Shown here: piece by piece, positions 1 through 64,000 of the stretch
How the letters are laid out: each line of letters opens with the position of its first letter
How positions within the stretch are numbered: position 1 is the stretch's first letter
Assembly (NCBI GenBank): GCA_905182555.1
Contig: CAJJBX010000009.1
Span: forward strand, 124,001 to 188,000
Reading direction: 5' to 3'
Origin: an uncultured Ilumatobacter sp.
Lineage (GTDB): Bacteria > Actinomycetota > Acidimicrobiia > Acidimicrobiales > Ilumatobacteraceae
DNA length: 64,000 nt
Program-made: the position numbers and the translations under genes
The notes under the pieces: generated by a model
The model's database searches: none
Told to the model about the DNA's origin: nothing
The model's input: the letters and a program-made list of their open reading frames with translations, nothing else

Positions 1-271
1 CGCCGGTCGACTTGGCGAGCGACTCGAACCCGAATGGTGAGAAGCCGTACGGGTAGCCAGGCTCCGGGAATTCGATCTGCCGCTTGTCGTAGTCAGCAAG
101 CGCGAAGAACTCCGCAGCATCGTTCCACGCTGCATCAGCGATCGACCGTTCGATCGAGTTCAGCGGGATACAGAAGAACCCGACTTGCTCACACGCCCTC
201 GCCATGGTGCGAGCCTGGTCTTCGATCGGTGCCGTCAGGTCGATCACATCCAGATGCATCTGCGATTCCAT
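1..271 (-). CDS. 2OG-Fe(II) oxygenase (isopenicillin N synthase-like), N-terminal part
   Basis: This gene runs off the left edge of the window, so only about 90 N-terminal residues are visible; it is absent from the ORF track for that reason. The reading MESQMHLDVIDLTAPIEDQA, followed by ARACEQVGFFCIP and later FFALADYDKRQIEFP, matches the N-terminal domain that precedes the catalytic barrel in isopenicillin N synthase-type non-haem iron dioxygenases. Such enzymes use 2-oxoglutarate or a related route to oxidise small molecules; the substrate cannot be told here because the His/Asp iron ligands lie outside. The start is taken as ATG at 271; an in-frame ATG at 259 is possible. An octanucleotide repeat array ends about 37 bases upstream of the start. 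Confidence 0.75.
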   Translation of the reverse strand, partial: MESQMHLDVIDLTAPIEDQARTMARACEQVGFFCIPLNSIERSIADAAWNDAAEFFALADYDKRQIEFPEPGYPYGFSPFGFESLAKSTG

Positions 272-307
272 CAGGGAACGATACGCGCGCCACGCCGTCC
301 ACCGTGA

Positions 308-420
308 CCTATCACCCTATCACCCTATCACCCTATCACCCTATCACCCTATCACCCTATCACCCTATCACCCTATCACCCTATCACCCTATCACCCTAT
401 CACCCTATCACCCTATCACC
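308..420. repeat. 8-bp tandem repeat, about 14 copies
   Basis: The unit CTATCACC (read as CCTATCAC and so on) repeats perfectly with period 8 over 113 bases, about 14 copies with no mismatch. It lies immediately upstream of the minus-strand oxygenase start and is not coding: on the minus strand the unit contains TGA and TAG, and the plus-strand ORFs that cross it are low-complexity artefacts. Because 8 is not a multiple of 3 and copies are identical, the tract should vary in length by slippage. Confidence 0.97.
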
Positions 421-880
421 TGCCGCCCGCCATCGGGGAACGACTACGACGAGATCCGGCTGACCGCTGCCTATTTCGAACTGGAGGGGGTCAACTGGGG
501 CGGTCCTTGTCGACATTTTACGGGCTGCAAGAACGGCGCACCTCGATGTCAGGGTCTGGATTCGTATTCACGATGTGCGACGGTGCTCGGACCTGCGGTA
601 TCGAAGATGCTTACGTGACCGAACCGACCAATGTTGACGCCGGGGCATCACTGGGAGCGCTGTACCTCGGCGGCGTCCGCGCATCGACTCGGGCAGCGGG
701 CCAGCGTCTCGTGGCGCGCAATGACGACGCCCTTCGCTGCGCCGACCACTTCTTCGCGGCGGATCGCGTACCCCACCGGGCCACCGGCCTCTGAGCAATC
801 GCTGCGAGGCAGTCTCCATTTCAGTGAGCAGGTGTGAATATCGGATTTCGGTGGGCGTGGGTGGGGATAGCCTCCGTCGG
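421..880. other. Intergenic stretch, no recognisable gene
   Basis: About 460 bases between the repeat array and gatC. A plus-strand frame starting at ATG 547 and ending at 794 would give an 82-residue protein (MSGSGFVFTMCDGARTCG...) with high third-position GC, but it matches no family I know and has no clear ribosome site. The long minus ORF 568-1215 overlaps gatC and is a shadow. The gatC promoter should lie in the right-hand part. Confidence 0.4.
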
Positions 881-1189
881 GTGCCAGATGTCCCCAAGAT
901 CAGCGCCGCAGATGTGAGCAAGGTGGCCACCTTGGCCCGGCTCTGTCTGACCGACGACGAGTTGACCACTGCGACTGCCGAACTGTCGGCGATGCTTGAC
1001 CATTTCGCCGACATCGATGCGCTCGATCTCGACGGCGTTGAGCCGATGATGCAGCCGACGCCACTTGCCAATGTCATGCGCGAAGACGTCGAGGGCGAGA
1101 CGCTCGATCGTGACGAAGTGCTCGGACAGGCGCCTCTCGTCGAAGACGGCCGCTTCCGAGTGCCGCCGATCCTCGGGATCCAAGAGTGA
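881..1189 (+). CDS. gatC: Asp-tRNA(Asn)/Glu-tRNA(Gln) amidotransferase subunit C
   Basis: Small subunit of the GatCAB amidotransferase, which converts misacylated Glu-tRNA(Gln) or Asp-tRNA(Asn) to the correct amidated form in the cytoplasm. The product (about 102 residues) shows the family pattern KISAADVSKVATLARLCL near the N terminus, a helical middle and the C-terminal DGRFRVPPIL that wraps GatA. The ORF track begins at 824, but similarity to the family starts only at PKISAAD, so GTG 881 is preferred. It is the first gene of gatC-gatA-gatB; gatA begins a few bases after its stop. Confidence 0.93.
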   Translation: MPDVPKISAADVSKVATLARLCLTDDELTTATAELSAMLDHFADIDALDLDGVEPMMQPTPLANVMREDVEGETLDRDEVLGQAPLVEDGRFRVPPILGIQE

Positions 1190-1194
1190 ACGGC

Positions 1195-2664
1195 ATGAGC
1201 AGCATGAGCGATCAACCGACTACCGCCGTCGACCTCGCCCGGAACGTCCGCGACGGCGTCGCCAAGGCCGTTGACATCGTTGACGGCTACCTCGCCCGCA
1301 TCGATGAACGTGACGACGAAATCAACGCCTTCAACCTCGTGCTTGCCGATCAGGCACGCGAGCGCGCCGCCGAGATCGACGAAATGGTTTCTCTTGGTCG
1401 CGACCCGGGGCCCCTTGCTGGCGTCCCGGTCGGACTCAAGGACAACCTCTGCACCCGCGGAATCCCGACCACGTGCTCGTCCAAGATTCTCGCCGATTGG
1501 AAGCCGCCGTACGACGCCACCGTGGTCACCCGGCTTCGTGACGCGGGCGCAATCTTCGTTGGCAAAACCAACCTCGACGAGTTCGCCATGGGATCGAGCA
1601 CTGAGAACTCTGCGTTCGGCCCGACCAAGAACCCGCTCGACACGACTCGCGTTCCCGGCGGCTCATCAGGTGGCTCCGCCGCAGCGGTTGCAGCGAACTT
1701 CGCCGCCGTCAGCTTCGGTTCGGACACCGGTGGATCAATCCGCCAACCCGCGGCGCTGTGCGGCGTGGTCGGCGTCAAACCCACCTACGGCGCAGTCAGC
1801 CGACTCGGGCTCATCGCATTCGGCTCGAGTCTCGACCAGGTCGGCCCGTTTGCCCATACGGTGCGCGACGCAGCGGTCGCGCTCGAAACGATTAGTGGCC
1901 ATGATCCGGGCGACTCGACAAGTATCCAGCAAGGCCCGCTCGACCTCAGCCCGACACTCGACCTCGGCGTCGCTGGCCTGCGGGTGGGCCGCATCACCGA
2001 CCTACCGAAGGGCGCAAGTCCCGACGTAGAGGAACGCCTCGAGGCTGCCTTTGATGCGCTGCGCGAAGCTGGCGCCGAGATCGTCGATGTTGAGATGCCC
2101 GCATTCAACTATGGCCTCACCGCCTACTACTTGATTGCGCCTGCGGAGGCGTCAAGCAACCTGGCGCGTTTTGACGGCGTTCGATTCGGCATGCGCACAC
2201 CAGCGCCTGACACCAACTCGATGTACACGGCCACGCGCACCGACGGTTTCGGTACCGAAGTGAAGCGCCGCATCATGCTCGGCACGTATGCACTCTCCGC
2301 TGGCTACTACGACGCGTACTACGGGCGAGCGCAGAAGGTCCGCAGGCTCATTGCCAACGACTTCGCTGCGGCCTATGCCAAGGCCGATGTGCTGCTCACG
2401 CCGGCATCGCCAACCGTTGCATTCAAACTTGGCGACAAGGCCAGCGACCCGCTCGCCATGTACCTCTGCGATACCTACACGATCCCGTCGAACCTCACCG
2501 GCGACCCGGGTATGAGTGTCCCGTTCGGCATCGGTGAACACGGCCTGCCGGTTGGTGTGCAGATCCTTGCTCCGGCGCTCAAGGACGACGTGATGTTCCG
2601 GGCCGCAGCAACACTTGAACGGCACATGCAGAATCACCAGGATCAGAACGTGAGCGGATCATGA
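1195..2664 (+). CDS. gatA: Asp-tRNA(Asn)/Glu-tRNA(Gln) amidotransferase subunit A
   Basis: Glutaminase subunit of GatCAB: it frees ammonia from glutamine and channels it to GatB. The amidase-signature Ser-cisSer-Lys triad is visible: the lysine in GVPVGLKDN, the cis-serine in the glycine/serine loop GGSSGGSAAAVA, and the nucleophile serine in SDTGGSIRQPA. Length (about 489 residues) is typical. ATG 1195 is chosen because AAGAG lies a suitable distance upstream; ATG 1204 is an alternative. The stop overlaps the start of gatB by four bases (ATGA), indicating translational coupling. Confidence 0.96.
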   Translation: MSSMSDQPTTAVDLARNVRDGVAKAVDIVDGYLARIDERDDEINAFNLVLADQARERAAEIDEMVSLGRDPGPLAGVPVGLKDNLCTRGIPTTCSSKILADWKPPYDATVVTRLRDAGAIFVGKTNLDEFAMGSSTENSAFGPTKNPLDTTRVPGGSSGGSAAAVAANFAAVSFGSDTGGSIRQPAALCGVVGVKPTYGAVSRLGLIAFGSSLDQVGPFAHTVRDAAVALETISGHDPGDSTSIQQGPLDLSPTLDLGVAGLRVGRITDLPKGASPDVEERLEAAFDALREAGAEIVDVEMPAFNYGLTAYYLIAPAEASSNLARFDGVRFGMRTPAPDTNSMYTATRTDGFGTEVKRRIMLGTYALSAGYYDAYYGRAQKVRRLIANDFAAAYAKADVLLTPASPTVAFKLGDKASDPLAMYLCDTYTIPSNLTGDPGMSVPFGIGEHGLPVGVQILAPALKDDVMFRAAATLERHMQNHQDQNVSGS

Positions 2665-4133
2665 GCATCACCTACGTGAACGACGACGGCTACTACCCGT
2701 CGAACGAGGAACACCCCCGTTGGGAGCACGAGGGCTACGAATTGGTCGTTGGCCTCGAAGTACACGTCGAACTCGCTACCCGTACCAAGCTGTTCTCGTC
2801 GGCGCCAAACCGCTTCGGTGACGAGCCGAACACAAATATCGACCCGGTCACGCTTGGTTTGCCAGGAGCACTCCCGGTACTCAACCGGCAGGCAGTCGAG
2901 CTGGCCATTCGCCTCGGCCTTGCACTCAACTGCACCGTTCAGAAGTCGACGTTCGCCCGCAAGAACTACTTCTATCCGGACATGCCCAAGGCGTATCAGA
3001 TCAGCCAGTACGACGAGCCGATCAACATCGACGGCTGGCTCGACCTGCCTGACGGTTTCCGTGTCGGCGTCGAGCGTGGCCACCTCGAAGAAGACACCGG
3101 TAAGTCGACGCACGTTGGCGGTGCCGGCGGCCGTATCCACGGATCCGACTACTCACTGATCGACTTCAACCGTGCCGGTGTTCCATTGGTCGAAATCGTC
3201 AGTCGCCCGGACATCCGGCATCCCGAGCAGGCCAAGGCATATGTGACCGAGCTGCGCGGCATCCTCGTCGCCGTTGGTGCTTCCGATGCGAAGATGGAAG
3301 AAGGATCGATGCGCGTCGATGCCAACGTCTCGGTTCGTAAGCCTGGTGCCGACTTCAACACGCGTTGTGAGATTAAAAACGTCAACTCGGTTCGTTCGCT
3401 CGGTCGAGCAATCGAGTACGAGGCGCGGCGCCAAGTCCTTCTGCACGAGGCGGGTGAGCCCGTCACACAGCAGACCCGCCACTGGGATGAGAACGACGGC
3501 CGCACCCACACGCTGCGTTCGAAGGAAGACGCCGACGACTACCGGTACTTCCTCGAACCCGATCTCGTTGTCGTCGATCCCGGTATCGAATGGATTGAAG
3601 CAGTCCGTGCAGCGCTGCCGGTGCTGCCTTCGGCACGTCGAGCTGGGCTCGCAGCAATCACTGGTCTGGCGGCGAATTCGGAAGCGATCATGGTCGTGAC
3701 CGACCGCGGTCACGACAGTTTCGTTGTGGACGTCGCCAAGCACGGCGGTGACGCATCGATCACACTCAAGCACCTCCAGCAGCTACCCGAAGCCGCCGGC
3801 GTTCCAGCAGAAGACGTCGCCAAGCTGACCACGATGGAAGCCTCCGGCGGGCTGACGGCCACTCAGGCCAAGCAAGTTCTTGCAGACATGGTCGATGCCG
3901 GCGGTGGCGATGCCGAAGCGATCGCGACCGACAAGGGCTTTGAAGCAATGGGCAACACCGAGCTGGAATCGATGGTCGACGCGGCAATCGCTGCTCAACC
4001 TGACGCGTGGGAAAAGTTCTGCGCCGGCGAGGGCAAGGCTATGGGAGCGCTCGTTGGCGCCATCATGAAAGCTTCGAAGGGCCAGGCTGACGGCAAGGCC
4101 GTCACAGCGCTACTCAACGCCAAGAAAAGCTGA
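2661..4133 (+). CDS. gatB: Asp-tRNA(Asn)/Glu-tRNA(Gln) amidotransferase subunit B
   Basis: tRNA-binding and kinase subunit of GatCAB; it activates the misplaced Glu or Asp carboxylate with ATP and accepts ammonia from GatA. The N-terminal cradle domain contains GYELVVGLEVHVEL, KLFSSAPN and KNYFYPDMPKAYQISQYD, and the C-terminal third is the YqeY-like helical tail (ASGGLTATQAKQVLADM). At 490 residues it is full length. It overlaps gatA by ATGA. With gatC and gatA present, this organism probably makes Gln-tRNA or Asn-tRNA by the indirect route. Confidence 0.97.
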   Translation: MSITYVNDDGYYPSNEEHPRWEHEGYELVVGLEVHVELATRTKLFSSAPNRFGDEPNTNIDPVTLGLPGALPVLNRQAVELAIRLGLALNCTVQKSTFARKNYFYPDMPKAYQISQYDEPINIDGWLDLPDGFRVGVERGHLEEDTGKSTHVGGAGGRIHGSDYSLIDFNRAGVPLVEIVSRPDIRHPEQAKAYVTELRGILVAVGASDAKMEEGSMRVDANVSVRKPGADFNTRCEIKNVNSVRSLGRAIEYEARRQVLLHEAGEPVTQQTRHWDENDGRTHTLRSKEDADDYRYFLEPDLVVVDPGIEWIEAVRAALPVLPSARRAGLAAITGLAANSEAIMVVTDRGHDSFVVDVAKHGGDASITLKHLQQLPEAAGVPAEDVAKLTTMEASGGLTATQAKQVLADMVDAGGGDAEAIATDKGFEAMGNTELESMVDAAIAAQPDAWEKFCAGEGKAMGALVGAIMKASKGQADGKAVTALLNAKKS

Positions 4134-4158
4134 ACCGTCTCAGCGTGCGATGGCTGTG

Positions 4159-4806
4159 TCAGCGCGAGGCGTTGAACGCTGTGAGGACGCGCAGCGTGAC
4201 GTTGATCGTGACGGCCACCACCTCATCGTTTCTGGCCTCACGCGCCACAAAAAGCGTGGTCGGCCGCGAGTCGTCCTGGCCTGGATCGAAGATGATGATC
4301 AGCGGGCCTGCCGCAATGTCGATCTCGACAAGCTGCTCGCAAAGGCTCACCGAGAACCGGTCGCGGACCAGGCTGATGTCATCGGTGTCGACGATGAAGG
4401 CGTCATCGAACGCTTTGTGACCAACGGGGCCAGCTTGGGCAACGACGTCGAGCAGGCTCGGTGCTCGACGTGATTGGAACGCGATCTGGCCGCCGACGTG
4501 AGTTTGCAGACCTGCAGCGCCGACTGCCAGCACGTTGCCGTTGACGTCTTCACCGCGTTCGAGATGGACGCCGTCACGTGAGTGGACCGGTTCGAACACA
4601 TACGAACCAAACGCGACGGATGCGATCGAAACCACCGGGAAGGGCACGGCATCATGGTATTCGCTGTCGGTTCGCGGGAACGGTTCGTGGGAAATGTCCA
4701 CGGAGGAAGGCCAAGTCCGACCTGGAACCGTGAGTGCGCGCTGCACGCGGCTGGTGCGCGTAGCACCAGGGTCGCGTTGGGTTCCTCGCACTATCCTCGC
4801 CACCAT
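4159..4806 (-). CDS. Hypothetical protein
   Basis: An open frame of up to 215 residues lies between gatB and ilvD on the opposite strand, filling what would otherwise be a 670-base gap. The sequence is rich in beta-strand-like stretches ([56 protein letters not shown]) and has no signal peptide or membrane segment. I recognise no family. The ATG at 4806 overlaps the ilvD start, so translation more likely begins downstream, for example at a GTG around residue 20 or later. It converges on gatB. A real gene is favoured by the uninterrupted frame and codon bias, but this is not certain. Confidence 0.5.
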
Positions 4807-6565
4807 GTCAGCTGAAGATCAGAACACCCCTGTCGACATCAAGCCGCGGTCACGCGACGTCACCGACGGGATGCAGAAAGCGCCGTCCCGTTCGATGCTC
4901 CGTGCCATTGGTATGGGCGACGACGACTGGGAGAAGCCGCAGATCGGCCTCGCTAACGCATGGAACGAAGTCACTCCATGCAATATGACGTTGCGCAAGC
5001 TTGCTGAGCAGGCCAAGGCGGGCGTCAACGCCGCCGGTGGTTTCGGCATGGAGTTCGGCACCATCACCGTGTCTGACGGCATCTCGATGGGTCACGAAGG
5101 AATGCGTGCATCGCTGGTTTCACGCGAGGTCATCACCGACTCGGTCGAGACCGTCATGCACGCCGAACGCCTCGATGGGTTCGTCGGTCTTGCCGGTTGT
5201 GACAAGTCGATTCCTGGCATGCTGATGGCTGCGGCCCGCCTCGACCTGGCCTCGGTGTTCGTGTACAACGGCTCGATAATGCCGGGCGAGCACAACGGCA
5301 AAGCGCTCGACATCACCTCAGTCTTTGAAGCAGTCGGCGCGCACGCTGCCGGCATGATCGACGACCAAGAACTGCATGACATTGAAGTGAAGGCCTGCCC
5401 CGGAGAGGGCGCCTGCGGTGGCATGTTCACCGCCAACACGATGAGTTCGATCGCCGAAGCCCTTGGGATGAGCCTCCCGGGTTCCGCATCGCCGCCAGCT
5501 ATTGACCCGCGTCGCGAAGTCGATGCACGCCTCGCCGGTGAAGCCGTTGTTGGTTTGCTCCGACTTGGCATCACGTCGCGCCAGATCATGACGAAGCCCG
5601 CATTCGAGAACGCGATTGCGCTGACGTCGGCGCTCGGTGGATCCACCAATGCCGTGCTTCACCTACTTGCTATTGCCAATGAGGCTGGCGTCGATCTCGA
5701 ACTCGATGACTTCAACCGGATTGCCGACAAGGTGCCCCACATCGCCGACATGACCCCGGGTGGCAAGTTCCACATGAGCGATCTCGACAAAGTCGGAGGC
5801 GTCCCAGGCGTCCTCAAGCATCTACTTGACAATGGCATGTTGAATGGCGACTGCATGACCGTCACCGGCAAGACGATGGCGGAGAATCTCAACGCGATGG
5901 ACATCGGCGTGCCCGACGGAGTGGTTGTCCATCCGGTCAGCGCACCAATCCACAGTGAGGGTGGCATCAACATCCTCACTGGTTCGCTCGCCCCGTTGGG
6001 TTCGGTCGTCAAGGTGGCTGGCCTCACCGCCGAGCAGATGCACTTCGAAGGCCCGGCCCGCGTGTACGACGACGAGTCGTTCGCGATGGAGGCGATCCTC
6101 GCGGGCGAGATCAACGCCGGCGACGTCATCGTCATCCGCTACGAAGGCCCCAAGGGCGGACCCGGCATGCGCGAAATGCTGGCCATTACCGGTGCACTCA
6201 AAGGTGCTGGCCGCGGCGGCGATGTCGCGCTGATCACGGACGGTCGATTCTCCGGCGGCACATGGGGCTTTTGTATTGGTCACGTGGCACCCGAAGCAGC
6301 CGACGGCGGCCCGATTGCATTCATCGAAGAGGGCGACTCGATCCTCATCGACGTGCCGAGCAAGAAGCTCGACCTGCAGGTTTCCAACGAGGTGCTCGCG
6401 GCGCGCAAGGTCGGTTGGCAGCCCAACCCGGCGCGCTACACCACAGGTGTTCTCGGCAAGTACGCCCGGCTCGTGCGGGCCGGCGCGGACGGCACGTCTC
6501 TCGTGGCGAGGCAGATCTCGCTCGGGGAGGCACCGCATGGTTCTCCCGTAACCTGTCAAAGATGA
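4805..6565 (+). CDS. ilvD: Dihydroxy-acid dehydratase
   Basis: Iron-sulfur dehydratase that converts 2,3-dihydroxy-isovalerate and 2,3-dihydroxy-3-methylvalerate to the keto acids preceding valine and isoleucine. The cluster cysteines sit in [11 protein letters not shown] and [16 protein letters not shown]; other hallmarks are [23 protein letters not shown] and [13 protein letters not shown]. The ORF track extends upstream, but the protein begins at MSAEDQNTP (ATG 4805), giving 586 residues, normal for the family. The stop overlaps the next small gene (ATGA). It works with ilvB, ilvN and ilvC further along the window. Confidence 0.97.
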
Positions 6566-6765
6566 GCAACTCTGGCGGACGCAACTTTCTTGCCTCGGCG
6601 ATTGGCTGGCTGATCGTGGCCATCATCGTCTGGGTCTTCTTTGGCGGAATCTTTGGTGCGATCCGATTTATCATTCGGATGGTCGTGTTTCTCGTCGTTG
6701 TCGGAGCGCTCCTGTCGCTCTATTTTCGACTACGTGGGAACGGCGGCGGGAACGGTAAGAATTAG
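6562..6765 (+). CDS. Small membrane protein coupled to ilvD
   Basis: A 67-residue protein, MSNSGGRNF followed by two closely spaced hydrophobic segments ([19 protein letters not shown] and [21 protein letters not shown]) and a short basic Gly/Asn tail. It should sit in the cytoplasmic membrane with two spans. No family is recognised. The start overlaps the ilvD stop as ATGA, so it is probably translated by re-initiation after ilvD, but nothing shows a shared function; the arrangement may be only economical packing. Confidence 0.7.
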
Positions 6766-6815
6766 CTCATGAATTGGACCGGAACACTGGCTGCCGGCCC
6801 GGCGTTCTCTCTGTC

Positions 6816-7661
6816 ATGACCACTGCGTTCGTACTCTCAGGCGGGGCCAGCCTCGGCTCGATCCAGGTCGGGATGGCAATGGCCTTGGCGGACCGTGGCA
6901 TCGTTCCGGACCTGATCGTCGGTACGTCGGTCGGCGCGATTAACGGCGCATGGCTGGCCGGTGGCCGATCCGCTGCTGGCCTCGCCGAGGTGTGGCGTAC
7001 CTTGCGGCGCGACGACCTATTTCCGACCAAACCGCTCCTCGGCCTTCGTGCATTTCTCGGCAAGTCGTCGCACTTCGTGCCCGACACACATCTGCGGGCC
7101 ACTCTCGAGGTGCACCTGCCGTTCGGGCGGATCGAAGACGCGACGATCCCGTTCATCGCCGTCACGGCTGACGCTCTCTCGGGCGAAGAGGTGCTGATCA
7201 CTGAAGGCAACGCAGTCGACGCCGTCGCTGCAAGCGCATCGCTCCCGGCGATCTTCCCGCCCGCACGCGTCGTGGTGAGCGGGCGCGAGCGCCTGCTGGT
7301 CGATGGGGCGGTCATCAACAACACGCCGATCACAACCGCAATAGAAGCGGGAGCGACCGAGGTGTGGGTGCTGTCAACGGGCTATTCGTGTGACCTTGTC
7401 GCTCCACCCCGGACGGCAATCGCTGCAGCGCTGCACGCGGTCAGCCTCATGGTGCAACGCCGCTTCGTGCTCGAACTGGAGGCGAACACGTACGGCGTAC
7501 CGATCCATCTGATCCCGCCGCCGTGCCCGGTGATGGTGTCACCCATCGACTTCTCCCACTCGGGCGAACTGATCGAGAGCGCAGCGTCAAGCGCGCACGC
7601 GTGGCTCGATGCGGGCGAGCCAACCGCACAGATGGTTCCACAAGTCAGAAAGCCTGACTGA
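6816..7661 (+). CDS. Patatin-like phospholipase family protein
   Basis: Predicted lipid acyl hydrolase with the patatin Ser-Asp dyad. The N-terminal oxyanion loop is LSGGASLGSIQVG, the nucleophile serine is in VGTSVGAINGAWLAGG (GxSxG), and the Asp of the DGA motif is in LLVDGAVINNTPI. At about 281 residues it resembles RssA/YjjU-type bacterial patatins. The ORF track begins at 6774, but the family fold starts at MTTAFVLSGG, so ATG 6816 is chosen. It converges with the downstream serine hydrolase, with a strong inverted repeat between them. Confidence 0.9.
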   Translation: MTTAFVLSGGASLGSIQVGMAMALADRGIVPDLIVGTSVGAINGAWLAGGRSAAGLAEVWRTLRRDDLFPTKPLLGLRAFLGKSSHFVPDTHLRATLEVHLPFGRIEDATIPFIAVTADALSGEEVLITEGNAVDAVAASASLPAIFPPARVVVSGRERLLVDGAVINNTPITTAIEAGATEVWVLSTGYSCDLVAPPRTAIAAALHAVSLMVQRRFVLELEANTYGVPIHLIPPPCPVMVSPIDFSHSGELIESAASSAHAWLDAGEPTAQMVPQVRKPD

Positions 7662-7676
7662 CTTTCACACTTTGTT

Positions 7677-7709
7677 CTGTCACATTTTGGTCAGACCAAA
7701 GTGTGACAG
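7677..7709. terminator. Bidirectional terminator-like inverted repeat
   Basis: CTGTCACATTTTGGTC and GACCAAAGTGTGACAG form a 16-base-pair stem (one G-T pair) around a single-base centre. It lies between the stops of two convergent genes, where it would serve both strands. Related sequences occur at 45751 and 63901, also next to gene ends, so it belongs to a small dispersed family. Confidence 0.75.
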
Positions 7710-7724
7710 ACATTCGACACGCGA

Positions 7725-8951
7725 TCAGTCGACAAGGGCCTGGTAGACGAGTTGTTGAAGGATCGGCCGGATCGGGTACGTGCTTGACGGCAACAGCTGT
7801 GTCAGGAAGACGGCCGCGATTTCTTCGACCGGGTCGACCCAGAAGGCCGTGCTTGCAGCGCCGCCCCACGCGTACTGACCGGCTGAACCGATCACCTTGG
7901 TCTCTGCGCTATCCAGCACCACAGAGAAGCCGAGCCCGAAGCCCACACCGTTGAATTCGGTTTCCGCGAAGAGCGGTCGCCCGAAGTCTTCGAGGATCGC
8001 TCCGCCGGGCAGGTGGTTTGTTGCCATGTACTTGACGGTGCGGCTGCCCAGAATGCGCTCACCGTCAAGTTCGCCACCGTTCAACAGCATGTGGGAGAAC
8101 CGCAGATAGTCGGCAGCGGTACCGCACAGGCCGCCGCCACCGCTGAGCATCGTCGGCTTCTTGTCCTGCGGTGCGCCCGCCATGACGGCGGTCTTTTTGT
8201 TGATTGGAAAGACATCGGCGTTGACCATGAATATGTCGCCTTCGACCCAGAACTCGGTGTCGTCCATGCCGAGCGGATCGAGGATGCGTTCGCGGAAGAA
8301 TTCGTCGAGCGTTTGGCCGGAGACGACCTCGACGATTCGACCGAGCACATCAGTCGATACTCCGTAGAGCCATTCGGTTCCCGGCTGAAACGCGAGTGGC
8401 AAGCCCGCCCAGGCATCGCAGCACGCTTCGAGGTCCAGGCCCTTTGGATTGCCCCACTCGAAGCCAGCTTTGCGGTACAAGGCGTCGGTGACGTGATTGT
8501 TGTGGAAGCCATAGGTGAGCCCCGACGTGTGCGTGAGTAGATGCCAGATCTTCATCGGCTCGGTCTGGCCCTCGGTGATCGGTGCCCGCGTTGAGCCGCC
8601 GCGATAGACCCGCGCACTCTCGAATGACGGGATGTACTTCGACACCTTGTCCTTGAGTTGCAGCTTGCCCTCTTCGTAGAGGATCATTGCGGCGACCGAG
8701 GTAATCGGCTTGGTCATCGAGAACAGGCGGCAGATCGTGTCTGACTCCCATGGCAGGTTGGCCTCGATGTTCCGCTTACCGTAGGTGGAGCTGTGCGCGA
8801 TCTCGCCCTTGCGTGAGACAACGACTTGCCAACCCGGCAGTCGACCGTCATCGACGTACTGCTTGAAGTGATCGTCAATGCGAGTGAGTCGCCTGGCATC
8901 GAAGCCCGCCTCGGCAGGTGTGATTGTTTGCTCAGTTCCAGTGACAGCCAT
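7725..8951 (-). CDS. Serine hydrolase, beta-lactamase class C / esterase family
   Basis: A 408-residue penicillin-binding-protein-like hydrolase. The SxxK nucleophile motif appears as RLFSMTKPITSVAAMILYEEG near residue 80, and the tyrosine motif as WLYGVSTDVLGRIVE. Proteins of this group (EstB-type) hydrolyse esters or peptides; true beta-lactamase activity is not implied. There is no signal peptide, which suggests a cytoplasmic esterase rather than a secreted lactamase. It converges with the patatin gene, and the 3' ends are separated by a palindromic terminator. Confidence 0.9.
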   Translation of the reverse strand: MAVTGTEQTITPAEAGFDARRLTRIDDHFKQYVDDGRLPGWQVVVSRKGEIAHSSTYGKRNIEANLPWESDTICRLFSMTKPITSVAAMILYEEGKLQLKDKVSKYIPSFESARVYRGGSTRAPITEGQTEPMKIWHLLTHTSGLTYGFHNNHVTDALYRKAGFEWGNPKGLDLEACCDAWAGLPLAFQPGTEWLYGVSTDVLGRIVEVVSGQTLDEFFRERILDPLGMDDTEFWVEGDIFMVNADVFPINKKTAVMAGAPQDKKPTMLSGGGGLCGTAADYLRFSHMLLNGGELDGERILGSRTVKYMATNHLPGGAILEDFGRPLFAETEFNGVGFGLGFSVVLDSAETKVIGSAGQYAWGGAASTAFWVDPVEEIAAVFLTQLLPSSTYPIRPILQQLVYQALVD

Positions 8952-9020
8952 TTGTTGATGATGGCAGGGGAGCGTTGTTGACCAGCAACCCTGGGCGCAG
9001 TGGTTGAATCACCGGTTGGC

Positions 9021-9395
9021 TCAAGCGGTGGCGCCGCGGCGGCCGACGAGAGCGGCAACTCCGCGCCAACCAACGAGGAACGTGCCAAGGAAGACGGTGG
9101 CGACGATCATGAATGATGTTGCGGTTCCGTTTTCGAACACGAAGTTGCGGAGCAGCATGCCGAGCGCAACTGTGGTCAGCCAAACCTTGACGCCGGTGAC
9201 AACACCGGTCGGCTGTGCCCACACGCGCCATGCGATCCACGCCACGGCGAGCGCAATGATGAATGGAGCAGCGGTTTGGGCAACGCCGGCAATCGCCTCG
9301 CCCTCGTCGTGATTGCGGCGGCCAATGGCAACGAATGTTACGACAACGGCAGCGTCAAACGCGGCAGCAATCGGGGTGCGCGGATGCATGGGCAC
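9021..9395 (-). CDS. DUF3054 membrane protein
   Basis: A 124-residue integral membrane protein with four hydrophobic segments (AAFDAAVVVTFVAIG, AAPFIIALAVAWIAWRVWA, KVWLTTVALGMLLRNFVF, SFMIVATVFLGTFLVGW). The early FVAIGRRNH and the central VWLTTVALGMLLR are typical of DUF3054, a family common in actinobacteria and haloarchaea without a known role. The start is GTG 9395; ATG 9389 two codons later is equally possible. Confidence 0.8.
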   Translation of the reverse strand: MPMHPRTPIAAAFDAAVVVTFVAIGRRNHDEGEAIAGVAQTAAPFIIALAVAWIAWRVWAQPTGVVTGVKVWLTTVALGMLLRNFVFENGTATSFMIVATVFLGTFLVGWRGVAALVGRRGATA

Positions 9396-9484
9396 AGTTT
9401 GCCGCGGTCACCGATTGGTTCGACATCAATGAGCCCTTAACTCCCAAACCGAGCGTCATTGCCGTCGCTCTGGGTCGAGGGTTT

Positions 9485-10000
9485 TCAGCCTTGCGCGTCG
9501 AAGCCGCCAAGTGAACCCTTGAAGAAGAGGAGCGGCGTTGGCGGCTCACCGTCGTCGTCGGCGTCGGCATCGAGTGAGCTGACGCGGCCGAGCACAAACA
9601 GGTGGTCCCCCATCGTGTACGTCTCTTCGATAGTGCAATCGATCCACGCAACGGCGCGGTCGAGAATCGGTGCACCAGAGGGGGCGGCGTGCCAATCGAC
9701 GTCGGTGAACCGACCGTCGTCGGTGCCGCTCTTTGCGAACTTCCAGCAAAGGTCGCTCTGGGCATCACTGAGCACGTTGACGCAGAAGCTGCCGGATGCC
9801 TTGATGGCAGCCATCGTTGCTGAGTCAGCTTGGGGAAGAAAGCCGACCAACGGCGGGTCAAGCGAGACCGAGGTGAAGGAACCCATGGTAAAACCGACCG
9901 GCGCACCGCCGTTCATACCGGTCACGACAGTGACGCCGGTAGGGAAGTGGCCCATGATCGTGCGGAAGTGGCCGGAATCGAATTCTACTGCGTCGCTCAT
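9485..10000 (-). CDS. Flavin reductase-like FMN-binding protein
   Basis: A small split-barrel flavoprotein of the HpaC/flavin reductase family: FRTIMGHFPTGVTVVTG at the N terminus, GFTMGSFTSVSLDPPLVGF for FMN and NAD(P)H binding, and FCVNVLSDAQ. Such enzymes supply reduced flavin to a partner monooxygenase or act as stand-alone flavoproteins. The ORF track starts at 10033; ATG 10000 (MSDAVEFDSGHF) fits the family better and gives 171 residues. No monooxygenase lies next to it, so the partner is unknown. It is divergent from the MTHFS gene. Confidence 0.88.
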   Translation of the reverse strand: MSDAVEFDSGHFRTIMGHFPTGVTVVTGMNGGAPVGFTMGSFTSVSLDPPLVGFLPQADSATMAAIKASGSFCVNVLSDAQSDLCWKFAKSGTDDGRFTDVDWHAAPSGAPILDRAVAWIDCTIEETYTMGDHLFVLGRVSSLDADADDDGEPPTPLLFFKGSLGGFDAQG

Positions 10001-10057
10001 TGCTGCCAACTCTAGGCAACGGCCTGTGCTCACGCGGCACTTGTACAGTGCGGTTCA

Positions 10058-10519
10058 ATGGCGAGCGATGTCGATGAAGCGAAGCAAGCGTTGCGTTCCA
10101 AGATGCGCGCTGTTCGTAAAGGTCTCCTCGATCGGCCAGAACGGTCAGCCCGTATATTGCAGACACTGACACAGCGACCCGACGTGCTCGCCGCATCGAA
10201 GATCATGGTATTCGACTCGCTCGCAAGCGAGCCTGACATGGCGCCACTCCTTGCCTGGTGCGAGATGATGGGCAAACAGAGATGCCTTCCAGAAGACACC
10301 GATCTTGATCCGACATGGCCTGACGTCGTCATTGTCCCCGGCCTTGCATTCACTGTCGACGGCCGGCGGTGCGGGCAGGGTGGCGGTTGGTATGACCGTT
10401 TCTTGGCGAAAGTCCGGCCGGATGCTGTGACGGTCGGTGTGTGCTTCGCTCCGCAGGTCGTCATCAATCTGCCGACCGACGAGCACGACGTCACCCTCCA
10501 CGCCATCGTCACCGACTGA
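10058..10519 (+). CDS. 5-formyltetrahydrofolate cyclo-ligase
   Basis: MTHFS converts 5-formyl-THF and ATP to 5,10-methenyl-THF, recycling a storage folate in the cytoplasm. The product has the N-terminal ALRSKMRAVRKGL, the central FDSLASEPDM and the glycine-rich nucleotide loop RRCGQGGGWYDRFLA. At 153 residues it is somewhat short for the family (about 180-200) but both key blocks are present. The folD gene for the neighbouring folate step is about 3.5 kb downstream. Confidence 0.9.
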   Translation: MASDVDEAKQALRSKMRAVRKGLLDRPERSARILQTLTQRPDVLAASKIMVFDSLASEPDMAPLLAWCEMMGKQRCLPEDTDLDPTWPDVVIVPGLAFTVDGRRCGQGGGWYDRFLAKVRPDAVTVGVCFAPQVVINLPTDEHDVTLHAIVTD

Positions 10520-10563
10520 GCCATGTTCTGATCGGCGCAACGGCGATCGGCGGCTCGTTGTGG

Positions 10564-10812
10564 CTAGGCCGCGTCAGCGGAAGCAGCGTCGGCTGAGGCG
10601 TGACCTCGAGCGCTGGAATTCATTTCGGCGTAGAGCTCGCGGATGCACTCGCTGGCCGTTGTTTTGCACATCGAAGGAACTACTGCATGCACTGCAGCTG
10701 CACCAGCGGCCTTGGTGAGACAGCGCGCGAAGTGCGCAGCGACACGGAAATGCTCGGTGTAGGACTCGCCGACCGAGGCCGGGTGGTCCGTGAAGTGTCG
10801 CGTCATTCCCAT
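10564..10812 (-). CDS. DUF6356 family protein
   Basis: An 82-residue protein that begins FTDHPASVGESYTEHF, the signature of the small DUF6356 family, followed by a short hydrophobic helix (AAHFARCLTKAAGAAAVHAVVPSM) and ECIRELYAEM. The function of the family is unknown; members are usually membrane-associated. The Ala/Asp-rich tail (ASADAASADAA) is a small repeat. The gene lies opposite and convergent to the MTHFS gene. Confidence 0.72.
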   Translation of the reverse strand: MGMTRHFTDHPASVGESYTEHFRVAAHFARCLTKAAGAAAVHAVVPSMCKTTASECIRELYAEMNSSARGHASADAASADAA

Positions 10813-10875
10813 GCCTCAACCGTAGAGATTCCAAGCGGTCTGCGTATTGCGTATTTCGCGTCGTTCTGCTCAATT

Positions 10876-10891
10876 AGAGCAATATTGTTCT
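10876..10891. promoter_or_regulatory. Candidate Lrp operator
   Basis: AGAGCAATATTGTTCT is a near-perfect palindrome around an AT-rich centre, in an unusually AT-rich stretch ending about 35 bases before the GTG start of the Lrp-family gene. Lrp/AsnC regulators commonly bind such sites and control themselves. No binding evidence beyond position and symmetry. Confidence 0.45.
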
Positions 10892-10925
10892 CTTGGTTAA
10901 TAAAAATATGCAATAATCATCGATT

Positions 10926-11390
10926 GTGGACCAACTTGATCGGGAAATCGTGCGTTTGTTGCAACGAGACGGGACGCTGAGCGCCCGGGAGTTGGGCGAC
11001 GCTGTCGGTCTGACAGCTACGCCGTGTTGGCGACGCGTGAAAGCGCTTGAAGATGCTGGCGTGATCGTGGCTCGAGTCGCACTCGTGGACCCGGCCTCTG
11101 TCAATCTTGGGGTGACCGCACTCGTCAACATTCGCACCAACGACCACGGGCCGGATTGGATCGAGCGGTTCCAAGCGGCGTGCGATTCGTTTCCGGAAAT
11201 CATCGAGGCGTACCGAACCAGCGGTGACATTGACTACACGCTCAAGGTGATGGTTGCGAGTATCGAGGCATACGACGCTTTTTATAAACGGTTGATTGCG
11301 GCCGTTGATCTGTACGACGTCCGATCGATCTTTGTCATGGAGGAAATGAAGCACACGACGGCGTTACCGCTCGACGGATTTGGCATGTGA
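10926..11390 (+). CDS. Lrp/AsnC family transcriptional regulator
   Basis: A 154-residue feast/famine regulator: an N-terminal helix-turn-helix (DQLDREIVRLLQRDG, SARELGDAVGLTATPCWRRV) and a C-terminal RAM/ACT ligand domain with FPEIIEAYRTSGDIDYTLKV, where amino acids bind. It is likely to sense an amino acid and act as an octamer or dimer assembly. The start is GTG 10926. A palindrome in the AT-rich upstream region is a candidate autoregulatory site. The ligand cannot be inferred from the sequence. Confidence 0.93.
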   Translation: MDQLDREIVRLLQRDGTLSARELGDAVGLTATPCWRRVKALEDAGVIVARVALVDPASVNLGVTALVNIRTNDHGPDWIERFQAACDSFPEIIEAYRTSGDIDYTLKVMVASIEAYDAFYKRLIAAVDLYDVRSIFVMEEMKHTTALPLDGFGM

Positions 11391-11522
11391 CTCGACGATT
11401 GAGTCTGCTTCGGTCGAGGTCGAGCCCGCCGCCTGCCCATCCGATGCGATGCCGTGTTCGGAGGCGGTGTGCGAGTTCGTCGACGGCGGGGTCGGTGACG
11501 ATCGCGCAGTGGATGCGATGCG

Positions 11523-12302
11523 TCATCGCGACCCAGTGCCCGCTGTCGTGGTGCCGCGCTCGGACTCGCCCTGACTGCGCGGCAGAACGGTCCAGCCGAG
11601 TCCGAGGAGCACCATCTCACGGAGCACGTCGGGCTGATGCGATTCGGCGGCGACCGTGACGGGTGCACCCAGCGCGCTGAGGCGCTCGACCACCAGCCTG
11701 CGCGTGTGCGAATCCGATGGGAAGAGCACCCATGGACCCCAGCTCGATGGCGCGCCGATCGTCGAGTCTGGAGGGCCGTAGACGATCATTGGTTCGCTCA
11801 GTAGCGACGTGGTGTCAACGCCGACGATTGGCTCGGGCGGCTCGACGCACACGGCGAGATCGAGTGCGCCGCGCTGCACGTCGTCGAGTAGCGACCGCGA
11901 CGGCGCGACGGACAACATGAACTCAACGTCGATCCGCTCGGCTCGGAATGTGCGAAGAACGTCGGGGAAGTGCACGACCGCTGCGACATCGATCATGCCG
12001 AGGCGAACCCGGCCGCTTTGTGCTGTGCGGAGGCGTTCGGCCCACGTGCTTACATCGCGGGTCAGCGCTAACACTTGCCGCGCATGCTCAAGAACGGGCG
12101 TGACAGTCGCTCGCAAAATGCGACGTCGACCGACACTCTCGAACAACTCGACGCCAACTCGACGTTCCAGTTCGGCAAGTCCCTGCGAAAGCGCGGAGGC
12201 TGATACGCCGACTCGATCGGCGGCCGCAGCCCACGTTTCGGCTTCCGCGACGGCGACGAGTGCGTTCTGGTCGAGTACCGGGCAGCCCGGAGGCGGGATT
12301 GT
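11523..12302 (-). CDS. LysR family transcriptional regulator, frame problems at both ends
   Basis: The product has a LysR N-terminal helix-turn-helix (LVAVAEAETWAAAADRVGVSASALSQGLAELERR) and an effector domain (SGRVRLGMIDVAAVVHFPDVLRTF). The ORF track starts late, at a TTG within the HTH; the frame is open back to 12302 but has no ATG, GTG or TTG before the HTH. A different frame (VQGEQSRLRAARY) supplies a possible start, so one base may be missing near 12285. At the 3' end another frame continues with MTHRIHCAIVTDPAVDELAHRLRTR, which looks like a lost LysR C terminus, suggesting a second indel near 11570. It is divergent from ino1. Confidence 0.7.
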   Translation of the reverse strand, partial: TIPPPGCPVLDQNALVAVAEAETWAAAADRVGVSASALSQGLAELERRVGVELFESVGRRRILRATVTPVLEHARQVLALTRDVSTWAERLRTAQSGRVRLGMIDVAAVVHFPDVLRTFRAERIDVEFMLSVAPSRSLLDDVQRGALDLAVCVEPPEPIVGVDTTSLLSEPMIVYGPPDSTIGAPSSWGPWVLFPSDSHTRRLVVERLSALGAPVTVAAESHQPDVLREMVLLGLGWTVLPRSQGESERGTTTAGTGSR

Positions 12303-12375
12303 TCACCCTGCACATAATACTTCACACTTACTTCACTGTCATTAATAACGAAACAGCTTCGCTTATGTTCTTCTC

Positions 12376-13677
12376 ATGACCGCACGAACAGTCGCCCCAG
12401 CCACCGGAAAACTCGGTGTTCTGACGCCCGGCATGGGTGCCGTGGCATCCACCTTTATCGCAGGCGTGATCGCCGCACGGGATGGCATCTCGCCACCCAT
12501 TGGCTCCGTGTCGCAGATGGCCCATATCCGTCTCGGCACCAAGAACGAGAATCGGAACCCGCTGATTAAGGAGTTCGTTCCCCTCGCTGACCTCGGCGAC
12601 ATCGTCTTTGGCGGTTGGGACCCGATCTCCCCGAACGCCATGGAAGCAGCCAAGACCGCCGGCGTCCTGCAGGGCAATGATCTCGATGCCATCTCAGCCG
12701 AGATGGAAGGCATCGTGCCGATGTCAGCCGTCTTCGACCAGCGCTGGGTGAGTCGCCTCGAAGGTATTCGCGTCAAAGACATCACTAACAAGTGGGGGCA
12801 GGCCGAAGCGCTGATCGCCGACATCGCCCGATTCAAGGAAGAGAACGGCTGCGACCGTCTCGTCATGGTCTGGTGTGGCTCGACCGAGGCCTACCAAGAG
12901 CCGTCTGCAGTACACGCAACGGTCGCCTCGTTCGAACAGGGTCTGCGCGACAACGACGAGAACATCTCACCGTCGCAGATCTATTGCTACGCCGCACTCC
13001 AGAGCGACGTCCCCTACGCCAACGGTGCTCCAAACCTGACAACCGACCTCGACTGCATTGTTGAACTGTCGAAGAAGAACGGTGTGCCGATCGCCGGCAA
13101 GGACTTCAAGACCGGCCAGACCCTCATAAAGACAATGCTCGCGCCGGGCTTCAAGGCCCGCATGCTTGGCGTGCGCGGTTGGTTCTCGACGAACATCCTC
13201 GGCAACCGCGACGGCGAAGTGCTCGACGACCCGGAAAACTTCAAGTCGAAGGAAGTCTCCAAGCTCGGTGTGCTCGACGGCATCCTGCAGCCCGAGGTCT
13301 ACCCCGACCTCTACGGCAACATCGACCACGTCGTCCGCATCAACTACTACCCGCCCCGCGGCGACAACAAAGAGGGTTGGGACAACATCGACATCTTCGG
13401 CTGGCTCGGTTACCCGATGCAGATCAAGGTTGACTTCCTCTGCCGTGACTCGATCCTCGCTGCGCCAATCGTGCTCGACCTCGCACTCTTCATGGACCTT
13501 GCCCACCGCGCCGGTGAGAGCGGAGTGCAGGAATGGTTGAGCTTTTACCTCAAGGCGCCGCAGGCTGCCGGGGACTCGCCAGCCGAGGCTGACCTGTTCA
13601 TTCAGCAGACCAAGCTGAAGAACACCCTCCGCGAATGGATGGGCGAGCTTCCCGTCACCCACTCCGAAGCGGGTTGA
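12376..13677 (+). CDS. ino1: Inositol-3-phosphate synthase
   Basis: NAD-dependent enzyme that converts glucose 6-phosphate to 1D-myo-inositol 3-phosphate, the first step to inositol lipids and mycothiol in actinobacteria. The protein (433 residues) contains LADLGDIVFGGWDPIS, the catalytic-region segment PIAGKDFKTGQTLIKTMLAP and FLCRDSILAAPIVLDL, all typical of the family. It is preceded by a short divergent promoter region shared with a LysR gene, which may control it. The gene symbol follows actinobacterial usage. Confidence 0.92.
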   Translation: MTARTVAPATGKLGVLTPGMGAVASTFIAGVIAARDGISPPIGSVSQMAHIRLGTKNENRNPLIKEFVPLADLGDIVFGGWDPISPNAMEAAKTAGVLQGNDLDAISAEMEGIVPMSAVFDQRWVSRLEGIRVKDITNKWGQAEALIADIARFKEENGCDRLVMVWCGSTEAYQEPSAVHATVASFEQGLRDNDENISPSQIYCYAALQSDVPYANGAPNLTTDLDCIVELSKKNGVPIAGKDFKTGQTLIKTMLAPGFKARMLGVRGWFSTNILGNRDGEVLDDPENFKSKEVSKLGVLDGILQPEVYPDLYGNIDHVVRINYYPPRGDNKEGWDNIDIFGWLGYPMQIKVDFLCRDSILAAPIVLDLALFMDLAHRAGESGVQEWLSFYLKAPQAAGDSPAEADLFIQQTKLKNTLREWMGELPVTHSEAG

Positions 13678-13982
13678 GCGGCGCCAGATCGCCCGAATGC
13701 TGCGTTGCGAGAGCTCCTCATTGAGCAAGCTCAACGACGTCGCCTCGCGCCTTGCCTTCGAACGATCTGATCACCGCTCAACTGGAGTTGAAATCCTGAG
13801 CTTGTGCTGACTCGTTATTGAGACGGTCCACAACTTGATCCCCCTGGTGTCTTCGGGCGCTCGGGGGGTCGGTCGTTTTCGGGGCGGAGTGCGGGGGTTC
13901 TCCCGGGGGGAGGGCCCGGGGGGTGAGGGTGGGGGGTGAGGGTTATCCGAGCCCAAGTTAGAGCGACTAACGTAGGACCGAT
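13678..13982. other. G-rich intergenic region with possible G-quadruplex
   Basis: About 305 bases between ino1 and folD without a gene. From 13905 to 13942 the plus strand carries at least four guanine runs with short spacers (GGGGGG, GGG, GGGGGG, GGG, GGGGGG), enough for a G-quadruplex, and short C-runs allow hairpins. The folD promoter should lie after it (GTTAGAGCGACTAACG just before the start is a small inverted repeat, GTTAG/CTAAC). Confidence 0.6.
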
Positions 13983-14837
13983 ATGGCTGTGATCTTGATG
14001 AACGGAAATGCACTGCGGGACGAGATCATTGCCGGGCTGCGCGTGACGGTCGATGCCGCAGGTTCGCCTGCCATCTGCCTCGCCACAGTACTCGTTGGCA
14101 CCGACGGCCCCTCGCAGCGCTACGTCGCCAGCAAGCACAAGAAGGCCGTCGAGGCTGGCTTCGAGGCGCGCCACGTCGACCTTGCCGAGACCGCCACGCA
14201 AGATGAAGTCGAAGCCGTGGTGCGCGAACTCGCAGCGGACGACTCGGTGCATGGCATTCTCGTCCAGCTGCCCCTACCCGATGGTCTGGATCCTGAGCCC
14301 GTACTCGACCTCATCCCCGCGGACAAAGACGTCGACGGGCTGACCGAGAGGTCGATGGGTCGTCTGGTCCGTGGCCGCCCGGGCCTCGTTGGATGTACGC
14401 CGTTGGGCGTCATGCGGCTACTTGAGAAGTACGAGGTGCCAACTTCGGGTGCTCGTGCGGTTGTCATTGGTCGGTCGACGCTCGTTGGACTGCCGTTGTC
14501 GCTGCTGCTCAACCGCAAGGGCGTCGACGCCACGGTGACAATGGCGCACTCCCGAACCGCCGACATGGCAGCCGTGTTGCGCGAAGCTGACATCGTCATT
14601 GGCGCCGCTGGCCAAGCCCGCATGATCACCCCCGAGATGATTAAGCCAGGAGCGGCTGTCATCGATGTCGGTGTCTCACGAACAGAGGCAGGGATTGTCG
14701 GCGACGTCGACCCGGGCGTTGCCGAGGTGGCGCGTTGGTTGACGCCGATGCCGGGCGGCACCGGCCCGATGACGATTGCCTGCCTGATGGAGAACACCCT
14801 GACCGCAGCACGCTTGCAGGGCGCCTTTCCTGCCTGA
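13983..14837 (+). CDS. folD: Bifunctional methylenetetrahydrofolate dehydrogenase / cyclohydrolase
   Basis: FolD interconverts 5,10-methylene-THF, 5,10-methenyl-THF and 10-formyl-THF, feeding purine and formyl-Met synthesis. The active-site tyrosine and lysine lie in RYVASKHKKA; other marks are HGILVQLPLPDG, DVDGLTERSMG, the nucleotide-binding VVIGRSTLVGLPLSLLL and the C-terminal LTPMPGGTGPMTIACLMENT. At 284 residues it is complete. The start is ATG 13983. It lies directly upstream of the ilvB attenuator region, in the same direction but with its own end. Confidence 0.96.
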   Translation: MAVILMNGNALRDEIIAGLRVTVDAAGSPAICLATVLVGTDGPSQRYVASKHKKAVEAGFEARHVDLAETATQDEVEAVVRELAADDSVHGILVQLPLPDGLDPEPVLDLIPADKDVDGLTERSMGRLVRGRPGLVGCTPLGVMRLLEKYEVPTSGARAVVIGRSTLVGLPLSLLLNRKGVDATVTMAHSRTADMAAVLREADIVIGAAGQARMITPEMIKPGAAVIDVGVSRTEAGIVGDVDPGVAEVARWLTPMPGGTGPMTIACLMENTLTAARLQGAFPA

Positions 14838-14867
14838 TTGCCAAACGATCGATTCACACGGTACGAT
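14838..14867 (+). promoter_or_regulatory. Putative promoter of the ilvB leader
   Basis: TTGCCA (14838-14843) and TACGAT (14862-14867) are separated by 18 bases. Transcription would begin around 14874, only a few bases before the leader-peptide ATG at 14877, so the leader mRNA would be essentially leaderless, a common arrangement in actinobacteria. The prediction rests on motif match and position only. Confidence 0.5.
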
Positions 14868-14876
14868 GACTCCATT

Positions 14877-14927
14877 ATGGAACTCACGGGCGTGCCGCAC
14901 ATTGCCCTCGTAGTACTTATTCGGTAG
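14877..14927 (+). CDS. ilv leader peptide (attenuation)
   Basis: A 16-codon open frame, MELTGVPHIALVVLIR, followed by TAG. Nine of its residues are Leu, Val, Ile or Ala, with a run IALVVLI, as expected for a peptide on which ribosomes stall when branched-chain aminoacyl-tRNAs are scarce. It lies 114 bases before ilvB, just after a promoter-like sequence and before an intrinsic terminator, which is the organisation of classical ilv attenuators. Too short for the ORF track. The role is inferred from composition and position together. Confidence 0.85.
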   Translation: MELTGVPHIALVVLIR

Positions 14928-14988
14928 CACGCCCGGCTTTTGCTGCGCGTGCTCCTCGACCTCCCAGCCGGGAGGTCGTTTGCTTTTT
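14887..14988 (+). promoter_or_regulatory. Transcription attenuator of ilvBN
   Basis: Two mutually exclusive folds can be drawn. CGGGCGTGC (14887-14895, inside the leader peptide) pairs perfectly with GCACGCCCG (14927-14935). The overlapping CCCGGCT (14932-14938) pairs with AGCCGGG (14966-14972), which forms the loop and descending arm of the terminator. A ribosome stalled in the leader would mask the first segment, free the second and break the terminator; normal translation would let the terminator form. Confidence 0.78.
14957..14988 (+). terminator. Intrinsic terminator of the ilv attenuator
   Basis: CGACCTCCC and GGGAGGTCG form a perfect 9-bp stem around the loop AGCC, followed by TTTGCTTTTT. 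It stands about 50 bases before ilvB and after the leader peptide, so it is the conditional stop of the attenuator rather than a folD terminator, though folD transcripts would also be affected. Confidence 0.88.
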
Positions 14989-15040
14989 CGCCGTCAATCG
15001 ACATCAATCACATTCCCTCTTGAACTGAAAGACCAGTCAC

Positions 15041-16847
15041 ATGGCTGATTCACCAGCAACACCTGAACGGCTCCGTGCGCGACTACGTGTCCGAGCACCT
15101 GCACGAGTGGGTCGACCTGATCTTCGGCTACAAGCAGGCCCTACACTTACGACCTCACGTCATCCACGGCGCTGTGCGCCACGTGCTCGTGCGCCACGAA
15201 CAGGGTGCTGGCCACGCTGCCGAGGGATACGCGCATGTGTCCGGCAAGCCGGGCGTCGCCATGGTCACGTCCGGGCCGGGAGCGACCAACCTCGTCACGC
15301 CGCTGATGGACGCCTTCATGGACTCCATTCCAATGGTGGCGATCACCGGCCAGGTTCCAACTGCCGCGATTGGCAGCGATGCATTCCAGGAGTGCGACAC
15401 CGTTGGCATCACGCGGTCGTGCACCAAGCACAACGAGTTGGTCATGTCGGCCGACGAGATCCCGATGGCGATCCGCCAGGCCTTCCACATTGCCACCACG
15501 GGTCGCCCAGGCCCCACCCTCGTCGATATCCCGAAGGATGCACTGACGAACGAGATGGAGTGGTACTGGCCGACCGACGAAGAGGTCCAGGCGGCGTTGC
15601 CTGGCTATCGGCCGAATACCAAGGGCCATCCCCGGATGATCAAGGAAGCCGCCAAGCTGATCCTCGCCTCCGAGCGGCCGATCGTCTACGCCGGTGGCGG
15701 TATCTTGAAGGCGCGTGCGGCGCAAGCGCTGCGAGAACTCGTCGAGTTGATCGATGCGCACGTCGTGACCACCCTGATGGCGCGCGGCGCATTCCCTGAC
15801 GAACACCCGCTCTGTCTGGGCATGCCGGGCATGCACGGCAATGCATCGGCGATCACCGCAATGCAGCAGTCCGATCTGCTGATCACACTCGGCGCACGTT
15901 TCGACGACCGCATCACGGGCAAGGTCGACGCGTTCGCACCCGAGGCGAAGATCATCCACGTCGACGTTGATCCGGCCGAGCAGGGCAAGGTCCGGCGTCC
16001 AGACGTGCCCATCGTCGGTGACGCCAACTACGTGATTCTCGAAATTATCCGCGAAATCAAAGAGCTACTTCAGGGCGGCACGCGTCAGGCCGACACCAGC
16101 GCCTGGAAGAGCAAGATATCGGGGTGGCGAGAGCAGTTCCCGATGACCTACGAGCCGTCCGAGCCCGGCGGGCTGCTGAAGCCGCAGTACTGCATTGAGC
16201 AACTCAACAAGTACGCGCCGAAAGGCACAATCGTTGCGTCGGGCGTTGGACAACATCAGATGTACACGTCGCAGTACTGGAAGTTCAACGACCCCTACAC
16301 GTGGGTCAACTCAGGTGGCCTCGGCACGATGGGCTTCTCGATCCCGGCAGCAATTGGTGCAAAGGCCGCCATGCCCGACCGCACCGTTTGGGCCGTCGAC
16401 GGTGACGGTTGTTTTCAGATGACGGCAACCGAACTGGTCACGGCAACACTCGAAAAGCTTCCAATCAAGGTCGCGCTGCTGAACAACAGCTTCCTCGGCA
16501 TGGTCCGGCAGTGGCAGGAAATGTTCTACGACGAGCGCTACTCCTCGGTGTTCCTCGACAGCGCGAACGTCCCGAACTTCGTGATGATGGCGGAGTCGAT
16601 GGGCTGCGTCGGCATTCTTGTCGAGTCACCTGAAGAGGTTGGCCCAGCGATCGAGCGGGCGAACTCGATTAACGACCGCACCGTCGTCGTCGAGTTTCGC
16701 ACCGACGCCACCGAGGGTGTGTTCCCGATGGTGCCGGCAGGTGCGGGCAACAGCGAGCTGATTTTGCACCCGACACAGAGCGACCCGACTCGGACGCTCC
16801 AACCCGAACCGAAGCCGATCGACACCAAGTTGAAGGATGCCCACTGA
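15041..16847 (+). CDS. ilvB: Acetolactate synthase large subunit, damaged N terminus
   Basis: ThDP enzyme that condenses pyruvate with pyruvate or 2-ketobutyrate, the first common step of Val, Leu and Ile synthesis. The catalytic glutamate region VLVRHEQGAGHAAEGYAH, the GPGATNLVTPLMDAF segment, and the ThDP motif GDGCFQMTATE...LLNNSFLGMVRQW are intact. The natural start is probably ATG 15041 (MADSPAT); a frame change before about 15065 is needed to reach LNGSVRDYVSEHLHEW. After VDLIFGY the expected PGG-containing loop is replaced by KQALHLRPHVIHG, so a few bases seem lost or altered there. The ORF track start at 15075 is a product of this damage. It is followed by ilvN. Confidence 0.88.
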
Positions 16848-16848
16848 G

Positions 16849-17427
16849 ATGGCTCGAACTCGCGATGTTTCTGGTGCGCGCACCGCCAACACCTACTCCG
16901 CCGACATGAATCATCACATTCTGTCCGTCCTTGTTCAGAACCGACCTGGAGTCCTTGCTCGTGTGTCTGGTTTGTTCGCACGGCGTGGCTACAACATCTT
17001 CAGTCTTGCTGTGGCGCCGGCTGAAGAAGAGGGCCGCAGTCGGATCACGATCGTTGTCGACCTCGACTCGGCACCGCTCGAACAGATCACGAAGCAGCTG
17101 TTCAAACTGATCGATGTCATCAAAATCTCGGAACTCGACCCGTCGCGCAGCGTCGAGCGTGAGCTGCTCATCGCTACTGTCAAGGCGGCCGGCCCGAAAC
17201 TGGCTGACGTGTCGACCCTGGCCGAGATCTTCGAAGGCAAGATCATCGCCGTTGCTGAGGACCTTGTCACCGTCAGCCTTGAGGGTCACCCCGACAAGCT
17301 GGACGATTTTGAGGATTTACTCGGCCGACATGGCATTGTTGAGCTGCAGCGGACCGGTCGTGTGGCTTTGCCCAAGCTCGACCGAAGCTCGCGTCATCGC
17401 TCAACCGCACTGAGGCAACCGCACTGA
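16849..17427 (+). CDS. ilvN: Acetolactate synthase small (regulatory) subunit
   Basis: Regulatory partner of IlvB; it raises activity and carries the valine feedback site. The N-terminal ACT domain reads HHILSVLVQNRPGVLARVSGLFARRGYNIFSLAV, and the C-terminal domain includes ERELLIATVKA and VTVSLEGHPDKLDDFEDLLGRHGIVELQRTGRVAL. ATG 16849 is preferred (AAGGA 11 bases upstream); ATG 16837, inside the end of ilvB, is in frame and would give four more residues. The tail RHRSTALRQPH reads through a small direct repeat. It shares the ilvB attenuator. Confidence 0.93.
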   Translation: MARTRDVSGARTANTYSADMNHHILSVLVQNRPGVLARVSGLFARRGYNIFSLAVAPAEEEGRSRITIVVDLDSAPLEQITKQLFKLIDVIKISELDPSRSVERELLIATVKAAGPKLADVSTLAEIFEGKIIAVAEDLVTVSLEGHPDKLDDFEDLLGRHGIVELQRTGRVALPKLDRSSRHRSTALRQPH

Positions 17428-17521
17428 GGCAACCGCACTGAGGCACGAGCCTTCGCGCCACGCTGTCAGAACCCACTCCAGCCCCAAGCCCCAGGCTGGC
17501 GCTGGTGACGCTGGTGACGCT

Positions 17522-17816
17522 TCAGGCAAGTTGAGCGTAGATCTTTGGTATGACGCCGAGGGTCTGGAACCAGTTGCCAACACGTTCTCGGACGATCCCA
17601 CTGCTGCGCCGAATTGCGGGCGTATCGCTGGAACTTGAGCCCCTCGACAGTGAGCTGAACGGTGCGGTTGTCGCGGTCGAACAGTGACTCGTTGAGTTCG
17701 ATCTCGAGTTGTCGTATGTGGCGCGACAGTGCGGACGCGCTGGAGCGAGCGCTGGCCTGGCCAAAATGGAGGGTTTCGCTGAGCACGATGAAGTGTTTGA
17801 GCGTGGTGTTGTCCAT
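17522..17816 (-). pseudogene. Remnant of an ilvY-type LysR regulator
   Basis: From ATG 17816 the minus strand encodes [20 protein letters not shown], then SALSRHIRQLEIELNESLFDRDNRTVQLTVEGLKF, a LysR helix-turn-helix close to E. coli IlvY (FLHLAESRHFGR, LFVRDNRTVTLTEAG). After about 75 residues the frame changes and only RERVGNWFQTLGVIPKIYAQLA follows, which resembles the middle of the IlvY effector domain (RRRIELWF... IYATVGG). So over 100 residues are missing and the end is lost. Its place, divergent from ilvC, is exactly that of ilvY in E. coli. It could bind DNA at most as a fragment; loss of function is likely. Confidence 0.72.
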
Positions 17817-17830
17817 GGCGGGGATGGGGG

Positions 17831-17885
17831 AATTGGAGGGGAATTGGAGGGGAATTGGAGGGGAATTGGAGGGGAATTCGAGGGG
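17831..17885. repeat. 11-bp tandem repeat, five copies
   Basis: AATTGGAGGGG occurs four times in succession and a fifth time with one change (AATTCGAGGGG). The array sits between the ilvY remnant start and ilvC, where the regulator-binding and promoter region would normally be. Low-complexity ORFs across it ([11 protein letters not shown]) are artefacts. Confidence 0.95.
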
Positions 17886-18013
17886 AGCGAGAAGAGGGAG
17901 GGGAGTGCTGCATAAAGCAGGATGAAGCATTGCATATATGTCAATTTCCGAAACGACCACCGACCGTTAGGATCAGGTCGTCCAACCGTTCGACCTCCGA
18001 TGGAGTCCACCCC

Positions 18014-19487
18014 ATGGCCAACTACTTCAATACCCTCCCGCTTCGAGAGCAGCTCGCCGAACTCGGCAAGTGCCGTTTCATGCACCTTGACGAATTCACC
18101 GAGGGCGTCGACGCACTCAAGGGCAAGAAGATCGTCGTGATCGGCTGTGGTGCGCAGGGCCTCAATCAGGGTTTAAACCTTCGAGACAGCGGCCTGAATG
18201 TGTCCTTCACACTTCGGCAATCTGCGATCGATCAGCGAAGAGACTCTTGGAAGAACGCCACGTCGAATGGCTTCGCTGTCGGCACCTACGAAGAGCTGCT
18301 GCCCACCGCTGATGTGGTTTTGAATCTCACCCCAGACAAGCAGCACACCCCGGTGGTCAACGCGATCATGCCGCTCATGAAGCACGGCGCTACTCTGGCC
18401 TATTCTCACGGCTTCAATATTGTTGAAGAGGGCATGCAGATTCGCGATGACATCACGGTCATCATGGTTGCTCCGAAGTGCCCGGGCTCAGAAGTTCGCG
18501 CCGAGTACGTGCGCGGCTTTGGTGTGCCGACCTTGATTGCCGTGCACGAGGACAACGATCCGAACGGTGAGGGTCTCGCTCTCGCCAAGGCTTATGCCGT
18601 GGGCACGGGCGGCCACCGCGCGGGCGTGCTGGAGAGCTCGTTCGTCGCCGAGGTCAAGAGCTGACCTCATGGGTGAGCAAACGATCCTGTGCGGCATGTT
18701 GCAAACCGGCTCGCTGTTGTGCTTCGACAAGATGATCGAAGAGGGCATCGATGCTGGCTATGCCTCGAAGCTGATCCAGTACGGCTGGGAGACGACCACC
18801 GAAGCGCTGAAGTACGGCGGCGTCACCAACATGATGGACCGCCTGTCGAACCCGGCGAAGATTCGAGCCTTCGACCTGACAGAACAGATGAAGGACATCA
18901 TGCGTCCGCTCTACTGGAAGCACCAGGACGACATCATGACGGGCACGTTCTCGTCAGGAATGATGGAAGACTGGGCCAACGATGACGCCAAGCTGCTCGG
19001 CTGGCGTGCGGACACCGCAGAAACAGCGTTTGAAAAGACGCCAGCAGGCGACGTCGAGATCTCCGAGCAGGAGTACTTCGACAACGGCATTCTTATGGTC
19101 GCCATGGTGAAGGCCGGCGTCGAGCTTGCCTTCGAAACCATGACTGCCGCAGGCATCATTGCCGATTCGGCCTACTACGAGTCACTTCACGAGACGCCGT
19201 TGATTGCCAACACCGTCGCCCGCAAGAAGCTCTACGAAATGAACGCGACCATCTCGGACACTGCCGAGTACGGCTGCTACCTGTACAACCACGCCTGCGT
19301 GCCGTTGTTGGGTGAGTTCATGAAGGGCATCTCGACCGACGTCATCGGCAAGGGTCTGGACCTCAGCGACACCGGCGTCGACAACGCCCGCCTCATCGAG
19401 GTGAACGCAGCAATCCGCAGCCATCCGGTTGAAGCGATCGGTGGCGTCCTGCGCGGCTACATGGCCGACATGAAGCAGATCATCTAG
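18014..19487 (+). CDS. ilvC: Ketol-acid reductoisomerase, class II (long form), one frameshift
   Basis: NADP-dependent, Mg-dependent enzyme that isomerises and reduces acetolactate and acetohydroxybutyrate. The start [20 protein letters not shown], the nucleotide loop [39 protein letters not shown] and the C-terminal second knotted domain ([15 protein letters not shown]) mark the long E. coli-type enzyme, about 491 residues, not the short class I form usual in actinobacteria. The frame breaks once at about 18660: AAGAGC-T-GACCTCATGGGT contains one extra T, which makes a TGA stop; removing it restores the conserved EVKSDLMGEQT. A sequencing insertion is the simplest explanation. Upstream lies the divergent ilvY remnant. 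Confidence 0.93.
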
Positions 19488-19505
19488 AGCAGATCTTCTC
19501 GATCA

Positions 19506-20936
19506 GTGCACGCCATTTGTTTGGATGCCGTCTCGGTTGACTTCGACGGGCGATTTCAACTCAGCGACATCAACTGGGTGATCGAGCCAGGACAGCACTG
19601 GCTGGTTACCGGCACCAACGGCTCTGGCAAGTCGGCGCTTGTTGCCGCGCTCGCAGGCGTTGGTGAGCGCGTGTCAGGGACGTGGTCTGGCGTACCCGAA
19701 AGGGTCGCTCTCGTTTCCTACGAACGACAAGCCGAGCTCATCGAAGCCGAACGTCGCAAGGACGACGCCGACATCCTGGACGTGATTTCTGAGGGCACAC
19801 CCGTCGGGGAGATCATCGACGCGGTCTGTCAGGATCGTGATCTGGCGAACGAGCTGGTCGACACGTTGGGCTTGCGGCCGCTGATCGATCGAGCGTTCCG
19901 CAAACTCTCGACCGGTGAGACTCGCAAGGTCATGCTCATTCGAGCGCTGACGAGTCAGCCGGATCTGCTTGTTCTGGACGAGCCCTTCGATGGGCTCGAT
20001 TGTGATTCGCTGGCTTGGCTCCAGGATTACCTGCGTGTCCTGGCAACCACAGTGCCCATGGTCATCGTGCTGAACCGGTTCGACGAGATTCCGGAGTTCA
20101 TTACCCACGTGGCGTACGTCGCCGACGGTCACCTGCGCCATCGGGTGGAGCGCAGCGACGAGCCTTCGATGGCGGCCCTGTATCAGCTCCTGCATTTGAA
20201 GACGAGCGATCTCGAAGTGCCGCAGGCCGATCCTGCTGATCGGCTGCCGGCCCTGAACCCCAGCGACCCTCTGGTTCGGATCAGCGATGCCGCGATTCGT
20301 TACGACGAGAACACGGTTTTCGAGCACCTCGACTGGACGATCGAAACAAACCAGCACTGGCAGTTGAGCGGGCCGAACGGCAGCGGCAAGACCGGCCTGT
20401 TGTCATTGATCACCGGCGATCATCCGCAGTGCTATGTCAACGACATCTTCGTGTTCGGGTTTCAGCGCGGAACGGGGGAGAGCATCTGGCAGATTAAGCA
20501 ATACATCGGATACGTCTCGACCGCGCTTCAGTGGGAGTACCGGGTCGGCACTGGGCTGAGAAACGTCATCATCTCCGGCTTCTTCGACAGCATTGGTCTG
20601 TACAGCAAGAGCACCGACATGCAGAAGGCAATTGCCGATGAATGGCTCGCGCTGCTGGGGATGTCGGGGCGCGCAGATGAGCCATTCAGCGGCTTGTCGT
20701 TTGGTGATCGGCGCCTCGTACTGATCGCCCGTGCGATGGTGAAGCACCCGCCGTTGCTGATTCTTGACGAACCGTGCCTTGGCCTCGACGACATGAACCG
20801 TCAATTGGTCCTCGCGCTGATCGAACGCATCTGCGCATCCAACGAGACGGCGGTGTTGTACGTCAACCACCGGTCACAAGACGCCATCCGCGGCATCGAC
20901 AATCACCTCACGTTGAGTAGCGAGGCGGCGAGCTAG
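19506..20936 (+). CDS. ModF-like protein with two ABC ATPase domains
   Basis: A 476-residue protein with two complete nucleotide-binding domains and no membrane part. Domain 1 has Walker A GTNGSGKSALV, signature LSTGETRK and Walker B LLVLDEPFDGLD, then VLNRFDEIPEF; domain 2 has GPNGSGKTGLLSLITGDHPQ, LSFGDRRL and LLILDEPCLGLD, with IGYVSTALQWEYRVGTGLRNVIISGFFDSIGLY. These blocks match E. coli ModF (PhrA), whose function is poorly defined and has been tied to molybdate transport or photorepair. GTG 19506 follows ilvC by 18 bases. The gammaproteobacterial flavour agrees with the neighbouring class II ilvC. Confidence 0.85.
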   Translation: MHAICLDAVSVDFDGRFQLSDINWVIEPGQHWLVTGTNGSGKSALVAALAGVGERVSGTWSGVPERVALVSYERQAELIEAERRKDDADILDVISEGTPVGEIIDAVCQDRDLANELVDTLGLRPLIDRAFRKLSTGETRKVMLIRALTSQPDLLVLDEPFDGLDCDSLAWLQDYLRVLATTVPMVIVLNRFDEIPEFITHVAYVADGHLRHRVERSDEPSMAALYQLLHLKTSDLEVPQADPADRLPALNPSDPLVRISDAAIRYDENTVFEHLDWTIETNQHWQLSGPNGSGKTGLLSLITGDHPQCYVNDIFVFGFQRGTGESIWQIKQYIGYVSTALQWEYRVGTGLRNVIISGFFDSIGLYSKSTDMQKAIADEWLALLGMSGRADEPFSGLSFGDRRLVLIARAMVKHPPLLILDEPCLGLDDMNRQLVLALIERICASNETAVLYVNHRSQDAIRGIDNHLTLSSEAAS

Positions 20937-22129
20937 CTCTTCGCCGATGCCGTTGGCGCCCGCTTCGGAACCGTGGCGGGGATGGCGAAGGCGCTGAGGG
21001 CCAGGGTGCCGACTATCCAGTGCAGTCCGGCGGTCGGATCGTCACCTTGGGCAAGGAGGCCGACTATGGCGAATGCTGCGGCCGAAATGAGGGCGGCACC
21101 GAAGCCACGAACGCTGGTCGCTGTTGCTCGGGTCGTCGATGGTGCAGCCGCTTGGAATCTGGCGTCGGCGATGATCCAGGCAGCCTGTACGGGTGCGTAA
21201 CCGACGCCGATGGCCATCAGCGCCCACGGTGACTCGATGGCAATCGCAAAGGCCATAGTCGCAGTTCCGCCGAGCACCAGCGATGGCGAGTGTTGAGCTC
21301 GAGATGTCTGGACGGCGCGCGGCGAGTTCGCCGCCAACGATGAGACCGATCCAGACGACGAACACGATCAGTGGAATGGTCGCATTGGATGCCCCGTTGA
21401 GACGCGCCAAGAGGGGGATGTATTCGTCGACCACCATGAGCCCGCTGATGGTCGACCCCATCAGTAAGAGGCGGAGTAATACTGGGTTGCGGCGCGCGGC
21501 CAACGAGCCTGCTCGCAGGGTTGCCCACCATCCGCGGCGAACGCTTGCATCGTCGCCCGTCGTCACCCATTGGACATCGGGGAGGTGGAGCACAAGCGCG
21601 ACCGAGACACCGGCTACGGCGACGTTGATCCATCCGACGGCTTCGATCGATGCGCCCAACCCGATGATCGCAGCGGCGAAGAAGGTGCTGCCGGCCAAAC
21701 CGAGCTTGTTGAACTGATCGATGCGGGCCATCACCACGCCATAGCAATGAGCTTCACCAATGGCGTCGAGTTCGTCGTGGATGAGGGCTTCCCGTGCACC
21801 GCTGGCCAGCGCATCGTGCATCGACCAGAGCACGGCACCGGCGATCAGCGCGGGGAGCGACGGTGAGATGAGCCAGATGCCGATACCAGTCGCGCGTAGT
21901 GCAAGCGCAGCGCCCAGCAGTCGCCGACGATCGACGATGTCGGCGAGTGCTCCGCTGGGCAGTTCGAGGACGAGGCCCAGTATCGACCAGACAAATGAAC
22001 ACGATTGGACAGGTCGGCGGTCGAGATTCCGTTGTCGTTGAACCACAGGGTGAACAACACGTACATCGGTGCGAACTCGTCGATGAACGACAGGAGGTAC
22101 AGCCGTTTCTTGAGCCCGTCGAGCACCAC
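20933..22129 (-). CDS. Major facilitator superfamily transporter, two frameshifts
   Basis: One MFS protein is spread over three frames. It starts as MVLDGLKKRLYLLSFIDEFAPMYVLFTLWFNDNGIST (from GTG 22129), continues in a second frame near 22010 with SILGLVLELPSGALADIVDRRRLLG, the MFS motif between helices 2 and 3, and changes again near 21295 to SLVLGGTATMAFAIAIESPWALMAIGVGY before ending at 20933. Around twelve hydrophobic segments can be counted. The joins are in conserved membrane segments, so indel errors are more likely than decay. The substrate is unknown. It is convergent with the ModF-like gene, their 3' ends overlapping by four bases. Confidence 0.78.
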
Positions 22130-22408
22130 ACCGCAAAGCTACGGCACATGTCGCCTTTCGAAGCTCGCGGCCGGACTCGCCGCGTTCGTCACTCGTTGGA
22201 TCGATCCGGGCTGGAAGATATGGCGAACCTCGCGACTTCTGCTTCTCCCTCACCAACGCCCAAGTGTGAACGAAGCCGCAGTGATTGACAGTAGGTGCGC
22301 GCTTCGGAGCACTCCTTCTGTCGTTTTCGCTGCAATGCGCTCACCAGCGGGCCCCTCGCGCATACCTGACTTGTTGGGTCGGGTATTGGGGCACTATGGT
22401 CTCAACTC

Positions 22409-23725
22409 ATGAGCAACAACTGGGGATTCGAAACGAAGCAGATTCACGTCGGTGGTGAGGCGGACCCGACAACGGGTGCCCGAGCCGTACCGATCTATCA
22501 GACGACCTCGTACGAGTTCCGTGACACGGAGCACGCTGCGAATCTGTTTGGGCTGGCCGAGGTTGGCAACATTTACACGCGCATCATGAACCCGACGCAG
22601 GCTGCGCTCGAAGAACGCGTCAACGCGCTTGAAGGCGGCTGCACCACCGCGATTGGCATCTGCGGCACACTTGCTGTTGCTTCTGGCCAGTCGGCAGCGA
22701 CGCTCTCGCTGCTCACGTTGTGCGAGTCAGGCGACCACGTCGTGGCCTCGCCTTCGCTCTATGGCGGCACGTACAACCTGCTGAAGTACACAATGCCGAA
22801 GATGGGCATCGAGGTCACCTTCGTCGATGATGCCGATGATCTCGACCAATGGCGCGCAGCGATCAAGGACAACACGAAGGTCTTCTTTGGTGAGGTATTG
22901 GCCAACCCGCGAAACGCGATGTTCGACATCGAGGGCGTGTCAGCTGTTGCTCACGAGAATGGCATCCCGCTTATGGTCGACAACACCGTGCCCACGCCGT
23001 ACATGGTGCGTCCGCTCGAACTCGGCGCCGACATCGTGGTGCACAGCCTCACAAAGTTCTGCGGTGGCCACGGGACTTCTATTGGTGGAGCCATTGTCGA
23101 CGGAGGCACCTTCGACTACGCGGCCTCGGGTCGCTTCGCCAACTTCACCGAGCCTGATCCGAGCTACAACGGTCTCGCGTACTTCCCTGCGCTCGGCCAT
23201 GGCGCGTTCATCCTCAAGGCGCGTGTCCAGATGCTACGCGACCTCGGCATGGCGATCTCGCCGTTCAATGCGTTCCTGATCTTGCAAGGTCTCGAAACGC
23301 TCTCCCTGCGGATGGAGCGCCATTTCTCGAACGCGCAGACCGTTGCTGAGCACCTTGTCGCACACGACAAAGTCGAGTCGGTCACCTTTGCTGGTCTTGC
23401 TGACAGCCCCTGGTTCGAGCGCACGCAGAAGTACAGCAACGGGGTCGGCGCCGGCTCGATCGTCGCCTTCGAAGTGAAGGGCGGTATAGACGCCGGCAAG
23501 AAGTTTGTTGAGGCGTGCGAGTTGCACAGCCACGTGGCGAACATCGGTGACGTGCGCAGCCTCGTGATCCACCCGGCGAGTACCACCCACAGCCAACTGT
23601 CGCCAGAAGACCTTGCAGCTGCTGGCGTCACGCCGGGCCTGATCCGGTTGAGCGTCGGACTCGAGACCATTGCCGACATCATTGCCGACCTCGACCAAGC
23701 GCTCGCCAACGTCGCGACCGAGTAG
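22409..23725 (+). CDS. metY: O-acetylhomoserine sulfhydrylase (Cys/Met metabolism PLP enzyme)
   Basis: PLP enzyme that makes homocysteine from O-acetylhomoserine and sulfide. Features are FETKQIHVGGEADPTTGARAVPIYQTTSYEF, YTRIMNPTQAALEERVNALEGG, the PLP lysine in VVHSLTKFCGGHG, and the long insertion SGRFANFTEPDPSYNGLAYF typical of MetY rather than MetB. At 438 residues it is full length. No SAM riboswitch is visible in the 280 bases upstream. The distinction from MetZ rests on the length and insertion. Confidence 0.92.
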   Translation: MSNNWGFETKQIHVGGEADPTTGARAVPIYQTTSYEFRDTEHAANLFGLAEVGNIYTRIMNPTQAALEERVNALEGGCTTAIGICGTLAVASGQSAATLSLLTLCESGDHVVASPSLYGGTYNLLKYTMPKMGIEVTFVDDADDLDQWRAAIKDNTKVFFGEVLANPRNAMFDIEGVSAVAHENGIPLMVDNTVPTPYMVRPLELGADIVVHSLTKFCGGHGTSIGGAIVDGGTFDYAASGRFANFTEPDPSYNGLAYFPALGHGAFILKARVQMLRDLGMAISPFNAFLILQGLETLSLRMERHFSNAQTVAEHLVAHDKVESVTFAGLADSPWFERTQKYSNGVGAGSIVAFEVKGGIDAGKKFVEACELHSHVANIGDVRSLVIHPASTTHSQLSPEDLAAAGVTPGLIRLSVGLETIADIIADLDQALANVATE

Positions 23726-23752
23726 GTCTGACAAGCCGGACCCAATCGACCC

Positions 23753-23770
23753 GACCCGAGGCTTCGGGTC
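23753..23770. terminator. Hairpin between convergent metY and PAC2 genes
   Basis: GACCCGA-GGCT-TCGGGTC forms a perfect 7-bp stem with a 4-base loop, directly before the stop of the PAC2 gene and 28 bases after metY. There is no T-tract, so it may act as a weak terminator or 3' end stabiliser. Confidence 0.45.
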
Positions 23771-24655
23771 CTACGTGTCGTCGCGTTGGTCGCGGAGGAA
23801 GCTTTCGAACTGATCGCCGAGGTCGTCGGCGGTCGGAATCTGGGCTTCGGCGCGGCGGTCGAATTCGGCTTCGAGCATGCGGACGTACATCCGGAGCTGG
23901 TCGTCGTGGGCGATGATTTCGTCGTGGACTTCGCGCCAGTTGTCGACCTGTTCGCCGAGGTCGGTCGTGGTTGGAACGTCGAGCACATGACTGAGGTGCC
24001 GAGCAAGCGCTGACACTGCCAAGGGGTGCTCGGCGTTCATCAGATAGTGCGGGATACCGACACGCAGCGAGATCGACGGAATGTTGCGTGCCTCGAGCTC
24101 AGCATTGAGGACTCCGGCTACACCGGTGATGCCCTGGTACGACGGCTGCGACAGCCCGAGTCGGGATGCCAGGTCGGGCGTAGCAGTGCTGCCGGTGACG
24201 GGAGGCGTGCGTGTGTGAGGGATTGCTTCGGCCGATGCACCGACTGTGACGACGGCTTCGCAACCCATGGCAACGGCCACAGTGATGATGGCATCGATGT
24301 AGGTGCGCCAATTGAAATGCGGCTCGACGCCGATCAGCCCGACGACGTCGCGTTGCAGCTTGCCGTTCGGGCCAGCGATGCCACTGCGCTGGAGGACGAA
24401 GTCGTTGGTCGGCCAGACAAACTCGCGAACGCCATCGTCGATGGTGACGTGCGGACGTTGTTGTGTGAAGTCGTAGAACGGGTCGGGGTCGATCGAACCG
24501 ACCACGACGGCGTGGTTGGCGGAGGTAAATGCATTGACCGCAGCTGTCGCTGCGCTCGCCACATCGAACCAACCTTCGAGCCCAACGAGCATGACCGGCC
24601 GCTCGAGTGAGCCGATATTGCCCATTCCGAAGCTCAGCACATCGATTGACTGCAT
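23771..24655 (-). CDS. PAC2 family protein (proteasome-assembly-chaperone-like)
   Basis: A 294-residue PAC2-domain protein as found in proteasome-bearing actinobacteria. Typical parts are PVMLVGLEGWFDVASAATAAVNAF, the core EPHFNWRTYIDAIITVAVAMGCEAVVTVGASAEAIPHTRTPPVTGS and ISLRVGIPHYL. The C-terminal helical region (VDNWREVHDEIIAHDDQLRMYVRMLEAEF) is probably a coiled coil. Its role in actinobacteria is not established; an ATP-grasp partner or proteasome link has been suggested for the family. Cytoplasmic. Confidence 0.9.
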   Translation of the reverse strand: MQSIDVLSFGMGNIGSLERPVMLVGLEGWFDVASAATAAVNAFTSANHAVVVGSIDPDPFYDFTQQRPHVTIDDGVREFVWPTNDFVLQRSGIAGPNGKLQRDVVGLIGVEPHFNWRTYIDAIITVAVAMGCEAVVTVGASAEAIPHTRTPPVTGSTATPDLASRLGLSQPSYQGITGVAGVLNAELEARNIPSISLRVGIPHYLMNAEHPLAVSALARHLSHVLDVPTTTDLGEQVDNWREVHDEIIAHDDQLRMYVRMLEAEFDRRAEAQIPTADDLGDQFESFLRDQRDDT

Positions 24656-24678
24656 CGCCTCAGGCTATTCCGCTCTGG

Positions 24679-25809
24679 TTAGAGAGCGGCGACGACGTGA
24701 TCGAAGCATGCCGTGAGCGCCGCGACGTCGGTGCTGTCGATCGCTGGGAACATGCCGACTCGCAACTGGTTGCGGCCGAGTTTGCGATAGGCATCGGTGT
24801 CGAGCACGCCGTTCGCGCGCAGGATGTTGCTGACTGCAGTTGCGTCGATCGAGTCGTCAAGATCGATCGTGCCCACCACGTTGGAGCGGTGCGCAGGGTT
24901 GGCAACGAAGGGCGTCGCCCAATCGCGTGAGTCGGCCCAGGAGTACAGGATCTCAGCGGAGGCAGCGCTGCGACCGGCCATGCCAGAGAGGCTGCCGTTT
25001 GCGAGCATCCAGTCGAGCTGCGCATCGAGCATCACCAGGGTGGCGACGGCGGGCGTGTTGTACGTCTGGTTTTTGGTCGAGTTGTCGAGCGCGATTTGCA
25101 GGTCGAGCGAGGCGGGCCGCCAGCGATCCGAGCTGCCGATTTCGTTGATCCGTTCGATAGCGGCTGGTGAACAGGCCGCGAGCCAGAGGCCGCCGTCGGA
25201 ACCGAAGCACTTCTGCGGTGCGAAGTAGTACGCGTCGACTTCGGCAGGGTCCCACATGAGGCCGCCGGCCGCGGAAGTGGCATCGACGGCAACGAGCGCG
25301 CCGTCGGTGTTGGCGGGGCGATGAAGCTCCATGGCAACACCCGTCGAGGTCTCGTTGTGGGTGAGTGCATAGAGGTCGATGCCGGCTTCGGCTGCCGGGT
25401 CGGGATGGCTGCCGGGGTCGACCTTGATCACCGAGGGATCGCCGAGGTGTGGCGCTGAGGCGCAGGCCTCAGCGAACTTCGAGGAGAACTCACCGAACAC
25501 GAGGTGCTGGCTGCGCTCGCGCACCAGGCCGAACGTCGCAGCGTCCCAGAACATGGTTGATCCACCGTTTCCGAGGATGACCTCCCAGCCGTCGGGCAGC
25601 GAGAAGAGCTCGGACAACTTCGATCGCACATCGCCGACAAGATTCTTCACGGCGGGCTTGCGATGCGACGTTCCCATAATGGTCGTGCTTGCCGCAACGA
25701 CGGCGTCGATCTGCTCGGAGCGGACCTTGGAGGGGCCGCAGCAAAAGCGTCCGTCAGCCGGGAGGAGGTCAGCAGGAATGGTGATGGCGGGGGTCTCAGA
25801 CACCCCCAC
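24679..25809 (-). CDS. serC: Phosphoserine aminotransferase
   Basis: PLP enzyme of serine synthesis: 3-phosphohydroxypyruvate plus glutamate to phosphoserine. The actinobacterial subtype is seen in DGRFCCGPSKVR, MGTSHRKPAVKNLVGDVR, VILGNGGSTMFWDAATF and the PLP lysine in AYYFAPQKCFGSDGGLW. Length 376 residues is standard. It begins with GTG 25809. It lies downstream of the GrdB-like gene on the same strand, 63 bases away, and upstream of PAC2. Confidence 0.95.
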   Translation of the reverse strand: MGVSETPAITIPADLLPADGRFCCGPSKVRSEQIDAVVAASTTIMGTSHRKPAVKNLVGDVRSKLSELFSLPDGWEVILGNGGSTMFWDAATFGLVRERSQHLVFGEFSSKFAEACASAPHLGDPSVIKVDPGSHPDPAAEAGIDLYALTHNETSTGVAMELHRPANTDGALVAVDATSAAGGLMWDPAEVDAYYFAPQKCFGSDGGLWLAACSPAAIERINEIGSSDRWRPASLDLQIALDNSTKNQTYNTPAVATLVMLDAQLDWMLANGSLSGMAGRSAASAEILYSWADSRDWATPFVANPAHRSNVVGTIDLDDSIDATAVSNILRANGVLDTDAYRKLGRNQLRVGMFPAIDSTDVAALTACFDHVVAAL

Positions 25810-25872
25810 ATCATTGCGGTTGGCATTGAGAAGTCGGCCGGACTTTCCAAAAAAGAAGGAAGGAGCCCGGGA

Positions 25873-27033
25873 TCAGCCTTGGGTCATTGGAATGACATAG
25901 GTGACGGCCAGGCCGTCTTCTTCGCGTTCCTTCATCAGGTCGCGTACGCGTCGGATTAATTGGCCTGTTGCGGTGTGGTGGTAGAACCACGTTTCGAGCT
26001 GGCGGGCTCCGGTGTTGTCGGCGAGTTGCAGGCCTGCTTCTTCGTAGTAGGCGCGGACGTCTTGGCCGACGGCGATTGTGGCCATGGGGTCCCACCCGAT
26101 GTCGGCGAGCGATGAGCCCTTCTCGATTTCGATGAGCTGCTCGATCAAACCGACAATGCCGTCGACGCCGGCGATCCGCCCGACGAGGGTGCGGCCACCT
26201 GTTGCTTCGAGGTTGCGGTCGTAGGCGTTGCGCAGGCCTTGGGCCTCGTCGATCGCGGCATGGAGGTCGGGATTGTGGCGAGGCGGGAGTGAGCATGAGT
26301 CAGGGGCCTCGCCGGTCTGGTCTTCGATGGACTCGGGAAAGTCTTCGAGGATCGGCACGTCGGTCCGTTCGAGTAGGCCGAACATGGCCATCAGCACACT
26401 GGTCTGGAATTCGGCGTCGTTCGGTTTGCCGAGCGGCCGGCCGAGCGGGAAGTCGACGTTCAGCATGCGTGGTGGCTTGGCCGCTTCGGCCTGGCCGCGG
26501 ACGAGGGAAATGCCAACGGTCGCGAGGCCAGCTTGTTCGAACACATGGGCGAGCACACTCACGGTGCGCGTGCAGAGCGGTCAAACAGGTGTGAAGATCA
26601 CGACGTCGACGCCGTCGTCTATGAGGATCTGCGCTGCGGCTGGGCCCGTGTCCTGGATAATCGACGAGAACGTGGCGTCCATCTGCGCACCCATGAACGA
26701 CAGATTGTTCGTGGCGACCGAGCCAATGACACCGGCGTCAACCAATTCGTTGAGTCGGTCAGCGGGGTAAGCGGTGTTCAGATCAGCAGTAAGCCCGGCG
26801 CGGTCGAAGTTTGGTGAGAAGTGGCTGAGCTGGAGATCTCGAGCTGCGTTCGGCAGGATGGTGAAGGAAGAGTCCATCCAGAGTTTGATGTCGCCGGCCG
26901 ATCGAAGGCCCGCTGTGGTGCAGATCGCGACCTTGCACTCACTGAGGGGTTTGCCGAGAACTGTTGCTGTCGGGATGAGATCAGGGCCTGGAAGCCCACT
27001 CACATTCTTCCTGATCATTGCATCAGCTGCCAT
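25873..27033 (-). CDS. GrdB/PrdB-family protein with in-frame UGA: probable selenoprotein
   Basis: Two ORFs of the track (26581-27111 and 25873-26562) lie in one frame, separated only by a single TGA at 26583-26581. Read as selenocysteine it gives [22 protein letters not shown], a UxxC redox-like motif, and a continuous protein of about 386 residues with Sec at position 151 from ATG 27033. Both halves fit the glycine/sarcosine/betaine/D-proline reductase selenoprotein B family: [14 protein letters not shown] upstream, and [33 protein letters not shown] downstream. A hairpin suitable as a bacterial SECIS follows the UGA. The rest of a glycine or proline reductase is absent nearby, so the substrate is unknown. 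A substitution error (TGC to TGA) is the rival explanation. Confidence 0.72.
26553..26569 (-). promoter_or_regulatory. SECIS-like hairpin after the UGA codon
   Basis: On the minus strand GCGCAC-CGTGA-GTGTGC folds into a 6-bp stem (one G-U pair) with a 5-base loop. The loop begins 18 bases after the UGA and has G at its second position, which agrees with the general bacterial SECIS layout of a stem-loop shortly downstream of UGA within the coding region. GC-rich sequence forms small hairpins easily, so this is supporting evidence only. Confidence 0.5.
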
Positions 27034-27140
27034 GGGGCGACCGTAACATTTGTGCGCGCAAGGATTTGCCTTCGGGTTCTGAGCACGCGGGATGGATATC
27101 GGCTGGGCCACGGTCGTTCGACGCCCTAGAATCTAAAATC

Positions 27141-28353
27141 GTGAATAGCCCCATGACCCGAACTTCGGCACGTCTTGCCGCCATTGCTCCCTCGGCCACA
27201 TTGGCTGTCGATTCGAAGGCCAAGGCCATGAAGGCCGCTGGCGAAAATGTCATCGGCTTCGGTGCCGGTGAACCAGACTTCCCGACGCCGCAGCACATCG
27301 TTGATGCCGCAATCGCGGCGTGTGCCGATCCAAAGAATCACAAGTACAGCCCGGCTGGCGGCCTTCTTGAGCTGAAGCAGGCAATCTGCGACAAGACGCT
27401 TCGTGACTCTGGCTTCGCTGCCGAGCCCGCCAACGTGCTCGTCACCTGTGGCGGCAAGCACGCCGTGTACACGGCATTCGCCGCCCTGTGTGACCCTGGC
27501 GATGAAGTTCTCTGCCCCGCCCCGTACTGGACCACGTACCCCGAGGCGATCACGCTCGCCGGTGGCGTTCCTGTCATTATCGACACTGATGCCAAGTCCG
27601 GCTTCCAGGTCACCATCGACCAGCTCGATGCCGCGAAGACCGATAAGACCAAAGTGCTGCTCTTCGTTAGCCCTGACAACCCGTCCGGTGCGGTGTATCC
27701 GGCCGAGGCGGTCAAGGCGATTGGCGACTGGGCCGTGGCCAACGGCGTCTGGGTCATTACCGACGAGATCTACGAGCACTTGACCTACGGCGCTCACGAG
27801 TTCTCATCGATGCCGGTGCTTTGCCCGGATATTGCTGAGCAGTGCATCATTGTCAACGGCGTTGCCAAAACTTATGCAATGACCGGCTGGCGTGTCGGCT
27901 ACATGGCTGCACCTGCAGATTTTGTCGAAAAACTAACTGAGCCGCGCCACACTCTTTCAATCAATACCTGCACCGTCTCACAATTTGCAGCACTTGCAGC
28001 GTTGACCGGCCCACAACAAGAGATAGAAGCACGAGGCCTTCGCTCGCCGTGGCGTGACCATGCACCGCATGCTCAACGCGATCGACGGTGTTACCTGCCT
28101 CGAGCCGCAGGGAGCGTTCTACTGCTACCCAGACATGTCCGGTCTGCTTGGCCGGGAAATCCGCTCAGTCGATGGCACGATTAAGGTCGCCAACACGACG
28201 ATCGAGCTTGCCGACATTGTCCTCCAAAACGCGAAGGTGGCTTTCGTTCCTGGTGAGGCATTCGGCCTGCCCGGCTACGGCCGTTTCAGCTTCGCCCTCG
28301 GTGATGAAGACCTCGCCGAAGGTATCCAGCGCATCGCTGACCTGGTGGGCTGA
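27141..28353 (+). CDS. Class I/II aminotransferase (aspartate aminotransferase-like), one frameshift
   Basis: PLP fold-type I aminotransferase: [46 protein letters not shown], the PLP lysine in [20 protein letters not shown], and in the second frame [20 protein letters not shown] and [17 protein letters not shown]. The frame changes once near 28030, between GPQQEIEA and [14 protein letters not shown], where the family has an uninterrupted helix; one or two bases are probably lost. GTG 27141 follows a TAGAAT-like box so closely that a leaderless start is possible; ATG 27153 is the alternative. It is divergent from the GrdB-like gene. The amino acid substrate cannot be fixed. Confidence 0.87.
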
Positions 28354-28506
28354 CGCAGCTGTTGGCGCGCAGGTCGCCAATGTGGCGTCCTGAGACGAGA
28401 GCACGCAATGACCACAGACCTGCATGGTGCCTCTGTGCTTCTTGAAAACGGCGGCCAAACGCTGGTTGCGACTGAGGGTCGCTCACCAGGCCCAGCCGCA
28501 ACGAAT

Positions 28507-28809
28507 TCACTGGCTGGCGAGATACCCGCTAATGACCGCTCGCGCTCCCGAGTCGTCGAGCACTGGGGTGATGTTCATTATGTTGCAGCCACCGGCCCAC
28601 ATGAGGAGGAAGCCGTGCACTGCTTCCGCCGACTCTGCTTCAACGATTGCGACCCCACGCCCGTTAGCGATGTCATGCCACCGGCCGATCTGTTTGAAGC
28701 CGTGCGCCTGCTCTACGGCAGCATCATCATCTGCGGTCATTCCGCTGAAGGCTCCGAACGTTTCCATTTTCTGCTCGTGGTTTATTTTGAATTCGATCAT
28801 GAACAACAT
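28507..28809 (-). CDS. DUF3303 domain protein
   Basis: A 100-residue single-domain protein starting MLFMIEFKINHEQKMETFGAF, with GRWHDIANGRGVAIVEAESAEAVHGFLLMWAGGCNIMNITPVLDD. This alpha-beta ferredoxin-like pattern matches DUF3303, small dimeric proteins of unknown role related to Dabb-like barrels. It is convergent with the aminotransferase. Confidence 0.75.
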   Translation of the reverse strand: MLFMIEFKINHEQKMETFGAFSGMTADDDAAVEQAHGFKQIGRWHDIANGRGVAIVEAESAEAVHGFLLMWAGGCNIMNITPVLDDSGARAVISGYLASQ

Positions 28810-29012
28810 GACGCTCTCCTAGTGTTTGGCCAGGGTCCACTGTCTGCGCCCCTGATCTCCTTATGAAACTAAATCCTGGCACAGTTTGCTCCGGGTGTGC
28901 ATCGACGTAGCGTTTTCGGCGTTTGTCCTGAGAGGACAGATTCGTGGCGGGGTGGACCCCAAGCGTGAGATTCGCGTGCTCGAGTAGGTGATCCCAGATG
29001 CATCTCAGGGGC

Positions 29013-29927
29013 TCAGTCGATGGGGTCGACGTCGACGTACTTGCGGCTGAGGATGTCGACAGCAACTACGGCGATGATCCCGACGGCGGCCAGAACGATC
29101 GGTAGGACGACGTTGTCAGATGGCGCTGACAGCGTGGTTGTGTTGGTGCCGTCGGGCCAGGGCCAGAGCACACGCATTGAGCCGAGCATCAGGCCGACCA
29201 TTGCCGCAATCACCCAGGTTCGGTAGTGCTCAAGGAGCCAGCTGAGCAGCGTGGAAAAGAGTGCGAGGCCGAGGACGGCACCGACGATAAAGGCGCCGAG
29301 CGAGACGAAGTCACGATCGTTCACCGCCCCGAGCACTTCGGTGTACATGCCCATCATGACCAGCAGGAACGAGCCGGATATACCCGGCAGAATCATGGCG
29401 CAAATGGCGATTGCGCCGACCAACAGGAAGATCAGTGGCGACTTGGTGACGACCTCGGCGGCGTTGTCGTCGACCACCGTGTCTGACTTGAGGCCAAGGA
29501 GCAGGAAGAGGCTAATCCCGACGCCGACGATGATGCCGATTGCCGTTGTATCGACTCGGTCGAGCATGCGGTAGGCAACGTAGATTGTGCCGAGCACGAG
29601 CCCGAAGAAGAGGCCCGACATGGTGACCGGTTCGTCGTCGAGGAGGCGTTCGAGCACTGATGACAGTGCCGCGACGGCGACGAGAATTCCGGTGAGCAGC
29701 GACACGAGCCAGATCCACTCGATCTTGCCGAGTGTGGCCTTGAGTGCGGCGATGTCGCCGGTCAGAAGCTCTTTCAGCCCGCGAGCACCGATCCGAATGT
29801 TGTTAATCAGTCGGCCATAAATGCCAAGGACCAGCGCGACCGTGCCACCGGAGACCCCAGGCACGATGTCGGCGGCGCCCATGGCGAAGCCACGAACGAG
29901 TTGAGCTGCGGGGGCCGGAATGTTCAC
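29013..29927 (-). CDS. DUF368 membrane protein, polyprenyl-phosphate translocase family
   Basis: Integral membrane protein of 304 residues with about eight hydrophobic segments. The family signatures are at the N terminus, VRGFAMGAADIVPGVSGGTVALVLGIYGRLI, and in the middle, AICAMILPGISGSFLLVMMGMYTEVLGAV, an inverted repeat of the same PG(V/I)SG motif. DUF368 (PopT) proteins are reported to return undecaprenyl phosphate across the membrane for wall synthesis. The GTG start lies 44 bases after cobS on the same strand, so it may be the last gene of the cob operon; cobS likewise handles membrane-bound substrates, but a functional link is not shown. Confidence 0.88.
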   Translation of the reverse strand: MNIPAPAAQLVRGFAMGAADIVPGVSGGTVALVLGIYGRLINNIRIGARGLKELLTGDIAALKATLGKIEWIWLVSLLTGILVAVAALSSVLERLLDDEPVTMSGLFFGLVLGTIYVAYRMLDRVDTTAIGIIVGVGISLFLLLGLKSDTVVDDNAAEVVTKSPLIFLLVGAIAICAMILPGISGSFLLVMMGMYTEVLGAVNDRDFVSLGAFIVGAVLGLALFSTLLSWLLEHYRTWVIAAMVGLMLGSMRVLWPWPDGTNTTTLSAPSDNVVLPIVLAAVGIIAVVAVDILSRKYVDVDPID

Positions 29928-29932
29928 GCAGG

Positions 29933-29960
29933 GAGACTATGGGATCGAGCTCATAGTCTC
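29933..29960 (-). other. Hairpin between cobS and the DUF368 gene
   Basis: GAGACTATG and CATAGTCTC form a perfect 9-bp stem with a 10-base loop in the 44 bases between cobS and the DUF368 start. No T-tract follows on either strand. It could be a weak terminator, an RNA processing site or a protein site. Confidence 0.45.
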
Positions 29961-29971
29961 ACCAAAGCAAG

Positions 29972-30733
29972 TCACCACCAAAGGGGATGACGCGATGCGA
30001 GCCCGGTCGCCACGACGAGGATCGCGCATTCGGCGACCTGCTCGACGGCGCCCAGAATGTCGCCGGATACACCACCGAACGCGCGGCGCGCCACAGCAGC
30101 GACCATGACAGCACTGATCAGCGCAGCGACGGCGAATGGTCCGACCCACCAACCCGTTGCCAGCGCCGTAATCGCGAGCGCTCCGGCCACCCCGGTCACG
30201 GTACGGGAGCGGGTGAGCGACCGGGCGTAGTCGGCACCGAGGCCATCGGTCGATACCGGCGGAGCCAAGCCCATAACACCAACAGCAGCTCCGCGGCCGA
30301 GTGTGTGTGCAGCGACCAGCGCCGCGAACGCTGCGGCTGGGGCCAAAGCTGCGATGCACGCGATGCGTAACACGATGGTTCCGCACATTGCAGCGACCCC
30401 GTAGCTGCCGTGTCGCGAGTCTTTGAGAATCTCGCGGCGACGCTCGGGCGTCCATCCGCCCATCGCATCAGCGGTGTCAGCGAGACCGTCTTCGTGGAAT
30501 GCGCCGGTGACGACGATGCCGAATAGAACGGCGACTGTTGCCGCCACGCCGGGTGTGGTCAGCTCCATGAGCCCCGCTGCAACTCCACCGATAGCGGCGC
30601 CGATTAATGCGCCGACGACGGGGAACCAGGGGACCGCCTTCGCAACATTCGGTGCGGCGCGCAGCCGAATCGGGATACGGGTTAAGAGCTGAGCGGCGCT
30701 CAGCGCACCCCACGGAGGGAGCCCGTTGCTCAC
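29972..30733 (-). CDS. cobS: Adenosylcobinamide-GDP ribazoletransferase (cobalamin synthase)
   Basis: Membrane enzyme that joins adenosylcobinamide-GDP to alpha-ribazole (or its phosphate), the last assembly step of cobalamin. The product (253 residues) has the conserved acidic motif GAFHEDGLADTADAMGGWTPERRREILKD and several hydrophobic segments (AAIGGVAAGLMEL, AAFAALVAAHTLG, GPFAVAALISAVMVAAVA). It starts with GTG overlapping the cobT stop (GTGA). Order on this strand is cobO, cobU, cobT, cobS. Confidence 0.94.
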   Translation of the reverse strand: MSNGLPPWGALSAAQLLTRIPIRLRAAPNVAKAVPWFPVVGALIGAAIGGVAAGLMELTTPGVAATVAVLFGIVVTGAFHEDGLADTADAMGGWTPERRREILKDSRHGSYGVAAMCGTIVLRIACIAALAPAAAFAALVAAHTLGRGAAVGVMGLAPPVSTDGLGADYARSLTRSRTVTGVAGALAITALATGWWVGPFAVAALISAVMVAAVARRAFGGVSGDILGAVEQVAECAILVVATGLASRHPLWW

Positions 30734-31716
30734 GCGAAGAACTCGGCGAAGGTCGGCACCTCGCTAATGCCGGCGCATGCCATCCGAATCAGCGGAACAG
30801 CCGCCATTGCGCCGGACCCTTCACCAAGCCGCATGTTGAGATCGAGCAACGGCCGCTTACCAAGGTGGTCAAGCAACTTGCGGTGGCCAGGCTCGGCGGA
30901 ACAATGGCCCACGATGCAATGGTCGAGCGAGCCGGTGTCAATCATCGCGAGCGGAAGGACCGATGCAGAAGTGACGTAGCCGTCGAGCACCACCGGGATC
31001 GACCGATGGCGCGCGGCGATGGTCGCAGCAGCGATTGCTGCGAGTTCGGCTCCTCCGACCTCACGCAAAATTTCGATCGGGTCGGTGATCCCGGCGATTC
31101 GGCGTTGCGCAGCCTGCACAGCATCGACCTTGCGGGCGAATCCTTCGTCGTCGACACCTGTGCCGCGGCCAACCCAGGACGCAGCGTCGCCACCTACGAG
31201 CGACGCAGCGATTGCGGCAGACGGCGTCGTGTTGCCGATGCCCATCTCGCCGAGTACCAGCAGGTCGCAGTCGAGCGCATCGACGGCGTCGAATGCCTGT
31301 TGGACCACTGCATCGAATCGTTCGGGCGTCATTGCTGCTTCGACCCGAATGTCGCCGGTGGGCCGCCCGACGCCGACGTCGACAGAGCGCAGCTCGGCGC
31401 CAGCAGCCCGAGCGAATGCGCTGATTGTTGCTTGGCCTGCCTCGAACGCGGCGAGCATCCCGGCGGTGACTTCGGGCGGATAGGCGCTGATGCCGGCGGC
31501 GGCCACGCCATGATCCGCCGCGAAAATCACCCCGACTGGGCGCTCGATGGCAGGTCGACCGGTGCGCTGCCAGCCGGCGACCCAGGCGGCGGTCTCGTCG
31601 AGCCACGCAAGAGCGCCGCCCGGGCGCAAAATTTGTGCAGCCCGCTCGGTAACGGCTTGGTGGGCCGCGCTGTCGCGCAGCGGCAGGCCGGCGAGGCGGC
31701 GGTGCAGCAGGGTCAT
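30730..31716 (-). CDS. cobT: Nicotinate-nucleotide-dimethylbenzimidazole phosphoribosyltransferase
   Basis: CobT activates dimethylbenzimidazole as alpha-ribazole phosphate for the lower ligand of B12. Motifs include VIFAADHGVAAAGISAYPPEVT, LVLGEMGIGNTTPSAAIAASL, GRGTGVDDEGFARKVDAV, VVLDGYVTSASVLPL and the C-terminal LDLNMRLGEGSGAMAAVPLIRMA. The ORF track starts at 31959 but the conserved protein starts at MTLLHRRL (ATG 31716), 328 residues. The large plus-strand ORF 30607-31842 is only its antisense shadow. It overlaps cobS. Confidence 0.95.
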   Translation of the reverse strand: MTLLHRRLAGLPLRDSAAHQAVTERAAQILRPGGALAWLDETAAWVAGWQRTGRPAIERPVGVIFAADHGVAAAGISAYPPEVTAGMLAAFEAGQATISAFARAAGAELRSVDVGVGRPTGDIRVEAAMTPERFDAVVQQAFDAVDALDCDLLVLGEMGIGNTTPSAAIAASLVGGDAASWVGRGTGVDDEGFARKVDAVQAAQRRIAGITDPIEILREVGGAELAAIAAATIAARHRSIPVVLDGYVTSASVLPLAMIDTGSLDHCIVGHCSAEPGHRKLLDHLGKRPLLDLNMRLGEGSGAMAAVPLIRMACAGISEVPTFAEFFA

Positions 31717-31738
31717 GGCGTGGAGTCTGCCGGATGGG

Positions 31739-32290
31739 TCATTGGAAATCGTCGAGAAGCGTCCATGGATCTTCGAGCTTGGTCGCACGGCCGGCGACGA
31801 GGTGCAGGACCGTGTCAGCGGCGGCGGCCCACTCCTGGTTGACGAAACCATGTGCGTCTCGATAGCGACGAGCGAGGGCGTTTTCGGGCACGATTCCGAG
31901 CCCCACCTCGTTGGTGATGACCACGACAGGATCACTGCGCAACCCCACATTGGCGGCATCGGTTGTCGCCTGATTGCGGATGTACTGATCGCTCCTTCCG
32001 TCCCACATGAGGTTTGAGGTCCACAGGGTCAGGCAATCAATGATGATGAGGCCCTCAGGCACAGCGTCCACCGCAGTTGACAGATTGAGCTGCTCTTGGA
32101 TCGTTTGCCAATCGGCGGGACGTTCATTGATGTGACGTTCGATGCGCTGACGCATGTCGTCGTCGCTTGCCGGTGCGGTGGCGATGAAGGAAACCGGACC
32201 GGAACAGTCAGCTTGGTAGCGACGCCCGATATCGACAGCAAGCGAGCTCTTACCGCTGCGAGCGCCGCCGATGAGAACGGTGAGTGACAT
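31739..32290 (-). CDS. cobU: Adenosylcobinamide kinase / guanylyltransferase
   Basis: CobU phosphorylates adenosylcobinamide and transfers GMP, preparing it for CobS. The P-loop GGARSGKSSLAVDIGRR opens the protein; then FIATAPASDDDMRQRIERH with the guanylylated-histidine region, IIDCLTLWTSNLM and VVVITNEVGLGIVPENALARRYRD. ATG 32290 gives 183 residues, normal; the longer ORF in the track is upstream read-through. Gaps to cobO and cobT are about 20 bases, consistent with one operon. Confidence 0.95.
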   Translation of the reverse strand: MSLTVLIGGARSGKSSLAVDIGRRYQADCSGPVSFIATAPASDDDMRQRIERHINERPADWQTIQEQLNLSTAVDAVPEGLIIIDCLTLWTSNLMWDGRSDQYIRNQATTDAANVGLRSDPVVVITNEVGLGIVPENALARRYRDAHGFVNQEWAAAADTVLHLVAGRATKLEDPWTLLDDFQ

Positions 32291-32310
32291 GTGGTACCTG
32301 CTGCGGTCCG

Positions 32311-32916
32311 CTAGAAGTCGATGCCGCGCATGGCACGAATGCCTTTGGTGTAAGCGTGCTTGATTTCGGTCATATCGGTCACTGTGTCTGCGAGCTCGAT
32401 CAGTTCGGGAGCGGCGTCGCGGCCAGTCACGATGACGTTGACGTGGCGTGGCCGGTCGGCGATTGGGCCGACGATGTCGGCGATCGGCAGCCAGCCGAAC
32501 GACGCAAGATAGGTCAGCTCGTCGAAGATCACCAGCTGGTGTTCGCCAGCCTCCATCAGCTCGATGGCCTTTGCCCACCCTTGGGCGGCGTGCGCCTTGT
32601 CATTTGTCAGGTCATTGGAATCCCAGGTGAATCCATCGCCGAACGAAAACCAGTCGACGCCGAGCTTGCGGCCCATCTTCTCTTCGCCGACATTCCAGTT
32701 GCCCGACTTAATGAATTGCACGACAGCGACGTTCCAGTCGCGTGCAAGTGCACGGATCATCATGCCGAACGCTGACGATGACTTGCCCTTGCCGTTCCCC
32801 GTGTTGACAATGACCAGCGAGTCCGCGCGCCGTAGTCCGTCAGGGCGTGGATCATCGGTCGGAGCAGTGTCAGGTGCGGTGACCGCGGTCTCGTCGTTTA
32901 AAATTTCACTGGTCAT
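32311..32916 (-). CDS. cobO: Cob(I)yrinic acid a,c-diamide adenosyltransferase
   Basis: CobO/BtuR-type corrinoid adenosyltransferase, which adds the 5'-deoxyadenosyl ligand to cob(I)alamin-type corrinoids using ATP. The P-loop IVNTGNGKGKSSSAFGMMIRAL, the VVQFIKSGNWNVGEEK strand, and LVIFDELTYLASFGWLP are diagnostic. 201 residues, starting at ATG 32916 with an acidic, Pro-rich leader (ETAVTAPDTAPTDDPRPDG). It is the first gene of the minus-strand cob operon and is divergent from the riboswitch-controlled btu genes, 38 bases from the riboswitch start. Confidence 0.95.
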   Translation of the reverse strand: MTSEILNDETAVTAPDTAPTDDPRPDGLRRADSLVIVNTGNGKGKSSSAFGMMIRALARDWNVAVVQFIKSGNWNVGEEKMGRKLGVDWFSFGDGFTWDSNDLTNDKAHAAQGWAKAIELMEAGEHQLVIFDELTYLASFGWLPIADIVGPIADRPRHVNVIVTGRDAAPELIELADTVTDMTEIKHAYTKGIRAMRGIDF

Positions 32917-32954
32917 TAAGTGCGAAAGGTTACGGAGCCCCGCACTAAGATGTC

Positions 32955-33110
32955 CACTTCACGTCAAAGTGAAACGTCGTACAACGCAGCGAAGTCTGGT
33001 GAGATTCCAGCACTGTCCCGCAACGGTGGTCTCGAAGTAATTCGAGCGAGTCCGGTCGCCTGCTCGTACAACGCGAAATCAATCCCTCGAGGCAAGGGAA
33101 GGTTCGCATC
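32955..33110 (+). promoter_or_regulatory. Cobalamin riboswitch
   Basis: The conserved core GATTCCAGCACTGTCCCGCA followed by ACGGT (33003-33027) and GAGTCCGGTCGCCTGC (33048-33063) are the hallmark segments of the B12 riboswitch, with flanking arms that include a repeated CGTACAACGC. It lies between divergent cobO and btuF and points towards btuF-btuC-btuD-cobQ, which it should repress when cobalamin is plentiful. The outer limits are approximate. Confidence 0.9.
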
Positions 33111-33180
33111 TGGTGGTTTTCTGCCGGATGAGCCCAGCTTGTCCTCCATCACACCCCTCGTTATCGAGGCAGGAGGAACA

Positions 33181-34160
33181 ATGCGTTCAACAGAACGGTC
33201 CACCCGCAAGAAACTCATCGGTGCCGTAGTGGCACTCGCCTTCGTTGCAGCCGCATGCGGCAGCGACGCAGCCGACAACACGAGCGCAGACGCTCCGACC
33301 GGAACGGAGGCACCCGCTCCGACCGGAACGGAGGCACCCGTCGAGGCAGAGCCGGCCAGCACCGAGGCCCCGGCTGACACAACCCCCGCAGAAGTCGAGG
33401 AGCCCGGCGTTCCAGAGCGAATCATTTCGCTCAGCCCGACGCATACCGAGATCATGTTCGCGATCGGTGCGGGCGAACTACTCGTTGCTGTCGACGACTT
33501 ATCGCTTTGCGGCGCAGAACCTAGCTGGGAGGTCTTTGGGCGAGTCGACCGGGCCTCTGCCGGGTGTAGGGGTCGTGTCTCGAGACGGCTTGCTGACCCC
33601 CCCTGCCGTCTCGGCGACCAGCTCGCAGAGCATGCACCTCGACTGGTCGGCCATGGCGCCGCTGGGCTGCAGCAGTTTGCTCACGTGGCAAGTGCTGCAC
33701 CGTCGAAACGGCGCTGCTGGCGACGCTTGACATGCAGACCCGTCTCGCCGCAGCGATCGCTGCAGCACCGCAGGCCGAAGCTTCGTTGAGCATTTACCAC
33801 GAGCTCGATCCGACGTTCTACAGCTCGGACTCGACGACGTTCATCGGTGAGATCTACACATTGCTCGGACTCCAGAACATCGCCGACCAGGCTGAGGGTG
33901 ACAACTTCGGATACCCGCAGCTGAATGCTGAGTTCATCGTTTCTGCCAACCCGGACCTGATCTTCCTTTCTGACACCAAGTGCTGTGACCAGACCATCGA
34001 AACAATTGGCGCCCGCGATGGCTGGGACGTCATCGCTGCGGTCCAGAACGGCAACGTCATTGAGATGGATGATGACGTTGCGTCACGTTGGGGCCCGCGT
34101 GTCGTTGACTACGTGGAAGCAGTTTCGGCAGCGATTCAAGCCGCTGCGATTCCGGCGTAG
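33181..34160 (+). CDS. btuF: Corrinoid ABC transporter substrate-binding protein, scrambled middle
   Basis: Lipoprotein that would capture cobalamin outside the cell. The N terminus has a lipobox signal peptide (LIGAVVALAFVAAACGS), a linker with repeated GTEAP, and PERIISLSPTHTEIMFAIGAGELLVAVDD, the start of the BtuF fold. The C-terminal half, from ALLATLDMQTRLAAAIAAA to VDYVEAVSAAIQAA, includes YHELDPTFYSSDSTTFIGEIYTLLGL and is intact in another frame. Between about 33500 and 33710 no frame gives the expected EPDLVV-type sequence, so the middle is scrambled or has several indels. It starts the riboswitch-led btuF-btuC-btuD-cobQ operon. Confidence 0.8.
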
Positions 34161-34170
34161 TTTCTTTCTG

Positions 34171-35240
34171 ATGTCTTCTCTCGCAACGAGCTCCGAACAG
34201 GCAGTGCCTGCGCGGGGCCCGTTGCGAGATGGAGTCTGGTTCATGGGTGCCGCCACGGTGCTGCTTGCGGCGATCGTGTTCGGCTCTTCGATCGGGCCGG
34301 CCGGGCCCGATTGGTGGCGTGTGCCGCTCGAGCTCCTCAACCGTCTGCCGCTAATCGACTTCGATTCAGGTGTGTCTGACGGTGAATGGGCAATTGTCTG
34401 GAAGATCCGGATGCCGCGCGTCGTCCTCGGTGGGCTTGTCGGCGGCATGTTGTCGATCGCTGGAGCCGCCTATCAGGGCGTGTTCCGCAACCCACTCGTT
34501 GATCCCTACCTCCTTGGTGCAGCAGCCGGAGCCGGCCTCGGGGCGACCATTGGCCTGACGATCGGTCGCAGCGCCACCTCCGGCTGGCCAGTCGATCCTG
34601 TCCCTGCAATCGCATTCGTCTTCGCTGTCACAACAGTGATGGTCACGTACGCAGTCGGTGCGGCGTTCGGTGGTTCGCGCACCGGTGTCACGCTCGTCTT
34701 GGCCGGTGTCGCAGTGGTGTCGTTCACGTCTGCAATTCAGGCGTTCATCTTGCAGCGCAATCTTGACGTAATTCGCGAGGTGACGCGCTGGCTGCTCGGC
34801 AGCCTCACTCGATTAGTGAGAGACGTTCGGCTCGTCTTGCCATGCTCTCCCTTGATCTGTTTTTGATCATGCATCGTCGACACCTCGATGTGTTTCGTGT
34901 CGGCGACGAAGAAGCCGCAACGTTGGGTGTTTCGGTTCCCCGAACCCGGCTGGTCATCGTGGTTGCCGCAACACTTGGAACTGCTGCGGTGGTGTCAGTG
35001 AGCGGGCTGATTGGCTTCGTTGGCCTGGTCGTGCCACACGTGATTCGACTCATCGCCGGAGCAGGGCACCGGCGACTCTTGCCGCTCTCGATGATGGGAG
35101 GGGCCGCATTCATGATCCTTGCCGATGTTCCCGGGCGAATGCTGACACGGCCAGCAGAGACCCCGATTGGGATTGTCACGGCGTTCGTCGGGGCCCCGTT
35201 CTTTCTGTATCTCCTCCGCACGAGGCGCGTCGGAGCATGA
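34171..35240 (+). CDS. btuC: Corrinoid ABC transporter permease (FecCD family), frameshift
   Basis: Membrane subunit for B12 import. First frame: WAIVWKIRMPRVVLGGLVGGMLSIAGAAYQGVFRNPLVDPYLLG, then VTLVLAGVAVVSFTSAIQAFILQ and VTRWLLGSLT. The frame changes between about 34810 and 34845, and the rest continues as LFLIMHRRHLDVFRVGDEEAATLGV (the coupling region to the ATPase), SGLIGFVGLVVPHVIRLIAG and PIGIVTAFVGAPFFLYLLR. Together about 355 residues with ten spans as usual. ATG 34171 lies ten bases after btuF and the stop overlaps btuD (ATGA). The break spoils a conserved junction, so an indel error is likely. Confidence 0.87.
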
Positions 35241-36040
35241 GCACTCTGACGCTGGAGGACGTTGTAGTTCGCTACAACAAGCGTGGTGTGTCGGCGTTGG
35301 CTGGCTATTCCGATGTGATTTTGCCTGGCGAGTGGCTCGGCCTTATTGGGCCGAACGGTGCCGGCAAGTCGTCGTTACTGAAGGCGATTGCCGGACTGGT
35401 TCGTTCTGATGGTTGTCTCGCTGTCGATGGCGTTGTACTTGGCGACCTCAACGACCGGTCTCGAGCAGCGCTTGTTGCTTATGTTGCGCAGGATCCGTTG
35501 ATTCCCAACGACATGACCACACGTGAATACGTGCTGCTCGGTCGGACGCCCTACATTGGCTACTTCGGCTCACCGACCAGAGCCGATCACCGAGTCGTTG
35601 ACGATGTACTCGAACGGCTTCGCCTCGGTGGGTTCGCCAACCGCTTACTTGGTGAACTGAGCGGGGGAGAGCGCCAACGCATCGTTCTTGCTCGGGCGCT
35701 GGCTCAGCAGGCGCCGATCTTGCTGCTTGATGAGCCGACGTCAGCTCTCGACATCGGTCACCAGCAGCAGGCGCTCGAACTGGTGGCCGAACTCCGTCGA
35801 ACCGAGGAAATCACCGTGATCAGTGCGTTGCATGATTTGACGCTTGCGGGGACCTACACCGACCGCTTGGTGATGCTTCACCACGGTGATGTTGTTGCAT
35901 CTGGTGATGCTGCTGATGTGCTTACGGCAGACCGTCTCGGTCAGATCTACAACGTGTGTGTCACGGTTGAAGTGGACGTTGATGAGTTGGGCAACCGTCA
36001 GGTGGTCGTTGTCCCGCGCCGTGGCTTCCCCGCGCCATGA
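35237..36040 (+). CDS. btuD: Corrinoid ABC transporter ATP-binding protein
   Basis: Cytoplasmic ATPase of the B12 importer. Walker A LIGPNGAGKSSLLKAIAGL, Q-loop YVAQDPLIPNDMTTREYVLLGRTPY, signature LSGGERQRIVLARAL, Walker B ILLLDEPTSALD and the switch histidine in SALHDLTLAG are all present. At 267 residues it is typical of FecE/BtuD/HmuV proteins; context with btuF, btuC and the riboswitch argues for corrinoids rather than iron chelates. It overlaps btuC and cobQ by four bases at each end. Confidence 0.93.
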   Translation: MSTLTLEDVVVRYNKRGVSALAGYSDVILPGEWLGLIGPNGAGKSSLLKAIAGLVRSDGCLAVDGVVLGDLNDRSRAALVAYVAQDPLIPNDMTTREYVLLGRTPYIGYFGSPTRADHRVVDDVLERLRLGGFANRLLGELSGGERQRIVLARALAQQAPILLLDEPTSALDIGHQQQALELVAELRRTEEITVISALHDLTLAGTYTDRLVMLHHGDVVASGDAADVLTADRLGQIYNVCVTVEVDVDELGNRQVVVVPRRGFPAP

Positions 36041-37446
36041 CTGCTCACCGTCCGCTGATGGTGCTCGGTTGCACGTCTGATGCGGGCAAGTCGCTCCTCG
36101 TCACGGCGTTGTGTGCCTGGTTCCGAGGTCAGGGTGTTCGCGTCGCTCCGTTCAAGGCGCAGAATATGTCGAACAACGCCCGCGTCGTGGCGACATCTCA
36201 CGGCAGCGGGGAAATTGGGGTTGCGCAGTGGTTGCAAGCCAGAGCAGCTGGCGTGGAGCCTGATGTCCGGATGAACCCGGTGCTCCTCAAGCCAGAAGCC
36301 GATACGCGGAGCCAAGTCGTGGTGCGTGGCATCGTTGATCGGGAGTTGACAGCTACGCCCTGGCAAGAACGTCACGATGCGCTCTGGACACCGATGGCCG
36401 AGGGGTTTGATGCCCTCGCGTCCGAATTCGATCTCGTTGTGATCGAGGGAGCGGGGAGCCCGGCCGAGATTAACCTCGTTGATCAGGTCAACAACCGGAT
36501 GGTTGAGCACGCTGATGCTGCAGCGCTACTGGTCAGCGACATCGATCGTGGTGGATCGTTTGCCCACCTGTATGGAACCTGGGCGCTGGTCCCCGAGGCA
36601 ACCCGTGAGCGGCTCGCCGGGTACGTCCTGAATAAGTTTCGAGGTGACCCAACGCTGCTCGTGCCGGCCCCGGCGCGATTGACCGAGCTGACGGGAATGG
36701 CTGATGCAGGCGTCTTGCCGATGTTGCGTCATCGGCTCCCCCGCGAAGAGGGAGCAGTCGAGCATGGTGAGGCACCATCGGGCGCACCACTGGTCGTGAT
36801 GCCGCGGCTTCCATTCGGCTCGAACCTCGACGAGTTTCACATGCTGAGCCATGCTGCGAGCGTTCGTTGGGCGACTGACGTGGCCTCTTTCGAGCAGGCC
36901 GACATCGTGCTTTTGCCGGGTTCCAAGCACGTCGTTGCTGATCTGGCATGGATGCGCGAGCGCGGTCTCGATGTTGCGGTCGCTCAGGCGGCTGCTTCCG
37001 GGACGCCAGTGATCGGTGTGTGTGGCGGAGCGATGATGTTGGGATTGTCGCTCGACGATCTGACTCATGCTGAAGGCCTCGCCGGTGGATCTGCTCAGAT
37101 GCTTGGGTTACTGCCCATTCGGACGACGATGGTTGATGAAAAACTGACTGTCCGGTCGAGCATCGACTGGGAGGGCGAACAGCACGACGGCTACGAGATC
37201 AGATATGGCCAGGTGTCTGGAGGGGACGATCTGGTGATCGGCCGGAGCGAACTCGGCCCGGTCGCCTGGCGCAGCGGCAACGTCGTTGCCACCACGGTCC
37301 ACGGTCTTTTCGAAGATGCAGCATTCGTTGATCGGCTGCTCGGCATTCGCATCAGCTCGGTGCTGGACGACACGTTCAGCCAACTCGCTGATGCCGTGGA
37401 GCAACATCTCGACACGGAGCTGCTACGCCGCCTCATTTCGATGTGA
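36037..37446 (+). CDS. cobQ: Cobyric acid synthase (amidotransferase)
   Basis: CobQ/CbiP amidates four peripheral carboxylates of adenosylcobyrinic acid diamide using glutamine and ATP. The N-terminal dethiobiotin-synthetase-like domain has GCTSDAGKSLLVTALCAWF, APFKAQNMSNNARV and VIEGAGSPAEINL; the C-terminal class I glutaminase domain has the nucleophile in GVCGGAMMLG and the histidine in TTVHGLFED. At 469 residues it is complete. Start ATG overlaps the btuD stop. Its place after the uptake genes suggests the organism completes late cobalamin steps from imported or internal corrinoids. Confidence 0.95.
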   Translation: MTAHRPLMVLGCTSDAGKSLLVTALCAWFRGQGVRVAPFKAQNMSNNARVVATSHGSGEIGVAQWLQARAAGVEPDVRMNPVLLKPEADTRSQVVVRGIVDRELTATPWQERHDALWTPMAEGFDALASEFDLVVIEGAGSPAEINLVDQVNNRMVEHADAAALLVSDIDRGGSFAHLYGTWALVPEATRERLAGYVLNKFRGDPTLLVPAPARLTELTGMADAGVLPMLRHRLPREEGAVEHGEAPSGAPLVVMPRLPFGSNLDEFHMLSHAASVRWATDVASFEQADIVLLPGSKHVVADLAWMRERGLDVAVAQAAASGTPVIGVCGGAMMLGLSLDDLTHAEGLAGGSAQMLGLLPIRTTMVDEKLTVRSSIDWEGEQHDGYEIRYGQVSGGDDLVIGRSELGPVAWRSGNVVATTVHGLFEDAAFVDRLLGIRISSVLDDTFSQLADAVEQHLDTELLRRLISM

Positions 37447-37450
37447 CACT

Positions 37451-38470
37451 TCACCAGAAGCGGAGGTCGATGTCCCACTTGTCGGTGATGGTGTCTCCGT
37501 TGACAACCCACATCTGCTTGTGCTTGGCAACGGTGGGGTCAACGTGTGCCGGGAGCAGCCTTGTGCGGTCACCGACTTTCCAGTCGGTCAGCTCGGTGGG
37601 CGACAGCGTCGTGTGCTCGTCGGAGCAGAAGAAGACTTTGCCGCCAGCCCACGATGGCTTGCCGTGGTCCATTCCGAGTGACTTGAGGCCGCAGTCCACG
37701 ACGATCCAGCCTTTCGGGCTGACGGAGATGACGGTAGCGAGCACGCTGAGGGCGCACTCGAAGGGGAGGTCGAGCTCGAGGTACTGGGTGTCCATCAGGG
37801 AATAGCTACCGGCCTGGATTTCGGTGCACCACGTGTTGGAATCAAACGTGCCGGTGCCACCACCGGACACGATCTCACCTCCGACGCGCTCGGCAGCTTC
37901 GAGCAGGATCGACGTGGCTGCTCCGACCTTGTCGACACGTTCGCTGCGGTCGTGGACCATCATGAGATGGCCCTCGTAGCCCATGACGCCACGGACATCG
38001 AGACCAGCTCGGCGTGCCTTGTCGGCGAGCAGCGGTGCATCGTCGACCGAACAGCCGCAGCGGGGAAGGCCGATTTCGACGTCGATGAGCACGCTTCGAA
38101 TACCGCCAGCGATGGCGGCGTCGAGGGTGGTGTCGGAGTCGACCGCAATGGTGATGTTGGCGGCGTCCGCCAACGCCCCGAGGCGAGCGACGTCAAGCGA
38201 CTCGTTGGCGAGGAGGAGGTCATTGCCGAGCCCGGCTCTGGCCATGCCCTCGATTTCGAGGGGTGTGGCTGCACAGAATGCGGTGTGTCCGCCATCGGCG
38301 AGGCGGCGCGCCATGGCGGTCGACTTGAATGCCTTGACGTGCGGGCGGAGCTTGTTGCCCGGCAGGACGGCGTCCATCGCCGCGCAGTTCGCTTCGAAGA
38401 TCGATGACTCGACGACGAGAGCCGGTGTCCGAAGTTCGTCGGTTGTAGTCGGATCCAGTTCGTTGGGCAC
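37451..38470 (-). CDS. PLP enzyme of the D-threonine aldolase / D-serine deaminase family
   Basis: Fold-type III (alanine racemase-like) PLP enzyme, 339 residues. The PLP lysine lies in LRPHVKAFKSTAMARR; later blocks are VLIDVEIGLPRCGC, GVMGYEGHLMMVHD, VSGGGTGTFDSN and DCGLKSLGMDHG. Near the C terminus the metal site reads LLPAHVDPTVAKHKQMWVV. D-serine dehydratases have HxC here; HVD (HxD) is what D-threonine aldolases show, so aldol cleavage of D-beta-hydroxy amino acids is favoured. It starts with GTG and lies convergent to cobQ with only four bases between the stops. Confidence 0.83.
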   Translation of the reverse strand: MPNELDPTTTDELRTPALVVESSIFEANCAAMDAVLPGNKLRPHVKAFKSTAMARRLADGGHTAFCAATPLEIEGMARAGLGNDLLLANESLDVARLGALADAANITIAVDSDTTLDAAIAGGIRSVLIDVEIGLPRCGCSVDDAPLLADKARRAGLDVRGVMGYEGHLMMVHDRSERVDKVGAATSILLEAAERVGGEIVSGGGTGTFDSNTWCTEIQAGSYSLMDTQYLELDLPFECALSVLATVISVSPKGWIVVDCGLKSLGMDHGKPSWAGGKVFFCSDEHTTLSPTELTDWKVGDRTRLLPAHVDPTVAKHKQMWVVNGDTITDKWDIDLRFW

Positions 38471-38487
38471 CCGCCCAAAATATCAGG

Positions 38488-39075
38488 TCAGTGCAGGTTG
38501 TCGAGAAAGGATCTGAGCTGTTGGCGTTGGACTCGTCGATGTGACGGCGACGGGTTAAGAACCGCCTGCATGCTCAGTCCGTCCATCAGCGTGAGGAATT
38601 CGTCGGCGATCGCTTTGGCCGAACGACCTGCGTCGATTTCCTCGGCGGCTTGCGCCTGCTTCGTGTACCGCATCAAGACCTTTGTCAACTGGCGACGTTG
38701 ATCGTGGTACCAGACAGCAAGCTCGGGTGATCCAACCGATGCGGCGACGAACGACAGCTCGGCCTGCGCTTCCCCCAGCCGAGCGTCATCGAGCGGGAGG
38801 AGCTCGCGCATGAGCTCGCCAAGCGCATCCAGTCCCGACAGCCCAGCGAGGCGCTCGGTCAATCGCATGCGGATTCGCTCGTAGAACCGCTCGAGGAGCT
38901 GGCGGACAAGGTCGTCTTTGTTGGCGAAGTAGTGCGACAGCGCGCCCTTGGCTTCTCCTGCAGCGTCGGTCACTCGGCGCGTGGTCAACCCATCGAGGCC
39001 GTGCTCCAACAGCACCTGGCCAGCGGCGTCGAGGAGTTGCCCGCGACGCTCGACATGATCCACGATTTTGGGCAC
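38488..39075 (-). CDS. TetR family transcriptional regulator
   Basis: A 195-residue repressor-type protein. The N-terminal helix-turn-helix reads RGQLLDAAGQVLLEHGLDGLTTRRVTDAAGEAKGALSHYFANKDDLVRQLLERF; the all-helical ligand domain follows without family-level clues. BetI-like spacing suggests a small-molecule ligand. It lies upstream of the PLP aldolase in the same direction (17-base gap), so it may control that gene and itself. Confidence 0.9.
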   Translation of the reverse strand: MPKIVDHVERRGQLLDAAGQVLLEHGLDGLTTRRVTDAAGEAKGALSHYFANKDDLVRQLLERFYERIRMRLTERLAGLSGLDALGELMRELLPLDDARLGEAQAELSFVAASVGSPELAVWYHDQRRQLTKVLMRYTKQAQAAEEIDAGRSAKAIADEFLTLMDGLSMQAVLNPSPSHRRVQRQQLRSFLDNLH

Positions 39076-39094
39076 TCGCCCAACGTAGCTTCTC

Positions 39095-39658
39095 TCAGAC
39101 CTTTTCCATGCGAGTCAGTGGGCCCGCGGGGAAACGGATCTTGATCCCATCGTCTGCTGCAACAATGCCGCCTGCGATGACGACACCCATGACGCCGGTA
39201 CGTCCGATCTTGGGCCCTTCGGGGTTGTCTTGATCGTCGATAAACATCATCTTCATCAAGCCGTCGCCGACGGACTTGATCTGTGGGCACGGGTTGCGGA
39301 GGCCAGTCAGCGCCACCAGGGCCGTATCGCCGATGCGGAGCATCGAACCGACAGGGAGGCTGATCAGGTCGATTCCGGTCGTCGTAATGTTTTCGCCGAG
39401 TTGGCCCGCAACGACGTTGTGGCCCGCACTGTTGACTTCGTCAAGTAGCTCGCTCATGACGAGGTGGATTTGACGGAGGTTTGGCTGGTCGGGGTTCGCT
39501 GCCACGCGCGAGCGGTGCTTGACCTTGGCGCCTTGGTGGGCATCGCCGTTCACGCCCAGCCCGGCAACCAACTCGATTGATTCGCAGGTGGCCTTTGAGA
39601 AGGTGTGCTCGTCGCTGCGGTGGACTGCAGCGACCGCTCCAATCAGATCCGGATCCAT
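39095..39658 (-). CDS. MOSC domain protein
   Basis: A 187-residue protein of the MOSC (molybdenum cofactor sulfurase C-terminal) superfamily. GVNGDAHQGAKVKHRSRVAANPDQPNLRQIHLV, GQLGENITTTGIDLISLPVGSMLRIGDTALVALTGLRNPCPQI, with the conserved cysteine in NPCPQI, is typical. Such stand-alone domains are thought to bind or deliver sulfur to Mo-cofactor enzymes or act in YiiM-type reduction. It precedes the TetR gene on the same strand. Confidence 0.9.
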   Translation of the reverse strand: MDPDLIGAVAAVHRSDEHTFSKATCESIELVAGLGVNGDAHQGAKVKHRSRVAANPDQPNLRQIHLVMSELLDEVNSAGHNVVAGQLGENITTTGIDLISLPVGSMLRIGDTALVALTGLRNPCPQIKSVGDGLMKMMFIDDQDNPEGPKIGRTGVMGVVIAGGIVAADDGIKIRFPAGPLTRMEKV

Positions 39659-39689
39659 GTACTGAGCGTAGAGGACATACGATTATCCG

Positions 39690-40451
39690 ATGGCTGATGC
39701 GTATCCAGGTTTCCCCGGCGTCGACGCGTACGACACCGTACGTTCACCCGAGGCTGAGCGGGCACACCGCAAAGAGATGTGCTCGCTTGGTTATCGGATC
39801 TTGGGGGCCCAACGTTGGGGGCAGCTCGGCGACGGCCACGTCTCGGCGCGCGACTCGATTCTGACCGACCATTTCTGGCTCCTCGATTGGGGGGTGCCGT
39901 TCAGCGCTGCCACGCCGGAACAGCTCGTCCTCGTTGGACCCGGTGGCGATGTCGTTGATGCCGATGGCAACCCGACGGGTGCGGTCAATACAGCGGGGTA
40001 CAACATTCACGCACCGTTGCTCGAAGCCCGTCCCGATGTGGTGAGTGCATGTCACACGCACACGCCGTTCGGAACGCCGTGGTCGGCGAACGTCGAGCCG
40101 TTTCGTGCGCTCAGCCAAGAGTCGGCGGCGTTCGTCTTCGATCAGGCGCTGTTCGACGACGAAGAAGTGGAGATCCTGTCCACCGACGGAGGCAAGCGGA
40201 TCGCGGCATCGCTGGGTGAGGCAAAACTTTGCATTCTCCGCAACCACGGGTTGCTCACAGTGGGGCGCACTATTGAAGAGGCGGTCGGCTGGTTTGTGAT
40301 GGCCGAACGCGTGGCTGAAGTACACGTCAAAGCGCCGAACGGCAAGGCAATCAGCGACGAGGCGGCTGCGATTGCCGCAGGACCGATGGCGAACGAATTG
40401 ACCGGGTGGCGGGTGTTCCAGTGGCTCCGTCGGAGCCTGCTCAACGCCTGA
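39690..40451 (+). CDS. Class II aldolase / adducin family protein
   Basis: A 253-residue zinc-dependent aldolase-type protein. The N-terminal helix LGYRILGAQRWGQLGDGHVSARD, the metal-binding histidine pair in VVSACHTHTPFGTPWSAN, and the third histidine in LCILRNHGLLTVGRTIEEAVGWF are present. Members include fuculose-phosphate aldolase, ribulose-phosphate epimerases and decarboxylases; the glutamate typical of the sugar-phosphate aldolases is not clear, so the substrate remains open. It is divergent from the MOSC gene. Confidence 0.85.
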   Translation: MADAYPGFPGVDAYDTVRSPEAERAHRKEMCSLGYRILGAQRWGQLGDGHVSARDSILTDHFWLLDWGVPFSAATPEQLVLVGPGGDVVDADGNPTGAVNTAGYNIHAPLLEARPDVVSACHTHTPFGTPWSANVEPFRALSQESAAFVFDQALFDDEEVEILSTDGGKRIAASLGEAKLCILRNHGLLTVGRTIEEAVGWFVMAERVAEVHVKAPNGKAISDEAAAIAAGPMANELTGWRVFQWLRRSLLNA

Positions 40452-40570
40452 CGAAATGTCGCGCAGCCAGGCGCGGCTGTGATGAATTCCTGAGTCGCGG
40501 GGCCGCTTTCGATGCGGTAGTGCTCGGCGGCGAGCGCAGCAATTCCAATCACGTCGATCATCACGATGAG

Positions 40571-40771
40571 CTACGCCGCGTCGATCGACCTGTCGGCAAA
40601 GAGCGCTGGAGCACCGACAACGAGTACGGCATTGTCAGCCCAGGTGAACTGCTGAGCTGCCTTGCCGACGTGCTCCCAGTCCGGGTACTCCACCAGCATG
40701 TGGACGATCTGGCTGTGCGCAAAGATGAATGCCAAGTCGAAGAACAACTCGAGGGGATTGGAGGCCTCAAG
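40571..40771 (-). pseudogene. Fragment of a LtrA-like membrane protein
   Basis: One minus-strand frame reads SNPLELFFDLAFIFAHSQIVHML then EYPDWEHVGKAAQQF, the N-terminal signature of low-temperature-requirement A proteins, then DNAVLVVGAPALFADRSIDAA and a stop. LtrA proteins are near 400 residues, so most of the protein is missing, and no start codon is seen: the frame runs upstream into the end of glpX. It is a remnant or an assembly-collapsed gene. Not on the ORF track. Confidence 0.5.
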
Positions 40772-40775
40772 GTGG

Positions 40776-41765
40776 TCAGTAATCGATGGCGGCGAACTCG
40801 CGAAGTTTCGCCACGCGGTGACGGGCGTCGATCATGCGGACGGTTCCGCTCCGCGAACGCATCACGAGGCTTTGCGTTCGCGCGCCCTGTTTATCGAACC
40901 GCACGCCCCGCAGGAGCGCCCCGTCGGTGAGGCCGGTCGCTGCAAAGAAGCAGTTGTCGCTGGTGATCAGGTCGTCCTGCATCAGAATGCGATTGAGGTC
41001 GAACCCGGCGTCAGTCATGGCCGTCATCTCGGCGTCGCTTTGGGGAGAGAACTGGCACTGAATCTCGCCCTCCATTGCCTTCATGGCGGCAGCAGAGATA
41101 ACAGCCTCGGGGGTTCCGCCGATGCCCATGAGGACGTCCACGCCGGCGTCGGGCCAGCAGGTCGCCACAGAGCCGTAGACGTCACCGTCAGTAATGAGAC
41201 GAATACGACAGCCGCTGGCGCGGACCTCGGCGATCAGGTCGGCGTGGCGCGGCCGATCGAGGATCACGCAGGTGAGGTCGCCGACCTCCTTGCGTGTTGC
41301 CTTGGCGATCCAGCGCAGGTTCTGCGTGGGGCTGGCGGTGATGTCGATTGCACCGACAGCATCAGGACCGACGGCAATCTTGTTCATGTAGTACGACGGG
41401 CCGGGGTCGAGCATCGATCCGCGATCTGCAACGGCGATGACCGCCAAGGCATTGGTCTTGCCGAGCGCGGTGAGTGTCGTACCGTCGATCGGATCGACTG
41501 CGACATCGACCTCTGGCTGGCTCCCGTCGCCGACTTCCTCGCCGTTGTATAGCATTGGAGCGTCGTCCTTCTCGCCCTCGCCGATGATGACCGTGCCGGT
41601 CATGGCGACGGTGGACAGCGAGAGTCGCATCGCATTGACGGCCGCGCCGTCGGCAGCGTTTTTATCGCCACGCCCGACCCAGCGGGCAGCGGCGAGGCAT
41701 GCCGATTCGGTCGCTCGTACGAGCTCCATCGCCAGGTTGCGGTCAGGATTCTCGCGTGCGGACAT
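40776..41765 (-). CDS. glpX: Fructose-1,6-bisphosphatase, class II
   Basis: Gluconeogenic phosphatase converting fructose 1,6-bisphosphate to fructose 6-phosphate. The metal-binding sites are in [21 protein letters not shown] and [16 protein letters not shown], and [18 protein letters not shown] is typical of GlpX. 329 residues, ATG start. It supplies hexose phosphate for the glycogen and inositol pathways encoded elsewhere in the window. A LtrA fragment follows its stop. Confidence 0.96.
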
Positions 41766-41869
41766 TTCCGCACATTATCTGTGGTGAAGCGAATGACCCA
41801 GATGGCCAGCCTGATTCTGAGCTGGTTCTCGTTGCGACAGGGATTTGCCTGCGGGCGTAACATCGCGGG

Positions 41870-43602
41870 GTGCACGTCCCCCTGGAGCTGTTGACCGCCG
41901 GCCGCGACCTCACCGAGCCAAAGATCTCGCCCGATGGCCAGACCGTTGCTTTCGTGCAGCGGTGGCGTGGTGCAGCGGCGATCATGACCGTGTCTGTGGA
42001 TGGCGGCGCTGAGCGTGCGCTACCGCCCGACCCAGTACCCGGCCGGGGCACTTCTGGCGGCTGCTTCGATTGGCACCCGGACGGCACCGGTGTGGTCTAC
42101 GCGGCGAAGGGTGGCGAGCTGTGGTGGCAACCGATTGGTGGCCGTCCCGAACCGATCACCGAGCTCGAACGGGAGTGTCGGGCTCCTTGCACCGATGGCT
42201 CAGTCGTGGTGTTCATCGTCGACGAGGCCGAAGTCTGGGAAGTGCAGCTCGGGTCGGGAGCACTGCGGCGCCTCGACGATGGCGTCGACGCCTTCTGTTT
42301 CGATCCTGAGCTGGCACCCGACTCGTCGGCCGCTGTCTGGCAGGGGTGGAGCCCACCTGACATGCCGTGGGATGCGGCGCACATAGTGACGTGCGTGCTC
42401 GCTGACCGAACGTGGGCACGTTGGCGCCCTGAAGGCGCAGCGGTGCAGCAGCCGCGCTGCATCAGCGCCGGGAACACAGCGGTTGTCCACGACGCCAGTG
42501 GATGGCTCAACGTGTACGTCGACGCAAAGCCGGTCCTTGCCGAAGCATTCGAGCAGGCCGGGCCGACGTGGGGGATGGGGCAGCGGAGCTTTGTTCTGTC
42601 GCCTGACGAGAAACGGGTCGCGCTGTGTCGCAACGAACGTGGCTTCGGTCGACTGGTTGTTGTCGAGCGGTCGACCGGCGCAGTCACGAACATCGGAAAA
42701 GGCGGTCACGGTCAGCTGAGCTGGAACGGCAACACGATTGTCGCGCTGCGAACCGGTGCGGTCACACCGACGCAGATCGTGGCGTACGACCTGAGCGACC
42801 CCGACATCAAACCGCCCCGCACTGTTTTGGCGGTGGGGCCCGCCGAGGGCTGGCAGCAGTTCGAGCTGCCCGAGCCCGAGGTGATCGAGGTCGATGGGCT
42901 GTTCGCTCGACGATATGCGGCAGGCAACGGGAAGTTGCTGGCATGGGTGCACGGCGGGCCGACGGACCAGTGGCAGGCAGATTTTCGGCCGCGCATCTCG
43001 TACTGGTGGAGCCGCGGCTGGGACGTGCTGGTCGTTGATCCACGTGGGACAACCGGGCATGGTCGCCAGTTCCAGCAGGCGCTCAACGGTGGGTGGGGTC
43101 GCTTCGACGTTGACGACACGGCTGCCTCATCGCGCATGGTCACGCTGCGGGCTGGGCAACTCCTGCAACGAGTGTGGTGATGGGTGGATCGTCGGGTGGT
43201 CTCACCGTGCTTGGTGTGCTGGCCGACCATTCTGAGCTGGTTGCCGGTGGTGTGGCCTCGTATCCGGTCAGTGATCTCCGGGCACTGACTCAGGTGACGC
43301 ATCGCTTTGAAGCGCACTACTGCGACTCGCTCGTCGGGGAGCCCGCAGTCGTCGGCTGGGAGCGATACGACGAGCTGTCGCCGCTGCACCGCGCCGGTCG
43401 AATCGGCGCACCGCTCCTCCTGTTCCACGGCAGCGACGATCCTGTGGTGCCAATCAGCCAGAGCGAGACCGTCGTCGAGGCGATTCGGTCGAGCGGTGGT
43501 CAGGTCGAGTTTGTCGTCTATGACGGTGAGGGGCATGGATTCCGTGATTCGGCCAATGTTCGAGATGAATACGAGCGAACTGAGGCATTTCTGAAGCACT
43601 GA
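41870..43602 (+). CDS. S9 family prolyl oligopeptidase-type peptidase, one frameshift
   Basis: N-terminal beta-propeller (ISPDGQTVAFVQRW, FDWHPDGTGVVYAAKGG, FVLSPDEKRVALCRNE) and C-terminal alpha/beta hydrolase domain. KLLAWVHGGPTDQWQ and GWDVLVVDPRGTTGHGRQF lead to a frame change near 43130, after which LIAHGHAAGWATPATSVVMGGSSGG continues with the nucleophile serine; the aspartate is in LFHGSDDPVVPI and the histidine in YDGEGHGF. Joined, the protein is about 577 residues, slightly short but complete. It is cytoplasmic (no signal peptide) and presumably trims short peptides. The start is GTG 41870. Confidence 0.87.
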
Positions 43603-43629
43603 CGCGCTGACCGCAGGTATCGTGCACCC

Positions 43630-44427
43630 GTGGCATTTGTAAGCAGAGGCGGCGGCGCCGAACAACAGAACGAAACCGCCGGTATCGGCGAGACGGTCGA
43701 GTTTGACCCCAACGATCCGACATCGTCAAGGTCCACTACAACGTCGACGTCTGGAACCCTCGATCAGCGGGCCGAACTCGCCGAGGCCATGGCCCAGGCG
43801 CTGGTTCCCCATGCGTGGGACGACAGCGAACTCATCGTGCCCGAAGTGCACGAAGACAGCGTCGATGCGATTTTGAGCGGCTCGAAGAAGAGATCGGCCG
43901 TTTCCGATTGTGCTTGAGACCGACGCCGAATCGACCGAGTTCAATCTCGACGAGTGGACCGACGCCGACCGCACGGTGCTGAGCGAGGCGCTTGTCGAAT
44001 CAGAAGTACCGCATCGCTGGGAAGGCCACGCCGTCGTGGTCGCTGTCGAAGCCGAAGACTCTGTCGACGATCTACTCGATGCAATCGAGGGCGGTGAGCT
44101 GATGAACGCCGACCAGTCTGGTGACAACGAGCCGCCGGAAGGCTCGTTGAGCACGATCTTCTCGCTGCCGACAAGTTGGCCAAAGACCCGCTCGATGCAA
44201 AGTCCCGCAAGCAGCTGATCGAACTCTCCCAGCTCATCGATAACGGCACCCGCCGTACGCACTGCTCAGCGCACGTGGGCTGGCGCCGTTGCCGGCGTCG
44301 ACCGAATCGTGGAGCGGTCATGGCCGATGCCGAGGGTGCTAAGGCTGGCAAAGATGAAGAGGCCGACGGCTCCGACATCATTGGTTTGGCGCAAGAACTT
44401 CGTTCGCTGCTGCGACCGTACGTCTGA
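43630..44427 (+). CDS. Two-repeat acidic protein, unknown function, frameshifted
   Basis: Three successive ORFs of different frames appear to be one gene. They contain two copies of a similar unit: AELAEAMAQALVPHAWDDSELIVPEVHEDSVDAIL, and DRTVLSEALVESEVPHRWEGHAVVVAVEAEDSVDDLLDAI. The end holds a helical part (DPLDAKSRKQLIELSQLIDNGT) and GLAQELRSLLRPYV. Breaks lie near 43900, 44165 and 44270. The repeat resembles a small alpha-beta domain that binds nothing known to me. The protein is strongly acidic. It precedes a J-domain protein on the same strand. The unity is an inference from matching repeats and linked frames. Confidence 0.6.
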
Positions 44428-44465
44428 CCCGACAATCTGACCTGACGACTGGCTCATCGCTCACC

Positions 44466-45163
44466 GTGCTCCTCGCCGAACTGGAGATCTTCCACACGCG
44501 ACCCACCGTGCCGACACGCCGCGTTGCCCTCGGACACATGGTGCTGCCAGTCGATCCAGCGCCCGGCTTTGGTGGCCTGTTGCTGGGCTCGGTCGTCGCT
44601 GCCCACCTCGGAGGCCTCAACGATGAGCAGGTTGCCGATGCCCACCGGTTGATTACCGAGGTCGGCCAGGGCGGACGAATCGTACAGCCGCGGCTCCGCC
44701 ACCGTTTTCAGGTCGACCGCCATGGGCTCGCCGTCAGCACCCATCGCCTGATTGGCGACGGCGACGAGATCTCGTTCGATTTCAACAGCACCGGAACTGG
44801 TCTGAGCCAGGTTCTCGGAGCTATCTATGCCACGGAACGACTTGCGCTTGAGCATCGGCGAAGCGTTTCAGATGTACTGCAGAAGGCGTCGAGATGGCGC
44901 GGCCCGATTGGCGCGTCGTTTATTGCTCACCTCGCCGGATCGCAGACGACCACGCTCGAGGCGCTCGCCGACCCACTCGGGTGGGCGCTCAACGTCTCGG
45001 ATTTGAACTCGGCAGCAAGCCGCCGTCGAAGCGTGAGGTCACCTCAAAGTTTCGCAAGAGGATGCGCGATGTGCACCCCGACCACGGCGGCGATCGCGGC
45101 GACGCGGCAAAGGCGATGAGCGACCTGGCTGAGGCCCGTCGCATCCTCAGCGCGAAAAGCTGA
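44466..45163 (+). CDS. J-domain protein with unknown N-terminal domain, one frameshift
   Basis: The first frame gives about 175 residues of unknown type (LLAELEIFHTRPTVPTRRVALGHMVLPVDPAPGFGGLLLGSVVAAHL, DGDEISFDFNS). Near 44985 the frame changes and continues LGFELGSKPPSKREVTSKFRKRMRDVHPDHGGDRGDAAKAMSDLAEARRILS, a C-terminal J domain with the HPD motif that stimulates DnaK. One missing base restores the reading. A J domain at the C terminus with this N-terminal part is unusual and suggests a dedicated co-chaperone. The start GTG 44466 is a guess. Confidence 0.72.
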
Positions 45164-45173
45164 GCCTTCCCGC

Positions 45174-45752
45174 ATGGCTGAACCGAGTTTGTTTCTGTAT
45201 CCAGGTGCCGGGTCCGACCGCACTCATGCTCGGCTCCTGGCAATTGAAATCGGAGTAGCAGCACGGACCAGCCGCCTGAATTTCCCGTACCGGAAAGAAG
45301 GCCGCAAGGGGCCGCCCGATCGTGCGCCGAAGTTGATGGCATCGATTCGCGATGACCTCACCTCGATCTCTCGCCGCCGGAGTCCGCTGATTATGGGTGG
45401 CCACTCGATGGGCGGGCGGATGGCCTCGATGGTCGCCGCCGATGTCGATGGGGTCGGCCCTGTGAAGAATCTTGCGGCGCTCGTGTTGCCCCGACCCCTT
45501 CATCCGCCAAAGAAACCCGACAGGTTGCGCGTCGAGCATCTACCCGGAATCACCGTGCCGTGTCTCTTTATTTCTGGCACCAAAGACGAGTTCAGCACAC
45601 CCGACGAACTCGAGCAGTGGACCGCCACGATCTCGGCGCCGGTCGAGCACATCTGGCTCGACGGAGCGCGCCACGACCTCAAAGGCCGTGACGTAATCGT
45701 TGCCGACGCAGTTGCCGAGTTCGTTCGCCGCATCACTTGCGCGCCCCGCTGA
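45174..45752 (+). CDS. Alpha/beta hydrolase, KANL3/Tex30-like
   Basis: A 192-residue cytoplasmic hydrolase. The N-terminal LFLYPGAGSDRTH, nucleophile elbow IMGGHSMGGRMAS (GxSxG), LVLPRPLHPPKKPDRLRVEHLPGITVPCLFISGTKDEF with the acid, and DGARHDLKG with the histidine fit the small hydrolases annotated as KANL3/Tex30 family. The physiological substrate is unknown. It starts ten bases after the J-domain gene and converges on an MFS gene. Confidence 0.85.
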   Translation: MAEPSLFLYPGAGSDRTHARLLAIEIGVAARTSRLNFPYRKEGRKGPPDRAPKLMASIRDDLTSISRRRSPLIMGGHSMGGRMASMVAADVDGVGPVKNLAALVLPRPLHPPKKPDRLRVEHLPGITVPCLFISGTKDEFSTPDELEQWTATISAPVEHIWLDGARHDLKGRDVIVADAVAEFVRRITCAPR

Positions 45753-45788
45753 CACGCTTTGGTCTGACCCAAGCCTGACCCAAGCGTC
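45751..45788. terminator. Inverted repeat between convergent genes
   Basis: CGCTTTGGTC (45755-45764) and GACCCAAGCG (45777-45786) pair with one mismatch, and the flanks GAC/GTC may extend the stem; the loop repeats TGACCCAAGC. It falls in the 40 bases between convergent stops and resembles the palindrome at 7677, suggesting a shared bidirectional terminator family. Confidence 0.6.
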
Positions 45789-45792
45789 ACAG

Positions 45793-47142
45793 CTAGCCGC
45801 CGGTGATGATGAGGGTGGCGTCTTCGGGGTTGAGGTCTTCGAGTTCTTGGTGAGCAGTCTCGGGGTATGACGTGATGACGATAATTGTCACGACGACTTG
45901 GGCGAGGGCGAACATTCCAATCACCGTGCTGTACGACCAGCCAGCGTCGATGAGTTGCCCGGTGCTGATCAGGCCACCGATTCCACCGAGCAGCGCGAGT
46001 GCTGTGATGATGCCAGCGGCACGCGTGCGGTTGCCGGTCGGGAAGAGTTCGGTGCGGTAGACCGCCATTGCCGGAAACACCATGCTGCCGGTGATGCCGG
46101 CAAGGAACGAGAACCCCCACAGGATTGGTCCGCCGAACGTAAACGCCAGCACGACAGCCAGCGTCGAGAGGGGCAGCGCGACGGCGATCAGCGGTTTACG
46201 GCCATGCGTATCTGCGAATCGGCCACCGATGATCAAGCCGATCGCAGCGGGTGTGCCGACGACGAGTGAGAAGAGGCCGATGAGCCCTGCTGAGTAGCCG
46301 CGCACATCGCTGAGATAGCTGTTCTGGAAGAAGCTCGCGGGCGAGATGAAAATGTTGCCAATGAACGCCACGGAGCCGAGCAGCGCCATGCGTTTGCGGT
46401 CGAGCGGGACGCGTGGCGCCTTGCGTTCGACCGCTGCGGCGGTGAAGCGGCGGGTCTCTGGGAGCCGGCGGGTGAGGTCGAGGGCCACGATGCACCAGAT
46501 CGCGGACACCACGTAAACGAGGCGCCACGCGCCGGGGCCGAGATCGGCGAGCGCCAATGACGAGACAGCAATTCCGGCGCCGAAGCCGCTCGCCATCGCG
46601 AGGACGCTGATTGCGTAGGCGCGGGTGTTCTTCGGCACCTCTTCGGCGGCCATCACGCCAACCAGGAACGAGAGGGCGATGCCCATCGGGCGCGCGAGCG
46701 TCTGTGTGCCGACGAGCACGGCGAAATTGGGTGCCGCTGCACCAAGGATGGACAGCAGTGGCGCAATCCACGCGACCGCGACCATGACGCGGCGGCGGCC
46801 AATCCGATCGGCGAGCACTGCTGCGGGCAACGCCACGATGATGCCGGCGCGCACGATCGCTCCTGCGTATCCGACACCGGAGTCGCCGACCCCAAAGTCG
46901 TCGGCAGCAAACTTTGCGGTCTGCGTAAACAGGGTATTGATGAAGGCCGCGCTCATCGATGCTGCGGCCAGCAGACCCATCACGAGTACTTGCGTAGCGT
47001 CGAGCCGATCGGGCGGTGACCACCAGCCACGGTGCGACACTCGGCGGCGGAGTACCTGCTTGACAGGGATGCGGAAGAGCCAGCCGAACCACGGAATCGT
47101 CAGTCGGTACGAGGTGGTCTCGGTGATTGCATCGGGGCTCAC
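45793..47142 (-). CDS. Major facilitator superfamily transporter
   Basis: A 449-residue MFS protein with twelve hydrophobic segments. The signature between helices 2 and 3 is VLADRIGRRRVMVAVAW, and GGRFADTHGRKPLIAVALPLS marks the second half. The cytoplasmic N-terminal stretch (about 45 residues, RIPVKQVLRRRVSHRGWWSPPDRLDATQ) is longer than usual. The substrate is not identifiable. It is divergent from murA, with 190 bases between starts. Confidence 0.88.
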   Translation of the reverse strand: MSPDAITETTSYRLTIPWFGWLFRIPVKQVLRRRVSHRGWWSPPDRLDATQVLVMGLLAAASMSAAFINTLFTQTAKFAADDFGVGDSGVGYAGAIVRAGIIVALPAAVLADRIGRRRVMVAVAWIAPLLSILGAAAPNFAVLVGTQTLARPMGIALSFLVGVMAAEEVPKNTRAYAISVLAMASGFGAGIAVSSLALADLGPGAWRLVYVVSAIWCIVALDLTRRLPETRRFTAAAVERKAPRVPLDRKRMALLGSVAFIGNIFISPASFFQNSYLSDVRGYSAGLIGLFSLVVGTPAAIGLIIGGRFADTHGRKPLIAVALPLSTLAVVLAFTFGGPILWGFSFLAGITGSMVFPAMAVYRTELFPTGNRTRAAGIITALALLGGIGGLISTGQLIDAGWSYSTVIGMFALAQVVVTIIVITSYPETAHQELEDLNPEDATLIITGG

Positions 47143-47333
47143 CTCGACGTGTCGCTGGTACGTGGAGAACGGCCCGTAGACCTGATTGAAGACCTGTGGA
47201 TCGGTCGACGACGCCCTTCGAGGACAAGGTCGTCACGGGCGACCGTGATCGATGCGATGTGTTCGTTGTCATGCGGCCAGGTTCGGGTCACGATGCGACC
47301 GCCGGGCTCCACGGGGCGAGCATACTGGGGGTC

Positions 47334-48623
47334 ATGAGTACTGGAGTCGACACCGAAACGTTCGTCGTGCGTGGCTCGGGTCCAATTAAGGGCACCGTCC
47401 ACGTGCCGGGCGCAAAAAACTCGGTACTGAAGTTGATGGCGACCACGTTGCTCACCGATGGCACGTTCGAATTGACCAATGTGCCAGACATCGTCGACGT
47501 CACGATTATGGGTGAGTTGCTCGCTGCCCTCGGTGTCAACATGCAGCGGCCCGCACCCGGCCAGCTGTTACTGACCAATACGGGTCAGATCACGCCGGTC
47601 GCTCCCTATGAACTGGTCGAGAAGATTCGTGCGTCGATCAACGTGCTTGGACCACTCCTCACTCGGTGCGGGGAGGTTCGCCTGTCGATGCCGGGTGGCG
47701 ACGACTTCGGCGCTCGACCGATCGATATGCACATCAGCGGCCTCAAAGCCATGGGCGCCGAGTTCAGGTTCACCGACGAGTACCTCGAAGCACGTTGCGA
47801 ACGCCTCCACGGTGCTGACATCACCTTCGACTTTCCGAGCGTCGGCGCCACCGAGAACTTGCTCACGGCCGCAGTGTTCGCCGAGGGCCGCACAACGATC
47901 GACAACTGTGCTCGCGAGCCAGAAATCACCGACCTCTGCAACTTCCTGGTTGCGATGGGCGCTGACGTGTCGGGCATCGGCACGTCGAGGCTGACCATTG
48001 AGGGGGTCGAACGCGATGCGCTGCGCCCGGTGAGCTACTACACGGTTCCCGACCGCATCCAGGCCGCCACCTACCTCGCGGCCACCGCAGTCTCGAACGG
48101 TGAACTCAACGTGCTCGGAATCCGACCCGACGACATGACAATGCTGCTCGACCGCTTCGGTGACATGGGCCTGCAAATGTCACCTGTCGAGATCGACGGC
48201 GCGTCGGGACTGCACGTCGCGGCGCCGGAGCGGATGCGGTCCATTGACGTCGCCACGCTGCCGTACCCAGGAATCGCCACCGACTACAAGCCGCTGATCA
48301 TCACGATGCTGTCGGTCGCCGACGGCGTCGGCATCGTTACCGAGAATCTCTATCCCGGACGCTTCCGCTACGTCGAGGAGTTGCAGCGGTTGGGCGCGGA
48401 CATCGGTACGACTGGCCACCACGCCGTGATCCGCGGCGTCCCACGCCTGTGTGGCGCCGAAGTGCAGGCACACGACATTCGCGCGGGCGCAGCAATGGTC
48501 GTTGCCGGCCTCGCTGCCGAAGGTGAGACCATCATCTCGGGCGTGCACCACATCGATCGTGGCTATGACGATCTGGTCGGCCGATTGAGCGCTGTTGGCG
48601 CAGATATTCGACGAGTCGGTTGA
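47334..48623 (+). CDS. murA: UDP-N-acetylglucosamine 1-carboxyvinyltransferase
   Basis: First committed enzyme of peptidoglycan synthesis: transfers enolpyruvate from PEP to UDP-GlcNAc. VPGAKNSVLKLMATTLLT carries the catalytic lysine and asparagine. The active-site loop reads SMPGGDDFGARPIDMHISGLK: the cysteine of most bacteria is replaced by aspartate, as in mycobacterial MurA, a change known to give natural fosfomycin resistance. ATG 47334 gives 429 residues; the ORF track starts earlier by read-through. The stop overlaps the next gene (TTGA). Confidence 0.95.
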   Translation: MSTGVDTETFVVRGSGPIKGTVHVPGAKNSVLKLMATTLLTDGTFELTNVPDIVDVTIMGELLAALGVNMQRPAPGQLLLTNTGQITPVAPYELVEKIRASINVLGPLLTRCGEVRLSMPGGDDFGARPIDMHISGLKAMGAEFRFTDEYLEARCERLHGADITFDFPSVGATENLLTAAVFAEGRTTIDNCAREPEITDLCNFLVAMGADVSGIGTSRLTIEGVERDALRPVSYYTVPDRIQAATYLAATAVSNGELNVLGIRPDDMTMLLDRFGDMGLQMSPVEIDGASGLHVAAPERMRSIDVATLPYPGIATDYKPLIITMLSVADGVGIVTENLYPGRFRYVEELQRLGADIGTTGHHAVIRGVPRLCGAEVQAHDIRAGAAMVVAGLAAEGETIISGVHHIDRGYDDLVGRLSAVGADIRRVG

Positions 48624-50591
48624 AGTACGAACCAGGCATCGATGGGCTCCGCGCCGTCTCTGTCGGCGCGGTTTTCTTGTTCCATGCCGGTGTGGTCAGT
48701 GGAGGATTCATCGGCGTTGACGTCTTCTTTGTCATCTCCGGGTACCTGATTACCGCACTTGCGCTCGCCGAGATCGACCGAACCGACCGGCTTGCGCTCG
48801 GATCATTTTGGGCGCGTCGAGCACGGCGCCTGCTTCCGGCGATGTTGTGCGCTGTGCGCCGCCGTGCTCGGCTATTCGGTGATCGAGGGCGGTGAAGCGA
48901 TGCAACGCGTTGGGCGCGACGTGGGTTATGCGCTGCTCTACGTGGCCAACTGGGGCCAGGTTGGCCAGGGCCGTGACTATTTTGCGCTGTACGAATCGCC
49001 GTCGCTGCTCGAGCATGCCTGGTCGTTGGCGGTCGAAGAACAGTTTTATCTGGTCTGGCCGATCGTGTTGGTCGTGGTTTTGCGGGTCGCCGGCACGCAG
49101 CGGGTCCGGAGCGCGGTTGCCGGCGTCGCAGTCGCAGTGGCTGCAGGATCCGTTGTGCTTGCCACCGTGTTGGCGTCTGATGAGGGCCAGGGCCTGAGCC
49201 GGCTGTACTTCGGGACCGACACGCGAGCAGCCGGCCTGGCGGTCGGCGCAACGGCGGGGGCAATGGGCCTGCGCCGAGCCCACCGGTCGCGTACCGCTGA
49301 CATTGCAGGGCTGGTGAGCGTGCTCGGCTTGGTCGCGTTCGCAGTGACGCTGCGCGGCGATGAGCGGTGGCTCTACGGGCCTGGGTTCTTGATGATTGCG
49401 CTGTTGTCGGTCACTGCGATGTGGGCCGCGACGTCAGATGGGATAGTCCAACAGGTGTTGTCCAACCGCATGCTCGTCGGCATTGGTCGGGTGTCCTACG
49501 GCGTGTACCTCTGGCACTGGCCGGTGATCGTGGTCCTCGACGCCGAACGAACCGGCCTCAGTGGTATCGCCCTCGGCGCGCTCTGGGTCGCAGTGACTGC
49601 GCTCCTCACAGCTGCGTCGTGGTTTGCCGTCGAACGGAATGCCCCGATGCCGAAGTTGGCTGCGCCCCATCGTGGTGTCGGCTACGCGATTGGCGTCGGT
49701 GCACTTGTCGTTGGTGCGACGGTGGTGTCGGCCGCCGAAAATCAGCGGGTCGATGACGCACCCTTTGCCATTCCGCCTGCGGTAACCACATTGCTGACAT
49801 CATCACCAGTGTCAACCGCGTCAGGACCTGGCGAGCCAACACCGGATGCCGAGCTCCCGACGACCTCGCTCGTGGCGCCATCGACCGCTGAAGCGACGGC
49901 TTCGACGGTCGCTGAAGCGACGGCTTCGACGGTCGCGCTGCCGAATCGACCACTGCGTGTGCAGATCATCGGCGACTCGGTCGCGGAATCGCTGACGAGC
50001 CAGCAAATCACCGAAATTGCCACAGGACGGTTCGGTGAGGTGACGGTCCGCAACGATGGCCAGATCGCCTGCTCGATGGTTCGTGCAGGCAAATGGTGGC
50101 TGCTCGATGACTCGCAACTCGGCGACCCGCAAGACTGCCGGGGTGCCGACCGATTCGGTGACGCCGTCGATGCGTTCGAACCCGACGTCGTGTATCTCCT
50201 CTTCGGCTGGCCGGGCGTTGGGGGCGGGCGCGAGCTCGATGATGGCTCAGTTATCAGACCGTGCGAGGCGGGCTTTGATGACCGCTGGCGGTTCGAGTAT
50301 CAGGCGATGATTAGGCGGTTCGAGGAGTCGGCGACCGTCGTTTTTTCGTCGGTGGCACCGCCAGCGATTCCGATCGCTGATCGGCGCCCGGGGACGGGCT
50401 GTCTGAATACAGCGTCGGATGAGCTCGACGGGAACCGGTTCGACTACTCCAACTGGTTGTGTCCCGACGGCGACTGCGAGGCAAGCGCGGGGCTGCGTTC
50501 CGATGGCATCCATTTCCGCAACTCAGCCGAGCTGCAAGAGCAGGTCCTCCAAGCCCTCCTCGATCAGGTGCTGCCCGCCGCCGGCTACTAG
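48620..50591 (+). CDS. Acyltransferase 3 family protein with SGNH domain (OafA/YrhL-like), one frameshift
   Basis: Membrane O-acyltransferase that modifies cell-envelope glycans. The N-terminal part reads EPGIDGLRAVSVGAVFLFHAG, GGFIGVDVFFVISGYLITAL, FWARRARRLLPAM; a frame change near 48845 leads to the main frame (LLEHAWSLAVEEQFYLVWPIVLVV, VSYGVYLWHWPVIVV), about ten spans, then a Ser/Thr/Ala linker with a duplicated 24-base unit (AEATASTV twice) and an extracytoplasmic SGNH hydrolase domain (VQIIGDSVAESL, DGIHFRNSAELQEQ). The TTG start overlaps murA, so wall-related coupling is possible. Confidence 0.88.
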
Positions 50592-50715
50592 TGCCGTGCC
50601 AAGGGACGTTTGCCCTGTTGTGGGGCGTCTACGAACCGGCGCCCTCGGAAGCCGTCGCCGTCGCAGAGCAGCGTTATAGGTGCTTTCGCGGGGAATCTGT
50701 GCTTGGGTCGGGGCG

Positions 50716-51316
50716 TCAGCGCTTGCGGACCCAGGGGAGCCCGGCGAGCATGTAGCCGACCACGGAGTCGAGCTGCGATCGAGTCGGCCCGGTCCGCGAG
50801 ATTGCTGAGAGCGCTGAGACCTGCCCAAGTACAAACGGGACGACGGCTGCCACCGAAGTTGCTGGTTCGAGCTCACCGCCATTGATGGCCGCTTCGACAA
50901 GATCCTTTTCATCAACCCAATCGCCCTTGCAGCCGGTCAATGGTCGCAGCGATGGGCCCGGTCGTGAACGTGCCTGTCATGGCGCTGTCGCCGAGAAAGC
51001 AGCCTGCAGGGAGGTCATCGTCGACAATCCGATCGACGAAGACCGCGAAGAATCCGGTGAGCGCGTCGCGGAGTGTGGCCGCTTGCTCAAGGTGTTGTTC
51101 GGCGGGAGCGATGTACGCCCGGTGGTAGGTGTCGAGGGCCGCAGCGAACACGGCCTCCTTTTCTCCGAAGGCCCGGTAGACGGTCGGTTTCGTCACGCCG
51201 AGCTCGGCGGCGACCTGATCGATGGTCGCTCCTGCGTACCCGTCATGCCAGAAATGACGAAGGATCACGGGCATCGCAGCCTCGAGATCGAGGGATTGGG
51301 GGCGTCCGGCAGGCAT
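50716..51316 (-). CDS. TetR/AcrR family regulator, one frameshift
   Basis: The N-terminal helix-turn-helix reads GYAGATIDQVAAELGVTKPTVYRAFGEKEAVFAAAL and the ligand domain continues LTGFFAVFVDRIVDDDLPAGCFLGDSAMTG. At about 50935 the frame breaks after IDRLQG and resumes as WVDEKDLVEAAINGGELEPATSVAAVVPFVLGQVSALSAI, the normal C-terminal helices. One base restores about 200 residues. It is divergent from an MFS transporter, a classic local repressor-pump layout with a palindrome between them. Confidence 0.87.
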
Positions 51317-51342
51317 TTCGTACCTTTAAGTAAAAGTATTCC

Positions 51343-51371
51343 TTGACCGAAGAGTATCGGTGATTCAGTAT
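51343..51371 (+). promoter_or_regulatory. Putative promoter of the MFS gene
   Basis: TTGACC (51343-51348) and CAGTAT (51366-51371) are 17 bases apart, about 60 bases before the MFS start. The -35 box is good, the -10 box weak. The palindrome at 51374 overlaps the expected transcription start. Confidence 0.4.
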
Positions 51372-51373
51372 GG

Positions 51374-51389
51374 CGTACTAGCGAGTACG
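51374..51389. promoter_or_regulatory. Candidate TetR operator
   Basis: CGTACT-AGCG-AGTACG is a perfect 6+6 inverted repeat with a 4-base centre, placed between the divergent TetR and MFS genes and just after the predicted MFS promoter, where a bound repressor would block initiation. Confidence 0.5.
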
Positions 51390-51434
51390 AAATCAACCGT
51401 CAGCTCGCGCGCTTAGCACCCGGAGACAACCCGC

Positions 51435-52634
51435 ATGTCAATCAACACGACCGTCAGCGCCGACGTTGGTGCACCCCACGGAGTCGACTCGGCGCGCTCC
51501 TGGGTGGTTGTGGCCTCTGCGTTCCTCGCCATGTTCACCGTGTTCGGGGTCGCCTACAGCTTCGGCGAGTTCTTTGGGCCCATGGCTGACGAGTTCGGAA
51601 CCAGCCGATCGGCGACGGCGCTGTTCTTCGCGATCACCACGTTTGCCTACTTTATGATCGGAATCGTCAGTGGCCGGGTCGCGGATCGCGTGGGCCCGCG
51701 ACGTGTGATGATCTTCGGCGCTGTTGCGATGGTGGGCGGCCTCCTGCTCACCGCCGAGGTCTCGTCGATCCGCCTCGGCTACCTCACCTACGGACTCGGT
51801 GTCGGGATCGGGGTCGCGTGCTGTTACGTGCCGATGGTTGCAACCGTCGGGGGCTGGTTCGAGCAGCGACGCACACTCGCCCTCGGCCTCGCGGTCGCAG
51901 GCATCGGATTCGGCACGCTCGTGATGGTCCCGATCATGGAGCGAGTGATCGAAGCCAACGGCTGGCGCGACGCGTATCGAGTCCTTGCAGTCGTGTCGGG
52001 GGTCCTGTTGGTCATCGCCGCGGTGGGGGCACATCGACCTCCCGGTTCATCCGCCGCGCCCCGACCGATCCGCGAGATCATCAGTGGACGTCGCGACTTC
52101 TGGTTCCTCTACGCGTCATCGCTCTTCCTCGCAGCCGCACTATTCACACCGTTCGTGTTCATGGCCGACTACATCGACACCACGGGAACTTCGGGCTCCG
52201 CTGCAGTACTGCTCGGGGTGATTGGCATGGCGTCGATCATCGGTCGCCTGGGACTCGGTGCGCTCGCGGGCCGGATGAGCATCGTGGGGCTCTACCGCCT
52301 GTCGTGTCTCGGACTCGGGCTGAGCTTCGTGATCTGGATCGTCGCCGACACGAACTATTCGCTGTTGATCGCCTTTACGGTCGTCCTCGGCGTGTCCTAC
52401 GGCGGGATCATCGCGCTCTCCCCAGCCGTGGTGGCGCAGTTGTTCGGCACGCTCGGCATGGGCGGGGTCCTCGGGGCGCTCTACACAGCGAACGGTCTGG
52501 GCGGACTCATCGGCCCGCCGACGATCGGACAGATCATCGACTCGTCAGGCCACACCGCTGCCCAATGGACTGCCCTCGGTTCGGGCCTACTTGGAACTGC
52601 GTTGCTGACCCGCTTGAAACCCCAGGACGGGTGA
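51435..52634 (+). CDS. Major facilitator superfamily transporter (monocarboxylate-like)
   Basis: A 399-residue, twelve-span transporter of the OFA/monocarboxylate porter type: SFGEFFGPMADEFGTSRSATALFFAIT, GRVADRVGPRRVMIFGAV, GVGIGVACCYVPMVATVGGWFEQRRTLALGLAVAGIGFGT. ATG 51435 is preceded by GGAG nine bases upstream. It is likely to carry a small organic acid, but the substrate is unknown. Control by the divergent TetR protein is inferred. Confidence 0.9.
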   Translation: MSINTTVSADVGAPHGVDSARSWVVVASAFLAMFTVFGVAYSFGEFFGPMADEFGTSRSATALFFAITTFAYFMIGIVSGRVADRVGPRRVMIFGAVAMVGGLLLTAEVSSIRLGYLTYGLGVGIGVACCYVPMVATVGGWFEQRRTLALGLAVAGIGFGTLVMVPIMERVIEANGWRDAYRVLAVVSGVLLVIAAVGAHRPPGSSAAPRPIREIISGRRDFWFLYASSLFLAAALFTPFVFMADYIDTTGTSGSAAVLLGVIGMASIIGRLGLGALAGRMSIVGLYRLSCLGLGLSFVIWIVADTNYSLLIAFTVVLGVSYGGIIALSPAVVAQLFGTLGMGGVLGALYTANGLGGLIGPPTIGQIIDSSGHTAAQWTALGSGLLGTALLTRLKPQDG

Positions 52635-52935
52635 CACAAGGACTCAGCTCCCCAGAAGAACGATGAAGTGCGCGATCGGCTGTTCCACTGCGGTTGGCTC
52701 AACATCACCGGCGAAGCCGATCAGCCCGGTGGGCTCGAATTTCGAAACCAGCACGGACGAGTTATCAAGCCGTCGTGCGCAGCACCAAACTTGCCAACCG
52801 GCCCACAGCTGAAACCTGCCACGCACCGGTTACGACGGCCGACGCGACCGCATGCAATCCGACAGCGAATACCTCGCCAGTTTCGCGCCCCCCGGGCTGC
52901 GCTGACCACCGGGACTTTGCCGACGATTCAGCCTG
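52635..52935. other. Intergenic stretch, no recognised gene
   Basis: About 300 bases between the MFS gene and a small minus-strand protein. A minus-strand frame (52644-52826) gives SKFEPTGLIGFAGDVEPTAVEQPIAHFIVLLGS, which has a coding look but no start, no family and no continuation. It may be a gene remnant. Confidence 0.4.
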
Positions 52936-53145
52936 CTACTTCGATGATCTTGCGGACTTTGAAGGTTTGGTCGGCCCGTTCGGGCGCTTCGTGCCGTCGG
53001 GTGTAATCGCATCGACACGGCGCTTCGCCAGCACGAGAAGGCCAATGATCACGACGATTGGTCCGCTGACGAGCAGAAACTCGTCCCAACCGCCCTCGTG
53101 GGCGAGGATGGCTTGAATCGCAACCTGTGATGAACCAATGCTCAC
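52936..53145 (-). CDS. Small single-span membrane protein
   Basis: A 69-residue frame starting at GTG 53145: SIGSSQVAIQAILAHEGGWDEFLLVSGPIVVIIGLLVLAKRRVD, then a hydrophilic basic tail rich in Pro, Lys and Ser. One transmembrane helix is expected. No family is recognised. The longer ORF in the track runs through the nifU-like gene on the other strand and is not credible. It is divergent from the NifU-like gene. Confidence 0.55.
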   Translation of the reverse strand: MSIGSSQVAIQAILAHEGGWDEFLLVSGPIVVIIGLLVLAKRRVDAITPDGTKRPNGPTKPSKSARSSK

Positions 53146-53229
53146 AGCTAGGGATCGTACGGGCGGTGGTGATTGAATGGACAATGAGCCCCACCGACTC
53201 TCTCGGTGGGCCCACCGAATTGAGGCGTC

Positions 53230-53529
53230 ATGCGTGAACAGGTCGAAGCCACAATCGAAGTGATCCGCCCGGCAGTTCAGGCCGACGGCGGCGACATTGT
53301 TCTGCATGCGGTAAACGAAGACACCGGGCTGGTCGAAGTCGAACTTACTGGTGCCTGCGTTGGCTGCCCGTCGTCCACGGTCACCTTGAAAGCCGGGATC
53401 GAGCGCATCATGCGAGACCGCGTCGACGGCGTCACGGAAGTGATCAACATTGCTGAAGTGATCAACATCGATGAAGTGATCTGTCCCACCAACCACGCGA
53501 TCTTCACCGCCGAAGACGTGCTCACGTAA
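53230..53529 (+). CDS. NifU-like iron-sulfur scaffold domain protein
   Basis: A 99-residue single-domain protein: VEATIEVIRPAVQADGGDIVLHAV and VELTGACVGCPSSTVTLKAGIERIMRDRVDGV with the CxxC pair that holds a transient Fe-S cluster. The C-terminal part contains a short internal repeat (EVINIAEVINIDEV). Such NfuA-type domains deliver clusters to apo-enzymes such as IlvD. It precedes the MeaB gene by 26 bases. Confidence 0.9.
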   Translation: MREQVEATIEVIRPAVQADGGDIVLHAVNEDTGLVEVELTGACVGCPSSTVTLKAGIERIMRDRVDGVTEVINIAEVINIDEVICPTNHAIFTAEDVLT

Positions 53530-53555
53530 CCGGCGCTGCAATACTCCGAGTCTTC

Positions 53556-54518
53556 ATGGCACGCCAACGCAAACCACCAGCTGAACTCTTTGCCAACGCC
53601 CTCGAAGGCGATCGCAGCGCTCTTGCACGTCTGCTGTCGCTGATCGAACGAGGAGAAGACGAAGCACGCGAAGTCGGTCGCCTGGCCTACTCCCGAAGCG
53701 GTGAGGGCTACACAGTCGGCCTCACCGGTGCACCCGGGGCTGGCAAGAGCACGCTGACCAGCGCGATCATTGGCCATCTTCGCTCGCTTGACCTGGAGAT
53801 TGCGGTGCTCGCCATCGACCCGTCGTCACCCTTTACCGGCGGTGCGATCCTCGGTGACCGCGTGCGCATGCAAGATCACGCCACCGACCCGGGGGTCTTC
53901 ATCCGATCGATGGCCACGCGCGGTCATCTCGGCGGGCTGTCGCTGGCGACTCCCGAAGCGGTGCGTGTCCTCGATGCGATTGGTCGCAAGTGGGTTTTGG
54001 TCGAAACCGTTGGCGTGGGTCAGGTCGAAGTCGAAGTCGCCGGCAAGGCTGACACCACGGTCGTCGTCGTCAACCCAGGTTGGGGCGACAGCGTGCAGGC
54101 CAACAAGGCCGGTCTGATGGAGATCGCTGACATCTTCGTGATCAACAAGGCCGACCGCAAGGGTGTCGATGAGACGCAGCGGGATCTGATGCAGATGCTC
54201 GACTTGGGCGCCATGCCCCACGACGCGTGGAGGCCGCCGATCATCCCGGCAGTTGGCACGACGGGGCAAGGAGTCACCGATATCTGGGACGCAGTGCTCG
54301 AACATCGCGCAGCCTCGGAAGCCTCAGGTGAACTCGAACGTCGCCGCACGTTCCGGTTGCGTGAGGAGCTCCGCGAGATCATTGCCAACCGCCTTGGACG
54401 GCGCGCTCGTGAGATCTGCACCGGTGACCGCTGGGACGAGTTGACCGATGAAGTCGTGGCCCGCACCACTGATCCGTGGACTGCTGCTGACGAAATGCTT
54501 TCCGCAGTCGACGCCTGA
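53556..54518 (+). CDS. meaB: Methylmalonyl-CoA mutase-associated GTPase MeaB
   Basis: G3E-type GTPase chaperone that loads adenosylcobalamin into methylmalonyl-CoA mutase and protects it. Walker A GLTGAPGAGKSTLTSAIIGHL, LAIDPSSPFTGGAILGDRVRM, the switch ATRGHLGGLS, VLVETVGVGQVEVEVAGKADTTVVVVNPGWGD and the guanine motif INKAD are clear. At 320 residues it is complete. The mutase genes are not in this window. It links to the B12 genes by function only. Confidence 0.94.
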   Translation: MARQRKPPAELFANALEGDRSALARLLSLIERGEDEAREVGRLAYSRSGEGYTVGLTGAPGAGKSTLTSAIIGHLRSLDLEIAVLAIDPSSPFTGGAILGDRVRMQDHATDPGVFIRSMATRGHLGGLSLATPEAVRVLDAIGRKWVLVETVGVGQVEVEVAGKADTTVVVVNPGWGDSVQANKAGLMEIADIFVINKADRKGVDETQRDLMQMLDLGAMPHDAWRPPIIPAVGTTGQGVTDIWDAVLEHRAASEASGELERRRTFRLREELREIIANRLGRRAREICTGDRWDELTDEVVARTTDPWTAADEMLSAVDA

Positions 54519-54519
54519 C

Positions 54520-54561
54520 CTCTATGACCCAATCTCTATGACCCAATCTCTATGACGCAAT
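54520..54561. repeat. 14-bp tandem repeat, three copies
   Basis: CTCTATGACCCAAT occurs twice and a third time with one change (CTCTATGACGCAAT), filling the space between the MeaB stop and the next ATG. It holds no gene and could vary in length; its last copy ends ten bases before the dehydrogenase start. Confidence 0.95.
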
Positions 54562-54570
54562 GAGGGGGCG

Positions 54571-55539
54571 ATGAGGGCGGTTCGAGCCACGTCTGACGGC
54601 GTGGCCGTCGTCGATGTGCCCAGCCCCCAGGCTGCAGGGATCACCGATCCGGTCACGGTGCGTCCCGTTTCCGTTGGGATCTGCGGGTCGGACTTGCATG
54701 TCATCGGCTTGGGCCCGAGTGGTGTCACCCTCGGACACGAGATCTCGGCTATCTACGAAGGGCGTCCGGTCGCAATCCAGCCGATGGCCTTCTGCGGCAA
54801 GTGTTCGGCCTGTCAGCGGGGCGATCAACACATGTGTTCGGTGGGTGGTCGCCGGGTCCATGGCATCCACATCGATGGCGGAATGGCTGACGAACTGGTC
54901 GTCGATGCGCAGTGCCTCGTCGCTCTCCCTGAGGGCGTCAGCGCCGAGGCGGCCAGCCTCGTCGAGCCGATTGCCGTGGGGGTCCACGCGGTCAACAAGG
55001 TCGATCCCGTCGCCGGAATGCGTATTGCAGTTATTGGCGCCGGGACGGTCGGCCTCGTCGTCGCTGCAGTTGCGCAAGACCGTGGGGTCGACCAGATCGA
55101 CATCGTCGCTCGTCACGAGGCGCAGTTTGAGGCGGCCGAGCGTTTGGGTCTTCGACCGGTTCGAGCAGACGAACTCGGCTCGGGTTACGACATCGTGATC
55201 GATGCAGCTGGAAGCGAGTCGTCATTGGCCGCGGCCATCGGGGCGGTGCGCTCGGCGGGCACCGTGCTCGTGCCAGGTATCTACTGGAGCGATGTCAACT
55301 TGCCCGGGTTGGCACTTGGCTTGAAGGAAGTGCAGCTCCGCACGGCGCTGTACTGGGGCCATCACGATGGACGCCGCGAGACCGACATCGCGGCGGAGGT
55401 GCTCGGTCGACTTCCTGGGCTCCCCGATGCCCTGATCAGCCATCGCTTTGAACTTGGCGATGCGGCTCGGGCATTCACGACTGCCGCAGACCGCAGTGCC
55501 GGAGCAGTCAAGGTCATTGTCGACGTCAGCACCGGGTGA
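54571..55539 (+). CDS. Zinc-binding alcohol dehydrogenase (MDR family)
   Basis: A 322-residue medium-chain dehydrogenase. The catalytic-zinc residues are in GICGSDLHVIG, LGHEIS and SLVEPIAVGVHAV; the structural zinc loop has CGKCSACQRGDQHMC; the NAD(P) fold begins VIGAGTVGLVVAAVAQ. It resembles sorbitol/threonine dehydrogenase types. The reaction is reversible oxidation of an alcohol, but the substrate is unknown. ATG 54571 follows GGGGGCG and the tandem repeat. Confidence 0.9.
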   Translation: MRAVRATSDGVAVVDVPSPQAAGITDPVTVRPVSVGICGSDLHVIGLGPSGVTLGHEISAIYEGRPVAIQPMAFCGKCSACQRGDQHMCSVGGRRVHGIHIDGGMADELVVDAQCLVALPEGVSAEAASLVEPIAVGVHAVNKVDPVAGMRIAVIGAGTVGLVVAAVAQDRGVDQIDIVARHEAQFEAAERLGLRPVRADELGSGYDIVIDAAGSESSLAAAIGAVRSAGTVLVPGIYWSDVNLPGLALGLKEVQLRTALYWGHHDGRRETDIAAEVLGRLPGLPDALISHRFELGDAARAFTTAADRSAGAVKVIVDVSTG

Positions 55540-55597
55540 CATCATCAGGTCGGTCTCGGTGCTCAGAGAGGTCCCGCGATCTCCTAGGTTGGCGCTC

Positions 55598-56374
55598 ATG
55601 GCTTACGAACTCCTCACTCTCGAACGACTCGACAACGGCGTTGCCGTCCTCACCCTCGCCAACGGCAAGGTCAACGCGCTCTCCGGTGCGCTCGTTGCCG
55701 AGATCGGTACAGCAGCACAAGAACTGACTGACGATCCGCCTGCTGCGCTGATTGTCAGCGGTGGCGACCGGATCTTCGCTGCCGGCGCCGAGATCTCCGA
55801 ATTTGGCGGCCCGGAGGAAGCCAAGACAATCGGACCACAAATCCATGCGGCGTTTAACCGGATTGCCGACCTGCCCTGTCTGGTGATTGCCTCGGTCAGC
55901 GGCTATGCACTCGGTGGCGGCTGCGAATTGGCGTTGACCTGCGACTACCGAATCGCGTCGGAGTATGCCGTGTTCGGTCAGCCCGAAATTCTGCTCGGCA
56001 TCATCCCTGGCGGTGGCGGGACACAGCGGCTCGCTCGTGTCGTTGGCCCGTCGAAGGCCAAGGAAATCTGTCTCACCGGCCGAATGGTGATGGCTGAAGA
56101 AGCCCACCGGATCGGCCTCGCCGACGAGGTCGTTGCACCCGAAGCGCTGATGGAACGTTCGCTTGAACTTGGTGCCACCCTTGCCAAGGGCGCGCTCACC
56201 GGCCAGGGCATTTGCAAGCGGGCTATCGATGAAGGCCTCTCGACGTCACTTGCTGCAGGTCTACAGATCGAACTTGATGCGTTTGTTGAAGTGTTCCGCA
56301 CCGAAGACAGCCAGATCGGCGTGAAGAGCTTCCTCGAGAGCGGCCCCGGAAAAGCTGAATTCATCGGCAAGTAA
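55598..56374 (+). CDS. Enoyl-CoA hydratase/isomerase family protein
   Basis: Crotonase-fold protein of 258 residues. The oxyanion hole parts are AAGAEISEFGG and ASVSGYALGGGCELALTCDYRIA; the catalytic glutamates lie in GGCELAL and FGQPEILLGIIPGGGGTQRL. This fits a hydratase of short- to medium-chain fatty-acid oxidation, though isomerase or decarboxylase activity cannot be ruled out. The ORF track begins at 55448, inside the dehydrogenase; ATG 55598 (MAYELLTLERL) fits the family. Confidence 0.92.
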   Translation: MAYELLTLERLDNGVAVLTLANGKVNALSGALVAEIGTAAQELTDDPPAALIVSGGDRIFAAGAEISEFGGPEEAKTIGPQIHAAFNRIADLPCLVIASVSGYALGGGCELALTCDYRIASEYAVFGQPEILLGIIPGGGGTQRLARVVGPSKAKEICLTGRMVMAEEAHRIGLADEVVAPEALMERSLELGATLAKGALTGQGICKRAIDEGLSTSLAAGLQIELDAFVEVFRTEDSQIGVKSFLESGPGKAEFIGK

Positions 56375-56446
56375 CCCGAGCCCGCCTGTCTGACCGCGTT
56401 GTGACCGCGTTGTTGCAGCGTTGCTACCAGGTCTCGGGCGTTTGGT

Positions 56447-57658
56447 TCAGTTGTTGACCGACGAGCCGATCGGGCGTGAGATGTCCCACGCCGATCGGGC
56501 GAGCCAAAGGCCGGTCAGCGTCATCACCAGCATCACGGCGGCTGCAGCCACGTATGCAGTGGTCTGGCCGTACGCCTCGTACAGCGCGCCGGTCATGGCT
56601 GCCATGACGCCGGCTGAGACTGCCTGGGCAGCACCGACCACGCCGTGTGCGCCCGCCTGTCGATCGGCAGGCACCACCATGCCGACCGCGACGCCGGCGG
56701 AAGAAATGGTGAGGCCATCAGAGACGGCGTGCACCATCGCAACGGTGAAGATCAGCCCGCCGCTCGGCAGGAACCCGTAGAGACACATAATCCCGGATGC
56801 AAACAGTAAGCCGATCGAGCTGAGTTTGAATGGCCCAAATGTCTGGGCGAGGCGACCGCCGGGCGGCCCAAGGAAGATCAACGGCAGGCCGAACAGGGTG
56901 ATGCCGAGGTTCGCAATCCAGTCGGTGGTGCCGAGGTCTTTGTGCACGACATCCCACAGCGCGTCGAAGGCGCCGATCATCGCGAAGGCAACGGCGCCGA
57001 GTATTGCGGCGCCCGCGAACGGTCGGATTCGGAGTAGGTCAAGGGCGAAGCGATGTTCGGACTGTTCCACCGACTCTTGAACTGGGACGCGAGCAACGAT
57101 TGGCAGCAGGATCAGGGTGATTGCTGCGACCACGACAAACGGAGCAGGAATGCCAAACGGGCCGACGAGAATTGCCGAGATGGCTGGACCAGTAGCGAAG
57201 CCGAAGACGTCGGCAGCGAGCAGGCGGCCCATGTTCTGGCCGAGGTTGTCGGGGTCAGCAAGAATCACGATGCGCTTGACCGCCGGGCTGGCCGCGCCGA
57301 TGCCGATGCCGGAGATGAACCGGCCGATCAGGATGGGCGTCAGTGTCGTACTGAGCGCCATCAGCAGCAGCCCGGCAACACTGCCGAGCACGCCGATGAA
57401 GACGACAGTGACGAGAGCATCGACGTCAGTGAGCTCGATCTGCGACAGGAATCCGGCGATGAAGCCGAGCCCGATCACGAACCCGATGGCGGTCTCGCTG
57501 ATGCCGTATTCGTCACGAAAGTCAGCGACGATCGTGAACAGCACGCCGTAGCCGGCCGCCAATGCCGCCATGAGCCCGCCGAAGGCGAACAACAGGACGA
57601 GCGGCGACGGTGGAGCAACCCGTGGGGTTGATTCCTCCGAAGCCAGCGATTGCACCAA
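56447..57658 (-). CDS. Major facilitator superfamily transporter
   Basis: A 403-residue MFS protein with twelve spans: LVLLFAFGGLMAALAAGYGVLFTIVADFRDEYGISE, LIGRFISGIGIGAASPAVKRIVILAD, DVFGFATGPAISAILVGPFGIPAPFVV. The motif VKRIVILADPDNLGQNMGRLLAADVFGF resembles drug-efflux permeases. The substrate is unknown. It is convergent with the enoyl-CoA hydratase and followed in the same direction by none. Confidence 0.87.
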   Translation of the reverse strand: MVQSLASEESTPRVAPPSPLVLLFAFGGLMAALAAGYGVLFTIVADFRDEYGISETAIGFVIGLGFIAGFLSQIELTDVDALVTVVFIGVLGSVAGLLLMALSTTLTPILIGRFISGIGIGAASPAVKRIVILADPDNLGQNMGRLLAADVFGFATGPAISAILVGPFGIPAPFVVVAAITLILLPIVARVPVQESVEQSEHRFALDLLRIRPFAGAAILGAVAFAMIGAFDALWDVVHKDLGTTDWIANLGITLFGLPLIFLGPPGGRLAQTFGPFKLSSIGLLFASGIMCLYGFLPSGGLIFTVAMVHAVSDGLTISSAGVAVGMVVPADRQAGAHGVVGAAQAVSAGVMAAMTGALYEAYGQTTAYVAAAAVMLVMTLTGLWLARSAWDISRPIGSSVNN

Positions 57659-57750
57659 GCGAGGCTAGCTAAACAATGGGTTCAGACTGCTTTCGATTGG
57701 ATTGGCGACTGGATTGGCAATTGGGGTGGTGAACGGCGCCGGAAGGCGCA

Positions 57751-60240
57751 TCAACCGTAGGCGACGAGACCGGTATCGAAGATCGAACTGAGTGCGCGAT
57801 GGGTCGGCAGTGCCCGTGCGCTGAGGCCCCAGGGGCCGGCATCGCCTGGAGTGAAGTGGCCAGCGTAGATACCGTCACCGACGTGCTCGAGATCCACAGC
57901 CACGGTCCGGTGCTGGTCGAAGGTGCCATCGCTGGCGAGTGGGCCGTGCATGACCTGGGCGACCAGTTCATCGGCGCGTAGCTCGCCGGGATCGACACGG
58001 ACACGAACCGAACGGGTGGTCCCGCTGACGCCGTCGGCCGTGTCGGATCCGTCGTCGAACAGTTCGATTGAAACCGATGGCCATGCCGAAGCGACACCGA
58101 CTTTCCATGCCGACAATTCACGAGCAACCGCAGCTCCATGAGCAAGGCGCAGATCGGACGACGCTGCTGCCGGTTCGTAGAGCGTTGTGACGTAGTCGCG
58201 GACCATGCGTGCTGCCACGACGTTCCACCCGAGGGTCTCCCAGTTGTTCTGGATGAGTTCGATCCAACCGCTGGGAATGGCGTCGCGGGTGCGGTCGTAG
58301 AACAACGGCACGATTTGCTGCTCGATCACGTCGAACGTGGCCGATGCTTCGCGGTGATCGCGTCGGTTGAGGTCATGGTCGTCGTCGAACGATGGGATGT
58401 CGAACCCGTTGCTGCCGTCGGACATCTCGGCCCACCAGCCATCGAGAATCGAACAGTTCAATACGCCGTTGAGCGTGGCCTTCTCGCCACTGGTGCCACA
58501 CGCCTCGAACGGGCGGCGAGGCGTGTTCAGCCACACGTCGCAGCCGTGGTACATCGCGCGGGCGATGCCGATGTCGTAGTCGGGGATGAAGACGAAGCGG
58601 TGGCGCACATCGGCGTCAGCGGCGAGCTTGGCGATCTGCTGGATCAAGCCCTTGCCGGGTTGGTCAGCCGGGTGAGCCTTTCCGGCGAAGACGAACTGCA
58701 CGGGTCGATCAGCATCGAGCAAGAGTGCGCGCAGCCGATCGATCTGGCCCAACAGGAGGTTCGCTCGCTTGTACGTGGCGAAGCGACGAGCGAACCCGAT
58801 TGTGAGGACGTTCGGATCGAGGAGGTCATGCCCAAGCCGATCGCGAACGAGGTCCACGAGTTCTTGGCGACCGACGTTACGCATGGCCCAGATGTCGGAC
58901 TGGTCGATGTTGCGAACGTGGGCCCAGGCGTCGGCGCCGGACAGATGCCAATCGTCGCCGAGCGCGCCGGTGAGTAGTTCGTCGGTCCGGTCGCTGACCC
59001 ATGTTCGGGCGTGGACGCCGTTCGTGATGTGGCCAATCGGCGTCTCGTTGCTCGGAAGATCGGGCCACATTCCGCCGAACATTTCACGTGCAACCTCGCC
59101 ATGCAGCTTCGCGACGCCGTTGGCACGTGCAGCGAGCCGAAGCCCCATGACTGCCATGTTGAATTTGCCGTCGGGCTCGTCGGCGCGCTGGCCGAGCGCA
59201 ATGAGCTCGTCGAAAGCGACCCCGCACGACGTGGCGAAACTGGCGAAGTAGGACTCGAACAGTTCACGCGGAAAGCGGTCGATTCCGGCGGGGACGGGAG
59301 TGTGGGTGGTGAAGACGCCGCCGGCGCGTACTGCCTCGATCGCCTCGGTAAAGGTAAGCCCGGCATCGGTGCACTCGCGGAGCCGTTCGAGGCCGAGAAA
59401 TCCGGCGTGGCCCTCGTTGCTATGGAACACCTGCGGAGCGATGCCGAGGGCCCGCAGTGCTCGGACGCCGCCGATACCGAGGATGATTTCTTGGCGCAGA
59501 CGGTGCTGCTCGTCGCCGCCGTAGAGGCGGTTGGTGACAGCGATGACATCGGGCGTGTTCTCGGGCAGATTGGTGTCGAGGAGGTACAGCGGAATCCGGC
59601 CGACATCGACGCGCCAGATGGCAACCAGCGCAGTGGTACCAGCGAGGTCGACTTCGATTGTGAGCCCGGTCGGGTGGACGCCGTGGGCGGCAGGGTCGAT
59701 GCGCTCGTTGCGCTCCTCCTGCCAGCCATCGCTGTTCAGTTGCTGGTGAAAGTAGCCCTCGGCGTAGAGGAGCCCGACGCCGATCAACGGCACGCCGAGA
59801 TCAGACGACGCTTTCAGGTGATCGCCGGCCAAAATGCCGAGACCGCCCGAGTACTGGGGGAGGGCCTCGGTGATGCCGAACTCGGGGGAGAAGTACGCAA
59901 CGGATTGCAGCGGCGAGCCCTCGGTGGCTGCGCTGCGATCGCCAAACCACGACGGCCCGTCGACAGCCTGCTGGAGCCGACTGCGGGCGGCCCCAACGCG
60001 CTTGACGAAATCTGCGTCGTCTGCCAGTTCGGCCCAACAGGTTGGTGAGGTTCGCCGGACCAAGTCGACCGGGTGTTGGCCAGTCCGTCGCCATGAGCCG
60101 GGTGCGCTGCCATCAAGCCGATCGAACACGTGAGCGAGTTCACGATCCCACGCCCAATGGAGATTTGCAGCAAGATCGCTGATGCCGGCAAGCGATTCAG
60201 GAATCTCGCTGACGACGTTGAATTGATGGAGCGGGCGCAC
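57751..60240 (-). CDS. glgP: Alpha-glucan phosphorylase (DUF3417 type)
   Basis: PLP-dependent phosphorylase that releases glucose 1-phosphate from glycogen or maltodextrin. The N-terminal DUF3417 domain opens with ESLAGISDLAANLHWAWDRELAHVFDRLD; the catalytic GT35 core has SVAYFSPEFGITEALPQYSGGLGILAGDHLK, FTTHTPVPAG, GFARRFATYKRANLLL, and the PLP site ACGTSGEKATLNGVLNCSILDGWW. At 829 residues it is typical of the actinobacterial long form. It is on the same strand as, and downstream of, the GT4 glucan synthase, 141 bases away. Confidence 0.94.
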   Translation of the reverse strand: MRPLHQFNVVSEIPESLAGISDLAANLHWAWDRELAHVFDRLDGSAPGSWRRTGQHPVDLVRRTSPTCWAELADDADFVKRVGAARSRLQQAVDGPSWFGDRSAATEGSPLQSVAYFSPEFGITEALPQYSGGLGILAGDHLKASSDLGVPLIGVGLLYAEGYFHQQLNSDGWQEERNERIDPAAHGVHPTGLTIEVDLAGTTALVAIWRVDVGRIPLYLLDTNLPENTPDVIAVTNRLYGGDEQHRLRQEIILGIGGVRALRALGIAPQVFHSNEGHAGFLGLERLRECTDAGLTFTEAIEAVRAGGVFTTHTPVPAGIDRFPRELFESYFASFATSCGVAFDELIALGQRADEPDGKFNMAVMGLRLAARANGVAKLHGEVAREMFGGMWPDLPSNETPIGHITNGVHARTWVSDRTDELLTGALGDDWHLSGADAWAHVRNIDQSDIWAMRNVGRQELVDLVRDRLGHDLLDPNVLTIGFARRFATYKRANLLLGQIDRLRALLLDADRPVQFVFAGKAHPADQPGKGLIQQIAKLAADADVRHRFVFIPDYDIGIARAMYHGCDVWLNTPRRPFEACGTSGEKATLNGVLNCSILDGWWAEMSDGSNGFDIPSFDDDHDLNRRDHREASATFDVIEQQIVPLFYDRTRDAIPSGWIELIQNNWETLGWNVVAARMVRDYVTTLYEPAAASSDLRLAHGAAVARELSAWKVGVASAWPSVSIELFDDGSDTADGVSGTTRSVRVRVDPGELRADELVAQVMHGPLASDGTFDQHRTVAVDLEHVGDGIYAGHFTPGDAGPWGLSARALPTHRALSSIFDTGLVAYG

Positions 60241-60381
60241 CGAAGCGAGGGTAACGACCTCCGACCGACTGTGTTTGAGGTGGTTGAAAATGTGCGGCCC
60301 GACACTCTGCCCGCCTTCGAGATGCGTCTGCCTTCGACGTGTGCCTGCCCCGATTTAATTCCGGCAACTATGCCCGAGGAG

Positions 60382-61557
60382 TCAGCGTTGACGAGCGTCA
60401 ATCGATGTCGAATACACACGTGCGGTGGCCGTTGCGATGGCAGCCCACGAATAGTTCTGCTCGATCAGGTCGCTTGCGTTGCGAGTCAGTTCGTCAGCGA
60501 GAACCTGATCGGTCAGCACCCGTTCGATGCAGTTCGCGAGGTCGTCGGGTCTGCCGGGCTCAAAGGTGAGGCCAGCATTGGTCCCCTCGATCATTTCGGC
60601 GAGGCCGCCTGTCCGGGCAACGATGAGCGGAGCGCCTGCCGCGAGAGCCTCGAGTGCAACGAGGCCGAACGGCTCGTACAGCGACGGGATCACGACGCAA
60701 CCAGCGCGATGGGTGAGGTGGCGGAGTTCGGCGTCGTCCAAGAAGCCCGTGACGTGGACGCAGTCGTTGACGCCTTCGACGTCGATCTGTGCTTGGAGTT
60801 CTGGCAGGTAGCTGCCGCGCCCGGCAATTGTGCACTGGACGCCCGGGACTCGTGCTCGCACATCGGTCATCGAGCGGGCGAGCACCTGAAAGCCCTTCTC
60901 GAACTGGACGCGGCCCCAAGAGAGCACCAGCTGTTCTCGCTCGACTGGCGTATCGCTCTCGACGAGCCACAGGTTGGGATCGATGCCGTTGGGGACACGA
61001 GCGACAATTTCGGGTGGCAGTTCGAAGCTCGATACGAGCTGGTCTGCCATGAACCTGGTCGGTGAGATCAGCCGATCGGCCTGGAATGCGAGCCACCATT
61101 CGATTGAGTTGATGTCGCTCGGCACGCCTGGCGGAAGTTGGCCGCCGTGCCGCACTCGTTCGGTGCCGTGCATCGTCAGGATGAACGGCACATCGAATCG
61201 GGCCGACAGTGTGTCCGCTGACCAGCCCATTCGCCAGTCGTGTCCGTGGACCACGTCGGGTTCCCATCCGTCGAGCAAGTCGGGAAGGCTGCAACCAAGC
61301 TTGACGAAGGCGTGATTTGCCGAAGCAGTGCGTGCTACTGGATCGGTCTTTGATAGCCAGGGCAAGTCGACAACGCCACGGACGACACGGACCGGCCCAG
61401 CAGCGTCGGCGTCGCGGTCGGTACCGGGATGTGTGGTGGTCATCACGACCACGTCGTGCCCGTTCGCCGCGAGTGCACGACTTAACCCATCGACGTGCGT
61501 AGCGGTGCCGACCGTCTCTTTTGGTGGGAAGTCCCAGGACAGCAACAACACACGCAC
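60382..61557 (-). CDS. GT4 glycosyltransferase, glycogen synthase-like
   Basis: A 391-residue GT-B enzyme beginning VRVLLLSWDFPPKETVGTATHVDGL, with VVHGHDWRMGWSADTLSARFDVPFILTMHGTER, VPNGIDPNLW, VLSWGRVQFEKGFQVLARSM and the ExxxxxxxE motif in SLYEPFGLVALEALAAG. It resembles actinobacterial GlgA/GlgM proteins that make alpha-maltose 1-phosphate or extend glucan from ADP-glucose. The ORF track starts at 61842; GTG 61557 marks the family N terminus. Only 26 bases separate it from the glgB start, so the two promoters must overlap the genes. Confidence 0.88.
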   Translation of the reverse strand: MRVLLLSWDFPPKETVGTATHVDGLSRALAANGHDVVVMTTTHPGTDRDADAAGPVRVVRGVVDLPWLSKTDPVARTASANHAFVKLGCSLPDLLDGWEPDVVHGHDWRMGWSADTLSARFDVPFILTMHGTERVRHGGQLPPGVPSDINSIEWWLAFQADRLISPTRFMADQLVSSFELPPEIVARVPNGIDPNLWLVESDTPVEREQLVLSWGRVQFEKGFQVLARSMTDVRARVPGVQCTIAGRGSYLPELQAQIDVEGVNDCVHVTGFLDDAELRHLTHRAGCVVIPSLYEPFGLVALEALAAGAPLIVARTGGLAEMIEGTNAGLTFEPGRPDDLANCIERVLTDQVLADELTRNASDLIEQNYSWAAIATATARVYSTSIDARQR

Positions 61558-61583
61558 GGCCGCGCACTCTACTCTGGAGGTTG

Positions 61584-63569
61584 ATGCCACCGATTGACTC
61601 TGTGCCCCCCGTTGCTTCGACTTCCGGTCCAACAGGGTTGCCACCTGCCCCGATTGGTGAGCTCGACCTCCACTTGCTGGGCGAAGGCAAGCATCGTCGG
61701 TTGTGGGAAGTGCTCGGCCCGCAAGTGTTTGGTCCAGGCCCAGCAGGCGTGAGTTCAGTGCAGTTTGCTGTGTGGGCACCGAATGCTGCGTCGGTCGCTG
61801 TTGTGGGCGATTGGAACGAATGGCAACCCGAGCCGATGGCAATGATCGAGGCCAACGGACGGACTGGAATTTGGACGATCATCTGTCCGGCTGCCCGGTC
61901 TGGCCACTGCTACAAATATGAAATTGTCAGCAAGCAAGGGCGCACGCTCCGCAAGGCGGACCCGATGGCCCGCCAGACTGAGGCGCCGCCGAGTGATGCC
62001 AGCGTCGTGCCGGCGCCGAGTAAGTATGAGTGGTCTGACATCGAGTGGATGCGTGAGCGTCATGCGATCGTCGACGGCGACGCACCGATGCGGATCTACG
62101 AATTGCACCTCGCGTCGTGGCGTCGCGGCGTCGACACGTGGGACGACCTCGCCGAACAGATCGCAGCGCATGTGGCGTCGCTCGGCTTCACCCACGTTGA
62201 ACTGCTGCCGATTGCCGAGCACCCGTTTGGTGGATCGTGGGGCTACCAGGTTTCTGGCTACTACGCCCCGACGGCGCGCTTCGGCGACCCTGACGGTTTC
62301 CGTCGGTTCGTCGACATGCTTCACAAACACGGACTGGGCGTCATCGTCGACTGGGTGCCGGCGCACTTCCCGAAAGACGAGTGGAGCCTCGGCCGCTTCG
62401 ATGGCACGGCGCTGTACGAACACGCCGACCCACAGCGTGGCGAGCACCCTGACTGGGGCACGTACGTCTTCGACTTCGGGCGGAACGAGGTGCGCAACTT
62501 CCTTGTTGCCAATGCGCTGTACTGGCTCGACGAGTTCCACATCGATGGTCTGCGGGTCGACGCTGTGGCCTCGATGCTTTATCTCGACTACTCGCGAGAA
62601 GATGGCGAATGGACACCGAACGTGCACGGGGGTAACGAGAACCTTGAGGCGATCACACTCTTGCAAGAGGCGAACAGCGTTGTTGCGGAAGAATTTCCTG
62701 ACGTCTTGATGATCGCGGAAGAGTCGACGGCGTGGCCGGGCGTCACGCATCCGGTCGCCGAGGGCGGGCTTGGCTTCACTCATAAGTGGAACCTCGGCTG
62801 GATGCACGACTCGCTTGGCTATCTCGCGCTCGACGGCGTGTATCGAAAGCACCACCACAGCGAGATGACGTTTTCGCAGCTGTACGCCTACAACGAACGA
62901 TTCGTCCTGCCACTCAGTCACGATGAGGTGGTCCACGGCAAGGGCAGCCTCCTCAACAAGATGAGCGGTGACGACTGGCAGAAGTTTGCATCGCTTCGCA
63001 ACCTGCTCGCATGGCAATGGTCAATGCCCGGTGTGCCGCTGCTCTTCATGGGCGCGGAACTGGCGCCGTGGCAGGAGTGGAACGATGCTGCCGAGCTGCC
63101 GTGGCACCTTGCTGAGCATCCGCCGCACAAGGGCGTGGGCGACACCATTGCGGCGATGAACGCAATCGCCGATCGTTGGCCGGCGCTGTGGGAACGCGAC
63201 ACCGACCAGGCTGGCTTTCAGTGGCTTGATGCCAACGACGCGGCGCACTCGATGTTCGCCTTCACTCGGTGGGGTGACGGTGGCAAACAGGCAGTGGTTT
63301 GTATTGCCAACTTCACGGCGGTTGCTCGGCCGGGCTACCGCGTCGGGCTGCCCTGGGGCGGCGGCTGGCAGGTCGTGCTCGACACTGACTCGCCCCAGTT
63401 CTGGGGGAGTGGCCACCGCGGCATTGACACCAACTCGATCGCAGCCGGCGCGGAACCAATTGACATCGCTCACGGGGTCGAGGAACCCTGGCAGGGGCAG
63501 TCCTGTTCGGCGACCATCGACGTCGGTCCGCTGTCGACGCTTTGGCTTGCGGCGCGCAGTCCCGGTTGA
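61584..63569 (+). CDS. glgB: 1,4-alpha-glucan branching enzyme
   Basis: GH13 enzyme that makes alpha-1,6 branches in glycogen. An N-terminal CBM48 domain (VQFAVWAPNAASVAVVGDWNEWQ) precedes the catalytic barrel with VIVDWVPAHFPKD, HIDGLRVDAVASMLYLDYSR (nucleophile aspartate), VLMIAEESTAWPGV (acid-base glutamate) and LPLSHDEVVHGKGSLLNKM. ATG 61584 after TCTGGAGG gives 661 residues, normal. It is divergent from the GT4 synthase and completes the glycogen cluster. Confidence 0.96.
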   Translation: MPPIDSVPPVASTSGPTGLPPAPIGELDLHLLGEGKHRRLWEVLGPQVFGPGPAGVSSVQFAVWAPNAASVAVVGDWNEWQPEPMAMIEANGRTGIWTIICPAARSGHCYKYEIVSKQGRTLRKADPMARQTEAPPSDASVVPAPSKYEWSDIEWMRERHAIVDGDAPMRIYELHLASWRRGVDTWDDLAEQIAAHVASLGFTHVELLPIAEHPFGGSWGYQVSGYYAPTARFGDPDGFRRFVDMLHKHGLGVIVDWVPAHFPKDEWSLGRFDGTALYEHADPQRGEHPDWGTYVFDFGRNEVRNFLVANALYWLDEFHIDGLRVDAVASMLYLDYSREDGEWTPNVHGGNENLEAITLLQEANSVVAEEFPDVLMIAEESTAWPGVTHPVAEGGLGFTHKWNLGWMHDSLGYLALDGVYRKHHHSEMTFSQLYAYNERFVLPLSHDEVVHGKGSLLNKMSGDDWQKFASLRNLLAWQWSMPGVPLLFMGAELAPWQEWNDAAELPWHLAEHPPHKGVGDTIAAMNAIADRWPALWERDTDQAGFQWLDANDAAHSMFAFTRWGDGGKQAVVCIANFTAVARPGYRVGLPWGGGWQVVLDTDSPQFWGSGHRGIDTNSIAAGAEPIDIAHGVEEPWQGQSCSATIDVGPLSTLWLAARSPG

Positions 63570-63615
63570 TCCGTCACAGGTAAATTTGCGAGGCGCAGCC
63601 TGACATAGGCCTGCG

Positions 63616-63890
63616 TCAGGCGCTGAGGCGCCGTTCGGTGGTCCACGAGGCGAACGTTGACGGGTACGTCGCGTCGTTCGCGAGCGCGGTCACTTTGGTT
63701 GGTGTCACCCAAAGCGCACAGATGTCGGTCCAGTCGTCAAGCCCGACGAAGTGCGGTGCGATGGGGTCGTTGGAGCGGCACGGTCGGCCTTGACCCAGGT
63801 CGATGGTCCAATGTCCGGCGGCCTGTGGGTGGCGACATCGTGACGGATATGTCCCAAAACTGCGCGTTCGGCAAAGGGCACGAGATCAGG
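63616..63890 (-). CDS. Unidentified protein or remnant, start unclear
   Basis: A minus-strand frame ending at 63616 reads HPQAAGHWTIDLGQGRPCRSNDPIAPHFVGLDDWTDICALWVTPTKVTALANDATYPSTFASWTTERRLSA with coding-like composition. It has no start codon in its own frame; another frame offers VPFAERAVLGHIRHDVATHR from GTG 63881, so an indel near 63835 would join them into about 90 residues. I recognise no family. It lies 46 bases after glgB, convergent to it. Confidence 0.4.
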
Positions 63891-63900
63891 CGCGCCGGCC

Positions 63901-63945
63901 TGTCAAACCTGCCAGACCAGAGTGCGCCAGACCAGAGTGTGACAG
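63901..63945. repeat. Direct repeat related to the 7677 palindrome
   Basis: GCCAGACCAGAGTG occurs twice (63911, 63926), and the second copy continues TGTGACAG, close to the right arm of the palindrome at 7677 (AGACCAAAGTGTGACAG); CTGTCA at 63899 supplies the left end. It lies directly after the stop of the last minus-strand gene. Confidence 0.55.
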
Positions 63946-63949
63946 CGGG

Positions 63950-64000
63950 TCAGTTCGTGCGGGCGTTGACGAGGGCTTCGAGGGCCTTCAGGTTGCGCTT
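63950..64000 (-). CDS. C-terminal end of a gene running off the window
   Basis: The last 51 bases, read on the minus strand, give KRNLKALEALVNARTN and a TGA stop at 63952-63950. The helical, basic character is all that can be seen; the rest of the gene is outside the window. The repeat element just below its stop supports a true gene end. Confidence 0.55.
   Translation of the reverse strand, partial: KRNLKALEALVNARTN

Follow-up and report, generated by a model that had tools for sequence, protein, structure and literature searches.

Introduction

In Haemophilus, Neisseria and Moraxella, classical contingency loci carry slippage-grown repeats of 1–8 bp next to or in genes. These loci belong to surface or restriction-modification genes, and different strains retain the repeats. 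In Mycobacterium tuberculosis, tandem repeats are found in the promoters of lpdA, cysG-efpA and dop. For lpdA and cysG, the reported frequency of copy-number change is 1e-2 to 1e-3 per chromosome, and more repeat copies give higher lpdA expression (PMC12817950). Xanthomonas and Nostoc contain 6–9 bp repeats, for example (GGGAATC)n and (GGGGAYT)n, respectively, which form dispersed families with many loci (186 in one Xanthomonas; PMC4692102).

The array described here lies in a 64,000-nucleotide stretch of DNA, referred to as the window, from an uncultured Ilumatobacter sp. (assembly GCA_905182555.1, contig CAJJBX010000009.1, positions 124,001–188,000). Like the M. tuberculosis repeats, it is an actinobacterial array just upstream of a gene with a promoter of the leaderless type (predicted here), at 36 bp compared with 12 bp (lpdA) and 29 bp (cysG). 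The M. tuberculosis repeats differ in that they consist of 54–58 bp units in few copies that vary within the species, whereas the present array consists of 14 copies of an 8-bp unit and is known from one genome sequence. It shares with the Xanthomonas and Nostoc repeats a perfect, short, G-rich and intergenic structure, quadruplex potential and a length change among close relatives, but occupies a single locus. Its likeness to the classical contingency loci lies in the short perfect repeats; unlike those loci, it is missing in a sister genome and is located beside an uncharacterised oxygenase gene. The locus thus places an array next to a predicted leaderless promoter in an actinobacterial lineage in which the sister genome supplies the array-free state.

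A perfect octanucleotide array occupies a single locus

The array, (CCTATCAC)x14.1, spans window positions 308–420 (113 bp, period 8, 100% match), in agreement with the perfect fourteen-copy array described in the initial annotation, and reads (GTGATAGG)n on the minus strand. The CCTATCAC unit is found in tandem at this one locus of the source genome, a 2.56-Mb draft of 26 contigs with an estimated completeness of 73%, and a search of 222 family genomes, its own included, found no CCTATCAC array in the other 221. With a single locus, the array does not behave as a member of a dispersed, STRR-like repeat family. Array statistics were obtained from 468 kb of the source genome (about 18% of the total), in which 14 arrays of period 5–12 and at least 24 bp were detected, compared with none in an order-2 Markov shuffle of the same sequence. 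The array has the properties of a satellite: its short unit is perfectly repeated head to tail beyond chance expectation, and its turnover is lineage-specific, as the array is missing in the sister genome (G004) and the other family genomes searched.

Among 84,980 species, 13 stretches contain at least four copies of the exact CCTATCAC unit, mostly in cyanobacteria such as Microcystis, with a maximum of 8.8 copies, and the exact unit was not found in viral contigs. Arrays in Microcystis, Geminocystis and Okeania thus share the identical unit in 4–8 tandem copies but belong to unrelated bacteria, and this recurrence is most likely convergence. In Microcystis, the octamer is found at several loci, at times close to an array of a second octamer, AAGTGGGG, and these loci resemble a dispersed repeat family (contigs L066–L069 and L071–L075 from Microcystis, Geminocystis, Okeania and Paraprochloron).

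An imperfect 18-bp direct repeat brackets the array at positions 268–285 and 430–448 (shuffle p about 0.003), and its 268–285 copy spans the start codon of the adjacent oxygenase gene. This repeat might stem from an old duplication and has no further explanatory value.

The array lies against the predicted promoter of an oxygenase gene

The gene on the left side of the array encodes a 317-residue 2OG-Fe(II) oxygenase with DIOX_N and 2OG-FeII_Oxy domains. Its 5' part covers window positions 1–271 on the minus strand, and the gene runs on to the left of the window (full extent L002:5318–6271, minus strand). Among proteins of solved structure, a 2OG-dependent ethylene/succinate-forming enzyme and thymine dioxygenase are closest to the oxygenase, and no NCBIfam model names it. 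Its dN/dS value against the G004 orthologue is 0.146, and the gene is therefore under purifying selection. The oxygenase ATG is located at position 271 of the minus strand, and 36 bases separate it from the array, in agreement with the coordinates and the gap to the start codon given in the initial annotation.

A putative -10 box of the oxygenase, TATCGT, is located at positions 278–283 (minus strand), 6 nt from the ATG as in leaderless genes, and is conserved in G004. In the source genome, TAnnnT boxes 6–8 nt before candidate starts are 10 to 49 times commoner than before internal control codons, an enrichment that resembles the leaderless-gene signature of M. tuberculosis (PMC3898074). The oxygenase is thus likely to have a leaderless promoter at 278–283. 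If a 17-nt spacer is assumed, the -35 element of the oxygenase falls at positions 301–306, and the array starts two bases farther out, directly against the predicted promoter. By this sequence-based prediction, the array would take the place of everything upstream of the core promoter and leave the core promoter itself uninterrupted.

On the other side of the array, gatC, the first gene of gatCAB, occupies positions 881–1189 of the plus strand. A putative -10 box of gatC, TAGCCT, is located at 868–873 (plus strand), 7 nt from the GTG at 881, and is found at the equivalent position in G004, G010, G005, G001 and G002. A scan of window positions 200–900 for consensus sigma-70 promoters or terminators found none, which is expected because the predicted promoters are of the TAnnnT type.

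The two strands of the array differ in coding potential. The TGA and TAG codons that the initial annotation had assigned to each copy are present on the minus strand, where stops occur in all three frames, but not on the plus strand, which is open in all three frames as (PITLSPYH)n. A (PITLSPYH)n peptide was considered as a product and rejected, since it has no Pfam match and the segment is missing from G004. The array lies outside the oxygenase frame and contains minus-strand stops, which upholds the earlier view that it can act only outside the coding frame and leaves no place for translational, frame-shifting contingency. If the array matters, it tunes transcription; it cannot switch the frame. 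No match to known RNA families was found in the region, and the predicted RNA fold of the array leader is no better than those of shuffled sequences (z 0.3).

The array lies at the edge of a mostly deleted pseudogene

Within the genus, the content of the slot between the GH36 alpha-galactosidase gene and gatCAB varies. In four genomes (G001, G005, G006 and G009), the slot contains a gene for an Eis-like GNAT acetyltransferase of about 395 residues with Acetyltransf_9, Acetyltransf_17 and SCP2_2 domains, which in G001 is located directly upstream of gatC. Both the source genome and G004 have genes for an MFS transporter and the oxygenase in the slot, and G010 has the MFS gene alone. Across the orthologous loci (L002:1931–10133 and L076–L083), the slot is a gene-exchange hot spot of the genus, with MFS, oxygenase, Eis-like GNAT and citrate-synthase-like genes.

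Two remnants of the Eis-like acetyltransferase gene are found on the plus strand to the right of the array, in different frames. The first, at positions 521–580, corresponds to residues 280–299 of the acetyltransferase (E between 3e-4 and 3e-5 when 610 bp were searched). The second, at positions 639–794, corresponds to residues 345–395, roughly the C-terminal 51 residues of the protein (56–58% identity, E 4e-12), and ends at the GNAT stop codon. An intact GNAT gene was not found in the 73% complete draft of the source genome. Because the remnants are frameshifted and no other part of the gene is left, the array is placed at the edge of a mostly deleted pseudogene. A mobile insert was also considered as the origin of the segment and rejected, as it has no ends, a second copy is absent and its right part is a gene remnant.

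The sister genome retains the gene arrangement without the array

In G004, the oxygenase is 90% identical to that of the source genome at the amino acid level and likewise faces gatC, but the distance between the two genes is 108 bp, compared with 609 bp in the source genome. Homology between the two genomes extends to window position 296 and restarts at 812. The 515-bp segment in between (297–811), which includes the array and the acetyltransferase remnants, is replaced by about 14 bp in G004. Because G004 has neither the array nor the remnants, neither is required for the oxygenase/gatC arrangement. Moreover, the repeat tract is not kept among relatives, since the only close orthologue of the oxygenase, that of G004, lacks it. 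The 297–811 stretch was most likely deleted in G004, because the acetyltransferase is the older occupant of the slot. The array itself may have originated either before or after the split from G004.

Tandem arrays are common in the source genome and turn over between sisters

The array had been considered unusual for a high-GC actinobacterium, a view that neither the 14 arrays in 468 kb of the source genome nor the M. tuberculosis repeats support. The same 468 kb also contains ATGCCAx25.3, CCGTCTCACx15.2, CGATACCGGGTTx7.5 and several 10- and 11-bp arrays, and several arrays of the genome are located inside long open frames. By comparison, the complete relative G006 has no array longer than 60 bp in 400 kb of its sequence, and all its arrays there have a period of 6 or 9. 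Seven of the eight arrays that were compared with G004 have no counterpart array there, and the remaining one has 2.4 copies in G004 versus 3.3 in the source genome; this comparison leaves out two arrays with only partial flank matches. The CCGTCTCACx15.2 array is located at L096:15285–15421 (G000:C3), and G004 contains only two dispersed single copies of its unit. The array therefore expanded in the source lineage, and the two dispersed CCGTCTCAC copies in G004 likely represent its seeds. The source genome has a mismatch-repair gene of the NucS type; NucS acts to a limited degree on insertions and deletions.

The perfect ATGCCAx25.3 array at L088:972–1123 (G000:C9, about 80972–81123) starts where homology with G004 stops, and its locus measures 656 bp (the array and about 507 bp) compared with 46 bp in G004, a layout like that of the 308–420 locus. 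Elsewhere in the window, three arrays with 14-, 9- and 11-bp units are clustered within 500 bp (17402–17445, 17500–17521 and 17827–17886, respectively); the comparison covered the 14- and 11-bp arrays, and both are missing in the sister genome.

The array is probably a neutral satellite grown by slippage

The array is probably a lineage-specific satellite that grew by slippage in the DNA of a decaying Eis-like acetyltransferase gene and is neutral. Replication slippage would have stretched a short chance repeat in DNA freed of coding constraint, and the array would have come to lie close to the oxygenase promoter owing to the small size of the slot. We infer the slippage mechanism, population-level variation in copy number and the absence of a selected function. 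The variable slot, the GNAT remnants in two frames, the array-free G004 genome, the 14 arrays in 468 kb and the seven of eight arrays that are absent from G004 all argue for this neutral satellite. Pointing the other way, fourteen perfect copies imply recent expansion or upkeep, and the array lies directly at a predicted promoter, on the side where the M. tuberculosis promoter repeats act. In addition, an extended -10 motif recurs along the strand that faces the oxygenase, and other long arrays of the genome could be functional too.

Even a neutral array may have a side effect on oxygenase expression when its copy number changes beside the predicted leaderless promoter. Such an effect is plausible because phase variation has been reported for M. 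tuberculosis repeats that precede leaderless genes, with lpdA expression increasing with copy number (PMC12817950). If neutral, the array cleanly illustrates how a satellite can grow in the DNA of a pseudogene, and it warns against calling every promoter-proximal repeat a switch.

Alternative explanations

A promoter tuned by copy number is an unlikely alternative. Slippage would change the number of units beside the leaderless promoter and thereby the level of oxygenase transcription, as at the M. tuberculosis promoter repeats, and each of the 13 TGATAGGGT units may serve as an extended -10 element and add an upstream start. The array is suitably placed, 36 bp from the ATG and about 2 nt past the expected end of the -35 element, in a genome in which predicted leaderless TAnnnT promoters are common. 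The thirteen overlapping TGATAGGGT motifs (positions 314–415, minus strand; motif matches of the TGnTAnnnT, extended -10 type) face the oxygenase, and TGnTAnnnT occurs on the correct strand 13 times in the array versus 41 times in the whole 468 kb, array included. Promoters with TGnTAnnnT are the stronger ones in M. tuberculosis, where a conserved -35 element is not seen (PMC3898074), and the repeats upstream of the leaderless lpdA and cysG genes are reported to be phase-variable (PMC12817950). Set against these points, the oxygenase is present without the array in G004, the array sits in pseudogene debris and it resembles many other arrays of the genome, several of them in open frames. The promoter phase switch proposed in the initial annotation thus survives in part: the array adjoins a probable promoter (TATCGT, conserved in G004) and has an actinobacterial precedent, but a dedicated switch is at odds with the pseudogene location, the absence of the array from the sister genome and the other family genomes searched, and its being one of many lineage-specific arrays. 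If copy number does alter expression, the promoter-repeat mechanism of M. tuberculosis would also apply in an actinobacterium only distantly related to it, with a unit that is much shorter and itself bears a -10 motif.

A more specific version, in which the array arose in pseudogene DNA as 13 extended -10 elements (TGATAGGGT) stacked at 8-bp intervals and each unit gained or lost adds or removes one start site of a copy-number-tuned oxygenase promoter, is doubtful. When its eight letters are permuted, 7.6% of the resulting units would repeat an extended -10 motif (either strand), as would 1.2% of 8-mers drawn at random from the genome; the TGATAGGGT match is suggestive but was picked after the fact. 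We know of no array of multiplied -10 elements of this stacked-promoter kind.

The G-rich strand, (GGGTGATA)n, might fold into G-quadruplexes that stall replication and so promote array growth, or that affect oxygenase transcription; we regard this as improbable. The oxygenase coding strand contains 13 GGG runs and three successive G3-N5 quadruplex motifs (314–415, minus strand). The 5-nt loops of these motifs predict only modest quadruplex stability, which counts against a role for them, and about 14% of random genomic 8-mers, when repeated, give such a motif. Xanthomonas and Nostoc are enriched in G-rich 7-bp repeats with quadruplex potential (PMC4692102), but the other long arrays of the source genome, ATGCCA and CCGTCTCAC, contain no GGG run, and quadruplexes are therefore unnecessary for array expansion in this genome.

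The source genome is a draft of 26 contigs and 73% completeness, and the exact CCTATCAC unit also occurs in contigs of Microcystis and other cyanobacteria. An assembly artefact or a wrong copy number, caused by collapse or chimerism of the repeat, is nevertheless very improbable, as both flanks are collinear with the genus (the oxygenase on the left, the GNAT remnant and gatC on the right), the 113-bp array fits within one ordinary read and other species reach at most 8.8 copies of the unit.

Two minor observations concern the minus strand of the array. Each unit, as minus-strand RNA, contains GGUGAU, a sequence complementary to the usual 3' end of 16S rRNA. The same strand also reads as GTG ATA GGG TGA mini-frames, in which stop and start codons overlap (GTGA).
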